Source of the DNA: Liolophura sinensis
Lineage: Eukaryota > Mollusca > Polyplacophora > Chitonida > Chitonidae
Length of the DNA stretch: 64,000 bases
Direction: 5' to 3'
Assembly: GCF_032854445.1 (NCBI RefSeq)
Contig: NC_088305.1
Location: 23,779,400 to 23,843,399, forward strand
A program made the translations under genes and the position numbers. Below the pieces are notes generated by a model. That model was not told where the DNA came from. It saw only the letters and a program-made list of their open reading frames with translations, and made no database searches. Below are positions 1-64,000 of this stretch, in pieces; position 1 is the stretch's first letter; every line of letters starts with the position of its first letter.

Positions 1-924
1 TACAACTTTGTTTTATTACACAAATTTATTTGTTTAAACATACTGGAGCATACACATTACAGAAAATACAAAATAACTTTTTAGTTTATAATTGTATTAA
101 AAATTTCAAATCTCACGAAAATTAAACAATACTGCATGGAGCATTTCCCATATACAATTACTTGGCATTGCATGGCAGATATACATCATAAAAAAACATG
201 AAACAATTTTTAAAAAAAGTAGGAAGTGGAACACTTTGTGCCAGATTTCTAATACTCATCTTAAATGCGAACTGTATTTACATATCAACATGCAATTGTG
301 GGTTAATTGATTACCGGCCGTCTCCCTGTGGCTGTACTCATCATCAATTGAGTAAACATATAGCCGTAGAAGCCTGATAGAGACTCTACTTCACCATTTT
401 GAAGAGAATATGTCAAAAATCGATCAGCGTGCAAACGCAATGGTTTCGCTATTATTTTAGAGTAGCCCATAATGATTACCTATCACAAGATATCAACCTT
501 TATTTGCTGTTCTATGTCGACAATAAAGTACCTAAAATTTATAAAGTGACTTTTTCAAAATTTAGACTCATTTTAGCACTATAAATGGTACAGGAACGAG
601 TCTAACGTTTTAACGTGATTTTTTAACGTACCTCTGTACCAATTTCAGCTTTAGCTTAACCCTCACACTCTGTCCATTTAAGTTTTCGCCAGAGTAATGA
701 GTTACAGTACTCCATGGCGGCAGTTCACGTATGAGTAGTTTATTTAACTGAGACTAAACATCGTCGATGGTTCAAAAGTGTATGAAAAGCCGGGCTTAAA
801 TCTTAACACCAGTCTTGTTCTAATACGAAGTCAATGGGGATTTGCTCTGGACTAAACTTAATTTCTGGCTTAACCGCTACTATATTTTTGAAAAACTGGG
901 CCCAGAAGTTTAATTTGATTGTTG
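1..924. other. AT-rich stretch, no gene recognised
   Basis: I find no exon with convincing splice sites here. Two TTTATT hexamers at 12-17 and 25-30 are AATAAA when read on the minus strand, so the 3' end of a minus-strand transcript could lie at the window edge; nothing else supports this. Confidence 0.4.
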
Positions 925-1215
925 CTCTTATTTGTGGAGGAATTGGGAGTACTTGGGGTTAACCACCAGCCTTTGGCATGTCACAAACAAGCTTTCCCGC
1001 GTACAGACATGCTCCCCAAATTGCTGGGTGACAAGCGGTCTTAAACGAATGTTAGACTGCTCAAGCAGCGACACGAGCGTCGTCAACAGATTATTGTCAC
1101 CAAGGCCTCTTTAACGGTGAGAGCGTGGGAATAAACACATTCCCTGTCCGAGGCGGGGTTTGAACCCGCACCTTGTGTGTCCCAGATGTTGATCTAGATC
1201 TGAGCCAACGGGTAA
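925..1215 (-). mobile_element. tRNA-derived SINE, family C
   Basis: Read on the minus strand, the head near 1215 has a tRNA-like A box (TGGCTCAGATCTAG) and a B box (GGTTCAAACCC), as expected for an internal RNA polymerase III promoter. The body runs down to about 925. Related pieces with the same head or body occur near 29125, 44555, 50245 and 60302, which supports a dispersed family. No clear target-site duplication was found, so the ends are approximate. Confidence 0.6.
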
Positions 1216-2937
1216 GGTTTATTTTTGTACTACAAATACTAATTAACTTTTAGACATAAGTTATGGTTAAAACCACTACAATACAAGGTTAAACCTGTAA
1301 TTAAAAAAGTTAAAAGAAATAAAACAGATAAAAAAATTTCCATAATTTAGAAGCTGTTATATGTGTGATTGGGTGATACTCTTGTCTAAGAGTGATAGTA
1401 TGGTGCTGTATTCAGTGGTGCGTATCTTACAATCTATACGTATCGTGCAGCGTGAATCTTTCCCTGCTATGTGCATCTGGATGAGAAGTTCGTGCAAACG
1501 GTTTATCTCGGAACTACTCGTGCGTCTCCGGCAACTGCATGTCAACTTTTAACATTAGATCTATAAGAATAATCGCTCCGATCACAAACTTTTACTCAAA
1601 GAGAGAAAAGAGGGTATTTCAGCTCGTGTTTATAATTTTCTAAAATAAGATATAGCATAACTTATGACTGAATACAGAATAAAGTTAAACTGTCAATAAC
1701 GTGTCATGATAATCCTTAAAACACATAAATACAGTTCAGCCCGATTTACTTGGTATGCAAGGAAATATGAATAGAATGTATTACGAAGTTATCATTTACA
1801 CTTGTCAGCTTTCAATCATTTGTCAGATTCCATGCATATGACTGAACAAATTACGATTAAAACTTGTCCGCAAGTATAGTTTCCTTCAATAGATATCTCA
1901 GTGTTATTGATATACCCTTCATCTCGAATATTTCAGTATTAATAGATGTCGTTTATTTATATAGGATATACACCACCGGTTTTCATTAGCATATTACATG
2001 TTTTTAAGTACTTTCAGAAAGGAATCTCATAAACACAACAGAAAGTTTATGATGCTTCAATGAATTCTGCTAATGCAATAGTTTAGATTGATAAATATGA
2101 CAGTCTTATTCTATTAATACCGCAAGGGTTTATTAGACTATAGCAGTATACAGTGTTGAATATGACTCAGTATTATGTTATAAAACAGTTCACATTCTAA
2201 CATCAGACAAAAGACTGTGTTCAAATTAACGTAATGTTTTTCTTGAGCATAGGAAATAAATCTTTGCTAGCTAGTCTGGTAGAACTGGACATATTTGTAG
2301 TGTGTAAGACCCTACCAGACTACTAGTATTTGCTAGTGAAATAGTGGAGACTAATGAAAAGTTTTCTTTAGAACTTAATCTTTGTCAGCTCCCAAACAGG
2401 GGTGAATAAGGTAAATTAAATTTTTCACATTAGAATCCTGTAAGCTGTTTAAACGCCGATAGTGTACACGATACTGACGGTATATACATGTACGTACGTC
2501 AGGGTTTAAATACCGTTTATACCACGCCACTGGCAAGATTTCCGGGATCAAATGAGTTTGTTATACATGACAATGAATTATAGTAAGAATATAAACATGG
2601 AGTATGGAAGAAACAACTCCTGGGGCCTACATGTATTAATATGAACCATAAACGATAACCTTACTCCAAACAACTAACTGTAGTCATTTCGGACAAAACA
2701 GGAAATAAATGTTACATGTAAACTAAAAATGTAAGCCAGTGAATTACAGATAGCAAATAGCTCACTTTTTTGATTAATTATTTATTTTCTTGGTCAGTTA
2801 AAAATAACGGCCATCATATAAGTGTAGAAATCCTGAATGCCTTGGTTATACATTTGTCAAATTACTGACGAACTTTGCGACGTTTGACGTAGGCGTACAT
2901 ATATGTACACTATATTGTTGCAAACAAAAAGTGATCC
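1216..2937. other. Intergenic, no firm gene
   Basis: Mostly AT-rich sequence. 1357-1551 is open on the minus strand (and also on the plus strand) and is less AT-rich than its surroundings, but it lacks a good acceptor and matches no family I know. The only other structure is the inverted repeat at 2271-2323. Confidence 0.4.
2271..2323. repeat. Inverted repeat (hairpin)
   Basis: Arms tagtctggtag (2272-2282) and ctaccagacta (2312-2322) are perfect reverse complements separated by 29 bases. The match extends outward through ctag with a one-base gap. It could be a relic of a small DNA transposon; no target-site duplication is evident. Confidence 0.6.
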
Positions 2938-3045
2938 TTTGCAGGCTGCTAGCGCCACTAATGACGGTAAAGTCTCCACGGACAGTGACAGAGGATTAAT
3001 CTAAAAATACCTTGCTCAGGGCTGGGTTTGAACCAGAATGTAATG
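2938..3045 (-). mobile_element. tRNA-related SINE fragment
   Basis: On the minus strand this holds a B-box-like segment (TGGTTCAAACCCAG), followed by a body that weakly resembles the family C copy at 925-1215. The A-box half is not recognisable, so only a degraded fragment is claimed. Confidence 0.35.
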
Positions 3046-3194
3046 TGTTATTTATAGTCTGTGAAAAGTATGCGAGCACTGTAGCTGATGTCACAGATAT
3101 TCAAATGGCTAGCGACTTCATGTTTTTAAATGCTTTGCGGTGTGTTTTTGTTTGTTTTACTAACAGGATTGGACTGAGATATACAAATCCATGC

Positions 3195-4030
3195 CATTTC
3201 AGAATATTCAAGTGCCTCAGACACAGAGCACATCACTATATCGAGCACATTACAAGAGCTGCAGTCACAGAGCCCATCACTGTAGGATAAGGTGTTGCAG
3301 ACACAGAGCCCGTCACTGTGCCGAACACCTTACATGTGCTGCAGTCACAGAGCCCATCACTGTGGTATAAGGTGTTGCAGACACAGAGCCCGTCACTGTA
3401 CCGAACACCTTACATGTACTGCAGTCACATAGCCCATCACTATACTGAGCGCATTACAAGTGCTGCAGCGACAGAGCCCATCACTGTGGTATAAGGTGTT
3501 GCAAACACAGAGCCCGTCACTACACCGAACACCTTACAAGTGCTGCAAACACAGAGCCCGTCACTATACTGAGCACATTACAACTGCTGCAGACACAGAG
3601 TCCCTCACCGATTTTTAGGTGCCGCAGCCACAGAGCCCGTCACTGTGCTGAACAACTTACAACTAGTGCAGTCACAGAGCCCGTCACTATACTGAATAAT
3701 TTGCAAACACTGCAATCACAGAAGCCGTCACTATACTGAACACCTAGTAAGTGCTGCAGCCACAGAGCCGGTCACTATACTGAATAACTCACAAGTGCTA
3801 CAGACAAAGAGCCCGTCACTATACTGAACAACTTACAAGTACTGCAAACAAGGAAGACGTCACTATGCTAAACACCTAACAACTACTACAGCCACAGAGC
3901 CCGTCACTGTGATGAACAACTTACAAGTTCTGTAGCCACAGAGCCTGTCACAGTAGTATACACCTAATAAGTGCTGCAGCCACAGAGCCCGTCACTATAC
4001 TGAACATCTTACAAGTGCTGTAATAACTGA
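3195..4030. repeat. Tandem satellite, 36- and 44-bp units
   Basis: About twenty copies of a unit built on 'cacagagcccgtcactat', with arms ending 'gaacaccttaca'. Two unit lengths, 36 and 44 bp, alternate at the left end and copies decay to the right. The 36-bp variant carries 'taaggtgtt', the reverse complement of 'aacacctta' in the neighbouring unit, so adjacent units can pair as hairpins. Short open frames inside are a by-product of the repeat. Confidence 0.85.
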
Positions 4031-5610
4031 GCCACAAAGTATTCACCTCAAAAGTCCAATTATTTCTGCATTATTAAGCACATGACAAAAATGAACCAGA
4101 CGTCGTTGGTGAAAGTTCAACATTCTGCATGAGGCTTGTTCAATCCTATGCAATGGTAGCAGTCTTTTCAGAGACTACCACAGCGTTGCTCATTGATGCT
4201 ATTTTCTATTCCCTCATTACTTCGTTTGACACATTTGTATATTTTACAGGACCTGGGTATAGAAATCCATGCCGGTCTTAGATATAAAACCAAAATCAAT
4301 TCTAAGCACAAGGAACGATATTGATCTTTCCGACACACGCAGATTAGCAATGCATTCTGGCCAAACCTCTATAAGCTCTAACTGTACAAACACAGGTAAA
4401 CGTGAACAGTATGACTATTACTCGCGATCGTTTTAGCGTTTCCTTACAAGTTAAGATAAAAGCTGGCACGTAGCTTGTTATTATCCGGATTATTAGTTAA
4501 TTGGCTATATCGTCTTGTTTGATGATAGTGGTTTTCAGATGAATTATATTGCAAATTGCGGGGATATGCTTTTGGGCGGATATTCTTTTTTCCTTATGCA
4601 AACGGCAGATTGCATTGGAATGAAGAGATTCTCATGATCCACACATGCGCACTGCTGGTTCTAGCCGTCTCTAAATACATGTTAAGCGCCAATAGATTCT
4701 TACAGGAAATATTTGCCTAGTTTCAATGCACTTGATGTGTACTTGGAAATTCACAAGAAAGTTTTTTGAACCATTCCAAATTACTTTTATAAATAAGAAA
4801 GAGAATTTCTCATGTCACCCTTTTAATAAACGTAATGTTGAAAATGACTAGTTTCTGTGCGCAGCCTTGCGTTTCATTACTAAAGGTGTTGGGCCTCCAT
4901 CGGACACTGTCCTGTTTCCTGTGCAAAATAACTTTCACAGGCCCAGAGATTGTCTCAAACACTTTATTAAGCATGGAATAATACTGAAACGTATTGAAAT
5001 CCATTGAACAATTAACCCCGGTTTAAAATATATCAGATGTTTACGAAGTACCTCGTCAAGGATATAAAATTTATTAATTATTCTAAAATTTAATTGATTT
5101 ATTTTGCAATGACAGACATGACCGATCGGCAGCTGCACCATAACTCACAGAAACACCACTATTTCTCCGCGATACTTTATCACACCTGAACAGGTAAGTT
5201 GTCAACGGAAAAACCCGTTATCACTCGAGTAGTTGGGCGCGCCATTACTCCATTTCGCGCTCAATGAACTGGTGAGAAAAATCCCGAATGGAGTGCTATA
5301 GAGTCTGATTAGGGCTTTCACATCAGGTGATAAAAGATGCCACCTGTTTCCACTTCACATCTGAGAATTGTTTATTTTTTGCTAATGTTTCATGAACTGC
5401 TCAAGATAACTGTACACTGTTCCACGATAACAGTCAGGATTATGGTGCAGACATGTTGATAAAAAAAGACGTTTCTGATGTTTTCTCAACACGCCTCTGC
5501 CATTTCATGCAGGTACAAAATTTTAGGACAGGATACAAAAGTAAAATTGCCCCCTTTACACCTTGAAATTATACCTGTATAGCGTTCACTTTCAAATGTA
5601 TTAATTTGGT
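4031..5610. other. Intergenic, no gene recognised
   Basis: No exon structure found. A segment at 4245-4290 (gaaatccatgcc context) resembles 3160-3200 on the other side of the satellite, so the array may have grown inside a dispersed repeat. The minus-strand open frame at 4810-5004 has no splice support. Confidence 0.4.
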
Positions 5611-5740
5611 TTATTTATTTAGTTGATTATTGTTTTACGCCACACTCAAAAATATTTCACTTACACGATGGCGGTCAACATTATATGGTAGGAGGAAACC
5701 GCGCAGAGCCCAGGGGAAACCCACGACCATCCGCAGCTTT
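5611..5740 (-). mobile_element. SINE family A, 3' part
   Basis: Starts with the (TTTA)n tail in reverse and continues through the reverse complement of the family 3' end (acgccacactcaaaaatatttcac, 18 of 24 family bases kept) to the 'cgaccatccgcag' block. The tRNA-like head is absent, so this copy is 5'-truncated. Confidence 0.7.
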
Positions 5741-6541
5741 GAATTAAAAAAGTAATTAATTTTACTAAATAATTATGTGATTGATTTGTCCTTGATGATA
5801 TGAGGAAAAAATCCACTATAATGTCGAATATAAGTAGCCAACCAACAAACTAGCAAATTTACATTACTTTTTTTTTTTAAATTTGCTTAGACATTTCCAG
5901 ATCGATGTCAACCACTAATACATGTACATTAATATTTAAGATGACACGATTTGGTTTGATATTATGTATACATGATATGTATATACATGGGCTTTCGTAT
6001 GATAAGTACCTAAACGATAAGAGTTTTAGCTGTTTCCACAAGCACATTTTAAATTAAGCACGGTTGATACTTAAGAAATGAAAGAAACTACAGTTATTCC
6101 CTCCTTGAACACGATTGAGCCGATGCTTTGTATACGTCCGGTTGGCTATCAAAAATAAGTTTTCTCGTCTCCATGAAACAAAGAAAAGATGTTCTGGTCG
6201 TCGACTACCGCTTAACAAATTCCATTTGACATTTGCAAGGACTGATCCAGCTCTGTTTCACCACGAAATGTAAACAGACTTCATAAAAAAATCGATGCTA
6301 TAAGACGCCCGCCCGGACGCACACCCAAAGGGATTATCATGCTAATGGTAATTGGATACCTGAACATGATGACGTCACATTGCACAGTTGGGTTTTTCTG
6401 TACCGGTACCAAAATTGGGTTAGTCTTCGCTTTCCGCGCGTGTCCGTGGTCTATAACACAAGACACGCACAGGGCTGGTGAAATGGGATACAGTATTGGC
6501 CAATATTTGCATCTTAGACATACTTAGACATAATCCTTTGC
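5741..6541. other. Upstream flank of the GPCR gene
   Basis: No gene seen. Overlapping short open frames near 6281-6527 lie on both strands and lack any recognisable product. The stretch becomes less AT-rich toward the TATA box at 6543, in keeping with a promoter-proximal region. Confidence 0.4.
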
Positions 6542-6542
6542 G

Positions 6543-6550
6543 TATATATA
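6543..6550 (+). promoter_or_regulatory. TATA box of the GPCR gene
   Basis: TATATATA sits 92 bases before the start codon at 6642. A transcription start about 30 bases downstream (near 6573) would give a 5' leader of roughly 70 bases. This is position-based inference. Confidence 0.5.
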
Positions 6551-6641
6551 ACTACAATCAGCATAGTCGGAGCGGCACAAGGGGAAGCGAACGGCTTTCA
6601 AGCACAGACCTGGGGATGATCAACGAAAAAAGAAATATACC

Positions 6642-9600
6642 ATGAAGATGAAAGGTTATCTTGTTCTTATCACAGCCCATTGGCTTTACTTTGGTTCCCT
6701 GACAGGTAAGCATAGAAGAATTGAAAAACAAAATGAAAACAAAAAGGTGACTTGTTTTGTATGGTTGATATTCAATGGCGTTGTCCAGAATATTTCGCTG
6801 ATACGATGACAGTGAGGAGTAAACGACCGCCCTTCATCAAGTACCGTATAAAAGGTCTGAGTAAAAGCCTTAAGCAAACCAACGAAAGCTTGATTCGAGT
6901 CAGTGATAGCTGCATTCGGACAGGTGACCTCATTCAACTGGTACAACACTTTATTTGAATGAACGAGCAGTTCTCCTTCATTTAGTTGTAAATATATTTC
7001 TTTCATCCGGTGGTTTTCTATATATGCGAAAAATGGTACGAAAATCTAAAAAAAAATAGTACCTAAATACCACGTTTTGTAACAGTATACTAGCATGTGC
7101 CTGAAATGTTCATATTTATGCTAATATTTACTTTAATAAAGTACAAAATTCCTTCACCAATACCTAATTTATCGGATACGTCCGCTGAAAGGAAGCTTTT
7201 TCACCAGGATTGTATTAATACAAACATTCTCGGGAGATTTCTGTTTCAGTCTAATTTTATAATTTCAGCGAAGGTACAAGGAGCTTGTTTAAAATTATTC
7301 GGGATTATTTCCGGGTTTGTGTTAGATAAACCCGGTCGGGTTTGTTAGGGAGTTTACGTCCGGTATTGTTGAAAAACCAAAAAGGTTACGCAGTGTTCCT
7401 GCACAAGAAGGTGACATATATGGACAAACTTCAGTCAAATGAAGACATTTCTCATCATCCATTAAGTATTCTGCACGCACCATTTGTATCTGTAGGAATT
7501 TTACCTTAAAGTTCTGAATAAATATTGATAACCGTTTACTATAATCTCTTTAGTGACATGTAAGCTTTTGGCGAGCTAATGCCAAGAAAAGTGAAAGTTA
7601 GGACAGAGACATGGGTCTCTACAAGAGACCCCTTTAAATGCATGTGGTTATCATTTAAAGAGAAAAGTTGCGGTTTTCTTTTCTGTGACTACAAGTCTTT
7701 TCGATAAAAAAAATTATTTGATTTTTCTTTTAAAGAGGAACTTAGTTTTGAAACCCAGCTCTCTTAAGTTAACCCGTGGGACATCCTGGACAAAAATATT
7801 TTCTCTTAATGCAAAGATTATTAGCAGTTGTGACAGCATGCGAAATAAAATTTTGGTCCACAGTGGTCTGTACAAAACAAACGTAGAGCTAATTAAGAAC
7901 AACATTTCAAATGGATGTCCGTTTGTCGGTTTTTTAGTTTTACACCAGTGTGACAATAATTTCTTACACGAGCCGTTTACACATTTTTACTTGCTATTTT
8001 ACCAACGTGGGCGTATAATCACTAGAAATCTGTTTCCGCTTTTGCACCGTCTTTATCGCCTTATCGTCCATCCTCCTTCGGTGGGATCAGATGTTTGTTT
8101 TCGTCATACTATAACGTACAACGGCTCATTCTTTCTTGAAAAATCCCGATTCCCCTCCCCTTCCTTACACAGATAGAACACTCAACTATAGATGAGAGAC
8201 TATTGGGCGCTTAACATTTGTCTTGTTTTAATATTACAGTATCAGGACTTCGATATGACACCTTCTTGAACCAAACCATTGCTGTTTGCCCCGGTGCGAG
8301 TTGTGAAGGCCAATGTTACGTTCTGCGCGAGGCCGAGGACACGTGCCATTGTGACGCCATCTGTGAAATGTATGGAGACTGCTGCTATGACTACTGGTCC
8401 ACGTGCAAAAATGAGACTCTCGAAATCTCGCGCGAGAAGTCGATGCCGCAAGACAGACTTGTGTGCCGAACCATTGGAGGTCCTCACTGCCATGTGTCCA
8501 TCAAAATGATCGCCGCTTGTCCGTCGTTCTTCGACCTGACTTTGGTAAGCAAACGTTGTGAAACATTCAGCTTGGGTTACATGGCTCCCGTGTACGGAAA
8601 ACGAGGCTATATTTACGCTAACAAATACTGCGCTCAGTGTCATGGAGAAACGTCACATGACCTCGTGAAACTACCAGCTTCCTTGGAATGTCCAGACGAT
8701 CCACTAATATCCCGCATTTTGCAGAACCTAACGGTTGACGACGAAGACAGTTGGCTAACGTTGCAAATTAAGTGCTATTACAACGTCAGTCTGCCGACGT
8801 CACTTGAGCATTACATCCGATACTGCAGCCAGATGAGAATCTACGACAACCCGTGTCACTATCGTCCGGGAGTCTTCCAGTCCCAAGAGCAGTACGAAAT
8901 GCTTTATAGAGCGTGTAACACTTATCAAGGCTTCCTTTCGATCCAGTACAAAGACATCAACCATCACACTTCCTATTACTGGCGAGATCACAAGAACAGC
9001 CACTGTGCTATGTGTACAAAAGTACTTAGCACAAAACTTAACACGAGTTGTCCGACCACGAGAAGCCGAGTTAAGCGGCAACAGTGCTTGACAGGGCCTG
9101 GCTCCGTTCACGCTCCCAGTTTCACAATTTTGTTGGACTTCGACAACGACTTCAGCACGGAGCTAGTTGAAAGCATTAGATCGTGCCCGACAGGGCATAC
9201 CTACGACCCTATCTTAGCTATCTGCAGACCCATAAAATGTTCCCAAGGCTATCGTTTTCTGGATGCCAAGTGCGTTCGTGACAAAGGACTAAGGGATTCT
9301 ATGATCACAATACTATCGGCTGATTTCAAATCAACTTCAAGCAAGGACTATCCCTTGCCCAAAAAGCTTATCGCTGATCTGTTTGACAATATTGGGTCAC
9401 CGGACAACTTCACTTACGACCAGAATATTTCTGGAAATATAAGCAAAGTAACGGGACATTACAGAGCAATGAGAGATGAATCCATTTTTAGAAGTACCAA
9501 TAAAGGGCTGCTGTTTTGTGAAATGATTGCGAACCAATCAAAGGCCCTCGGAATCCACGAGCCCGAATCAGTCTCCATCCAGTGTAACATTTACTTACAT

Positions 9601-10860
9601 TACGAAGATGATCCAGAGAATTGCTTCAAAGAAACTGCTAAACACGCTATATTCAATGATACTTCAGTCAAGGGGCTCTACTATTCTTCCGTAATGGACA
9701 GTTTGGAAGATGAAGACTCCCTTATCCATGTGTCCGTCAGTCTAACAGAAACATTTGTCGGGGGGTCTTTTAAGCTGTCTGGAAAGCTATCAACCACCCA
9801 ATGTAGCTTACCGTTACTGACCTGCCCTTTGATTGAGGTCGCTAAAACCCTTGTCGCGTCCCACAATTCGACACACCTACTGCTTCACACGGGCGAATTC
9901 TACAAAGGTGCCAATTTCAAGATCATGGAGAACAAGACGTATCTCTGTACAGAAATCGTGGACAATTTTACGGAAATCACACAGCCAATGTTTACTCTTC
10001 AGATCGGAGAGAACATCGTGCATTATTACATGACGGTCGTGGGGCTGGGTCTCTCTATAGCGGGATTGGCGTTGACGCTGATTGTTTATGTGACTCTCGA
10101 AAAGCTTAGAACGGTTCCTGGAAAAATCCTGATGAACCTCACTCTGTCGTTACTGTTAGCTCAGTTTTTCTTTGCGTTCGGGACCGGCAAAATGGCATGG
10201 CCGAACTTTTGTACCGCTAACGCTGTCCTGGAGCATTACCTCTGGCTGGTGTCATTTTTTTGGATGAACGTCATATCTTTGGACTTGGCCAAAACGTTCA
10301 TGTCGTCCAGTTTGCTGTCTCACGACGACAGAGGGCGTTCGTTACTGGCAGTTTACTCAGTCTACAGCTGGGGACTTCCGTTTTTGAAAGTCACAGCTTG
10401 TTTTCTCCTGGACATTCTGGACGTTGTTCCCGATAATCAGCTCAAGTACGCTTCAATTAGAGCGTGTTTCTTATCAGGATACAATGGCATGCTGTACGCT
10501 TTTGTCCTCCCGCTTACCGTAATCATGGTTGTGAATATCATCTGTTTCATTGGCGTTCTCCTTATGTTGACCAAAGCATCGTCTTTGGAGAAGAAAATCC
10601 AGAAAAACAGAATCAAGCGAAACCAACACTTCCTCTTGGCAAAACTTCTGCCAATCACCGGCTTAACTTGGACGTTTGGTGTTGTGGCCACCTTCAGCAA
10701 AATTACGTTTCTTTGGAATCCATTCATAATTCTCAACTCTCTTCAAGGCGTGTTCGTGTTTTGTGCCTTTGTCTTAAATAGCCGTGTGAAACGAATGTTG
10801 AAGGCAAAACTGAGCCAGATTTCTCAAGAAGCTACTGGAACATCTAACACACGCTTCTGA
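6642..10860 (+). CDS. Somatomedin-B-containing family-B-like 7TM receptor
   Basis: Two coding exons, 6642-6705 and 8240-10860, joined through GTAAG at 6706 and an AG at 8238-8239 in matching phase (G|TA), give 894 residues. The ATG at 6642 follows 'atacc' and starts a hydrophobic signal peptide (residues 1 to about 21). Residues 38-78 hold the Cys pattern of a somatomedin-B domain (C43, C47, C57-x-C59, C63, C69-C70, C77). Paired CAxC motifs lie at 152-155 and 277-280, and an RVKR furin-type site at 298-301. Seven membrane segments follow: about 619-642, 652-676, 690-712, 727-750, 771-800, 818-843 and 849-872, with LRTVPGKILMNL after TM1 and LPITGLTW in TM6, typical of secretin/adhesion/methuselah-like receptors. 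There is no clear GPS cleavage motif before TM1. The tail is short (about 22 residues). The whole 7TM region lies in one exon. Likely a plasma-membrane receptor; ligand unknown. Confidence 0.9.
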
Positions 10861-11583
10861 TGAACAGTTCTCAAAACAACAACAGTAGCCTACATCGCAA
10901 GCTCAGGGCTTGCTTCGGGAGAACTAGGCTCACACATCTTCTCTTTTCAAATCAGAGGTATCGGTAATGACATTGACAATTGTGTTTTGCTATTGGGACC
11001 AAATGTGACGCTCTCACAATTCTTGGTGTATTCTTGGTGTGCAGGAATTGTTTGATAGAAGCTCAGCACTTTGACACCATTACTCTTGACAGCGTTCTGT
11101 AACTCCAAATGTGTCCTATCAAACATAGGTAATAGAACCCTGCGTGCATATTAAATCAAGTAAAATTTTGGTAAAATTATGCATAAAATTGGTTGTACGG
11201 TAATTATTTATATTGGTGTGGTGAGTTAATATTGTAAGTGTAAAATTGTAACGAAGTTACACCCAGTCATCGTTTTTCATGATGTATCAACATTATATAA
11301 ATTGTCACCTGTTGTTCATCTATTTTTGATTTTTACATCTTCTTTAAGTTGAGAATATTATTAATGGTGATCAAGGTGTTATTTCATGATATTGTAGCGC
11401 GAAGTTTGATGGTTATTACCTCTACGTTAGTTGGCATTTGTTTAATATGTAATGTCATTCACTATCGGTTAACCTGTGTTAGTTTGTCGTCGTTGTATTT
11501 TATGAAATCTGATGAATATTTTCAAATTCGTTAATTTTAGGCGATATTGTCGACTGTTACATTTAAGAAGTTAAAGATTATCA

Positions 11584-11589
11584 AATAAA
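11584..11589 (+). terminator. Poly(A) signal of the GPCR gene
   Basis: The first AATAAA seen after the stop codon at 10860. It would give a 3' untranslated region of about 750 bases. No transcript evidence is available. Confidence 0.45.
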
Positions 11590-13449
11590 CCACTTGTTAA
11601 ACATTAGGATCCTTGGACATGCTTAAACTAAGTATATTCTGACTTAAAACATCGAGAAATAGTAAAACGATATCTGGACACGTTCAGGCGTTTGAACCAT
11701 CAGCGGAGATCGTGGATGTAAACAAATCACGTTTGCATGTGGATCTTCACTCTGGCATCAAGAACAGTCAACGGACATAATATTTTAACTGCTGACCTAT
11801 CGAATTCCTACAGTTTACTATACCTTTTGTGCAAAATATATGCACCATGGAACAGTTTTCCTGAGGGACTGAGCTAATATTTTCATCTTGTCACTCTCAC
11901 GTCGTAAACACCCATGCTGACGAAACTGACAACTGTCGTAAAATTCAAGCCTCTTTACTGCATATAGTTGGAGAGAAATTAACCATCTGTCGCCTTAAAA
12001 TAAACTTTGTAAAATGAACATCGGGGAGCAGTTATCTGGGAAATATTTAGAAGGATGGTTGAATATAGGACGTTTATTTTCTTAGCAGAAAATAATACAT
12101 GCATCACTGGGATTTAGCCCTTATTGTCAGAGAAGAGTTACTGTCTTAGCAGACGACAACATACGAGCGATTATCTTCATGGATAGACGAATCAGATGTG
12201 AGTTATTTTAGTGTCACCCATTCAAATCTCTCTCTGTTCGATTCAGAAGGTATCAAAGGAGCTGACGACATTCGTTATGGTAGATGGTGGCGGTAAAGCG
12301 CAAACCGGTCCAAAACTCCGACACCCTACAAGAGGTAAAAATCCAATATGTCTCTGCCTAGAGACCTATTGAGGCCTAGCAGTCTTTGGACTGAGAATTC
12401 CTCGCTCACTGGAAACGGATGACCATTTAATATGGCGTTTAGCTAAAGTTTAGTTTTTAGGAAACATTTTGGGAGCATCCATATTTACTTTGGAGATTTA
12501 TTCCACTGTGAATTCAGAACTTGTGGCTAGTCTGAGAACAAATCATTCAGATAGTGATGACCATACTCAGTTTGGTGTTTCGCTAAACTAGTCCTGGGGA
12601 TCATGCAGTTTCTGAAGAACATTGTGGGGACCATCCAGTGTATGGACAATGCTTCCACTGTGAATTCAAAACGAGATCGTTGCTAGCCTGAGGACTTTCA
12701 AATCATTTGTGTTTAGTGATCATTCAGTTTGGAGTTTGGTAAGCTTGTTTTAGGGACCATTCAGTGTTTGGGGACCGAGCAGTTTCTGCACAGTAACTTC
12801 GTTGTAAATTCAATGCCGATCTGTGAGGCTAGACTCTGTGTACAAGAGACAATCCTCAGTTTGGCATTGGATTCTGATCACTGGCCACGACAACTTCATA
12901 AGGGACTTGAGACTACGAACTAAACACAGTAGGATTTACAGAACTGAAGTTTTGCTCATAACGCATAAACTAAAATTATTGAGAGCTTTTAATGTATCAT
13001 CTAAACTAGGGATCCATAGTAATGCATGTATGTTGAACATTGGGCTTTTGTTTCATATGAAAATAAATTCTCCATTCAAGATTTCAGTTGAAATATTCTG
13101 TATGTACCTTGCTTTTTTATAGTTTAATACCCAGAGGATATAATACACATATAGCGGCGTCTCCAGCTACCGGAGGATCTTGAACAATCCATGAGTGTAA
13201 TCATACCACTAACAAATGGACAAGATCATAACAGGATTAAAAGATTGCCTTTAGTATTTCTGAAATGTAGTTTCTAGTAGATTGTTCGCGTATAGAGATC
13301 CATTAGAGTTTCTCTAAGCACGACTGCTATACAGTAGCGGTTGAAGACTCCTGGTTTCCCATATATATGAATTATAGAAAAATCCGCTACAAAATGTTAC
13401 ACATCATGCCTACAGTTTTTTATAATAAGGAATTTTTCCAGCAGCTAAG
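11590..13449. other. Intergenic, no gene recognised
   Basis: Contains loose internal repetition around 12540-12790 (recurring 'ggggaccat.cagtgt' and 'cattcagtttgg' segments), suggesting decayed tandem repeats. Open frames at 12729-13122 lack splice sites and known motifs. Confidence 0.4.
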
Positions 13450-14600
13450 CAATTCCATTGCTTCCCATGTGACGTCCAAATACTCGGTAAGCACCATCAT
13501 CATTATCTTCCGTGTAACGCCGTAATATTCGGTAAACATCATCTTCACTATTCCCTGTGGGACCCCTCAATATTCGGTAAGCATCATCACCATTATCTCC
13601 CGTGTGACGCCGCAATAATCGGTAAGCATCATCATCATTTTTCTCCCGTGTGACGCCGCAATACTCGGTAAGCATCATCATCATTTTTCTCTCGTGTGAC
13701 GCCGCAATACTCGGTAAGCATCATCACCATTATCTCCCGTGTGACGCCGCAATATTCGGTAAGCATCATCATCATTTTTCTCTAGTGTGACGCCGCAATA
13801 CTCGGTAATCATCATCATCATTTTTCTTTCGTGTGACGCCGCAATACTCGGTAAGCATCATCACCATTATCTCCCGTGTGACGCCGCAATACTTGGTAAG
13901 CATCATCATCATTTTTCTCTCGTGTGACGCCGCAATACTCGGTAAGCATCATCATCATTTTTCTCTCGTGTGACGCCGCAATATTCTGTAAGCATCATCA
14001 TCATTTTTCTCTCGTGTGACGCCGCAATACTCGGTAAGCGTCATCATCATTTTTCTCCCGTGTGACGCCGCAATACTCGGTAAGCATCATCATCATTTTT
14101 CTCTCGTGTGACGCCGCAATACTCGGTAAGCATCACCATCATTTTTCTCCCGTGTGACGCCGCAATATTCTGTAACCATCATCCCCATTATCTCCCGTGT
14201 GACGCCGCAATATTCGGTAAGCATCATTATCATTTTTCTCTTGTGTGACGCCGCAATACTCGGTAAGCATCATCATCATATTTCTCCCGTGTGGCCCCGA
14301 ATATTCAATATTTGGTAAGCAACATCAGATGTATACCCTGGGAATTTATAGCATGGGACGTAGCAATATTCAGTAATCGTAATGAGCAGTATCCCCTGAA
14401 TGACGTCGCAATATTCGGTAAACATCGTCAGCATTATCCCCTGTGTGACACCGCAATACTGGATAAGCACCGCTATTATCTCCCGTGTGATCTTCATCGT
14501 CATCCTCCTGCGTGACACAGGCAACTAGGTAAACATCTAGTAAACGTCTAACGCCGCATTACTCGGTCAGCACCATCAGCATTGTCTTCCTCACCTCCGC
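13450..14600. repeat. 45/46-bp minisatellite
   Basis: About 20 copies of a unit containing 'gtgtgacgccgcaatactcg' and 'taagcatcatcatcattttt'. Unit length varies between 45 bp (accattatctccc variant) and 46 bp (atcatttttctct variant), so no reading frame survives across copies. The left edge and everything beyond 14290 are degenerate. Confidence 0.9.
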
Positions 14601-14801
14601 TGTGTAGTCTGTTACTGGAGAACCTAAGTACTAGGTGGCTACGTGTAATGTGATGATCGAATTGCGGCAATGGGGCGTATCTGGTACGTATCCAGTTTGA
14701 CAAGAAAAGTTCTTACAAATATCACCATAAATTTATTGGACTGCTCACAATATGACTAAAACAATGTTATTAGGAGCACTATTTAAGTAGCCTTACCAAA
14801 T

Positions 14802-15020
14802 GAGTGAGTGCTTGGAGTTTAACGTCGTATTAAAGAATTCTTCTGTCATATGTCGACGAAGGAGTCCTTAGAATGCATATAATGTGCCTCCTTGTTGCAG
14901 GACGGATTTCCACCTCTCTTTTATCTAGTGCTGCTTCACTGAGACGACTTACCGCAGGCAAGTAAGTCGCCCCACCAAAGCCATCATACTGATATGCGTC
15001 AACCAGTCGTTGCACTTCCT
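14802..15020 (-). mobile_element. SINE family B, 3' part
   Basis: On the minus strand the sequence carries the family blocks 'gtgcaacgactggttgac', 'atcagtat.atgg', 'tgcaacaaggaggcacat' and the 3' end 'acgttaaactccaagcactc'. The tRNA-like head (gatagcacagttggtagagcg in intact copies) is missing. The copies at 22816, 23293, 60529 and 61311 define the family. Confidence 0.75.
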
Positions 15021-17025
15021 ACCAAATGAATTTACCGGCATCTTCCATTATGACGTAGACAGGGTGTTCTGTCTCAGACAGTGAAAGGTTGCTTCATTTC
15101 AGGAGATAGCAGGTCTACAAAAGATCTGACACATGGAACCAAGTGTTCGTCAGGATGTGACGTCAGACTACTGTCTGTACAGTTGACTATTTTTCATGAA
15201 TCCACACTTAGGAATTACTGGTCTGAGTGGTGTGAGATGACGGCTTGTTCCACGTGAGTGCGTTTTTGTTCCACGTGAGTGCGTCTTTGTTTGGTGTATG
15301 GTAAAGCGAAGCCATGAACACAACTCTCTACAACATTCCAATATCCCACTGAGCAATCCGGGAAGGCCATAAAACCTGTTAATTTTACACGACTTTAAAC
15401 GTTTGTTGTAACTTTATCGACTGCGGGCATTCACGACAGTACTATGTGTATCTTGCTGGCAATAAAATCAGCCGACAATGAGATAGGCTCCACCGACAGA
15501 TTTGGCTCGGGAAATTCGCGTTGCCCTATACCAATGATTTCATCTCGGCACGAACATGACAGGCCTAGCGGAATAACAGTTAGGTGAAGTGTTCCAAGAT
15601 GGCAGACCTCCTGATTATACAAGTGAATTTTTGCTCATATTTAAATTTCTTGATGATAATTTTAAATATTTTTTATTAATATTTAATGTATAAGGCCTCT
15701 GATCCATGTGGAAGAAAAAGGAAACAGGGTCAGTCATTCTTCAAAGGAATCATTCATGCTATATAGTACCCCGGTAGTTTCTGCTGCATGCATGCAATGA
15801 TTGTCGGGCTACATGCCTGTCATCTCATCATTCCACAGCACTTGTCTTCGTCTCTCGCCAAACACAGATGTGCAAGATGTGAATGAACATGCATGTAGGC
15901 CTAGATCCCTATGTATCTGTAAACTCAGCACTCTGTCGCGGACTTATCTAAGGGTGCTGGCTTATCTAACGTCACACATGCAACAGAGGCGCATTCTAAA
16001 AACGAGTATAATGTAGACCACAAATCTATAAATAAAAAGTGTATTATTGAGGTAAATACTCAATCAAATGACGCATTTTTGTTGATGCTGGGAGTAAAAA
16101 AAAAAGAAAAAAAAAAGAAAGAAAAGAAAAAAAAATAGTAATAATCTGTTAATTATAAGAGAATGTCTGTTGTCTGAGTGATGCTAGAATGTATTCTGTT
16201 ATTATAACATAATATTCTCTCATATTATACATCGTGTTAGTGTAACAGAATGTTTATGTTGAATTAATAGAATATGTATAGAATACCGCACAACAACAAC
16301 AGCATAATTTCCCCTGGTGATTGTCCAATATACATCATAAATCTGGAGCTGAAGGAAAGCCAAATGACAGAGACATCGATCTCATGCACGCTGTAAACCA
16401 CTTTCCCGGCTTGGTTGGAACGACGCTAATTCAAGCCGAGGTTTTGAAACAGTCAAATCTCTGACTTATCTCGGGCAAAACGTTGAAAATTCGACATATT
16501 AAACCCGAAATGGGAAAGGTAGAAATTTTAACCTTCAGTATACATAATGATGTCCTCCAAAATTTTGTTTTCTTTAATGTGATGCCTATATAATTAGGTA
16601 TTTTTGGGAACATGTATGGCGCGGATTTTAAGTTTTTAAAAAACAAAAGAACAGATTATGGTCGTATTTTTATTAGCGAGCTTGTTTTTGAGAAATTTGA
16701 CTTTGGATGTTGATTTAACGGTTAATTGATACACTGAATTGTGAGCGAAGTGGCCATGCTAAGCCATCTTTGTTTTATAAAAAAATTAAAAGTCGAAGCT
16801 AGTGCACAGGTATTGGCCATATTTGACGAGAACATTACACGTGTATATTTAGGCTTGAATAGCATGCTTGAGGTCGAAATGCGACGAACACTGCATAAAT
16901 GCACGCGAACTAGAGCGGCAGTGAACACACGTACTACTGCATGGCCGTGCCACTAAAGGGAGATAAGCACGTGCAAAGTTGTAGCTCTCTAAAATTGGAG
17001 GTGAAATAGTACTATTGCGGTGAAA
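15021..17025. other. Upstream flank of SARNP
   Basis: No exon recognised. 16096-16136 is a long A-rich, G-interrupted tract. A palindromic E-box CACGTG lies at 16968-16973, 53 bases before the SARNP start codon, and may belong to its promoter; no TATA box was seen there. Confidence 0.4.
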
Positions 17026-20000
17026 ATGGCTGAATCTACGTTGAGTGTTGCTGACTTGTCTTCGTTGAAGGTTTGTTCTGGGTTTAAACTTTGATTGTAG
17101 GCATGAATACTATCTTTATGGATCACCACGTTTGAAAATTCCAGCTGCTGTCGTGTTTAGATGCGTGTACAAAGCAGTGATTGAGTTGTTAAAGGCTTTC
17201 GATTTCGTATACTGCAACAACAACGCCAGTGCAAGGCCACGAGTACTCCATTTGTGCATGATCCTTGGTCATTGTTTCAGGTCTCTACGTACATAAGTAA
17301 CTCTGCTCCAATCCACCTTGTACCATAACTATCCCGCACCTTTTTATATATTTTTACACATCTAAATAGCGAACATGTGTAGAGCCCTGGCCTAATGAAT
17401 TAGACCCGTGGGTCCGTTCCTAGCTCAGGATGACATCGCTCATAGGGCCTCGTTTAGTCATGGCTGGGTCCCCTTTGACCCGGTATTATGAATTGTAAAA
17501 TTTCGGAAAACTGTCGATTACTAACGAACCTCGCCCATCCAGTCACTCCTTTACAATGCTTAGGGTCCTAGGGCACTAGACTAGGTCAGGTCTATCTTCA
17601 ACAATCTCTGGTATTTACTTGCTTCAAAGTCTTCCATTTTGCAAGACACTCTGACTATGTGGAACGAAGTGGGCCTTGAAATCCAATACAAAATAGCCCA
17701 AGATTGCTCTGATGTTAGGTTTGGAAAAATTTTGTTCAGCCAAGGATTGCCCCAAACCAACGTCAGAGTGGGCTCCATTTAAAAACCTTCTGTTGTAGGT
17801 TGCTGACCTGAAGAAAGAATTAAAAGAACGTGGTCTACCATGTTCTGGAAACAAAACAGAATTGATAGAGCGATTACAGGCTCATCTTGAAGCTGATACA
17901 GAAGACCTGTCCATAGGAGACACAACCATTGGACTGAACGACACTGATCCAGGTATGAATATGGTGCATCCCATTTTATACTTGGGTTGTAATCTGCATA
18001 ACATTTGCCTCCGTTTCATTGGGAATATTGTAAATAAGTCGTAAAGTTGAATATTTGCGTTTAATGATATCTTGCCAAGATTACTATTCGTTTCAAAGTT
18101 ACATTTTCATTCTAGACTTAAATGATAAATGGAAAAATTCTGTTTTTCTTTCACAGCAGTTTCTGACACAAAGTTGGATATGAGTGAGTGACAGTTATCA
18201 TTTGGTGGAGGAAGGTGCTTTTGTAGCAAGTCTCTTAACCATTCACTTCTCTGTGCACTAGCAAATTTAAGACCACAGTACCTCATGATTGTCAATATTG
18301 GTGTCTTAACTGCATCTTCATGATATTTGTGTTACTTTCAGCAGCAAGCTCTTCTGTCTCTGGCAACCAGTAACCTGTCAATGAAAGTTCATACCTGTCA
18401 TATTGATATACTCTGTCTGTGTAACAATCATAGCCTGGCCAAGTGGATTAGCATGCTAGTTTAGCGCGATGACCCAGTAGCCTCCCACCAATTTGGCCGT
18501 TGTGAGTTCAAGTCCAGCTCGTGTTGGCTTCCTCTCTGGCTATGTGAGGGAAGGTCTAGCTGCAACCTGCAGATGGTTGTAGGTTTCCACTTTTCTCTGC
18601 CCTGGTTCCTCCCGCTATAATGCTGGCCACAGTTGTATAAGTGAAATGTTCTGGAGTACAATGTAAAAGAAATATCAAGTAAATAATTACATTATAAATT
18701 AATCATAGAAAAACTCATTATACCTAAGCTCTCTAATCCAGTATCAGTGCTGCACTGAAATAGGATCCTGACATTAAATGTGAGTACAGTATGTGTAAGT
18801 CTACATCTGTCCAGGCACCTGCCTATACAGATGTACAGGTAACTCTTGACAAGCAAGAAACCAGTGAACATTTGCATTGAACAACATAAGCACTAATTTT
18901 CTTTGGCCATTTATGGCATGCTGATAATGTCAGCATGAAGTGATTAAGATTTTAACTAACATGATTAAGAATCTTGAAAAGACATTAGTGACCCCAAAAG
19001 CCTACAGTGCTGCTCCATAATAATAATATATCTGGCATGGATATGGGTCTGGATATCCATGTAGGAAGGGTGTGATATTGGAGGAAGATGTTCATATAAT
19101 ATGCCGATCACACGGCCAAGATGGGTATATCGCATCCACTTATGATTGACGTAGGATCTGAAATCATCCACATAGGTTTTACAACATACATGTACACTTT
19201 CAATCACGCATCAACTCATTTAATTTAGAACAAAAGCTACGATGTTGGACACCAACTTCTCGAAATGAAAAAATATTCACAAAGCGAAAGGTATAGTGCC
19301 TGGTTTGGTTATTCATTCAAATATATTATTATGATAATTAGCTGGTTGCATTTTGACTGTTTCCGCAATTATTCGGCAAATGCAAAAGCAAAACCTACAA
19401 TTTGTGTATTTTATATATGTAAAATATGTACTTTAAGGTATAAATGATGTACTTCATTATAGCAGAGAACTCTGAGGAGAACTACTTCTAAATGTATCAC
19501 AGTGTTATCCTTTTTTATTGCATGTTTTGTCCTGTAAGACAAGGCAAACCTGGCAAAACGTCTTGAAAGAACAAACTTTGAAGTTTAAAAAAAGTAGTTT
19601 CAAGTTTCTTGAAGACTTGTTTGTGGATTAGTCATGTTTGTAAGGTTTGAAAACTTACACATAGATTACACTCGTGTACACATAGATTACACTCGTGTAC
19701 ACATAGATTACACTCATGCACATATAAATGACACTCATGCACACACAGATTACACTCATGCACACATATATTACACTCATGTACACATAGATTACACTCA
19801 TGCACACATAAATGTAAATCACAGTGGTCATGTTATAGTGTTATCCTCTCTTTGCACGGACGGCTATAGAAGGATGCCCTAATTTTCAACGGCCTATGTC
19901 TCCAATATGTTGAAACATTCTGTGAGAACTGTGGGGTGTAATTGTAAAAAATAATTTGCACCGTTTTACGAAGCTTGCATGTTTAATGTTTTTTAAACAG

Positions 20001-23000
20001 AAAGAAATCATTTTTAGTCTCATTTTCATTATAATTATATGCATTCCACTGAAAACATACATGTAGCTTTAGTAGTTGAAAAGGTTGAAGACTTGCAGTA
20101 AGTCATGTATGGGTTATCATGATGTCAAAATAATGTCTGGTGTCGGGTGTCTTTAGCATGACTTTTCTGTGAGGCAGCACAATACAAAGGCTTTAAGGCA
20201 TGACATATACATTAGTACAAGACCACACTGTCTTGTATTATTGTTATTATTTCAAAGAAAGAAACCTAAAGTACAAAGGTGCGTGTTCCTTTATAACAAG
20301 ATGTGGCCTAGGGTGCATTTATTCATATTACCCACAGGAAAGGTGGCATACAGCTGATTTGAATTGTGAAGCCCGCTTTCAAAAACTTAACTACCATCTG
20401 ATAAGTGAAATTTTTCTTAGCCTTGCATTGAACGCCTGTTGAATTAATAATTAAAATAAATCATGCAGTGAAGCCTGTGGTTTGTTACACATGTATAGAT
20501 TTTTGTACTAGCTGCTAAGAAACCCCCCACAATTATAGCAGAGGAGCTGGGCAGTTAATTCTCAATTACGAGAAATGAATGATATCACTATATGTTGCTT
20601 TCAAAGTAAAGTTTTGGAGAAGCGTTCCATTGATCATGAAAAAAACTGACGACACCATAGACTTTAATAGCTTCTTTATTGTCCTGTTATTTTTTTTTTC
20701 AGTCAGTATTAAAATATTAAAGGCCATTTATCTTTTACTTTCAGGTATAGATGATTCCCTACTTCATGAAGAGACCACAGATGTAAGCTTGACTTCCGTA
20801 CACCTGTAGTAGCACCCACATTGTTACAAATATAGAGATACATGAAGACCTTTATGTACTGTGACTGGAAATGTTAGATCTTCACGACATAGAAAACAAA
20901 GTGTCACAGTAAATGCCAGATTTGTACCAGTCCAAAATCCAATAGTTCCAGGTTCAGTGCCTAGCTGTCTATTTCTCAGTGTGAAAAAAATTAACTGAGG
21001 GACAAAACCAGTCGTCTGTCATCCATGGAGAGGTTCTAAAATGCAAATCTCTAGTTTGCTCTGTTCCCATTGCTGTAAAATGACCTGGAAATTGTGTCTC
21101 AAACATGCCAGTTTAGTCAGGTAGTAAATTAAAGGGAAATCCCAGGAGATTTCTGTCGATGGATTTTAATCGATGGTAAGGCCAAAAAATTGATCCGACT
21201 AACAGACATCTGGACTTTGCCTGTTGCAGATTTTGTTTTCAAAGGCCGGCTAAATGCCATCATTATAATAGATTGTTTTGGAGTAGATGTAATTTATTAT
21301 TCCATCATTATTTGTTTTCAGGTACAAAATAAAGCCGCCATCCCTGCCAGTAACACACAAACCACAAGTGTAGTCACAGAGAAACCTGTCCGGGCGAAAA
21401 TCACTATGTCTGATGAACCGTAAGTGATGCCAGGCCAATGGAGCAAGCCTTGGCCTTGTGGCTAAGATGTTTGTCTTTCAGTTGGCCTGCACTTTGATGG
21501 GGAATTTGTATTGCTCTGTCTTAACTGTTGCAGTGCCTTAAGGTATGATGAACCGTAAGTGATGCCAGGCCATTGAAGCAAACCTTGGCCTTGTGGCTAA
21601 GATGCTTGTCTTTCAGTTGGCCTGCACTTTGATGGGGAATATGTATTGCTCTGTCTTAACTGTTGCAGTGCCTTAAGGTCTGATGAACCGTAAGTGATGT
21701 CAGGCCAATGAAGCAAGCCTTGGCCTTGTGGCTAAGATGTTTGTCTTTCAGTTGGCCTGCACTTTGATGGGGAATTTGTATTGCTCTGTCTTAACTGTTG
21801 CAGTGCCTTAAGGTATGATGAACCGTAAGTGATGCCAGGCCATTGAAGCAAACTGTAGCCTTGTGGCTAAGATGCTTGTCTTTCATTTGGCCTGCACTTT
21901 GATGGGGAATTTGTATTGCTCTGTCTTAACTGTTGCAGTGCCTTAAGGTCTGATGAACCGTAAGTGATGCCAGGCCATTTAACCAAGCTGTGGCCTTGTG
22001 GCTAAGATGCTTGTCTTTCAGTTGGCCTGCACTTTGATGGGGAATTTATATTGCTCTGTCTTAACTGTTGCAGTGCCTTAAGGTCTGATGAACCGTAAGT
22101 GATGCCAGGCCATTGAAACAAGCTTTAGCTTTGTGGCTAAGATGCTTGTCTTTCATTTGGCCTGCACTTTGATGGGGAATTTGTATTGCTCTGTCTTAAC
22201 TGTTGCAGTGCCTTAAGGTCTGATGAACCGTAAGTGATGTCAGGCCATTGAACCAAGCTGTGGCCTTGTGGCTAAGATGCTTGTCTTTCAGTTGGCCTGC
22301 ACTTTGATGGGGAATTTATATTGCTCTGTCTTAACTGTTGCAGTGCCTTAAGGTCTGATGAACCGTAAGTGATGTCAGGCCATTGAAACAAGCTTTAGCT
22401 TTGTGGCTAAGATGCTTGTCTTTCAGTTGGCCTGCACTTTGATGGGGAATATGTATTGCTCCATCCTAACTGTTGCAGTGCCTTAAGGATGCCAGGCCAA
22501 TGGAGCAAACTGTGGCCTTGTGGCGAAGATGTTTGTTTTTCAGTTGGGCTTCACTTTGATGGGGAATTTGTATTGCTCCGTTCTAACGGTTGCATTGCCT
22601 TAATTCATATTCCTTTATATTTATATCATATATTCGTGAGTCTGTGGCCTAGACCCCCATTTCCTTCACCCAGAACCAACACATAGGAATAGTTGACAGG
22701 TGAAATTTTCTTGAACAAAATGTAGGCGTTACTAGATCTTCAATCAGATACCTTCATTGATAATAAAGTTATATTATGGTGTAGTTGATTTAAATTATAA
22801 GCCAACTTCAAATGACAGGGCACGATGGCTCAGTTGGTAGAGCGTCCGCTTTGGGGGTAGATCCTGGGTCGGGTCACACCAAAGACCTTAAAAGAGGAAG
22901 TAGTAGCTTACTCGCTTGGCGTTCAGCGTTAAGGGGATAGTGCAACAACTGGTTGACTCGTATCAGTATAATGGCTCGAGTGGGGCGGTTTACTTGCGTT

Positions 23001-26000
23001 CGGTAAGTGTTTTTAGTAAGTCTTTTCAGCGAAGCAGCACTAGGTAAAAGTGAGGTGGAAAAGCATCCTGCAGCAAGGAGGCACATTACATGTATATGCA
23101 CTGTTAAGGACTCCTTCATCATCATATGACTGAAAAATTGTTAAGTACAACATTAAACCCTATGCTCTCACTCACTCACTCAAATGCCTTGACTGTTGTC
23201 ATGTTATACGTGGTGGGTGTGATCTAATTGAAGTTAGGTACATACGTCCGTCAGGCACCATATGATTTGTCTAACTTGGCCATATTCCATTGTTGACCGG
23301 CCCGGATAGCACAGTTGGTAGAGCGTCCGCTTCCGGACAGGTAGATCCAGTATCAAGCCTTGATCGAGTCACACCTAAGACTTTAAAAGAGGAAGTTGTA
23401 ACTTCCTCGCTTGGCGTTCAGCATGAAGGGGATAGTGCAACGACTGGTTGACCCGTATCAGTATAATGGCATGGGCGGGGCGGCTTACTTGTCTTCGGTA
23501 AGTCGTCTCAGCGAAGCAGCACTAGATAAAAGAGCAGTGGAAATCCGTCCTGCTACAAGGAGACACATTACAGGTACATGTACCCTAAGGATTCCTTCAT
23601 CATCATATGACTGAAAAATTGTATAGTACGACGTTAAACCCCAAGCACTCACTCAATCACTCCATATTCCATTGAAATAACGTTTATTAAAATTTCTGAT
23701 AGTATATGCATGTGAATTTCTGAATTTAAAGCTAAATTTCAGTGCTTCAGCTGCCATGACAGTACATTGAAGGCACACATGTATATAGGTCTTTGTTATA
23801 TGCCTTGGTTATGGGCCTACGTGCACGGCATCCATCTTGAGCAAGATGTGACCTTGATGTGCAGGTTTATAAACAGTGCTCAACTGCATACATACACCAC
23901 ATGACGTGCGTAGTATTGTGAAAAGGCCTCTCATGTGAGGGATACACATATATTTTGGCATATATAGCTACAGCACAGCTTTGCCTCATCGCCAGACAGA
24001 GTATGCTGATATAGTATTATGTTGTTGTTGCAGTGCCTACATGCTTCACGTGCGCCACTTCTGTTTTATAAATTAGTTTCTTAATCGGTTATATTAATAC
24101 TGACTGAGGTATGCGAGGGAAGAGTATATGAAAAGGATCTAGACACAACTGAAACCAAGACAAAAATCGGTGGTTTTGTCTTTTAAATAAGTAAAAGATT
24201 ATATCCTTGCATGTCGTTGAAGTCACGGCTGATCTAGTGTATGTATTTTGTGTTTGGAAGTACTTCGAGGCCAGGGTTTCATATGTCGTCATTGTCGGCT
24301 TATTTCAGGAAGGGAACAGCAAATGGACATGAGACCACGGCAAAGAAGCAGCTGTCAGATGCAGAGGTTTGTAGTCTTCTGGTCATTATTGTCACTTCAT
24401 TTTAGTTCACCAGCACCTTGCAATGAGCTTGTATCAAGGAATTTAACAGTGAATATATAGATTTGGCTAATCTCACTTTTCTTGAGGCTTTGGTGACAGT
24501 ATGCAACAAATGCCTGTTTGTGCAGTCTAACACTCATTAAAAATACCACTGGTTTTCCCACCAATAAAAGATATAAAAAAGCCCACCCATCTAAAAATAA
24601 AAAAACAATCTAGAGTGTGGCATTAAACAAGAATCAGATAATTAAGAGGAAGAACAAGAGCCATAGCTAGTCGTACTAATGGGTTTGATCACCACCCTGC
24701 CACCTCCCCCCCCCACTCTCCACACTTCCAAAATAAAAATTTGATATAGGTAAATTTACATTTTCGCTCACTAAGATTACTGTAATCAGCGACTGATTGA
24801 TGAGATCGCAGTTTAGAATACTAATCTCGCTTGCTTGGTAGCAGCTTAAAGTTACGGGGATTAACAGGTATCTGGCGATGGGTGGTCATTTTTGACACTG
24901 TGGTAAGTGAATAAATGTGCAGTTGGTTGGAGTATCATCTGGAAATAAGATATTGAAGTGTATGCTATGCATAGGTTTTGTGCTGTTGGCACAATCTGTG
25001 CTTTCATAACTTCCAGTGTGAATCGGCTTTGCGACAACCGTTGTAGAGTCAACAGTCTTCATATTTTCTCTGCGTGTTACAGAAGCTGAAGCTACGGACG
25101 GATCGATTTGGTGTCCAGTCAGAGGCTGACAAGAAGAAATCCAGAGCAGAACGGTATGTGTACGTGGTATAAGAGTACATGGACATTCTGAGTAAATACC
25201 TGCTAGGTTGGGTGAGTCCAGTGTAAACCCCACGTCGTGGCCCTTGTGCTCTGCCTTACTCTTCGTGTCCCTTGGGCTTCGTGTCCCTTGTGCTCTGCCT
25301 TGCTCTGTGTCCCTTGTGCTCTGCCTTGCTCTTCGTGTCCCTTGTGCTCTGCCTTGCTCTTTGTGTCCCTTCTGCTCTGCCTTGCTCTTCGTGTCCCTTG
25401 TGCTCTGCCTTGCTCTTTGTGTCCCTTGTGCTCTGCCTTGTTGTTCGTGTCCCTTGTGCTCAGCCTTGCTCTTCGTGTCCCTTGTGCTCTGCCTTGCTCT
25501 TCGTGTCCCTTGTGCTTTGCCTTGCTCTGCGTGGACACATAAGCAGATCACTGAACTGTAGAATAATAATATTGTTCTTTTCTGATATATCCCCTTATAT
25601 ATTTCTTTTTATTCCATGCTTCCATGAGAGCAAGGGATGTTAAATTAATTTGAGTTCTTTCTGCCAGTCTTTTGTTTTGGTGAAAACTGCTACAAGTATT
25701 CTCTGATTCTGACAAAATGCTGCTGGTTCAGGTTATACAGGCTCAGATCAAGTTGGAAAACCAACTGGATCAAAGAAAAAGGCTCAGGGAGCTCTGTTTA
25801 TATTACAGAGGTGTTTTGAGATTTATTTGGAAGGCACAAATGCTTTGTAAGAGTATGAATTGACCTCCAAAAACGCACTCCTTGGCTGAAATATATGTAG
25901 GTCAATGGCACTACAGTATGTGCACTATATATGCTGTAATTCTTCAACCTTTTTGAATGTTTGCAAGCTGTTTATTCAAGCATATTCTGAAGGCATTTTT

Positions 26001-29000
26001 CTGAGTAGACTGATAAAATTATACTTTTTGTGAAGCCCTGAAATTGGCTAACCCAACCAAAGTAGTTTTGTCTCAGAAATCAAATTAAAAATGTGTATAA
26101 ATTGCTCTGAAAGTTGCTGTTTCTTATGCTAAAAGGTTGAGGAATAAGAGTACATATGTGTACCATAATTCTTTTAAAATATATCTACATCCTATTGCTT
26201 TCAGATTTGGCCTTTCAACCACAACAACAACAACAACAGCAGGCGCTACACAAAAACCAGGGAAGATTGTGAACACACCTGTCACAGTATGTACCTAATG
26301 AGAAAGTATTTATGATTCTGTTAAAGCAAATCTGAAAACCCTTATGCTGGGAGCAGTACATTGTCAATTTGCTTGAGCTGCTGTGGCTTTCACTGGCTAC
26401 ATTTAGGACACATGAGATGTGGGTTCAAAACTGAATATGAACAGGGAATTTGTAGATTTTCCAGCTTTCACTGTTCATGAAACCTTGGTGACAATAAGTG
26501 CTGGGCAACACTTCAGTGGAGGCGAAACTCATGGAAGACCACTTGTCTTCCATCAACACATTGTGCGTATCTGAAGGACAAACTTGGGAATGTTCCTCAG
26601 TAATTTGCCAAGGGTCTGTGGTTTACCTCGAGCTGTCCAGTTTTCTTCTACCATAAACTGACCATCATTGCACAAATGAACAATTTTTGAGTGTGGCATT
26701 GAATTTAGAATGGTACTTTGTTTTGATTTATTTATTTATTTCATTGGTGTTTTACACCGTACTCAAGAATATTTCACTTATACGACGGCGGCCAGCATTA
26801 TGGTGGGAGGAAACCGGGCAGAGCCTGGGGAAAACCCACAACCATCCGCAGGTTGCAAGGCCTTCCCACATATGGCCGGAGAGGATGTCAAGCATGAGCT
26901 GGACTTGAACTTACAGCAATGGCATTGGTGAGAGATTCTTGGGTCATTAGGGTGCACAAGCGCGCTAACCGACTGTGCCACGGAGGCCCCTAGAATGGTA
27001 CTTTGAGATGTGTTTGGTAGGTAGAATGATATCCTACTGGGAAAATGTAAATTTTTGCACTGAAGTAGTATCTATTGATATTTATTTGCCTCTAAAGATG
27101 CTCTTTTGTGGTCAGACTTTTGTGAAATTGTTACTGGAATTTACGATTATGAACAATACATATTTGCTCTGTCATTTTAGGCTGCTGATCTGGACAAGTT
27201 GAAAAAGAGAGCAGAAAGATTTGGTACCGTGGTGTCTACATCCTTATCCAAGGTAAGGGAACAGTTTGGAAACTTCCATGTAGCATCTGAGGGTTGAAAA
27301 GAACAGCCCTCTAGACAAGCTTGGCATAAAAAGCAACTAACATAAATTCCGTGATGGCCTGGTGAAGTTTGCTAATTGGATCTGTTCTCCAGGTAATCTT
27401 GGTGACATATAATAAGGTGTCATTTGCTAGTTGGATCTATGTCTGTTCTCCAGGCAATGTGAGTGATATTTAATAAGGTGTTATTTGCTAGTCGGATCTA
27501 TGTCTGTTCTCCAGATAATCTTGGTGACATGTAATAAGGTGTCATTTACTAGTCAGACCTGTGTCTGTTCTGCAGGTAATATGGGTGACATGTAATAAGG
27601 TGTCATTTGCTAGTCGGATCTATGTCTGTTCTCCAGGTAATCTTGGTGACATGTAATAAGGTGTCATTTGCTAGTCGGATCTATGTCTGTTCTCCAGGTA
27701 ATGTGGGTGACATTTAATAAGGTGTTATTTGCTAGTCGGATCTATGTCTGTTCTCCAGGTAATACGGGTGACATGTAATAAGGTGTTATTTGCTAGTCGG
27801 ATCTATGTTTATTCTCCAGGTCGCGGAGATTGAGAAGCTTCAGCAAAGGTCTGAGAGATTCGGAACATCAGTTGCCCCAACGTTGTCTAAGGTAAATAAA
27901 ACATTTAAGAGTAAAGACTGAACATTATTTAACTGTACGAATATGTAGTAATTGCCCTGATTGTTCAGCCTTTTCAACCTCCTCTGCAACCAATATTGTG
28001 AAACATTCTGAAAGGACTATGTTTTGCAGAGAAGGAATTTGCACAGTTTCATGAAGCTTGTTGTCTTTAATGATACAAACAAGTCACTTTTAGCATCATT
28101 TTCATAATGATTTTATTTGGTTGTAAACCGCCAAACTTTGGTCAGTTATTGATGGACCATGCATTTTGTGACATTTAGACAGGTATACCGTTTTTATGGA
28201 AGATACATGCATGTGGTCTTCAACAAACGTTATTCTGTGCAATCAGTTGACCACTTATTGACAGCTGGGAAGACCGTTATCAAAAGAGGGATATGTGGTA
28301 CTAGATAGTTTTGTCTTTCTCTAAGAAAAGATACATCTTAAGTTTTACATATTTTATCGTTCCTCACTTCTAACTTAAGTTCTTTATATATGCTTTGGGG
28401 CTGATTCCACAGAGCCATTTCTGAATTAAAAATTGAATTATGATCATCAAGCTTATTTTTCGGCTTCAGAAATTAAAATTTTGTTGCCCATGTTTAAGAT
28501 AAATCTGTCCAAATTTCTACTTCCAGAACCAAAAACTACGCATTGTAAAGATGTTTTAGATTTTCACTAAACTTAGAAATGGCTTTGTGGAATCTGGTCC
28601 CAGAGGTTGACCAAATAATACAGAACATGAAACACCATGTACCAATGTAAACTACCAATGGAATATTAAGATATTGTTCTTTAATCAGCCAAATGAACAC
28701 GCCGTATTTCAATTTACGATATGCTGGTTAGTTCACATTTTTATTTTGTTTTTGTTTTTTCGGTAATCTTTTATTTCCACCATTGACTCTTAAAAGAACA
28801 TGATACATGTACATAAATCCCATCAACCTACCCCCACCCACCCCCACCCCCCAAAAACACACACACTACTCTTACCCCTAGCCACAAGCCCACAGTCGAT
28901 CTGCTAATGAGACCCCTTGTACGATTCCTGTTCAGATAGAAGAGCAGGACAAGATAAACAAGAGGAAGGCAAGGTTTGGTGCTGTGGCGCCCTCGGGGGT

Positions 29001-31134
29001 AACAGGTACGCTGTCCTCAGATGATGTTGAGGTGAGTAGGGGTGTTAGCTTAGTTGTATTGTAGGTGCATGAAGACTGTGGGGACAGTAGATAGAAAGCA
29101 AGGCTTTGTGTGCAGCCTAGCAAAATGGTGGCCATGGAGTTGGTGATTTGTGACCATTTGCCAGCTATCACACTGTCATCACAGTGACCATTACTGTCAT
29201 CACTGCTGTGGTTTTAGTCTCTGTGCTGTTGTCTTATATATTACAAGCTTGCACGATGAGCTTGTGTCCATGAAGACGACATTGACTGTGTGCGAAATGT
29301 AGCAACTACTCCCAATTCTCACGTGTTCTCAGTGCCTGGGTTAGTGTTCACTCCAGCTGCTGTCTACTATTTTGTAAGTTTGCACACCAAGTCTCATTTT
29401 CGATTTAACAGGGTTTGACTGTGAAAAGATTACACAGCCAGGGCTTCTGCTGGTTCTCCCCATTGTCGGAAATTGCGAATGAAAATTTGGATTGGCGATA
29501 AAATCAGGGAAATGGCGAATGTTTCTGGCAATAAAATTATTTACCCAAGAATGTATACTGGCTATTGAAGAGGTGGAAATTACGACAGTGTGAAGATTTC
29601 AATGCACGTGGCCATGTGTTGTTCACTTTTCTAACGGAAATATTGGGTTGGTGAACGTCATAACAGTTTTGTATTAACCACGTGCGTTTGTTTTATTTTT
29701 TTAAGCAAACATCACATCCGTTTTTTTAAATAATTTAAAAAAAGAAAAGGTAGCAGAGTTCCGCTGGTGCTCGCCATCGTCGCAAATTTAGAACAATTTT
29801 TTGAAATGGCGGTAAAATTCAAAACTATGCGAATGTTTTTGGTGTTGGATTTATTTACAAAGAAAATGTACAAACGTTATACACAAAATACCTGGACAGT
29901 TTTCCTAGTAATTTTCAGGCATGATTTCTGTGGTTTTCTGTGGTTTTATGCGTATTTTCGCTGTTTTTCTGATAAAAACAATCCATTTACTTGTATTTCA
30001 AACGGCTTCATTTCAGCGAAACAACAACCACCTAGTCACGGCGATTTTAATTGACAGAAATCTAGAAAGAGAGTTCCGCATTCTTGGAAGTTGACTTTCA
30101 TTAGATAAGGCTTGAAAATCATTTTTGTTAACTAATGAACGAGAATCATGGCATTTTTGGGGATGCCTTTCATAGCCAAATCTAAAGAACAAAAAAATAA
30201 ATGAAACAAAGTTTGTTAAGGGAGATAAATATAGTCATTTCCTTCAAGGGAGGTAACTTCCCTTTTAACCCTTCCACCGTTGAACTAAATTTATAAATTT
30301 ATTTTGTAACAAATTCTTCTGATAGAAGAAATTGCATTTTACAAGGACCCTACACAGATTAATTGAAAAAGGGTTTGATTTTTTTCAAAAAACAAAAGCT
30401 GCCATCATTTTGAGGGCAATTGTTCTGAATGTGGCATGGGATAAACTCCAGATATAGCTGGAAGAGACCAGACTGATTCTAGTAGGTATACCAAAGCAGA
30501 TAAAACGAATTACAGATGGAGACCAGCAAGTGTCATAGATACATCTCCCATTCAGTCAGTTGAAGATCACAAAGATTAAGTCAAGGCCACTAAAAAAGTA
30601 TGGCTAAAGAAAAATTGTATTGGCTACAAAATCTGATGAGTGGTTAAAGTGACCGGCTAAAAAAAAAAATACTGACCCAGAGGAAGCCCTGTATAGCCAT
30701 GCTGGTAATGGGGTATAAGGCTGCTCATGATACAGCAAAATATACCTCACTTTGTTCTATTAAGGCAGTGGTTAGAAATCTGGCACAAAATGTTCTCACA
30801 TCTTCTTTGATTCGTCACCTAAGTAACCTCCTAATTTGATGGACATTTGATGTAAATTGGAGTGTAACATTTTGTGCTCTGGTGACATGCTGATACATGT
30901 AACTAGACAATAGCCGACAGGGACAAGTATGAAGCTTCTTCCTGGAAACAGACTTGAACTTTTGTCCTAATGAAAGATTGTGATCTCTCTGTGTGTTGTT
31001 TATGTTCATGTTTTGGGTGTTCAGGGTATGGGACAACATCTTGAAATTATCAAATGAATATTCATGACCTTGGGTATTTTTTGTACCTCCAGGCCAAGAA
31101 GAGGAAGAGGGCAGAACGATTTGGGATGCAATGA
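17026..31134 (+). CDS. SARNP: SAP domain-containing ribonucleoprotein (SARNP/Tho1/CIP29)
   Basis: Eleven coding exons join in consistent phase to 275 residues: 17026-17070, 17799-17952, 20745-20782, 21322-21419, 24309-24366, 25083-25153, 26205-26286, 27181-27252, 27820-27891, 28936-29031, 31093-31134. All introns are GT-AG. Residues about 7-44 form the SAP DNA/RNA-binding helix pair (VADLKKELKERGLP, then TELIERLQAHL). An acidic/Thr-rich linker follows, then six RxxRFG-type motifs with RFG at 139, 155, 195, 219, 243 and 271. The C-terminus AKKRKRAERFGMQ closely matches the vertebrate end. In animals SARNP is a nuclear TREX-associated protein whose C-terminal motifs bind the helicase DDX39B/UAP56 in mRNA export. 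From recall, vertebrate SARNP is about 210 residues with five such motifs; this one has six. Exons 8 and 9 look duplicated, and the introns after exons 4 and 8 are built of tandem repeats. Confidence 0.93.
18431..18690 (+). mobile_element. SINE family A, old copy (intron 2)
   Basis: Diverged full-length copy: A-box region 'tggccaagtggattagcatg', B-box region 'gagttcaagtcc', the 'ggcttcctctctggc' body, and the 3' end 'ataagtgaaatgttctggag'. It lies in the same orientation as SARNP. Confidence 0.75.
19651..19812 (+). repeat. 21-bp tandem repeat (intron 2)
   Basis: About 7.5 copies of 'acacatagattacactcgtg' plus one base. Because 21 is a multiple of three, a frame of seven-residue repeats (HIDYTRV-like) stays open, but it sits within intron 2 with no splice sites and is not considered coding. 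Confidence 0.85.
19880..20060 (+). repeat. Dispersed repeat, copy 1 (intron 2)
   Basis: Similar to 27965-28130. Shared blocks include 'aatatgttgaaacattctg', 'tttgcaccgttttacgaag' and 'tttttagtctcattttcat'. Two related copies in introns of the same gene suggest an old transposon or an intra-gene duplication. Confidence 0.5.
20131..20190 (+). mobile_element. SINE B-related fragment
   Basis: Short match to the 'tgtctggtgtcttcggcatg ... ggcagcac' block seen at 42945-43198 and 56895-57155. Only this block survives. Confidence 0.4.
21410..22610 (+). repeat. 135-bp array copying the exon-4 splice donor
   Basis: Eight units with an exact 135-bp period, plus a decayed ninth. The first begins with the last bases of SARNP exon 4 (GATGAACC|GTAAGTGATG, donor at 21420). 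Donors recur at 21555, 21690, 21825, 21960, 22095, 22230 and 22365. Each recurring donor is preceded by 'ctgttgcag' and 21 intervening bases. Variants form 270-bp pairs: units 5-6 and 7-8 nearly match, and the secondary acceptor 'gtctttcag' is lost (tttcat) in units 4 and 6. After 22479 the donor segment is deleted. Confidence 0.95.
21534..22364 (+). other. Seven potential 21-nt microexons
   Basis: Intervals 21534-21554, 21669-21689, 21804-21824, 21939-21959, 22074-22094, 22209-22229 and 22344-22364 each lie between a pyrimidine-rich 'cttaactgttgcag' and 'gtaagtgatg'. Exon 4 ends in phase 2 (CC) and each 21-nt piece both begins and ends in that phase. Inclusion therefore adds seven residues, PALRSDE (copies 2 and 4-7) or PALRYDE (copies 1 and 3), with no stop, and exon 5 still joins correctly. 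Whether any is spliced in is unknown. Confidence 0.45.
22816..23181 (+). mobile_element. SINE family B (intron 4)
   Basis: Full-length copy: A-box 'tggctcagttggtagagcg', B-box-like 'gggtcgggtcac', the 'gtgcaacaactggttgactc' body, and a tail ending 'cactcactcactc'. It follows the 135-bp array by about 200 bases. Confidence 0.85.
23293..23661 (+). mobile_element. SINE family B with target-site duplication (intron 4)
   Basis: Intact copy with the head 'gatagcacagttggtagagc' and tail 'cactcactcaatcac'. The 13-bp sequence ccatattccattg flanks it perfectly at 23280-23292 and 23662-23674, which fixes both ends and indicates fairly recent LINE-type retroposition. Confidence 0.9.
25240..25533 (+). 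repeat. 28-bp minisatellite (intron 6)
   Basis: About ten copies of 'cgtgtcccttgtgctctgcc' followed by 'ttgctctt'. The period is not a multiple of three and the unit has no stop, so several frames on both strands stay open for 100-220 codons. It starts about 85 bases after the exon-6 donor. Confidence 0.9.
26721..26990 (-). mobile_element. SINE family A, full length, 15-bp target-site duplication (intron 7)
   Basis: The best-defined member of family A. Read on the minus strand it starts 'ggggcctccgtggcacag', with A box, B box (gttcaagtccag), the 'ggcatatctggccat' region (partly diverged) and the 3' end 'gtacggtgtaaaacacc', then a (AAAT)n tail. The 15-bp sequence tagaatggtactttg is repeated perfectly at 26706-26720 and 26991-27005. 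Confidence 0.93.
27361..27819 (+). repeat. 61-bp array ending at the exon-9 acceptor
   Basis: Eight units with an exact 61-bp period. The AG of 'tctgttctccag' falls at 27392, 27453, 27514, 27575, 27636, 27697, 27758 and finally 27819, the real acceptor of exon 9. Five units read CAG|GTAAT, one reads CAG|GCAAT and one CAG|ATAAT. Apart from about 100 bases at its start, the intron between exons 8 and 9 is this array. Confidence 0.95.
27965..28130 (+). repeat. Dispersed repeat, copy 2 (intron 9)
   Basis: Counterpart of 19880-20060, with 'aatattgtgaaacattctg', 'tttgcacagtttcatgaag' and 'tagcatcattttcataatg'. Identity is partial, so the pair is old. Confidence 0.5.
29125..29345 (+). mobile_element. 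SINE family C, diverged copy (intron 10)
   Basis: Contains 'gtgaccatttgccagctatc' and 'acactgtcatcac', shared with 50245-50330 and, in reverse, with 60302-60340. The tRNA-like head is not recognisable. Confidence 0.45.
29430..30705 (+). repeat. Probable dispersed element with internal duplication (intron 10)
   Basis: Two related segments near 29455-29560 and 29760-29875 share the order 'gctggtnctcnccat', 'cgnaaatt', 'aaatggcg', 'gcgaatgttt' and 'atttac.aaga'. The stretch ends with an A-run at 30659-30670. The open frame at 29767-30054 has no splice sites. The identity of the element is unknown. Confidence 0.35.
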
Positions 31135-31229
31135 GAGTTGATAGAGGCTGGTGGACTTCATATTTGCTCATTGCAGATTACTTTGTGCTGTGATCTTTTA
31201 TGAAGTGTAAAGGATAATGAAATTGGATG

Positions 31230-31420
31230 TAAGCCAGTGCCATACCTCAGTTATCTCATTGGGCATATCGAGTTCAAATCCCAGTGGGGAAAAGCGAAGA
31301 GCTTAAAGCACCTACCTATGGGAAGCTAAAATCTCATGCAAAATAGGGTAGTGCATAAAGCAGCAAAGTTTTGACAGGTTGACATGGTAACACTCTCTCA
31401 TCCAGAAAACCGATGTAGCA
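31230..31420 (+). mobile_element. Possible tRNA-related SINE fragment
   Basis: Lies in the SARNP 3' untranslated region. 'cgagttcaaatcccagt' is a good B box, and the preceding 50 bases are loosely A-box-like. No boundaries or duplications could be fixed. Confidence 0.35.
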
Positions 31421-31531
31421 ACATCTCTGAACTTCTCTTCTGTATTAAGCAAAGTGTATTTTAATAACAGCGCGATATTATGTTTTGGCATTCACTGTAA
31501 TTTCTGTTCACAGTCAATACATATGTATTTG

Positions 31532-31685
31532 TGGGGCCGGCCGTAGGTGAGAAGGTTTGCAGCAACCTGCGGATGGTCGTGGGTTTCCCCGGGCTCTGCC
31601 CGGTTTCCACCCACCATAATGCTGGCCACCATTGTATAAGTGAAATATTCTTGAGTACGGCGTAAAACATCAATTAACTAAATAA
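31532..31685 (+). mobile_element. 5'-truncated SINE family A with 16-bp target-site duplication
   Basis: Begins inside the body (ggggccggccgtaggtgag) and runs to 'gtacggcgtaaaacatcaat' and an A-rich tail. aatacatatgtatttg is repeated exactly at 31516-31531 and 31686-31701. Truncation at the 5' end with intact duplications is the mark of LINE-driven insertion by incomplete reverse transcription. Confidence 0.9.
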
Positions 31686-31701
31686 AATACATATGTATTT
31701 G

Positions 31702-32924
31702 ACAACCATATTTTCACTTGAACTGAATTTAAACTAAGTTGTACAGTAGTGTCTTTTAACAATCCACATGAGCCATGTAGAGGTAAATGTCACAATTCTT
31801 GGATCAGGAGTACTGGCTGAGCCACACCAATGTCTCGTAGGGTGTGATTTTGGTTGGGGTGGGGGTAGGGGGGGGGTTGGGCGTGAAGTCGGTATCGAGT
31901 GGAGATCATGTGATACATGATGGTTCATATGTGACTTTATCAATTCTCGTACAATACTACCCTGGATGTAATCCACTGGGATCAATTCATTCCTGATGTT
32001 TCACTTGATCAGCCATTTGTTTTAGGGCTCAACACCCTGTTATTAGGTAACATCGGAGTGATTTGGGATAATTCTGTTTGATTACATGTACTGTATGTAT
32101 ATCTACTTGTGCATCTTTCATTGATTGGTTTCGTGAAAATTTATGAGATTGACTGTGCCAACAGCTGGCAAGCATTGTCATAATTATTCAGGAATGTCTT
32201 TTGATTTGATTAGCAAATGTATTAAATTTAATACCTGTATAAGGATAGCTCCCCCGAGTTTTTAAGTATAAAAGACATATCCAAGTTATTTAAATGCACA
32301 CTTTTACATTCAAATTTATTATGCCATGTGACGAATCGAATACAGAAAGAGGGACTCTGCCCAGTTTCCTCCCACCATACTCTCGAGCATGACGTAAAAC
32401 ACCAGTCAATACTCTATTTCACCTGACGTGTAGTCTGAGGACGATTACTGTGTTCTACTTAAAGTTTAGTACGATGATAATGACTATTTCATTTGTAATT
32501 TAATCTGAGGATGGTGAATATATTTCACTTAAAGTTTCACTTAAAGTTCTCAATTGACACATTTTGCTTGATCCCGATTTATTCATCCTATGATTTCTGT
32601 GAAATTTCTGTAAAAACTTTAGTGTTATCAAATGTATTATTTTGAAGAGTCACACTCTTCCTAAAGTGCATTTTATATTTTAAACAGTAGGTGAAAGACA
32701 ATAATGGACGCCTTTTTTCTTTTTTTCTTGGCCACCTATATGTATGTGGCACGCCATACCCCCCTCGAAAGCTTCCTCATTAAAATATGTACAATACACC
32801 GTGTACGTTCACCCCAATATCTGTGTGTATCCAGACAGCGGACACCTACATTTTGTCACATTACGGTTTACCACCTTGGTCAATCATTTTAATTGTACCA
32901 CCATTTATGTATACAGAAACGCAA
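31702..32924. other. Downstream of SARNP, no other gene seen
   Basis: Probably part of a long 3' untranslated region or flank. 31855-31880 is G-rich. Overlapping open frames at 32704-33010 have no recognisable product. Confidence 0.35.
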
Positions 32925-33840
32925 TTATGTATAGTTTTGTTTCGGTTAGGATTCATGTTTTCGCATCCAAGCACTTGTATCATATAAATGAGATTTTTCA
33001 CCGAGAATAAATCAAGTATTCTGCGAGTTTTCATTTAGGCCTACATGTACCTTTGCAAGTTTTCATTTAGGCCTATGTGTCCCTTTGCAAGTTTTCATTT
33101 AGGTCTACATGTCCCTTTGCGAGTTTTCATTTAGGCCTACATGTCCCTTTGCGAGTTTTCATTTAGGCCTACATGTCACTTTGCGAGTTTTCATTTAGGC
33201 CGGGGCCTCCGTGGCTCAGTCGGTTAGCGCGCTAGCGCAGCGTAATGACCCAGGAGCCTCTCACCAGTGCGGTCGCTGTGAGTTCAAGTCCAGCTTATGC
33301 TGGCTTCCTCTCCGGCCGTAAGTGGGAAGGTCTGTCAGCAACCTGCGGATGATCGTTGGTTTCCCCCGGGCTGTGCCCCGTTTCCACCCACAATAATGCT
33401 GGCCGCCGTCGTATAAGTGAAATGTTCTTGAGTACGGCGTAAAACACCAATCAAATAAATAAATAAATAAATAAATCATTTAGGCCTACATGTACCTTTG
33501 CCAATTTTTATGTAGGCCTACATTATAGTTTTGTTTCGGTTAGGATTCATGTTTCCGCATCCAAGCACTTGTATCGTATAAATGAGATTTTTCACAGAGA
33601 ATAAATCAAGTATTGTTCTGCGAGTTTTCATATAGGCCTACATGTACCTTTGCGAGTTTTCATTAAGGCCTACATGTACCTTTGCGAGTTTTCATTTAGG
33701 CCTACATGTCCCTTTGCGAGTTTTCATTTAGGCCTACATGTCCCTTTGCGAGTTTTCATTTAGGCCTACATGCACCTTTGCGAGTTTTCATATAGGCCTG
33801 CATGTACCTTTGCGAGCTTTCCTGTAGGCCAACATGTACC
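32925..33840 (+). repeat. 32-bp array inside a duplicated block of about 600 bp
   Basis: Units of 'gcgagttttcatttaggcct' plus 'acatgtcccttt' run at 33015-33200 and 33620-33840. A unique-looking leader (atagttttgtttcggttagg ... gaataaatcaagtatt) precedes each block, at about 32928-33020 and 33526-33617. A block of about 600 bp was therefore duplicated. A SINE A has landed within the first array. Confidence 0.85.
33201..33475 (+). mobile_element. SINE family A inserted in the 32-bp array
   Basis: Complete copy: head 'ggggcctccgtggctcagtc', B box 'gagttcaagtcc', tail (AAAT)n. The repeat-unit fragment tcatttaggc occurs on both sides (33191-33200 and 33476-33485), so the element inserted into an already expanded array. 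Confidence 0.92.
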
Positions 33841-34467
33841 TCTGATACTAAGTTTTCTCTGTCCATTCTATATTTTCTTAATTGAGGCACCACAGGGAGA
33901 TTGCATATTTGTTATATTGTTCAAATCTGAATATGTTTGGGACGTAATTTCCAGGTAGTGTAGTTGATCTGTTAGTTTAATCGGTCCTTTAATGACCTGG
34001 AATAGATAGTGGTTCTATCATATCGGTGCTTGCCTACCTGTGAGTTGCCTTTATAGCATGCGCGCACGGTGCAGCAATGACGTGAAATGACCATTAGTGC
34101 ATTGTAGCTATGTTAAGCTTAGGAGGCTAAAAAGCTCTCTATTAGTTCCATTTTGAACTAAAAAATATTTCAAGGCACACTAACAGAATTTTTCAGTCTT
34201 TTACGATGACGCTGGATTTTTTTTTTTGGTAAGTAAATGAACAGGTGTAGCACGTGAGACCTATTGTTTCTGTGGGATTGTATTCGTATGCCCTATGTAC
34301 GTTTAGTAAAGCTATGTATGTAATTTTTTTTTTACTTTTTTTTGTTTGTAGGTATTTTTTAAAGAGCATTATATCACTATTCAACTGTAAATAAACCATC
34401 TTTTGAACCATATTGTAAAATCATCATTGAAATCGGTTTTAAGTTGTACTTTGCATTTGAATATGGA

Positions 34468-34473
34468 AATAAA
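34468..34473 (+). terminator. Candidate distal poly(A) signal
   Basis: AATAAA in 'tatggaaataaagtctttgc', in a context that looks like a genuine 3' end. If used by SARNP the 3' untranslated region would exceed 3 kb; it could equally belong to an unseen transcript. Confidence 0.3.
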
Positions 34474-35339
34474 GTCTTTGCTAAAAATTTAGATTGGTTT
34501 GTGTATTTCTTAAAGCTGTAAATTTGTAATGCCGCATCCTAAAATAAAATCCTTTATTTATTTGATTTGTTTGTTGCTTATTTAGTGCAAACTTAAGATG
34601 TTTAGACCTCAGCTCCTTCAGCAGGGGTAAGAAATACTGTCATGGCTCTGCTTTTCATAAAAGGTTCATAGCAGTTTAAAAAGTTATGAAAGCTTTTCAG
34701 ATTTCTTCTTTCGTTTTTTTGGACCTTAACAGTTAACAATCCGTTTTGTCAACCCTGTATCTAACAACCTGCTAGAAAGAATTTCATGGAGTTTCGCAGA
34801 GTTGATAGTTGGGACACATGATTGTATCTTCTCAAAATTACATTATACTTTGCATATGAACCGGTTTAATTTAAGTCACTGTTATCACTGATCCACATCT
34901 GGACTTACTGGAAAAAAAAGACAACCGGAAAAAAAAGTGTGCTGTCGTTAATTTTCACGGTTTAAAACGTGGATCACTTTGATCGATAGTTTTTGATGTC
35001 AACGATGGGTAAATGTAACTTTTTCCCACTGTTTTGACAGGAACTATTTTCGAAGGGAAAATAAAACTGAACATTCTATTGTCCACGCAAAGTCAATAGA
35101 CATACAATAGTCTGAACTATTCGATGGCGTTAAAAATTACAGCATATTTCTTGCCGTCGTTAATATGTCCCTTTAAACTGATATAAAGGATTACTGTTGT
35201 ACGGATCCTTGTGTAATGACACATATTCTATACGTCGAGATTTGAAGTGTATTCAATGTACATTCTAAAACAGGATCAACCCAACGCTGCCTTTGTTACG
35301 TGAAGCAGCTCAAAAAATATATCGCATTGGGACCATCAA
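34474..35339. other. Intergenic, no gene recognised
   Basis: AT-rich, with short A-runs around 34912-34938 and no exon-like structure. Confidence 0.4.
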
Positions 35340-35790
35340 GTCCTGTTGTAACAAGGAAACACCGTCGTGCTATGTCGGTATTGAAGACGACCTACAAGGA
35401 AACACCGTCGTGCTATGTCGATATTGGAGACGACGTACAACAAGGAAACACCGCCGTGATATGTCGGCAGTGGAGACGACCTACAACAAGGAAACACCGT
35501 CGTGATATCTCGGTATTGGAGACGACCTTCAACGAGGAAACACCGCCGTGATTTGTGTTGGAGACGACGTACATCCAGAAGACACCGCCGTAATATGTCG
35601 GCAGTGGAGACGACCTACAACAAGGAAATACCGTCGTGCTATGTCGGTATTGGAGACGACCTACAACAAGGAAACACCGTCGTGCTATGTCGATATTGGA
35701 GACGACCTACAACAAGGAAACACCGCCGTGATATGTCGGCACTGGAGACGACCTACAACAAGGAAACACCGTCGTGATATCTCTTAAGGA
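35340..35790 (+). repeat. 46-bp minisatellite
   Basis: About ten copies of 'acaaggaaacaccgtcgtgc' followed by 'tatgtcggtattggagacgacct'. Several frames are open through the array, giving overlapping repetitive frames of 70-90 codons with no start context or splice sites, so I treat them as non-coding. Confidence 0.9.
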
Positions 35791-37182
35791 AGTCATTGGA
35801 GCAGACATTTTGATACTAGAATAGGGTTGATAGCCCGGGGCTCTCTAATGCATGCTGCCCACCTTTTCCCGTGCAAAGGCGACATAGACCCATGCTGAAT
35901 GGACTATTGTCCTCTTTCCCATGCCATCAGTAACAGGTCATCAGTATTCCCACAAAACGCTATCGGATAGTCTAATACCCCCGAATTACTCAATTCGTCA
36001 AGGAGTCCTCATTTACATTCAACCAACAGAAAAAAGAAAAAAAGAAAAAAAAAAAACAACTAAAAAACAACAAAAACACCGGGCAGGTTCGAAAATGACA
36101 TTTTGTAGTTGGCCTAAAATGCAAAATGTGCTGAAAGTGGTCGCCATCAGGTGTTTTAGATAGATTCTGCGTTGAATGTTATTTTGGCTTTATATTCATG
36201 AAGAATATTTTTGTTGAGGGGAAAATTGTTTCGGATTTTAATTTGTCAGTTGGTAAAATTTTCAGGCCAAATCCAGTAGTGATGATAGCTCTGCAGCCGA
36301 ATGTGTACCGGTAATCTATTAGATCACGCTTTTCAGTGAGATTTTGCGGGATTAAATGATTACCATCTGGCAACAATGGCTTGAACTCTAATCACGGCTA
36401 TACGCTGAAGGGCACAAACATCTGCTGCCCCACCCCTCACCCCTGCTTTCACCCTGTGCAATAGACTAAAAGTATCTGGCACTTAATAATAGGCCTATAT
36501 TCTAAACAATAACCAGCTAAGCTGCTAAGAAAGCTAAATATAGGGGTGATGTTGAATTTCAGCACAGTTCTGCTAATGAGGAATTTCAAACCGCGCGTGC
36601 AGGTTTCATTATAAAAGGTGCTATCACCTGATATCTTAAAAACAAACATCGGGGAAGATTGCGTTTTTTTTGGTTGTTGTTGTTGTTTTTGTCAACAGCT
36701 ACGTTCCGACGGGCATGCTAAGCGGTATATGTAAACATTAATAAAAGTTCACACACGTACTTATGTGTAATTACTTTATATGTAGACACAGTGTTGTAAT
36801 ACACCCACTTCGTGTTTGAATACCTAGTCATAAAAGCATAAATATCAACATCCTTTTGAAATACATCTGTTTAGGGTTTCATCGACAAAATCATCAGAAC
36901 ATAAAAATTAAATACGAAGCTGTAGAAAATACATAATTGCGTACTTGCATAAACTTATCACTAAAATAAAACATGAATATAAGTTTCAATTTTAAATACA
37001 TCATTACGCAAAGATTAACTGTCATCAAAGCATGGGTGACTCGTTGAATGTTATCTGTGCTATTCTGATTGAAGAAGAGACGTGTTTTATCAAATGTAAA
37101 TCGCAACCAAATGATTATAGCCATCACATTAAAACACATGCATCGCTTGTGTTAGCGTAAGAATAATTCAACCAAACCAAAA
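35791..37182. other. Intergenic, probably dispersed repeats
   Basis: 36027-36075 is an A-rich tract. The block 'cttttcccgtgcaaaggcga' near 35868 and the open minus-strand frame at 36179-36376 feel like parts of a dispersed element, but no second copy lies in this window to prove it. Confidence 0.3.
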
Positions 37183-37436
37183 CCCTGGCCGAGGTGTTTA
37201 GCGTGCCGGTGCGGCACAAAGATACAAGAGCCTCTCACCAATGCGGTCCAGCGCATGCTGGCTTCCTGTCCGGTTCTACGCGGGAAGGTCTGACAGCAAC
37301 CTGTGGATGGTCCTGACTTTCCTCCGGACTCTGCCCGGTTTCCTCTCACCCTAATGCTTTCCGCCGTCGAACAAGTGAAATATTCTTGAGTACGGCGTTA
37401 AACACCAATCGAATAAATAAATCAATAAATAAATCT
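37183..37436 (+). mobile_element. SINE family A
   Basis: Nearly complete but with a small deletion between the A and B boxes: 'ggccgaggtgtttagcgtgc', body 'ctggcttcctgtccggttc', 3' end 'gtacggcgttaaacaccaat' and an AAAT tail. Confidence 0.85.
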
Positions 37437-38164
37437 AATTTGTGGACTCAACGGTGACTTGCCATTTTGTGAGTAAAAAATGCTTAGGAGAACAATTTGT
37501 TTCAATAGCGGAGTACACTGGAGCATCACTCTGACAACAGACTTTCTGTACCAGATTAACAGATTAATTTTTAAGGGTATAATTGCAAATCGCTTACTGT
37601 TTTCCTCATACATATTGCTGGTTTTCTAAAACCCTGTAATCGTTGAAAACACAATTACATGACTTCTTGCAAACTTCGCACTTTTTACAGATGTAGAAAA
37701 ATATAGTCAACTAGAAAATAACCAAGGTTCCAATTCGTAGTGTTAAAAGTTGGGTTCATTTCTGTTTGAGTAGCTGTGGTATGGCTGTACTGATCTTGGG
37801 GGCCGCGGACGGGATGGGGGTAGGGTGGAGTTGGGAGGGGTTGGGGTTATAATGAGCTGTCTAGCGTTTTAGCTGGCAGCTACAGGGGGTATTCTTACCA
37901 AAGATCAGTTAGAAACACGCTGTCAACACGTGTGTGTAAACCCGCTAATTGCAATCGAGGCTGAGCTGTCCACCAATCTTATTCCTTTGTCTCATACGTT
38001 AAGATATAATATACATTCATGGTCTTTGAGTTTTAAACATGTTAATGTAATCAGATCAGTCATTTATACACCACTGATCATTCAAAATTAGACAGACTAA
38101 AATGAACGCAAAACAGGACAATCAAGCCAACTAGCATCACTACTGGTCAATTAGAATTAGACGT
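37437..38164. other. Intergenic, no gene recognised
   Basis: A G-rich tract at 37799-37846 is the only marked feature. Confidence 0.4.
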
Positions 38165-39345
38165 TAAATACAATAAGTGTAAGATAGCACAACCAAAACA
38201 ACTAACAATACAACTTGTCAATCCGAATTAGGCATTCTGGTGTACGATCTCACGGCCAAAACCAACTGCCAATACCAATGGCCAATTCGAATTAGGGATT
38301 CTGGTGTACAATATCACGCCCAAAACCAACTGCCAATGCCAATGGCCAATTCGAATTAGGGATTCTGGTGTACAATATCACGACCAAAACCAACTGCCAA
38401 TAGCACGCGTCAATCCGAATTAGGCATTCTGGTGTAGGATATCACGACCAAAACCAACTGCCAATACCACTGGCCAAGCCGAATTAGGGATTCTGGTGTA
38501 CAATATCACGACCAAAACCAACTGCCAATACCACTGGCCAAGCCGAATTAGGGATTCTGGTGTACAATATCACGACCAAAACCAACTGCCAATAGCACGC
38601 GTCAATCCGAATTAGGCATTCTGGTGTAGGATATCACGACCAAAACCAACTGTCAATACCACTGGCCAAGCCGAATTAGGGATTCTGGTGTACAATATCA
38701 CGACCAAAACCAACTGCCAATACCACTGGCCAAGCCGAATTAGGGATTCTGGTGTACGATCTCATGGCCAAAACCAACTGCCAATACCACTGGCCAAGCC
38801 GAATTAGGGATTCTGGTGTACGATCTTACGGCCAAAACCAACTGCCAATACCAATGGCCAATTCGAATTAGGGATTCTGGTGTACGATCTCACGGCCAAA
38901 ACCAACTGTCAATACCAATGGCCAGTTCGAATTAGGGATTCTGGTGTACAATATCACGACCAAAACCAACTGTCAATACCACTGGCCAAGCCGAATTAGG
39001 GATTCTGGTGTACGATCTCACGGCCAAAACCAACTGCCAATACCAATGGCCAATTCGAATTAGGGATTCTGGTGTACAATATCACGACCAAAACCAACTG
39101 CCAATGCCAATGGCCAATTCGAATTAGGGATTCTGGTATACAATATCACGACCAAAACCAACTGCTAATACCACTGTCCAATCCGAATTAGTATCTGGTG
39201 TACAATATCACGACCAAAACCAACTGCCAATACCACTGGTCAATCCAAATTTGGTGTACTATAATCAGTGTACAATATCACGACCAAACCCAACTATCAA
39301 TACCACTGGCCAACCAGAATAAAACGCCAAATGTAATAAGTGTAC
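38165..39345 (+). repeat. 64-bp satellite with 192-bp higher-order unit
   Basis: About 17 copies of a 64-bp unit built on 'aaccaactgccaatacca', 'gaattagggattctggtgta' and 'caatatcacgaccaa'. In the middle a variant with 'tagcacgcgtcaatccg' recurs at 38401 and 38593, exactly three units apart, with two 'ccactggccaagccg' units between. This shows amplification of a trimer. The left and right ends are diverged. Confidence 0.92.
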
Positions 39346-39424
39346 AATGGCGTGACTAAAACAAACCCCAAACCATTGGTCAACTAGAATAGGCGCTCTG
39401 CAATAAGTTTAAAATGGCAAAACT

Positions 39425-39650
39425 CTCGCTGACTCAGTAGTATAAAATGTAGCTCTTGTCCAAACCGATCGACCCCTAACCATGCAATGAGGTCACAGGT
39501 TCAAAACCTGCTTTGGCTAAGATTTATCGGCACTCTGGTGAAAGGCAACCAGGTTTAAACTACCCATAAACCGGACAGTGTTTCGTATACAGAACAAGGG
39601 TCTGGTTGTTAAAGACATCTGCAAATATACACACATTGAAAATAAACATT
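39425..39650 (+). mobile_element. tRNA-derived SINE, family D
   Basis: A-box-like 'ctgactcagtagta' and B box 'caggttcaaaacctg' are followed by a body unrelated to families A-C (gaaaggcaaccaggtttaaa) and an A-rich end near 39640. Confidence 0.55.
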
Positions 39651-40554
39651 CTTTCTTTTTGGGCTTTTGTCTACTTTTATAAAGGTGTTAGTAGTTAAGA
39701 AATCAAATAACAAGTTCGCCATATTCTTTTAGATTTGTACTAGTTGGTGGCCTTATTTTCCCCTTTGTGCTCTGGTATTGTTGTTATCACACACGTTGTT
39801 CAAAGACATAAACAACAACACACATTCCGTGGATTATCCATAATACTTTATTACTACCTGTAAAGGAATAGATCAAGCTCATGTTTTGCCACCAACGTAT
39901 TCATTATTGTTTATACCCTATGTAATTATGTGGTAACTAAACATTAACTACTTAGACTCTCGTCGCTATTCACAACTGAAAGGCCACGTTACCTGACAAC
40001 TCCCCTGAACACGTTAGTTTTCGTTTCTTTGATGTCTTCGGCAGAGCGGAATAATTATGGGGTGTTGAAATGGCCACACAATGGTTTCCTATACAAAACT
40101 GCGGGACACGAGCAAACATTGTTATTAGTTGATGGGTGGTGATAATCGTAAACTATCGGCACGGTAAGTGTTTATGTTCAGTTAATTAAACAGATGTTCT
40201 TATTCTCTTTTCAGTAAGAAGGTTTGATTTCTAATCTGGTCAATTAGCTTATTACCCGGACAGGTGCACGACACCAGGGTAAGATAGGTACCCCCCTCCT
40301 TCCTCCCAACCCACACCCCGTGGCCTTTTCGTCATCCACCCACAAGCCACACAATAGCTGCTATAGCCGACACAACAGCAAGGCCGCAAAGGTCACCTTT
40401 GCAGGAAACACAACACACCCTGAGACGCTGTGCAGGTTCTTCTCTTTAAAAACCGAAGTGTGGCGAGTGTCGGCTAGCACAAGTTGTCTTATCGGTCGTG
40501 TGTTTGGACGTCCTCTCGTATCCACTGCATCCAAATGACGATTTGCACACGGTG
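39651..40554. other. Upstream flank of the BTB gene
   Basis: No exon recognised. The open frame at 40320-40538 gives a product with no known motif. Confidence 0.4.
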
Positions 40555-40560
40555 TATAAA
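40555..40560 (+). promoter_or_regulatory. Candidate TATA box of the BTB gene
   Basis: TATAAA in a GC-richer stretch, 210 bases before the ATG at 40770. Initiation near 40587 would give a leader of about 180 bases. No other support. Confidence 0.35.
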
Positions 40561-40769
40561 CAGTACAGGCCTACAACTGCGAGCCAGTTCAATGACTGCC
40601 GTTTTCCGAGAAGTGTATTGGCATATGGTGTGTATCTACGGGATATAACAGAAAGCGGGTTCAGCAGCGGCCGCCATTATCCACCAAGAGACTTTGCGTG
40701 GACCAGGAGAAACACAGTACGACAGTCTTCTTGGGCTGAGTGAAATAAGGATAACCTAAGTGTCAGTGA

Positions 40770-43700
40770 ATGAGAATTGAACTTCAAGAAAAGCTATCTA
40801 ACTACATCACATCAAATTCTATGGCTATGGACATGGAAATGAGCCAATGTTCATCCCTGTTTCCATGGGTAATGGACGGCGACTACAATGTGTCACGTGA
40901 CATATCGAGAGGTAAGCTATATCATTCTGGTTAGTTAGGTCCGGGCAATATAAATTTAATCTATTGTGATCTCCCCTGATTAAAGTTTTACTTTTAAACA
41001 TTTTGAATTAAACTTTTTTTTTTGAAAATAAAGAATTCAGATTGTATATATAACAGTCCCATGGTTATTTTATAAAAGGGTAGATATCATTAGATCACAA
41101 TCTCAGTCATTCGTAAGACTAAATTTTTATTTTTCAAAAGAATCGAAATAAATACTGGGGCACTGGAGAGCGAGTTCAGTGCATTGTGTTATGTTTTGAA
41201 CTCTGTCCAGTTCCTGTTTCTAAATAGCTAGTGCTGTCTAAGTATTGTTGTGAAGCTCTTCGGACTGCGTAGAAAAATAAACGATTTGAGGTGGACCAAG
41301 ATGGTTAAAATGTTTCAGCAGTATTCAGTTATACTCCTATACACAAAAGATAATATTAAACCGCAAACCTCTGCAGATAATAATAAATCTAATATAAATC
41401 TAATATATACATCCATGAAATTTAGTGATCAGTATTTTAGACGAAACAATGTGATATTAGACTCTTACCTTGCTGTTAGTTATACTATAAGGCAGCGGAA
41501 AAGCATGAGTCGGCGCCGTTTCTCTCGAACCGGATCATTTATACGCTTTATTATCCGAATCTGATGGAAAACAATTAAAACATTTCCAAATAAGCCAAAA
41601 ATAAGACAAATAAATGGTTTAATTAATTAAACATTTTATTTTACTATTGTCATCTCAGGTTCTACATTAGATCCGTCTGTGACGTTTTGCAAGGACTGCA
41701 AGTGCAATCCCGTAATCAACGGCACGCTGAACCGAACTGCAGACGGCCAGGAATCAAGCTTTCTCTGTGATGAATTCGAAATGCAAACCAGCCCAGCCCT
41801 GAGCGAAGACCTCTGTCGCATTACTGAAAGCCCGGAACTATGTGACGTACAATTTATGGTCGGCCCTGACCGAGTGCCCTTGTTTGGCGTGAAGGCTATC
41901 ATCGCTGTTCGAAACAGGTTAGTTTACAGTACATTTACTTGACTAATGGTTAGAGCTTCCGCCTCAAGACGGGTAATCCTGACTGGTATAAAATGCCCAG
42001 TAGGAGAGAATATTTCAAAAACAGTTTATTCAGCGTGCAGCACGTGACAGAGAGTTTGTTAATCAGTTCGGCAGCAGGTTATCAGTTCTGTAAAATGCAG
42101 ACACACAGTATATCAGAGCAGTGATACGAAATTAAATCAAATGTACATCGCACCTGTGCTATGTAATAAGTATATAAGTCAAATAATAGTAAATTAGACC
42201 CAGACAACTGTGTACGTAAATAAACAGCGAAATTTCTCCATCATATTACATTAAATAACATGCACGCACACACACACTACTTTAATTATCTCGCAAATCT
42301 TGTGAAGGTATGTATCATGAAGATCTTCCCCTAAAACAGCCATTCAACCTTTCTAGTATACAACGGAAAGTAACAAATTACGTGTAGATCAAATTCGATT
42401 AATCCAATAAAATATCAGTTCAGGGGGAACAACTCTTACATGATACAATCAAAGCACGTTACTCAACATTATGCTACAACTGCGCTATTTTATCATTTAA
42501 ATCACTCTACTACCCCAGTCATTTAAGGAATACGCTTAGCCAAGTTAAAGAATTGCACAATAATAAATGTATTACCACATTCTGTGAACTTCTCAGTCAA
42601 AAACTCAATGAAAATATCTCCTATTTATGATACAAAACGTATCTAGACAAACATTTAACTCTAGAAACCACAATGCGCTCATTATTCTGTCTAAAACAAC
42701 AACGAACGCTGCTGTGGAAATATAATAAATTAGCAGATTTACTGAATGAAAAATGTGCGTATAATTCATTGACTTTACACAAAATAAAATAAAAATCTAA
42801 ATTACCTGAAGAGTAAATCTCCTAGCATTTACTGTACAAAATTTACAAGTTTCTCACAGTGCAGCAGGGCGTGCAGTCTGCAATATTGATCAGTGCGCAG
42901 CGAGGGGTCGCGATCGCGCAAAGGAAAGTAACTGAAGCACTGGGATCAAACCCGGGTCGAGTCATACCACATAAAAATGGTATACCTGTTGCTGCATCGC
43001 TTGGCGCTCAGCACTGACAGGTTAGAGCCAGGAAACAGGACTGGTTGGCCCTGTGTCAGTATAATATGCCTGGGTGGGGTATCATGTCTGGTGTCTTCGG
43101 CATGACACTTCAGTGGCGGCAGCACTTTAGCAACATGGACTCGCCGTGTCACAAGAAGATACAATATATGTTAAACCTAAAGCATTGATTCATTCATTGA
43201 GTTTATTTATTCGTCAGGGACACGAGTGTTAACGATATGATTTGAGAGGTGGGCCATCCGGAAGCGTTTGTACCATGTTCATCTCCCAAATAGGCCTTAT
43301 AAGCCTATTTAGTAACTATGTTCAGATTATACAAATACATTTTTTGTCGTTCATTTTAGCGTTTAGTCAGTAGTTTCTAAATAACAAAAGTCTGAGCAAA
43401 ATCTATTTGGGACGCGGAAGGTTTATGGGAATGAGAAGAGGGCATCTCGCCAGACAGCACCAGAAATTAACTAAATCTTATAAAATAAATTAAATCTGCT
43501 AATTTTCTTTTTCCGAATTTATTTACTGAAGAATTTAAATTTTACTACGTCGTCTTTCTAGCATACAAAAGATGTTTTTCTGTTTTCTTTAATAAAGCCT
43601 TGAACTTAATAAAACGCCGTATTCAAACCCGCGGTCCTTTCTCTGACGTCCGGTTTTAACGAGATGTTGTATTGGGCATTCTCATCTGACACACAATTTC

Positions 43701-46700
43701 ATCTTAGATGGGAGCAGTGCTCCCGAGTGTGTTGGATGTGATGCTCAATACGGCATCAAACATATCTTGGTTGACTGTGTAGACTTGCTCATGTTCGGCA
43801 AAGGTTCTACACAGTCACCTCTATATATGATTTATTTGACAGAATCGCTGGCGATGATGTCATAAATTATTTGAAGGCCATTGGCCTATATCATAAAATA
43901 TAAATTTTAATTGTCATAAATATCTATAGATAAACAGTTATATACATATATTTATACATGTACTATAACCCTGGTTTTCGAGTTTTAAATCTAATTTTTC
44001 TTTTATACGATTTTAAACATGTCTGTACTTTTTGTTTTACTTTTGGTGTTCATATTATCATATCGAAAACCTTAACCGTCTCACTTTTCACCTTGTTCTC
44101 GCCACGATATGGCTGAAATATTGCCGATGTGGCGTTAAGCCATAATCATTCATTCATTCATTCTCTGACATCCGCGATATTAGGTCAGCACTACTATCAC
44201 CTTAGGAACCACAAAATTGAAGCATAAATTCCATCGACAGACAAATGGCTAGATCAGCCTCAGCGGTGCTTAGATTTATTTCCCCTTTTATCAGAACTGA
44301 GCGTGAATCTAGTTGTACAACAATCCTATTGTAATTTTGTAAACATTTAATAAGATCACCAGCACAAGTTCACTCCAGACGCGACGACCTGAACCAGAAA
44401 TACCCAGACCGTGCATCTGTAGGCTATTTGAACAGGGTAGCTAGAGTTCCTTGTAAATAATATAGTAGACCTACTGTGTAAACAGTTCAAGCAGTGGAAG
44501 AGATATTCTTGTAGTATGTCCAAATTCCGAGAAAGCTATTTACCACTTGTGCCTGCATTGACGAAGTTAACAACTTTTATCTGCCATTTTTATCTTATCA
44601 GTAAATTCTCTGTCAGAGGCTGGGGTTGAACCTGTACCCCTTGTGACCTTGTGATTGGCCCGTTCCCTTTATGATATTAAGATATTACGGGTTCCCTTTT
44701 TTAGTTTAAAGGGCTAGGCCATCGCTGTTTTGTAATGTTAAAGGACCTGGTACGGTAAGGCAGAGAATCGGCTCCCAGAGAGGTACGGTAAAAAAGTGCA
44801 AATTTCAAAATCCCAGGAGAATTGTGCAAATGTCGGAATCAAAAGAATAAAACTCGGGGTAAAAGAGATGGCTGCTTAGTAATAACCTGCCAAAATTGCA
44901 CTCTAGATCAAAAACACCAGTTTTTTCGTCCAAACGAGGCACTGTGTTTTTAATTTACCGGATGAAGATCAACGTTAACCAGAAAAAAATCTTTACTGAA
45001 AACTTCATATGTGTATTTCTATGTACTGTCAGAGTTTCGTTTTGGTTAACGTTTGTCTTTAGGTGTAAAACATAATCTTTATCTTGTGAAGAGCTTTGTC
45101 ATATTTTAACAAGTTTAAAGTCTGTATTTCTAGTATGGTCTATCAGGCGTCCACTAACGAAGTCGCTGCGGAGAATGAAGGTAAAAACAGTCTTGCATTA
45201 AATAATTGTGATCAAAAATTAGAATAGATAAGCTATGGTATTACGTAACATTGGAATTGGTTGAAAGCAAAAGTGGTTGTCTAGCTATCATTAACATTAA
45301 TATGTTATGCGTATAGGAAGTATAAAGTTACATTTCTTATATATTTATTTAACTTACAGAGTTAGAGCCACATTTGTAATGCAGTCAGTTTCATAACTCT
45401 ACAGTATCTATAATGCAAAAAAATCAAAAAAAAAAAAAAAAAAAAAGAAGAAAAACCAAGATATTTCAGTGTGACTCTCACCGACTAAAATTTTTCGAAT
45501 TTATGACCTATACATCACTTCTTTGCATGTTTGGAGCTTTATAAGCCGCATGCTTGTCATATAACAGGAAAAGACGAGTAAAACAGAACTAAAAAAAAAA
45601 GAAGTAGCCTTACGCAGTTGTGAGTAACTGTCACTCACAGCTATAGTCAGTTTCGCTCCTCGAGGTCCACAGGTTCTAACCCTGGCGCCGATTTCCCGCC
45701 TTACCATACCAGGTCCTTTCTCAGTATTGCTTAGTGCTAAGATGTCAAACTTGCTATTGCTTTCGTTTTTAGATTGTTACATCAGATGATTGAACAGCAG
45801 GTAACTACCCGCAGAAATAGTAGCAAAATGGAATGGTTTATCAGGAAGCTAGGAAGCATGAAGAGATCAACGCGAAAATCTCGAACCGGGAGAATTACCC
45901 CGACGTATCACGTAGTTGAGGTGACAGAATTTGAAACCGAAATTTTCCAACCTTTATTATCTTATATTCACTGCGGGACAGGCAAAATAACCCTCAGAAA
46001 TGTGATTGGTGAGTAGATTTATATGTAATAGCTTCCCTTTGTCAACACGAACCCAAAAGCTGTATCTATAACTGTATGTATGGCTAGATGTATGTGAAAT
46101 ATTCGATGAGGTGCTGTGAGCTTAAGGATTCCGACGCCAATAGAGGTTAGGAGTAAAACGATGCGTCGCAAAAATGACCTTTTGACAACATCCGTCAAAA
46201 GTTGTCATGATTTTAAGTCCAGGGGTCGAGTCCACAAAGATATTTCTGACATTAGTCAAAGTTGAAAACGTTGTCACAATACTAACACATTTGCCTTAAG
46301 ATAATTTTAATGAGGTAGTCCAAATTTTAATTTAGAGGGCTCAAAAATAAGCTCTAAAATCATAAAGCTTTGTGAAATCCGCACCTGATGTTCATTAAAT
46401 CAATAAGATTATACTTATTTATTTATTTGATTAGTGTTTTACGCCGCACTCAAGAATATTTCATTTTTATGACGGCGGGCAGCATTATGGTGGGAGTAAA
46501 CCTGCCAGAGCACTCGTGGCGGGGGGGGGGGGGGGGGGGGAAGGCCACGACCATCTACAGCTTGTTGGAAGACCTTCCCACGAAGGACCGAAAAAGAAGC
46601 CAGCATCAGTTGGACTTGAAAACTCACAGCGAAAGCATTGATGGGAGGCTCCAAAGTCATTGCACCCAAGAAGATTAATAAGCTAAATAAATCCGACGTG

Positions 46701-48295
46701 TCACAGTATAGAATACACAGCTTAACATCATAAATAATCATTAAATCACCCATATACATTTTGCTTCAGGTTTACTAAATGCAGCCGAGACATACAACGT
46801 CCCTGACCTGCGCACATTATGTATCCGATTTGTGGAGAGCTCTCTCCGACTTAGCACAGTGCTGAAAATCCTGAAATATTCAGAACCGTTTGGAAACAGG
46901 AGAGTGACGAAGATCATCATCAATAAGGTACCATTTTTGTGCAACTCAGTATCCACATCAGTTCTACATGTATACCTGGTTCACACAGCGGACAGAATGA
47001 AACGAAATGCACATCCGTTATTTTTATTTATTTAGTTAGTTAGTATTTATTCATTTCATTGGTCTTTAGCAGGCTAGCAGGCCTTCTGACTTACGGCCGG
47101 AGAGGAGGCCAGCATGAACTGGACTTGAACTCACGGCGACCGCATTGGTGAAAGGCCCCTGGGTCATTGCGCCATGCTAGCACGCTAACCACCTGGGTCA
47201 CGGAGGCACCACCTTCTAAAACCTATATAAAGTTGTATATATTTGTAGACTATTCCAACGAATTAGAATCTGAACTATTTATATGAGAGGGGTCTCCTCG
47301 GCTCAGCTGGTTAGCGCGCTAGAGCAGCGTAATGACTCAGGAGTTTGTCACCAATGCTGTCGCCGTGAGTTTAAGTCCAAATCATGGTGGCTTCCTCTCC
47401 GGCCGTAAGTGAGAAGGTCTGCTAGCAGCCTGCCTATGGTCGTGGGTTTCACCCGGGTAGAGAGCCCGCTTTCTTCCCAACATAATGCCGGCCGCCGTCG
47501 TATAAGTGAAATATTATTGAGTACGACGTAAATCGCCAAACAAATAAATATGTAAATACTGTTAAATAAATGAATTGAAATTGTGTTCAAATTCGACTCT
47601 CGCTGGTTCAGTTTGTCAGATACTCGACAAGTTGTGTGCTTTCATTTTTGCCGACATCTGCCACTCATAAATCGAATGGAAATGTTGCTATGTATCATCA
47701 ATCAACTAAATAAATAAACGCACAATAAATAAATAAATCAATATTTTTCTTGCTCTTTCAGACAGTTGACTTCATTGCTGACAGAGCAGCCGATATATTT
47801 CTCTTGGAGGAATTCGTCACATTGTCTAAGCTAAACATTGCTTTAATTTTCTCACGCTGTGACCTGAAAGCCTTGGAGTCCGAGAAATGGGACGCCGCAC
47901 TGCGCTGGAGCAAACGACATAGTCATAAGAAAGGAAATCGTTACCTTCGAAGAACAATGAAGATGTTCTGTCGACGTATTGAATTTGAAAACATTCCGCT
48001 GACGAAACTTCTTACCGAAGTTCAGCCATTGGCTGTTTTATCCGACGACGTCATTAAAATACTCGTCCAGCAGCATCGACTAAATCGGCATGTGATTGGT
48101 GGAGATAGTCCGGCACCAATGAAGCCGCCACGCACACGTTTTGCCGCGCAATCATCGCAAAATCTCGGTGTGTCTGTTTTAGGAAAACGTTTGCTGGAAA
48201 GCCGCTTAGATGTATGGCCACAACCTGCTTCTAGTACACCCAAGAAGATACTACTGTCAAATGAAAAATTGGACTCGTATGCATCCTTGAAGTAA
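40770..48295 (+). CDS. BTB/POZ-BACK domain protein, serine-enriched-protein-like
   Basis: Five coding exons, 40770-40911, 41659-41917, 45773-46008, 46770-46927 and 47762-48295, join through GT-AG sites in matching phase to 442 residues. The N-terminal about 95 residues are Cys-bearing (CKDCKC at 58-63) and unassigned. The BTB fold starts near 'LCDVQFMVGPDRVPLFGVKA' and is interrupted by a basic Ser/Arg-rich insertion (about residues 140-170, with KRSTRKSRTGR). It resumes at 'VTEFETEIFQPLLSYIHCG' and ends near 235. A BACK-like helical region follows ('FVTLSKLNIALIFSRCDL', 'WDAALRWSKRH'), then a Ser/Pro-rich tail. This split BTB recalls the insect serine-enriched protein (gprs) group. Such proteins often act as cullin-3 adaptors, but no substrate can be inferred. 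Intron 2 is 3.9 kb and full of transposons. The assignment to BTB-BACK is firm; the subgroup is tentative. Confidence 0.85.
41918..42934 (+). other. BTB gene intron 2, proximal part
   Basis: AT-rich intron with no recognisable exon or repeat. Confidence 0.5.
42935..43198 (+). mobile_element. SINE B-related element (B2 variant) in BTB intron 2
   Basis: B-box-like 'cccgggtcgagtcat', 'gcttggcgctcagcactgac', 'tcatgtctggtgtcttcggc' and the 3' end 'gttaaacctaaagcattgat' followed by 'tcattcattg'. Shares its architecture with 56895-57155 and, in reverse, with 52417-52625. Confidence 0.7.
43199..44095 (+). other. BTB gene intron 2, middle part
   Basis: No exon or clear repeat apart from AT-rich sequence. 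Confidence 0.4.
44096..44163 (+). mobile_element. Tail of another molluscan-type SINE
   Basis: 'ctcgccacgatatggctgaa', 'atattgccgatgtggcgtta', then (cattcatt)n. This conserved SINE end is familiar from molluscan sequences. The head could not be found upstream. Confidence 0.5.
44555..44665 (-). mobile_element. SINE family C head (BTB intron 2)
   Basis: On the minus strand 'caggttcaaccccagcctct' and 'gacagagaatttactgat' match the B box and adjacent body of 925-1215. Confidence 0.5.
44740..45719. mobile_element. Non-autonomous element with about 36-bp terminal inverted repeats
   Basis: 44740-44775 (aaaggacctggtacggtaag ...) and 45683-45719 are reverse complements with about 30 of the first 35 aligned positions (from 44741) identical. 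The intervening 900 bases hold no transposase frame, so a MITE-like DNA element is the simplest reading. No target-site duplication is evident. A B-box-like 'caggttctaaccctgg' lies just inside the right end. Confidence 0.55.
46416..46685 (-). mobile_element. SINE family A with a G20 run (BTB intron 3)
   Basis: Reverse orientation from the (TTTA)n tail through 'acgccgcactcaagaatatt' and 'cagcattatggtgggag' to the tRNA-like part, which is diverged. A run of 20 G at 46521-46540 interrupts the body where other copies have 'cagagccc.gggg'. Confidence 0.8.
47020..47212 (-). mobile_element. SINE family A, internally deleted (BTB intron 4)
   Basis: The tail region 'tatttattcatttcattggt' jumps to 'acggccggagaggaggccag' and continues to the head 'ctaaccacctgggtcacgga'. 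The middle third is missing. Confidence 0.75.
47287..47550 (+). mobile_element. SINE family A (BTB intron 4)
   Basis: Full-length copy with the head 'ctcggctcagctggttagcg' and 3' end 'aagtgaaatattattgagta'. It lies in opposite orientation to the copy at 47020-47212, so the two form an inverted pair less than 100 bases apart. Confidence 0.85.
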
Positions 48296-48794
48296 ATCTG
48301 TTACATGCCAGGTGCCATAAGATATCGACATAGTGCTAATCCATCCAATGAGTTTCACCATTGTGTAATAATCAATATTGGACAGAGCTGACGTGCATAT
48401 AAAGAATAAGGTTTCAGCAATGCCTCGAGAATTGAATGAAGATTTGTTTCAAATTGCCGTCCAAGCTGTGATAACTTACGCTTTTGTTTTGTAACTTCGT
48501 TTATTTCTTTCACAGAATGTCCAGTGACATTTTCAGTTCTCCAAGAATGAACTGTATGCTACCTTATCAATGCTCAGCTGATGTATTGTGTGTCTGTTTT
48601 TTTTGAGCGGATTTAATTGGTTGTTTTTTTTTTGCGTGATTCTCAAGACGATTTCATTTATACCATTTAATGACCTTGAAAACATGAAAAATATCATTTA
48701 TAACACAAGATGTATAGGCCTGTATGATATATGTAACTTCGTGTGCTTAATTTATTCCTTTCTCTCTATTGTGAAGCATATTATATCCGTTTAT

Positions 48795-48800
48795 AATAAA
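48795..48800 (+). terminator. Candidate poly(A) signal of the BTB gene
   Basis: AATAAA 500 bases after the stop codon at 48293-48295. 'aagaataagg' near 48405 is a weaker alternative. Confidence 0.4.
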
Positions 48801-49364
48801 GGGCGACCCCGTATCTGTTGCCTACTGAGAGAAGACTTACCTGTTCCGAAGTTTCTGGGTGGATGTAAAGCTCTTGTTGTACCTAATTTTCGTCAACCCA
48901 TGAATGTGTCACTTTGTACAATGACAGCTGTTGAAGGTCATATGTCAATATCTCCTGGTCTTCTCACATTGCACGACTGTTGGACCAGTGGTGGTGGGGG
49001 AAGGGGGTTGGTTGTAGGGGTGGGGGTGGTTTTTTCGTCCTTAGTGTTTTTCTTCACAACATTCCCTTTATAAAATGTGCATGTGCACAATACGTTCTAG
49101 TTCGCCATCCTTTGGGGTCTTTCCTTAACGGCAAGGGAGGTATTTTCAATTCTACTATTAAAAGCACGAGATAAAGCAGCTTGTGTTGATATTTCTAGAA
49201 AAGCAATTGTGTAATAAGAAATCAATAAGGAATGCAGTTGAGCTGTCCACAACGTTGTCATATCAAAACAGCAATTACCGTTAAGGCGTTTTGTAACGCA
49301 TACATTTCAAGTCTGTTGAGATACAATTAGAAATTTGGCGTATTCAAAACCATTTTTATTTATG
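48801..49364. other. No firm gene
   Basis: A G-rich tract lies at 48990-49030. The plus-strand open frame running to 49073 has a very hydrophobic start and no family resemblance. On the minus strand, 'ttgcttttctag' (AG at 49198-49199, minus-strand order) is a good-looking acceptor that might belong with the possible exon at 49781-49905, but the frames did not give a convincing product. Confidence 0.3.
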
Positions 49365-49535
49365 CAACTGTGACCAACAATATGTTGGGAGCAAAACGGA
49401 GTTTGTGGAACCCACAACCATGTAAACAGTACATGTAGACCTACCCTCGTAGTATACGGCCGGAGACGAAACCATTCTGAGTTGGACTTGAACCCACAGC
49501 GACCGCATAGGTGAGAGACTCGTGAGTCATTGTGG
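49365..49535 (-). mobile_element. SINE family A, degraded
   Basis: Retains 'tacggccggagacgaaacca' and 'gagttggacttgaacccaca', the reversed body and B box. The 3' part is barely recognisable. Confidence 0.6.
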
Positions 49536-49780
49536 TTCTTTACACAAAGGGCAGATAACTGCGTCTGTTTAACCTCAACTGCCCACATTGATCAAGCCAG
49601 GAGACTAATTAATTCGTCACATAAATCTTACAAAATTTACAAAATTCTTGTGTCAGATATCACAATTACCAGTACTCATTTAAAAAAGGATAAAGGGTTT
49701 TTTTATTTCGGAGGGGAGGGCGGTGGGGAGGGAGCATGTAAGTGCCCGGTTTACAGTTTTGACATGGCAAGTTTTCTCAC

Positions 49781-49905
49781 CTGCTTGATATCTTGCCATG
49801 GACAACCAAAACGTGCCAGACAATCCTGAATGTGTTTGTGTACGTTATTGAATTTGTCTTGTGTCTCGCCTGTACCAGGATTAAGCAGATTTTTTGAGAG
49901 CTTTG
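49781..49905 (-). CDS. Possible internal exon, Rid/YjgF-like
   Basis: On the minus strand a 125-nt interval lies between a strong acceptor (gactttctcag, ending at 49906) and a canonical donor (CAG|gtgaga at 49780). It encodes 41 residues plus two leading bases. The centre, NNVHKHIQDCLARFGCPWQD, resembles the helix of Rid/YjgF-fold proteins (a TGE before it, then Asn, His/Ile, Leu, Gly and Asp-Ile spacing). No partner exon was found on either side within the window, so it may be one exon of a spread-out gene, a pseudogene relic or chance. Treat the family name as a hint only. Confidence 0.3.
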
Positions 49906-51282
49906 CTGAGAAAGTCAATGTTAATCGATTAACAGTCACAAAAACTAGGCGTGGAGTGTACAACCTCTGACGCATTGTAGGTCACTCGATTCTACTGGTA
50001 GATCGTTTGTCCCTGAGGCTTGGTCCACTTGCACTGGTTTGATGAAAATGTTTATTAATTTTAAATGTGATGACAACACAGAATTATGAGTAATTCTAGA
50101 CGACGGACGTTTACAAAACTGCATTTAAAACTGCTGTTTTACTCTTTTGATCTAAATCCGCTGAATCCTTCGTGTAAGATGGCACGTAATTTGGCACCTT
50201 TTAAGCATTTCCATGACTAGCTGGAATAAAACCCGTAGTAAACTGACAAGAGGCCGGTTTCTACTGGTTACTTGTGACCATTTGCCAACTATCACACTGT
50301 CGTCGCTCTTCTCGTTTAGCTCCACGCTGTTCGTGTTTTGTATTGCGTACTGTTGAAGCCAGTATTTAAATAGTTCAGATGAAGAAAGCCCATGTCTCTC
50401 TCGCGCTATCTACCTCGTCATATGCCTAGTTGCGGAAGAATCTATGAGGTGAAGGCACTACAAATTTCTTCAAGCCAATGGTGTCTGGAGATATTGGGTT
50501 ATGGCATTGTATGTAGCCTCGTCTCCAATGCAAAATCCTGAGCGGGTTAGCGTGCAGAGAACAGACGATACTCTTCACAGTGCATGCGTCTATTTCTAAC
50601 TTTCGCTTTAGATCAAGGCACCAATCGCAAATCTTGTATAGAAATCTTGAACAACGCCAAGGTCACTGGGGTCACGATTATGAGACAGGAAGTGATGTCA
50701 GAAAACACAAACAATCCTCTTTCTCTAGAATGTGATAGGAAACATGATTCCAACCAAAACCTGAAACAATTTTATAAATGAATGTTGATTAAATAGTTCC
50801 GCGAGAGGAGACGAGTGATGGGGCTAAGTCTAAACAAGCCTTTGTGCATCTCACTGGCTCCAAAGGTCAACTTGTCTATTGGAGGCACTGATTTAAAGCA
50901 AAAAGTAGTGACTTGTGCGCTGTAAGAAGTGTGAGGACAGCTCTGTAACAGAAAGGAGAAAAAGTCCCTACTGCAACAACAACATACATACACATAGGCC
51001 TAACAGTGAACTCTGATTGGCTTTTCAGTATGTAAATAAGGTCACGAACTGAAAACAATAAGCCAATTAACCAATTAGAATTTACATGCATACTCATTTT
51101 GATCAGCCGAGTGAATGTGGGGTAAATTTTTATCATACCGTCTACTCATGGGCGCAGTGTAACGCGAGATAAACGCGGTTCTACGAGACAAAAGACAAGC
51201 AATGTTTTCCACCCAACGTTTATTTCACATGTAGGCCTGGAGTAATCTATTACATGACGCACAAACTATTTTCAGTCCCATG
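49906..51282. other. No gene recognised
   Basis: Besides the SINE C fragment at 50245, only unsupported short frames (50584-50781 plus; 50772-51136 minus). Confidence 0.35.
50245..50330 (+). mobile_element. SINE family C fragment
   Basis: 'gtgaccatttgccaactatc' followed by 'acactgtcgtc' matches 29125 and the reverse of 60302. Confidence 0.45.
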
Positions 51283-51450
51283 CTGATTTCCCCTTTGGTC
51301 GTATGTGGGACGGTCTGCCACCAATCTTGGGATGGTCGTGGGTTTCCTTCGGGCTCTCCCAGGTTTCCTCCTACCGTAATGCTGGCTGCCGTCGTAGGAG
51401 TGAAATATTCTTGAGTACGGTGTGAAGCACGAATCACATCAGTAAATAAA
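51283..51450 (+). mobile_element. SINE family A, 5'-truncated
   Basis: Begins in the body ('tgctgatttcccctttggtc') and runs to 'attcttgagtacggtgtgaa'. Head missing. Confidence 0.75.
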
Positions 51451-52416
51451 CATTTCAATAAGGTAATGAATACGGCCTGGTGAGTGAGTGCTCATTCTAG
51501 AGAACCAACTTGGGTGACTTCTTCAAATGTCTCCTAGTGATAATGTAGTGTGAGATCTCTTTTCGTTGTTCGTCTTTAATGGGCGCTTAGAGCAAAGAGC
51601 ATGTCAACTAATAGCCAGTGGAGTGCGTGATTTTACAGTGTCTAGACATACATGCCTTTTATCAGGATCAATGCATCAATGGGAAAATTCTCCGCAAGAC
51701 TTTCTGCCAAAAAATTCACATGCAAGAGCTCATAACAAAAAAATTGAAATGTAGGGATACCATTTATAAATGTGACGAATGCCAAAATTGCTTTAACTGG
51801 ATTTAGAAACTACATATTGTTGGTAATATGTATATGCATATGTATTAATTTATGATAGAATAAAAGATGATAGAATGAAGTCTGAAAGATTGAAGCGATT
51901 TTTAAAATTCCTCATTTTGCCATGGAAATGATTTAGATTCTTTTCTGACCAAGGGGAGAGTGGATGTAAATATGTGGAGGATAAATCTTTTCACACTGAT
52001 GTGATATCTCTCCATTTTATTACATTCTGCGTACAAACAAACGAATGGATGTTGTCAGGCTTCCAGGTATATAAATTATATACAAGGGGGAGTAAACCCA
52101 GCTTCAGTTGGATTTTTGCGCCGCACCTGTCCTTACAAATCCCCTTGAGCCCCGTAAGAGATTGTTTACGATGGCCGTCTGCATGGCTGATGGGTGCAGT
52201 TTACGCAGAATGGACAAATGCACTCTGACTGAAAACACAACGACACTGGCATATATATGTATTATTGATGGAGCATTTTTTCATTACATTACATCAGTGT
52301 ACTAAATGATCATAGAATATTTTGAACAGTGGACTGTGGTGTACATATACGTATTGCTTTTGAAATATTTCTAATAGAGTGCAATGGCGAGCCATTCTGC
52401 ATTGAAAGAATAAATG
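51451..52416. other. No gene recognised
   Basis: AT-rich, without exon-like structure or repeats I could name. Confidence 0.35.
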
Positions 52417-52625
52417 AACGCCTAGAGTTTAACGTCGTGCTTAACAATATGACGACGGAGATTCATTAGGTGTGTGTACATATACTTGTGTATTCTTGTG
52501 GCAGGTCGAGTCCATGCCGCCAAAGTTGCTGCCGCCACTGAAGTATCATGCGGAAGACGCCAGACATGTCACCCCACCCAGTCACATTATACTTACACCG
52601 GGCCAACCAGTTCTCCTTCTTTGCT
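52417..52625 (-). mobile_element. SINE B2 variant, reverse copy
   Basis: Reverse of the B2 pattern: 'agtttaacgtcgtgcttaac', 'gccgccactgaagtatcatg', 'gacatgtcaccccaccca' and 'gggccaaccagttctcc'. Confidence 0.65.
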
Positions 52626-53947
52626 CTAATCTCAGCAACAAGTACTGTTTTTAAAGTCTTTGTTATAACCAGATCCTGGTGTGATCTATTGAAGCATTAG
52701 GCCACTGAAGAGGTCCTACATTGAACAGAATTTTTCTCCGTGGTTAAATATTCCCAGTAATCCATTACAGCAAGTAACATACGCCGTTCTGATGATATCA
52801 CAAAGAGATTTTCCTTATTGTACATCGACTTCATTCTGAGTACGTTATGTGCAAATTTATTTTGTAATAAACATTCTGTAATGATTATGGGATAATGATT
52901 TTAACAACCATCATTTCTGTTTACATCGTTATTGTCCACAGATGCAGCAGTTGGGATCTCGTGCATGTGCAGCTGATCGTCAGCGGCTATTAACAGGCCG
53001 CTATGCTGTTTTACAACTGTTATGCTTTATACGTCAGCGGTCAACCTCAAGCCATGTTGTTATCCAAAAGCCGCTCATTACAAACCACACATCGACCCCT
53101 TTTTGCGTCGATATCCTGCTCGGTAAACATGTGGCGGCGAAAAAAAAAACAACAAAAAACATGATCAAAAAACAAGCGAGGACATGCAGTGTTGTGGTTT
53201 GTAAACTGATCTCAATTCACTCGGTTCAATACGGCAACTTTCAAGTTATGTGACACACCTGTCATTGTATTACTAACAAAAAGAGTTATTTGTTTATTTA
53301 GGTGCTGGTTTTATTTCATTATAGTGTTTAATGCTGTCTTCAAGAATGGGTCATTTATACCATGAAGCTCAGTTTGAAACTGGGCTGTCGCAAGTAAACC
53401 ACCGCTTCTCACCAGATACTTAATTTCCAAGCTTACGGACTTAAAGCCGCGACAATGTGTATATCTCCTTACATAGGTTACTGTATTTATTTATTATTTG
53501 ATTTGTGATTTATACCGTTTTCAAAATGTCTTAACTTGAACGACATGGCTCCACAAACTAATATGCTGATTTACTGCTGCGGTTGATTTAACCACCGGGT
53601 TAGTTGTGTATTGCAGCGGTGCATCAGCCATTGGATGTTTTGGTGTTTGGTTAATTCATGTAGCTACTATGTCACAAAACATTCTGTAGAATTTCTACCT
53701 TATTCTTACGCTGGGTGATACCTCATTCGAAGTTTTGAGACATTAAAATGTCAAATCAGCTTTAATTCACTTGTGTACAAGCTGGAGGTGCGTTAAAGGA
53801 AATATAATCGTTTGGTTTAATTGCTCTTTGGTTCTTGCGTTTGTATATGGGAACGCATTTGTAAGAATAGAGAAGAGCTACGGAACCAAATGCGTAAATG
53901 CGAGAAAAGCAAATGGACAAAGCGATTGTATTCGTTGTTACACATGT
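52626..53947. other. No gene recognised
   Basis: An ATG frame at 52942-53253 starts immediately after an acceptor-like 'attgtccacag', but its 103-residue product matches nothing I know. A weak SINE A-like end in reverse lies around 53305-53360. Confidence 0.3.
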
Positions 53948-54019
53948 AACTGCCGCGCTTGGCGTTCAGCATGAAGGGTATAGTGCAACGACTGGTTGAC
54001 CCGTATCAGTATAATGGCT

Positions 54020-54101
<82 letters not shown>

Positions 54102-54280
54102 TAACTGGACAAATCTCACCAATGCGGTCGCAATTTCTGCTTCCTTCCGGTCTTATATGTGGGAAGGTCTGATAGCAAACTGTGGATGGGCTTGGGTTTT
54201 CTCCATGCATGCAGAGCCCGATTTCCTCACACCATAGTGTGGGTCGCAGTCTAAAAGTAGTCTGGAGTATGGTGTGGCTA
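53948..54280 (+). mobile_element. SINE B piece, (AT)n microsatellite and SINE A piece
   Basis: 53948-54022 is SINE B body (cttggcgttcagcatgaagg ... ataatggctcgg). 54023-54097 is 75 bases of uninterrupted AT repeat. 54113-54280 is SINE A from 'ctcaccaatgcggtcgca' to near its 3' end. The B copy stops exactly where intact copies continue 'gcggggcggcttac'. Confidence 0.8.
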
Positions 54281-54660
54281 TGTCCACCTACTTCCACTCA
54301 CACCCCACTAGTGTGGAGCCTCACTGAGTCGCAAGCCTCATGATGGCTTCTTCCGTTTTAATATCTTTCGTGAGATCACGCGTGTCAGGAAAAGTCTGCT
54401 CTTCAGTGAAATTCTGGGCTTGCCCACCGCTCTGTTGTTCAGCGAACTTCCTGCTAATTTCTATATGTGCATAGACGACTCTGGTTAATAATACAGATAC
54501 TATGTGTACCCAGCGCAGCGGACAAAATGCACTGTCACGTGCAAGTCAGATTCGCTGTAACCATAAGACAATTAGGTGTGAAGTTTATCACATGGGAATG
54601 GGTGTAGACATAACTAGCTATGTTGGTGTTGAGCTAACATAAAGACTAAAGTTTGAATTG

Positions 54661-54840
54661 AATATATGTTTACTGTGTGGTTATAGTATATACTTATTGT
54701 TGTATGGTTATAGTATATGTTTATTGTTGTATGGTTATGGTATATGTTTATCGTTGTATGGTTATAGTATATGTTTATTGTTGTGTGGTTATAGTATATG
54801 TTTATTGGTGAATGGCTATGGTGTATGATTATGGTATATC
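54661..54840 (+). repeat. 27-bp tandem repeat
   Basis: Between six and seven copies of 'gtatatgtttattgttgtat' plus 'ggttata', with small changes. Confidence 0.85.
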
Positions 54841-56664
54841 AGAAAGGCTATTAAATTGTACTGAAAGCTGTTTAGGGACCACAGTTTAAACATCCAACTG
54901 AAAATTTAAAAATGACTTCAGACATCCTATTTAAAATTGTGTTTAAAAGTGTGTTAACTGTCATGCGCGAGATTATCCAGTACATCGTACGACCTGAGTG
55001 AGTTATAACTGTAGGTATATGGAGGTACCCATGCATACTTAGCAATACATATACCAGCTAAGAGCTGTGTAGTTGTTGACTGCTGGTGCTTGCAGTCCAG
55101 ACATGAATAATTAAAGCTGAGAGCGCTTTTGTAGTCATGTATGCGCATATATCTGTACTATAACGGTCAAATGTCAAGTTTTAAATATTAACCGTCTGTT
55201 TAACCAAAATAGCTAGAGAGGAAGATGCATGCATTGTTATGTGTGTGAAATATTTTCATGTCAGCACCTGTATGTTTGAGATAGGACTATTTCAGGCCAT
55301 CTAGACCTTATCAGTGGTAGATATATACATGTATATGTACTTATAAATTTATAGGCCTATGTATTTGTCTCTATGTATGTGCGTACGTGTGTCCGTGATA
55401 CAGGCGAATCCTGCCGGGCGAGGTTATCACCAGCCTTTGTATAGGTACACTGGAACTTGCAGTGGATCTGTGGCATGCGCATGTATGCCTATAGATGTTG
55501 TGTAGAAGATATACCCCGCCGAGTGTGTGGTTTATTATGGTACAGACCCGGACACTTGTAAACACTGTGTGATGAATATGCGTAGGACTTCAACAATCGC
55601 GAGCAATATGTAAACTACATGTGTGTAGGACTACAGCATAACGAACAGGACGCGCGTGCGAAGTGTATGTAGGCCTATTACCGGTGAAAAAGCACATGTA
55701 ACTGTGCAATTAAGTCCGGGATGCGCAGGAAGGTTGATTTGATATACATACAAAGTAAAATCATTGGAGACGGCTTAACTATCTGCGGACTTCATACCAG
55801 CTCTGCCAGGTTTAAAAAGAGGATTATTAAATTGTTGACAACAACGGACGAACCTCAAACTCCATCGTGAACCTAACAATCGAGACGCAATACTTCCGCG
55901 TACTCGATGTTACATGTATATATATATTTTACATGCATACACACGCTGTTGAATTATCCCGTCCCTCCTAAGGGCAATGAATGTATATATAGCGTGCCTG
56001 TCTCCGTCAGAATTTGATTGGATTTCAAAGCACATGGCACAGGTGACTGCTATGTATTTTATAGGCACATCTACATGTTAGTCAGTTAGGGCGTAAAGGC
56101 ATACTGTAGGACAACGTGTGGTGTTTGCGGCGTCCAGTGAGAATACCTTATATGTAATAAGGACAGCGGGAATAAGGGACGGACTTTGAAACAGTCTTGT
56201 GTTGGGAACCGATTAACCGTGACTCTGTGGTTCCGGAACAACTCAGTCCACACAGCTGTGGTGACAAAAAGAGCGAGAGAATCAGTCAAAAAGAAAGACG
56301 GGTGAAATGTATTTATGAATGTATAGCATTGTCGTGAGTGTAGAAGTCTACGTACACTGTAGCCTATAGTTTGCATACAGGCGGAGTTTGTATAGCATTT
56401 GTAGCTTACAATGTTGTCAGTAAAGACGACCACCTAGACCAAAGTTCATGCGGGTCGCTGGGAAGGCACTCCTTCCTCTATCAAACTGTACTTATTCTCT
56501 ACCAAACTATACGTGTTCTGACGTAATCGCTTCAAGAAATGTCCATCATGTCTTACAAAAGCCAAAAAGTTCAGGCCTTACCCTTTATCTCTGACGGTTT
56601 ACCTTAAGGTCTTCTCAAGTAGTTTGCTGTCTTTCCTGTGCGGCCGGCGACTGGGTGACCCACC
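54841..56664. other. No gene recognised
   Basis: Rich in 'tacatgta'-type words. The longest frame (minus, 56086-56433) has no known motif or splice support. Confidence 0.35.
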
Positions 56665-56751
56665 TATTTATAATCAGCCACACCTCCACGCAGGGACTGA
56701 CGCGCGGAGGATTTACAGGTAGTCGCTGAGAAGACTACAGAGTTGTAACAG
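56665..56751 (+). promoter_or_regulatory. Possible promoter and non-coding first exon
   Basis: TATTTATA at 56665-56672 lies in a locally GC-rich segment. About 80 bases later a strong 5' splice site reads AACAG|GTGAGTG (56751/56752). A TATA box, a short leader and a donor is the layout of a 5' untranslated exon. No coding exon follows in the remaining 7 kb, so support is weak. Confidence 0.25.
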
Positions 56752-56889
56752 GTGAGTGCTAACGATCTCTTCAGACTACGGAGGTATAAATCTTTGTGAA
56801 TTGTTACTGTGCGTGGTGAATTTGCTATTCGGATTCCCACACTGATTTTCATGTTAATTCATATCGGACTTTCACTTTCATGTTACTCT

Positions 56890-57155
56890 GGTGTAAGGCA
56901 AAAACGCTGCTGTGTGGAGGAGACAGGACAGGGGTGGGCAGCCTGGCGTCACCGATTTCGGTATAATGTCCCTGGTTGGGGTGTCATGTCTGGCGTGTTC
57001 GGTATCATAATTCAGTACCGCCAGCGCTTTGGCAGCACGATACTGCCACAAGCAGACACAGTATGTACATATGTACACACACACCTAAGGACTCGTCGTC
57101 ATCATCTCGCTGAAAACTTGTTAAACATGACGTTAAACCCCAAGCATACATGCAT
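56890..57155 (+). mobile_element. SINE B2 variant
   Basis: 'ggttggggtgtcatgtctgg', 'cgtgttcggtatcata' and 'accgccagcgctttggcagc', ending 'atgacgttaaaccccaagca'. The tRNA-like head is not clear. Confidence 0.65.
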
Positions 57156-57299
57156 ACGTACATACTTGCCATAGTAATAATATTTTCTACATAACTTATA
57201 TGTAGTTGTAACACAATTTACATGACGTACCACTGTCACAGAAAGCAAGATGTGTCTAATGAAGTGTGGTTCGCAATCACAGAAGTTAAGCGGAACATG

Positions 57300-59990
57300 T
57301 GTGAGGTTTACTTATAGGGAACGACGTCTGAGAATACCGAAGGAATGAAGGGTGAAGTTTTCTGAGGGAATATGAACGGTTGATGAGGGAACGACGTATG
57401 AGAGTACTGAGGGAATGGGAAGTGGAATTTTCTGAGGGAATGAGGAGTGGAGTTTACCTAAGGAATGAGGAGTGGAGTTTACCGAAGGAATGAGGAGTGG
57501 AGCGAAAATGAGGAGTGGAGTTTACCGAGGGAATAAGGAGTGAAGTTTTCTGAGGGAATATGAACGGTTGATAAGGGAACGACGTATGAGTGTACTGAGG
57601 GAATGAGAAGTGGAATTTTCTGAGGGAATGAGGAGTGGAGTTTACCTAAGGAATTAGGAGTGGAGTTTACCGAAGGAATGAGGAGTGGAGTGAAAATGAG
57701 GAGTGGAGTTTACCGAGGGAATGAGGAGTGAAGTTTTCTGAGGGAATATGAACGGTTGATAAGGGTACGACGTATGAGTGTACTGAGGGAATGAGAAGTG
57801 GAATTTTCTGAGGGAATGAGGAATGGAGTTTACCGAGGGTATGAGGAGTGGAGTAAAAATGAGGAGTGGAGTTTACCGAGGGAATGAGGAGTGGAGTTTA
57901 CTGAGCGAAGGAGGAGTGGCGTTTTCTGCGGAAATATGGGTAGTTGGTGAGGGAATATGGATGGTGGGTGATTAAACAACGTCTGAGAATACCGAGGGAA
58001 TGAGGAGTGGAGTTTACTGAGCGAAGGAGGAGTGGCGTTTTCTGCGGAAATATGGGTAGTTGGTGAGGGAATATGGATGGTGGGTGATTAAACAACGTCT
58101 GAGAATACCGAGGGAATGAGGAGTGGAGTTTACTGAGGGAATATTGGTGATTGGTGAGGGAACGTCGTCTGAGACTACGGAGGGAATGAGGTGTGGAGCT
58201 TACTGGGGGAATATGGATGGTTGGTGAGAGAACGACGTATGAGAGTACTGAGGGAATGAGAAGTGGAATTTTCTGAGGGAATGAGGAACGACGTCTGAGG
58301 CTACGGAGGGAATGAGGGGTAAAGTTTACTGAGGGACTGAGGAGTAGAGTTTACTGAAGGAATGAGGAGAGAAGCTTACTGAGGGAATGAAGTGTGGAGC
58401 TTACTGAGGGAATATAGGTGATTGGTGAGAGAACGACGTATGAGAGCACTGAGGGAATGAGAAGTGGAATTTTCTGAGGGAATGAGGAGTGAAGTTTCCG
58501 AGGGAATGAGGAGTAGAGTTTACTAAGGGAATGAGGAGTGGAGTTTACTAAGGGAATGAAGAGTGGAGTTTACTGAGGGAATGAAGAGTAGAGTTTATTG
58601 TGGGAATGAAGAGTGGGGTTTACTGAGGGAATGAGGAGTGTAGTTTACGAGGGAATGAAGATTTGGGTTAACTGAGGGAATGAGGAGGTGAATTTATTGA
58701 GGGAATGAAGAGTGGGATTTACTGAGGGAATGAGGAGGCGAATTTACTAAGGGAATGAGGAGTAGAGTTTACTGAGGGAATGAAGAGTGGGGTTTACTGA
58801 GGGAATGAGGAGGTGAATTTACTGAGAGAATGAGGAGTAGAGTTTACTGAAGGAATGAGGAGTGGAGTGTATGAGGGAATGGGGAGTGGAGTTTCCTAAG
58901 GGAATGAGGAGTGGAGTTTTCTGAGAGAATGAGGAGTGGAGTTTACTGAGGGAATGATGAGTGGAGTTTACGAGGGAATATGGATGTTTGGTGAGAGAAA
59001 GCCGCCTGAAAGTACTGAAAGAATGAAGAGTGGATTTTACTTAGGGATTGAGGAGTGGAATTTACTGAGGGAATGAGGAGCGGAGTTTACTGTGGGAATG
59101 AGGAGTGGGGTTTACTGAGGGAATGAGGAGGTGAATTTACCGAGAGAATGAGGAGTACAGTTTACTGAAGGAATGAGGAGTGGGGTTTATGAGGGAACGG
59201 GGAGTGGAGTTTCCTAAGGCAATGAGGAGTAGAGTTTACTGAGAGAATGAGGAGTGGAGTTTACTAAGGGAATGATGAGTGGAGTTTACGAGGGAATATG
59301 GATGGTTGGTGAGAGAAAGCCGCCTGAAAGTATTGAAAGAATGAAGAGTGGATTTTACTTAGGGATTGAGGATTGGAATTTACTGAGGGAATGAGGAGCG
59401 AAGTTTACTGTGGGAATGAAGAGTGGGGTTTACTGAGGGAATGAGGAGGTGAATTTACCGAGAGAATGAGGAGTAGAGTTTACTGAGGGAATGAGGAGTG
59501 GGGTTTATGAGGGAACGGGGAGTGGAGTTTTCTAAGGGAATGAGGAGTGGAGTTTACTGAGGGAATGATGAGTGGACTTTACGAGGGAATATGGATGTTT
59601 GGTGAGAGAAAGCCGCTTGAGAGTACTGAAATAATGAGGAGTGGATTTTACTAAGGGATTGAGGAGTGGAGTTTACTGAGAGAATGAGGAGTGGAGTTTA
59701 CTGAGGGAATGAGGAGTGGAGTTTACGAGGAAATATGGATGGTTGGTGAGAGAAAGCCGCCTGAGAGCACTGAAAGAATGAAGAGTGGATTTTACTAAGG
59801 GATTGAGGAGTGAAGTTTACTGTGGGAATGAGGAGTGGAGTTTACTGGGGGAATGAGAAGTGGAGTTTAGTTGGGGATTGAGGAGCGGAGTTTACAGGGG
59901 GAATGGGGGGCAGAGTTTAGTGAGGAAATATGAGTGGTTACATAGGGAACGACGTCTGGTAGTACCGAGGGAATATTATGTTTTACGGAG
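57300..59990 (+). repeat. Large purine-rich minisatellite, 25-bp unit
   Basis: About 100 copies of 'gggaatgaggagtggagttt' plus 'actga', the plus strand being mostly G and A. Longer variants containing 'gggaacgacgtctgagagtac' and 'gaatatggatggttggtgag' recur at intervals, giving higher-order blocks. For example, the block at 57370-57530 repeats at 57565-57720. Stops occur in all frames, so it is not coding. Confidence 0.95.
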
Positions 59991-60528
59991 AGAGGTAGGA
60001 ATAAGGAAAGGACTATTTCTCGCGGAGGTACAATACCTATGGAATAATTGTAAATATGTTCAGTAGTGAATATGTCCATTACTGACAGTTTATCATACTT
60101 GTGTATTCCCTCTCGAATGTGTTTACGTGGGTTAGCCGGCCCAGGGCACTTAACCGTGAACTGTCAATGTCACTCTGGGGTCAGGCGGATCGGGTTGCTA
60201 CCTGAAGGATGCAGGGTAGCCCGGCATTGTTAGTTTAGCACTAACGCATGTATTTCCCTGTAAGAAAAATAAAATACAGCGTGGAGAGTAAACCAGAACG
60301 GGGATGACGGTATGACAGTTGGCAAATAATCGCACGCATTCGGTGCAATTCGACCATTTGTCATCTTACCTCAATTTTATTCAAACTGTTCATATAAATA
60401 CTTAATTAATGTAAACTTATACAGCCCCACCCCCAGCTCCATGGCTTAAACAGAATTAAGTTCAAAATGTAATGCTGTTTGTTACATTTTTCTAGACGTC
60501 GATGTTCTAGAATTACTCTTGGTACTGT
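59991..60528. other. No gene recognised
   Basis: 60302-60340 carries the reverse of the SINE C block (tgacagttggcaaataatcg). The rest shows no feature I can name. Confidence 0.4.
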
Positions 60529-60827
60529 TGACCGGCCCCGATAGCACAGTTGGTGAAGCGTCCGCTTCAGGAGCGGTAGGTCCAGGGTCAATCCTGGGTC
60601 GAGTCACAGTTAAGACTTTCAAAAAGAGAAAGTTGTAACTTTCTCGTGAAGCGGATAGTGCAACGACTGGATGTCCCGTGTCCGTATAATGGCTCGGGCG
60701 GGGCCGCTTACTTGCACCAGATAAAATAGCGCTGGAAATCAGTCCTGCAGTTAGGAGGCACATTACATGCACTCTAAGGATTCCTGAAAAATTGTTATGT
60801 ACGACGTTAAACAACAAGCACTCATTC
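60529..60827 (+). mobile_element. SINE family B with near-perfect target-site duplication
   Basis: Head 'gatagcacagttggtgaagc', B box 'gggtcgagtcacag', tail 'acaacaagcactcattc'. Flanks actcttggtactgt (60515-60528) and actctaggtactgt (60828-60841) agree at 13 of 14 bases. A short deletion removed part of the middle. Confidence 0.88.
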
Positions 60828-60964
60828 ACTCTAGGTACTGTATTGTCATCTTCTTTCATACACAGTCTCACGAATGGATATGGTTACCGTCGGGCCTGCG
60901 AAGAAACAAGATGGAATTATGTATTCCGCATAGGTACCATCTCCTAACAATTAAGCACACTGCG

Positions 60965-61130
60965 GTCAGAGCCCGGGGGGTATTCCACGACCATCCGCAG
61001 GCTTATGCCAGATCTTCCCCGCGTACTGCCGGAGAGGAAGCCAGCATGAGCTGGACTTGAACTCACAGCGACCGCATTGGTGGAAGGCTGCTGGGTCATC
61101 ACGCTGCGCTAGCGCGCTAACCAACTGAGC
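60965..61130 (-). mobile_element. SINE family A, 5' half
   Basis: Reverse copy with 'actgccggagaggaagccag', B box 'ctggacttgaactcac' and the head end 'cgcgctaaccaactgagccc'. The 3' third is missing. Confidence 0.82.
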
Positions 61131-61310
61131 CCCATGAAAAATGAATGTTTTATTTCAAGATTTCAGAAAAAAACAATGGGAAAGATGTAGAGAATAACCG
61201 AAATGTGCAAATCTAAAGCAAAGGTTTCGGTGAAAAATAAATAATGAAATGACAAGTAGTGAAGAAAGAATATAAGGACGGATGATAGTAATCCAAATCA
61301 CAAATCCCAG

Positions 61311-61640
61311 AGTGAGTGCGTAAGTGGGTTCTCGTCGTACCTAACCATCTTTCAGTCATATGACGACAAAAGAGCCCTTAAAGTGCATGTAATGTGCCTC
61401 CTTGTTGCAGGACGAATTTCCACCCCTCTTTTACTTAGAGCTGCTTCACTGAGAAGCCCGCCCGAGCCATTATACTGATACGGGTCAAGCAGTCGTTGCT
61501 CTACCCCTTCGTGCTGAACGCCAAGCGGGGAAGTTACAACGCCCTCTTTTAATGTCTTAGGTGTGACGTGACTGAGGTTTGACCCTGGATCCACCGCCTA
61601 CCGAAGCGGACGCTCTACCAACTGTGCTATCGGGGCCGAT
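61311..61640 (-). mobile_element. SINE family B, nearly complete
   Basis: Reverse copy from the 'gagtgagtgcg' tail to the head 'ctaccaactgtgctatcggg'. It lies in opposite orientation to the copy at 60529-60827, about 480 bases away. Confidence 0.85.
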
Positions 61641-61989
61641 TAATTAATGAATATGAGTTTCATTAATAGAATTAGTATCGAAGACCACGTCCAAACAGCG
61701 TTTTCTACCTGCAGATTAATTTATATTATTTTAAATCCCTAATTTTCAAATTAGGGCGGTGATGCGTGGAATCTGTATTTTTACCTATACGGCAACCGTG
61801 AATGTCCAGGACAGTGAAAATGTAAGGTTAAATACGCTTATGCACGTCTTGAATGCACTGCTTTTGCTAAGGATTTTCAGGCAAATTTTTGGGCAAAGAA
61901 ATGCTGAAATACCATACTGACTAAACAGGTATTATTCAGTCGAGTACATAGGCTGTGCGCTGTCACATGTCAACCTGTCAGTTTTCACT
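61641..61989. other. No gene recognised
   Basis: AT-rich spacer between the SINE B and the repeat array. Confidence 0.4.
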
Positions 61990-63165
61990 TCCGCTGTGTC
62001 GATCAGGCCGTCCATCCGTCCGTCAGTTAGTCAGTTGGTTCGTCCGTCAGTTCCTCAATCAGTCAGTCAGTTACCGCTTGAGTTCATTCACTGGCCGGCC
62101 AGTTCGTCTATTAATTTCTCAATCAGCCAGACAGTTACGACGTGAGCCCATTCACTGGGCGGTCAGTTCGTCAGGTAGTCAGTCACCTACTCTGTTTGTC
62201 ATATAGTCACTCAGTAATCAGGTCAAGTATCCAGTTATCCCCTCTGTCAGGTAGGCAGTCGCCTTCTCTGTTTGTCATATATAGTCACTCAGTAATCAGT
62301 CAGGTATCCAGTTATCCCCTCTGTCAGGTAGTCAGTCGCCTGCTCTGTTTGTCATATTATAGTCATTCAGTAATCAGTCAAGTATCCAATTATCCCCTTT
62401 GTCAGGTAGTCGGTCACCTACTCTGTTTGTCATATATAATCACTCGGTAATCAGTCAAGTATCCAGAATATCCCCTCTGTCAGTTAGTCAGGTAATCAGT
62501 CACCTACTCTGTTTGTCATATATAGTCACTCAGTAATCATTCAGGTATCGTGTTATTCCCTCTGTCAGTTAGTCAGGTAGTCAGTCACTTACTCTGTTTG
62601 TCATATATAGTCACTCAGTAATCAGTCAGGTATCCAGTTATCCCCTGTGTCAGGTAATCAGTCACCTGCTGTGTTTGTCATATATAGTCACTCAATAATC
62701 AGTCAAGTATCCAGCTATCCCCTCTGTCAGTTCGTCAGGTAGTCAGTCCCCCACTCTGTTTGTCATATATAGTCACTCAGTAATCATTCAGGTATCGTGT
62801 TATTCCCTCTGTCAGTTCGTCAGGTAGTCAGTCACTTACTATGTTTGTCATATATAGTCACTCAGTAATCAGTCAAGTATCCAGCTATCCCCTCTGTCAG
62901 TTCGTCAGGTAGTCAGTCCCCCACTCTGTTTGTCATATATAGTCACTCAGTAATCATTCAGGTATCGTGTTATTCCCTCTGTCAGTTCGTCAGGTAGTCA
63001 GTCCCCCACTCTGTTTGTCATATATAGTCACTCAGCAATCATTCAGGTATCGTGTTATTCCCTCTGTCAGTTCGTCAGGTAGTCAGTCCCCCATTCTGTT
63101 TGTCATATATAGTCACTCAGCAATCAGTCAGGTATCCTGTTAGCCTCGCTGTCGTTTAGTCAGTT
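61990..63165 (+). repeat. 77-85-bp tandem array arising from a GTCA-type simple repeat
   Basis: 61990-62190 is irregular 'gtcagtcagt' sequence. From about 62190 it becomes a regular array of about 11 units carrying 'ctctgtttgtcatatatagt', 'cactcagtaatcagtcaggt' and 'ccctctgtcagttcgtcagg'. The spacing is 85 bp in most units and 77-80 bp where a 'cagttcgt' segment is absent. Confidence 0.9.
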
Positions 63166-64000
63166 ATTCAGTCAGTAATACAGGAAAACCTTAAATCAGT
63201 CTGTTTATCAAACAATCTGTTAACAGCACCTCTGATCAAGTGGAATACTTTAATATTTTATTCTCATTAAAGACTCTTATTACTAATTCCATGCATGCGC
63301 TGTTTGGTTTATTGTAATGAAGTTTAAATTTTGGACACATCATTTCCAGATGTATTGAAGGAGAGAAAAAATGATGTCAGCTCCATTTAAAAGGTTGCAA
63401 ACATCAGTAAATATGGTATTCAGCAGTATTATTCTTTAAGAAGAAAGAGATACGTATAATAAATACCACTTGGTATAATTGATGTGCGACGTATTAAAAG
63501 CATAAATATTCTCTAGTTAGTTTTTGATGCATGTCAAATGATCTTATTTCTGCTAGAATTTGGTGTTTTCTCCAAAAATGTGTTAAACCAGAGTTTTAAT
63601 CATTTTAAATTCTTAGTATATTCATAAAGACATATGTCACATTTCCGACTTAACGCGTGTTTATTAATGTAAACAACAGATTGACATTCAATTGAATTTA
63701 TTTGCAGCATAATTATGTATATGTGTGTTGGACTCCCAATATAGCCCGTGGGGGCCCCAAATACACACCAGCGTACAAACATTATTTTCAGAGTTCATTT
63801 TCTCCTTGACAAAAAGTCGAGTAAATCTTGAAATCCGTATTTACAAATAGTTTTTCTCAACTTTTGTATGTTTCACCTCAGTTAGAGTATCCAGGAACAT
63901 CACTGCAGTAAATGAATAGTATATGGGATAGGTAATCAATCAGGTGTAAATGCTGTGTTAGTCTCATGCCGCCTTCGCACTGAGAGGTCAGATCAAGGAA
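63166..64000. other. No gene recognised
   Basis: AT-rich sequence up to the window end with no exon-like structure. Confidence 0.4.

Follow-up and report, generated by a model that had tools for sequence, protein, structure and literature searches.

Does a tandem repeat that carries the end of an exon together with its splice donor manufacture new exons, or are its surplus copies passed over by the splicing machinery? The question is raised by a gene of the chiton Liolophura sinensis lying in a window of 64,000 nt (the whole stretch of DNA analysed here; NC_088305.1, positions 23,779,400 to 23,843,399), where an exon of SARNP runs into an array of 135-bp units. The initial annotation proposed that this array supplies in-frame microexons of 21 nt, by which the protein might gain between zero and seven heptapeptides. 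We addressed this claim by dissecting the array and its splice signals, and by looking for comparable arrays at the junctions of other genes.

Anatomy and uniqueness of the array

The array extends from 21409 to 22488 (plus strand) and is composed of eight ungapped units (TRF: period 135, 8.0 copies, 94% matches, 0% indels), which bears out the initial description of an exon end and donor enclosed in a 135-bp unit that is repeated with no change of length. Each unit consists of 11 nt of exon end, the donor hexamer GTAAGT and 118 nt of further intron sequence, and the exon end (with one A/C variant) plus GTAAGT is present in 8/8 units. The first 11 nt of unit 1 are the final bases of a 98-nt SARNP coding exon (21322..21419, +; exon 4 of the initial annotation). 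Donors reading AACC/GTAAGT, where the slash marks the splice site, lie at 21419 and at the last base of each of seven candidate microexons on the plus strand, numbered 1 to 7 in order (21534..21554, 21669..21689, 21804..21824, 21939..21959, 22074..22094, 22209..22229 and 22344..22364), whose first bases directly follow acceptors reading GTTGCAG/. As had been noted, the distance from acceptor to copied donor is exactly 21 nt in all seven pieces; the 21-mers encode ALRYDEP in candidates 1 and 3 and ALRSDEP in the remaining five, and the introns between copies would measure 114 nt (135 minus 21). The acceptor GCAG is intact in 8/8 units. These acceptors had also been called pyrimidine-rich, a description that is fair if not strong, with 13 pyrimidines among the 18 bases upstream of the AG.

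Downstream, the array is followed by a degenerate ninth unit (22489..22603, +), in which exon end and donor are missing and the acceptor position shows GCAT. Consequently, no copied donor lies 3' of the eighth acceptor copy (22460..22488, +; exon start 22479, score 2.1), a built-in dead end. Reading on from 22479, the frame stays open for 68 codons up to a TAG at 22684-22686, and an AATAAA follows at 22762, so that the segment 22479-22762 could possibly be an alternative terminal exon, or a product of chance. Two related, tRNA-headed, SINE-like copies (22815-23190 and 23300-23670) were seen by reading in the same intron as the array. The next SARNP exon, of 58 nt, lies at 24309..24366 (+).

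In structure, the copied unit includes both exon and intron, as is the case when a tandem duplication takes in a splice junction; the array is arranged head-to-tail in several copies of tens to hundreds of bp, as is a minisatellite (135 bp x 8.0, 94%); and its 21-nt pieces are very short, divisible by three and open in phase in 7/7 cases, as are symmetric cassette microexons. A search of the 609-Mb assembly with the 135-bp unit returned 9 matches, all at the SARNP locus, and the array is not chance sequence. Derivation from a dispersed repeat was rejected for this unit, and likewise for the 61-bp unit of a second array in the same gene (see below), as the matches of both are confined to the SARNP locus.

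Reading frame of the SARNP gene

The gene is SARNP (CIP29, Tho1), an identification made in the initial annotation and upheld by the N-terminal SAP domain (Pfam SAP, 3e-13, residues 1-31 of the joined protein) and by the Tho1/MOS11 C-terminal domain (Tho1_MOS11_C, PF18592, 4.1e-17, in two stretches). The joined protein was spliced from the 11 exons found, which range from 27 to 154 nt; the first coding exon is missing from it, and a simple upstream scan for an ATG and a donor did not reveal it. With an exon start at 26205, the joined frame runs open as far as the final stop and comprises 270 codons without microexons and 319 with all seven, in agreement with the claim that the 21-nt pieces are symmetric, in phase and open. 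This property is not a sharp one here, since versions of the array microexon of 12 nt and 9 nt would also stay in frame. Furthermore, positions 18157-18183 likely represent a natural symmetric SARNP microexon of 27 nt (or of 24 nt, given its CAGCAG acceptor), and inclusion of one or the other form, or of neither, leaves the joined frame open up to its final stop. Elsewhere in the window, an uninterrupted frame of 881 codons (8215-10860) resembles, by reading only, a receptor of the seven-helix type that has a long extracellular region.

History of the array

Pairwise, the units differ at 2 to 12 of 135 sites. Units 1 and 3 differ at only 2/135 sites, as do units 5 and 7, while units 2 and 4 differ at five sites and units 6 and 8 at six, which is no closer than some other pairs; one state of column 2 is common to units 2 and 4 alone, and states of columns 35 and 47 to units 6 and 8 alone. 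The pattern points to putative copying of two-unit blocks, and for this reason the copy number of the SARNP array could vary between animals. Unit 9 is nearest to unit 1 (14 differences, versus 16-20 to the others), shares column 33 with unit 1 alone and columns 30 and 62 with units 1 and 3, and has columns 109 and 113 in common with unit 8; probably it is an old edge copy. The simplest order of events would be a 117-bp intronic duplication followed by a 135-bp duplication that included the exon end, the alternative history being a loss of 18 nt in unit 9.

Splice signals and conservation of the candidate microexons

With the reservation that the scoring matrix is a simple one of human type, the seven array acceptors reach 2.6, as against 2.7-7.8 for the 11 real SARNP acceptors and 4.8 for the competing real acceptor at 24309. 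At 2.7, the lowest-scoring real acceptor hardly differs from those of the array, and the array donor is identical to the donor of the real exon. Microexons often have modest splice sites and depend on enhancers, which such a matrix does not score. The best branch-point-like sequence, TTAAC, as read from the sequence, lies only ~10 nt before the array AG.

Conservation among the copies likewise failed to single out the microexon. Microexon plus donor contain 1 variable column in 27, compared with 18 in 135 overall (hypergeometric 0.083, with 27/135 rotations of the mask as good), and inclusion of the acceptor tract raises this to 4 in 47 (0.175; 42/135 rotations as good); neither the column counts nor the mask rotation thus gave a significant excess of conservation, there being few changes to test with. 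Nor is the pairing of acceptor and donor itself exceptional: 264 kb of sequence, both strands included, contain 1408 donors at least as strong, of which 168 are preceded at 9-60 nt by an acceptor as strong as that of the array, and in 67 (60/1400 without the array's own copies) the distance is divisible by three, which makes the pairing in the array a coincidence of about 1 in 20, before an open frame is required.

Other choices within the array would be destructive. A second acceptor-like site, tttcag/TTGG, is present in 6/8 units, its AG having been lost in units 4 and 6, and scores 2.0-2.1 on the human-type matrix in the six units that keep it, near the acceptors of the 21-nt pieces; its use would give an exon of 73 nt that breaks the frame and reaches a stop. 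Extension of the exon to the next donor (+135) leads to an immediate TAA.

An exon-to-microexon junction was sought as a copy in the genome, with 0 exact matches and 2 two-mismatch matches versus 5 for a reversed control. This absence says little by itself, as no retrocopy was found: a 243-nt spliced query that skips the array had 3 matches in the genome, all of them the gene's own exons, and a protein search for a second SARNP copy or retrocopy gave none, 8 of its 9 matches being at the gene and the remaining one a weak SAP-like match on C1 (E 0.16).

A second array at a SARNP acceptor

SARNP harbours another array at a splice junction, in this case at an acceptor. A 61-bp unit (27381..27820, +) places seven acceptor copies (six CTCCAG and one CTGCAG) upstream of a 72-nt exon (27820..27891, +), for which the final copy of the array serves as the real acceptor; on the human-type matrix the upstream copies score 4.5-6.3 and the real acceptor 5.9. 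Five of the seven upstream decoys read AG/GTAAT and are, by their sequence, zero-length recursive-splicing-like sites, so that picking one of them in error could create a donor anew. Without such re-splicing, use of a wrong acceptor would bring the first stop at codon 203-227 instead of 270 in 7/7 cases.

Altogether, 2/4 intronic arrays of SARNP touch a junction, for which random placement gives P values of 0.004 (overlap of up to 12 nt) and 0.009 (up to 20 nt), both post hoc and based on four arrays that we picked ourselves. This is more than random placement gives, and neutrality of the arrays is therefore not proven.

Arrays at splice junctions of chaperonin genes

To find out whether such arrays are confined to SARNP, exons of the CCT chaperonin (PF00118) were sought in the genome, with 50 matches, 48 of them usable; the first seven loci were chosen for a match inside an oddly long open frame, and most others were fetched later. 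Arrays at a splice junction were found at 4/48 usable exon sites, three donor-side and one acceptor-side, in CCT3 and CCT5. Within CCT3 (all on the minus strand), one donor-side case (L045, C8:53405401-53406700) repeats the exon end and donor in 66/88-bp units and continues into L066; its first units are open in frame, repeating VCRLVISLLVPGGGATEMALAQ, and each downstream donor of the 66-bp units would add 22 residues. Another donor-side case (L056, C8:53407100-53407880) contains diverged copies, of ~60 bp, of the exon end and GTGAGT. The acceptor-side case (L057, C8:53411770-53412790) comprises eight acceptor copies (gatgtatttatgtacag and variants) spaced by 41 bp before and at the exon, the final one of which, at 338, is the exon's acceptor; this exon is flanked on its other side too, by a 28-bp x 21 array just 3' of the donor. 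Lastly, in CCT5 (L042, C1:72037901-72040301, minus strand, donor-side) 93 nt of exon end and 16 nt of intron form 109-bp units in at least 4.8 copies; the array runs past the locus to about C1:72037610, and use of a downstream donor would shift the frame. The intron preceding the 109-bp array contains a further, separate array of 71 bp x 8.

CCT subunits are conserved, essential proteins, from which we infer that donor arrays are spliced at their first copy and acceptor arrays at their last: only the exon-proximal copy would give normal CCT3 or CCT5, the other copies being ignored. Junction-reaching arrays are a recurrent class in this chiton, the recurrence resting on three genes in total, as three of the four CCT cases fall in CCT3 and the 48 sites are thus not independent.

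Recurrence does not amount to enrichment, which we do not claim. CCT junctions lie in arrays in 4/95 cases, as against 114/1000 random positions that fall within locally copied DNA (Fisher 0.036); by type, the figures are 3/47 for donors (Fisher 0.47) and 1/48 for acceptors (0.054). Junctions hence look somewhat protected from arrays overall, and donors not detectably so. For these counts, an automatic procedure took the site with the highest score close to each match edge as the junction, so that some positions are approximate; a candidate donor at 719 of L057 was dropped from the count, as it lies inside the neighbouring array, and its junction was kept in the denominator. In addition, copied bases were required on both sides of a junction, which leaves the SARNP acceptor array unflagged, and 1/22 SARNP positions was flagged. 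Of 200,000 bases sampled from a single contig, 19,154 belonged to minisatellites.

A probably tolerated minisatellite and its alternatives

Taken together, we consider it probable that the SARNP array, as a member of a recurrent class, is a minisatellite which spans a splice junction and is tolerated there, the exon-proximal site being the one in use. Presumably, a tandem duplication across the exon-intron border copied 11 nt of exon along with the donor, and later copying of blocks of one and two units would have produced the eight units. The exon-proximal donor at 21419 would be spliced to 24309, while the downstream donors and weak acceptors would act as decoys that are mostly ignored, the microexons being mostly skipped. 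Such an array may survive through exon definition, which would pick the copy beside the real exon, and also because an occasional inclusion of 21 nt would keep the frame. The initial annotation had allowed, as a minimum, that the identical donors compete or serve as decoys; this now appears the better reading, as arrays in the other genes would need their copies to be ignored. Counting against it, the GCAG acceptor is kept in 8/8 units while tttcag was lost in two, as selection on the microexons predicts.

That the microexons are included, singly or serially, to give SARNP a variable (ALRSDEP)n linker whose maximum is set by the copy number of the array, seems to us unlikely. It would account for the open, symmetric phase of 7/7 pieces and the intact GCAG of all eight units; introns of 114 nt between copies are long enough, and the gene may already possess a symmetric 27-nt exon at 18157-18183. 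The larger claim, of up to seven extra heptapeptides, was nonetheless not supported: the acceptors are weak (2.6 versus 2.7-7.8 on the human-type matrix), conservation is not significant, the orphan eighth acceptor would compete, TTAAC lies closer to the AG than the usual distance from branch point to AG, and the genome holds no trace of the junction (0 exact; 2 versus 5 for the reversed control), with no retrocopy to inform either way. Somewhat less probable still is the general version of this idea, by which chiton minisatellites would routinely cross junctions and act as length-variable cassettes, adding 0-7 heptapeptides to SARNP and, at a low level, 22 residues per donor to CCT3, so that protein length would vary between animals. 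The junctions that bear on these readings would join ...GATGAACC to TGCCTTAAGG or to GAAGGGAACAGC.

The destructive choices described above might instead be the point of the array, which would then act on SARNP as a poison exon or dead end, lowering its output or autoregulating it, through the 73-nt exon, the extension, or splicing to 22479, the last of which could even give an alternative 3' terminal exon. We regard this as improbable: the 73-nt exon and the +135 extension do stop at once, tttcag scores near the 21-nt acceptors in six units, and the frame from 22479 runs for 68 codons up to its TAG with the AATAAA beyond, but the tttcag AG is lost in 2/8 units, no conservation test speaks in favour, open runs such as 68 codons arise by chance, and similar arrays occur in unrelated genes. 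Least credible of all is an assembly artefact hiding a true genome with one or two copies. Tandem arrays are a classic assembly hazard, and HiFi coverage in the Liolophura japonica genome paper, which puts heterozygosity at about 1.2%, is only 14x (PMC11068029); yet HiFi reads average 8,347 bp in that study, far more than the 1.1-kb array, which makes an artefact unlikely, the units differ at 18/135 columns in a partly ordered pattern, and many of the loci sampled have arrays that differ from this one in sequence.

Implications for splice-site choice

Identical donors behind one exon and identical acceptors before another put the choices of the spliceosome to a natural test. If introns are the units defined, the last copy of a donor array should be preferred, and exon definition would single out the first; in an acceptor array, scanning predicts use of the first copy, and exon definition use of the last. 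Should several percent of this animal's exons lie in such arrays, in line with the 4/48 sites of the small CCT sample, they would offer a ready set of replicates and a stock of new introns and exons at an early stage. Junction arrays may also yield false splice junctions in read mapping, and gene models in this genome need care in this respect; splice-aware aligners have been described to make false junctions between repeats (EASTR, PMC10632439).

Comparison with known systems

No multi-copy minisatellite across a splice junction was among the literature matches listed (titles and abstract beginnings, from one library). The closest published case found is a potato gene in which one tandem duplication spans the boundary between intron 1 and exon 2, and which gained an intron (PMC4974935). 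As there, the duplication in the chiton crosses an intron-exon border and moves ready-made splice signals to new positions; in contrast, potato shows a single duplication, at a 3' splice site, with a new intron detected, whereas the chiton has eight copies, at a 5' splice site, and candidate splicing. More generally, the array resembles reviewed cases of intron gain in which duplicated sequence supplies both donor and acceptor, and whose "imprecise" version, as the review describes it, adds coding bases; however, those duplications involve an exonic segment with AGGT, while the chiton unit is mostly intron and its acceptor GCAG is intronic.

CeRep25B, an intronic minisatellite of C. elegans, has been suggested to act through the splicing-regulatory motifs it contains (PMC4039745). 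Both repeats are minisatellites near alternatively spliced sites, or candidate ones in our case, but the SARNP unit itself holds a splice site and an exon end. Finally, the candidate microexons are reminiscent of the schistosome micro-exon genes, described as consisting to ~80% of short symmetric exons of 6-36 bp and as encoding products that are almost always secreted or membrane-anchored (PMC5825161). SARNP itself was rejected as a gene of this type, with just one of the 11 exons found being 36 nt or shorter. In both systems, short symmetric exons could vary a protein without a change of frame; in SARNP, unlike the schistosome genes, the pieces would constitute an optional insert in a SAP-domain gene.
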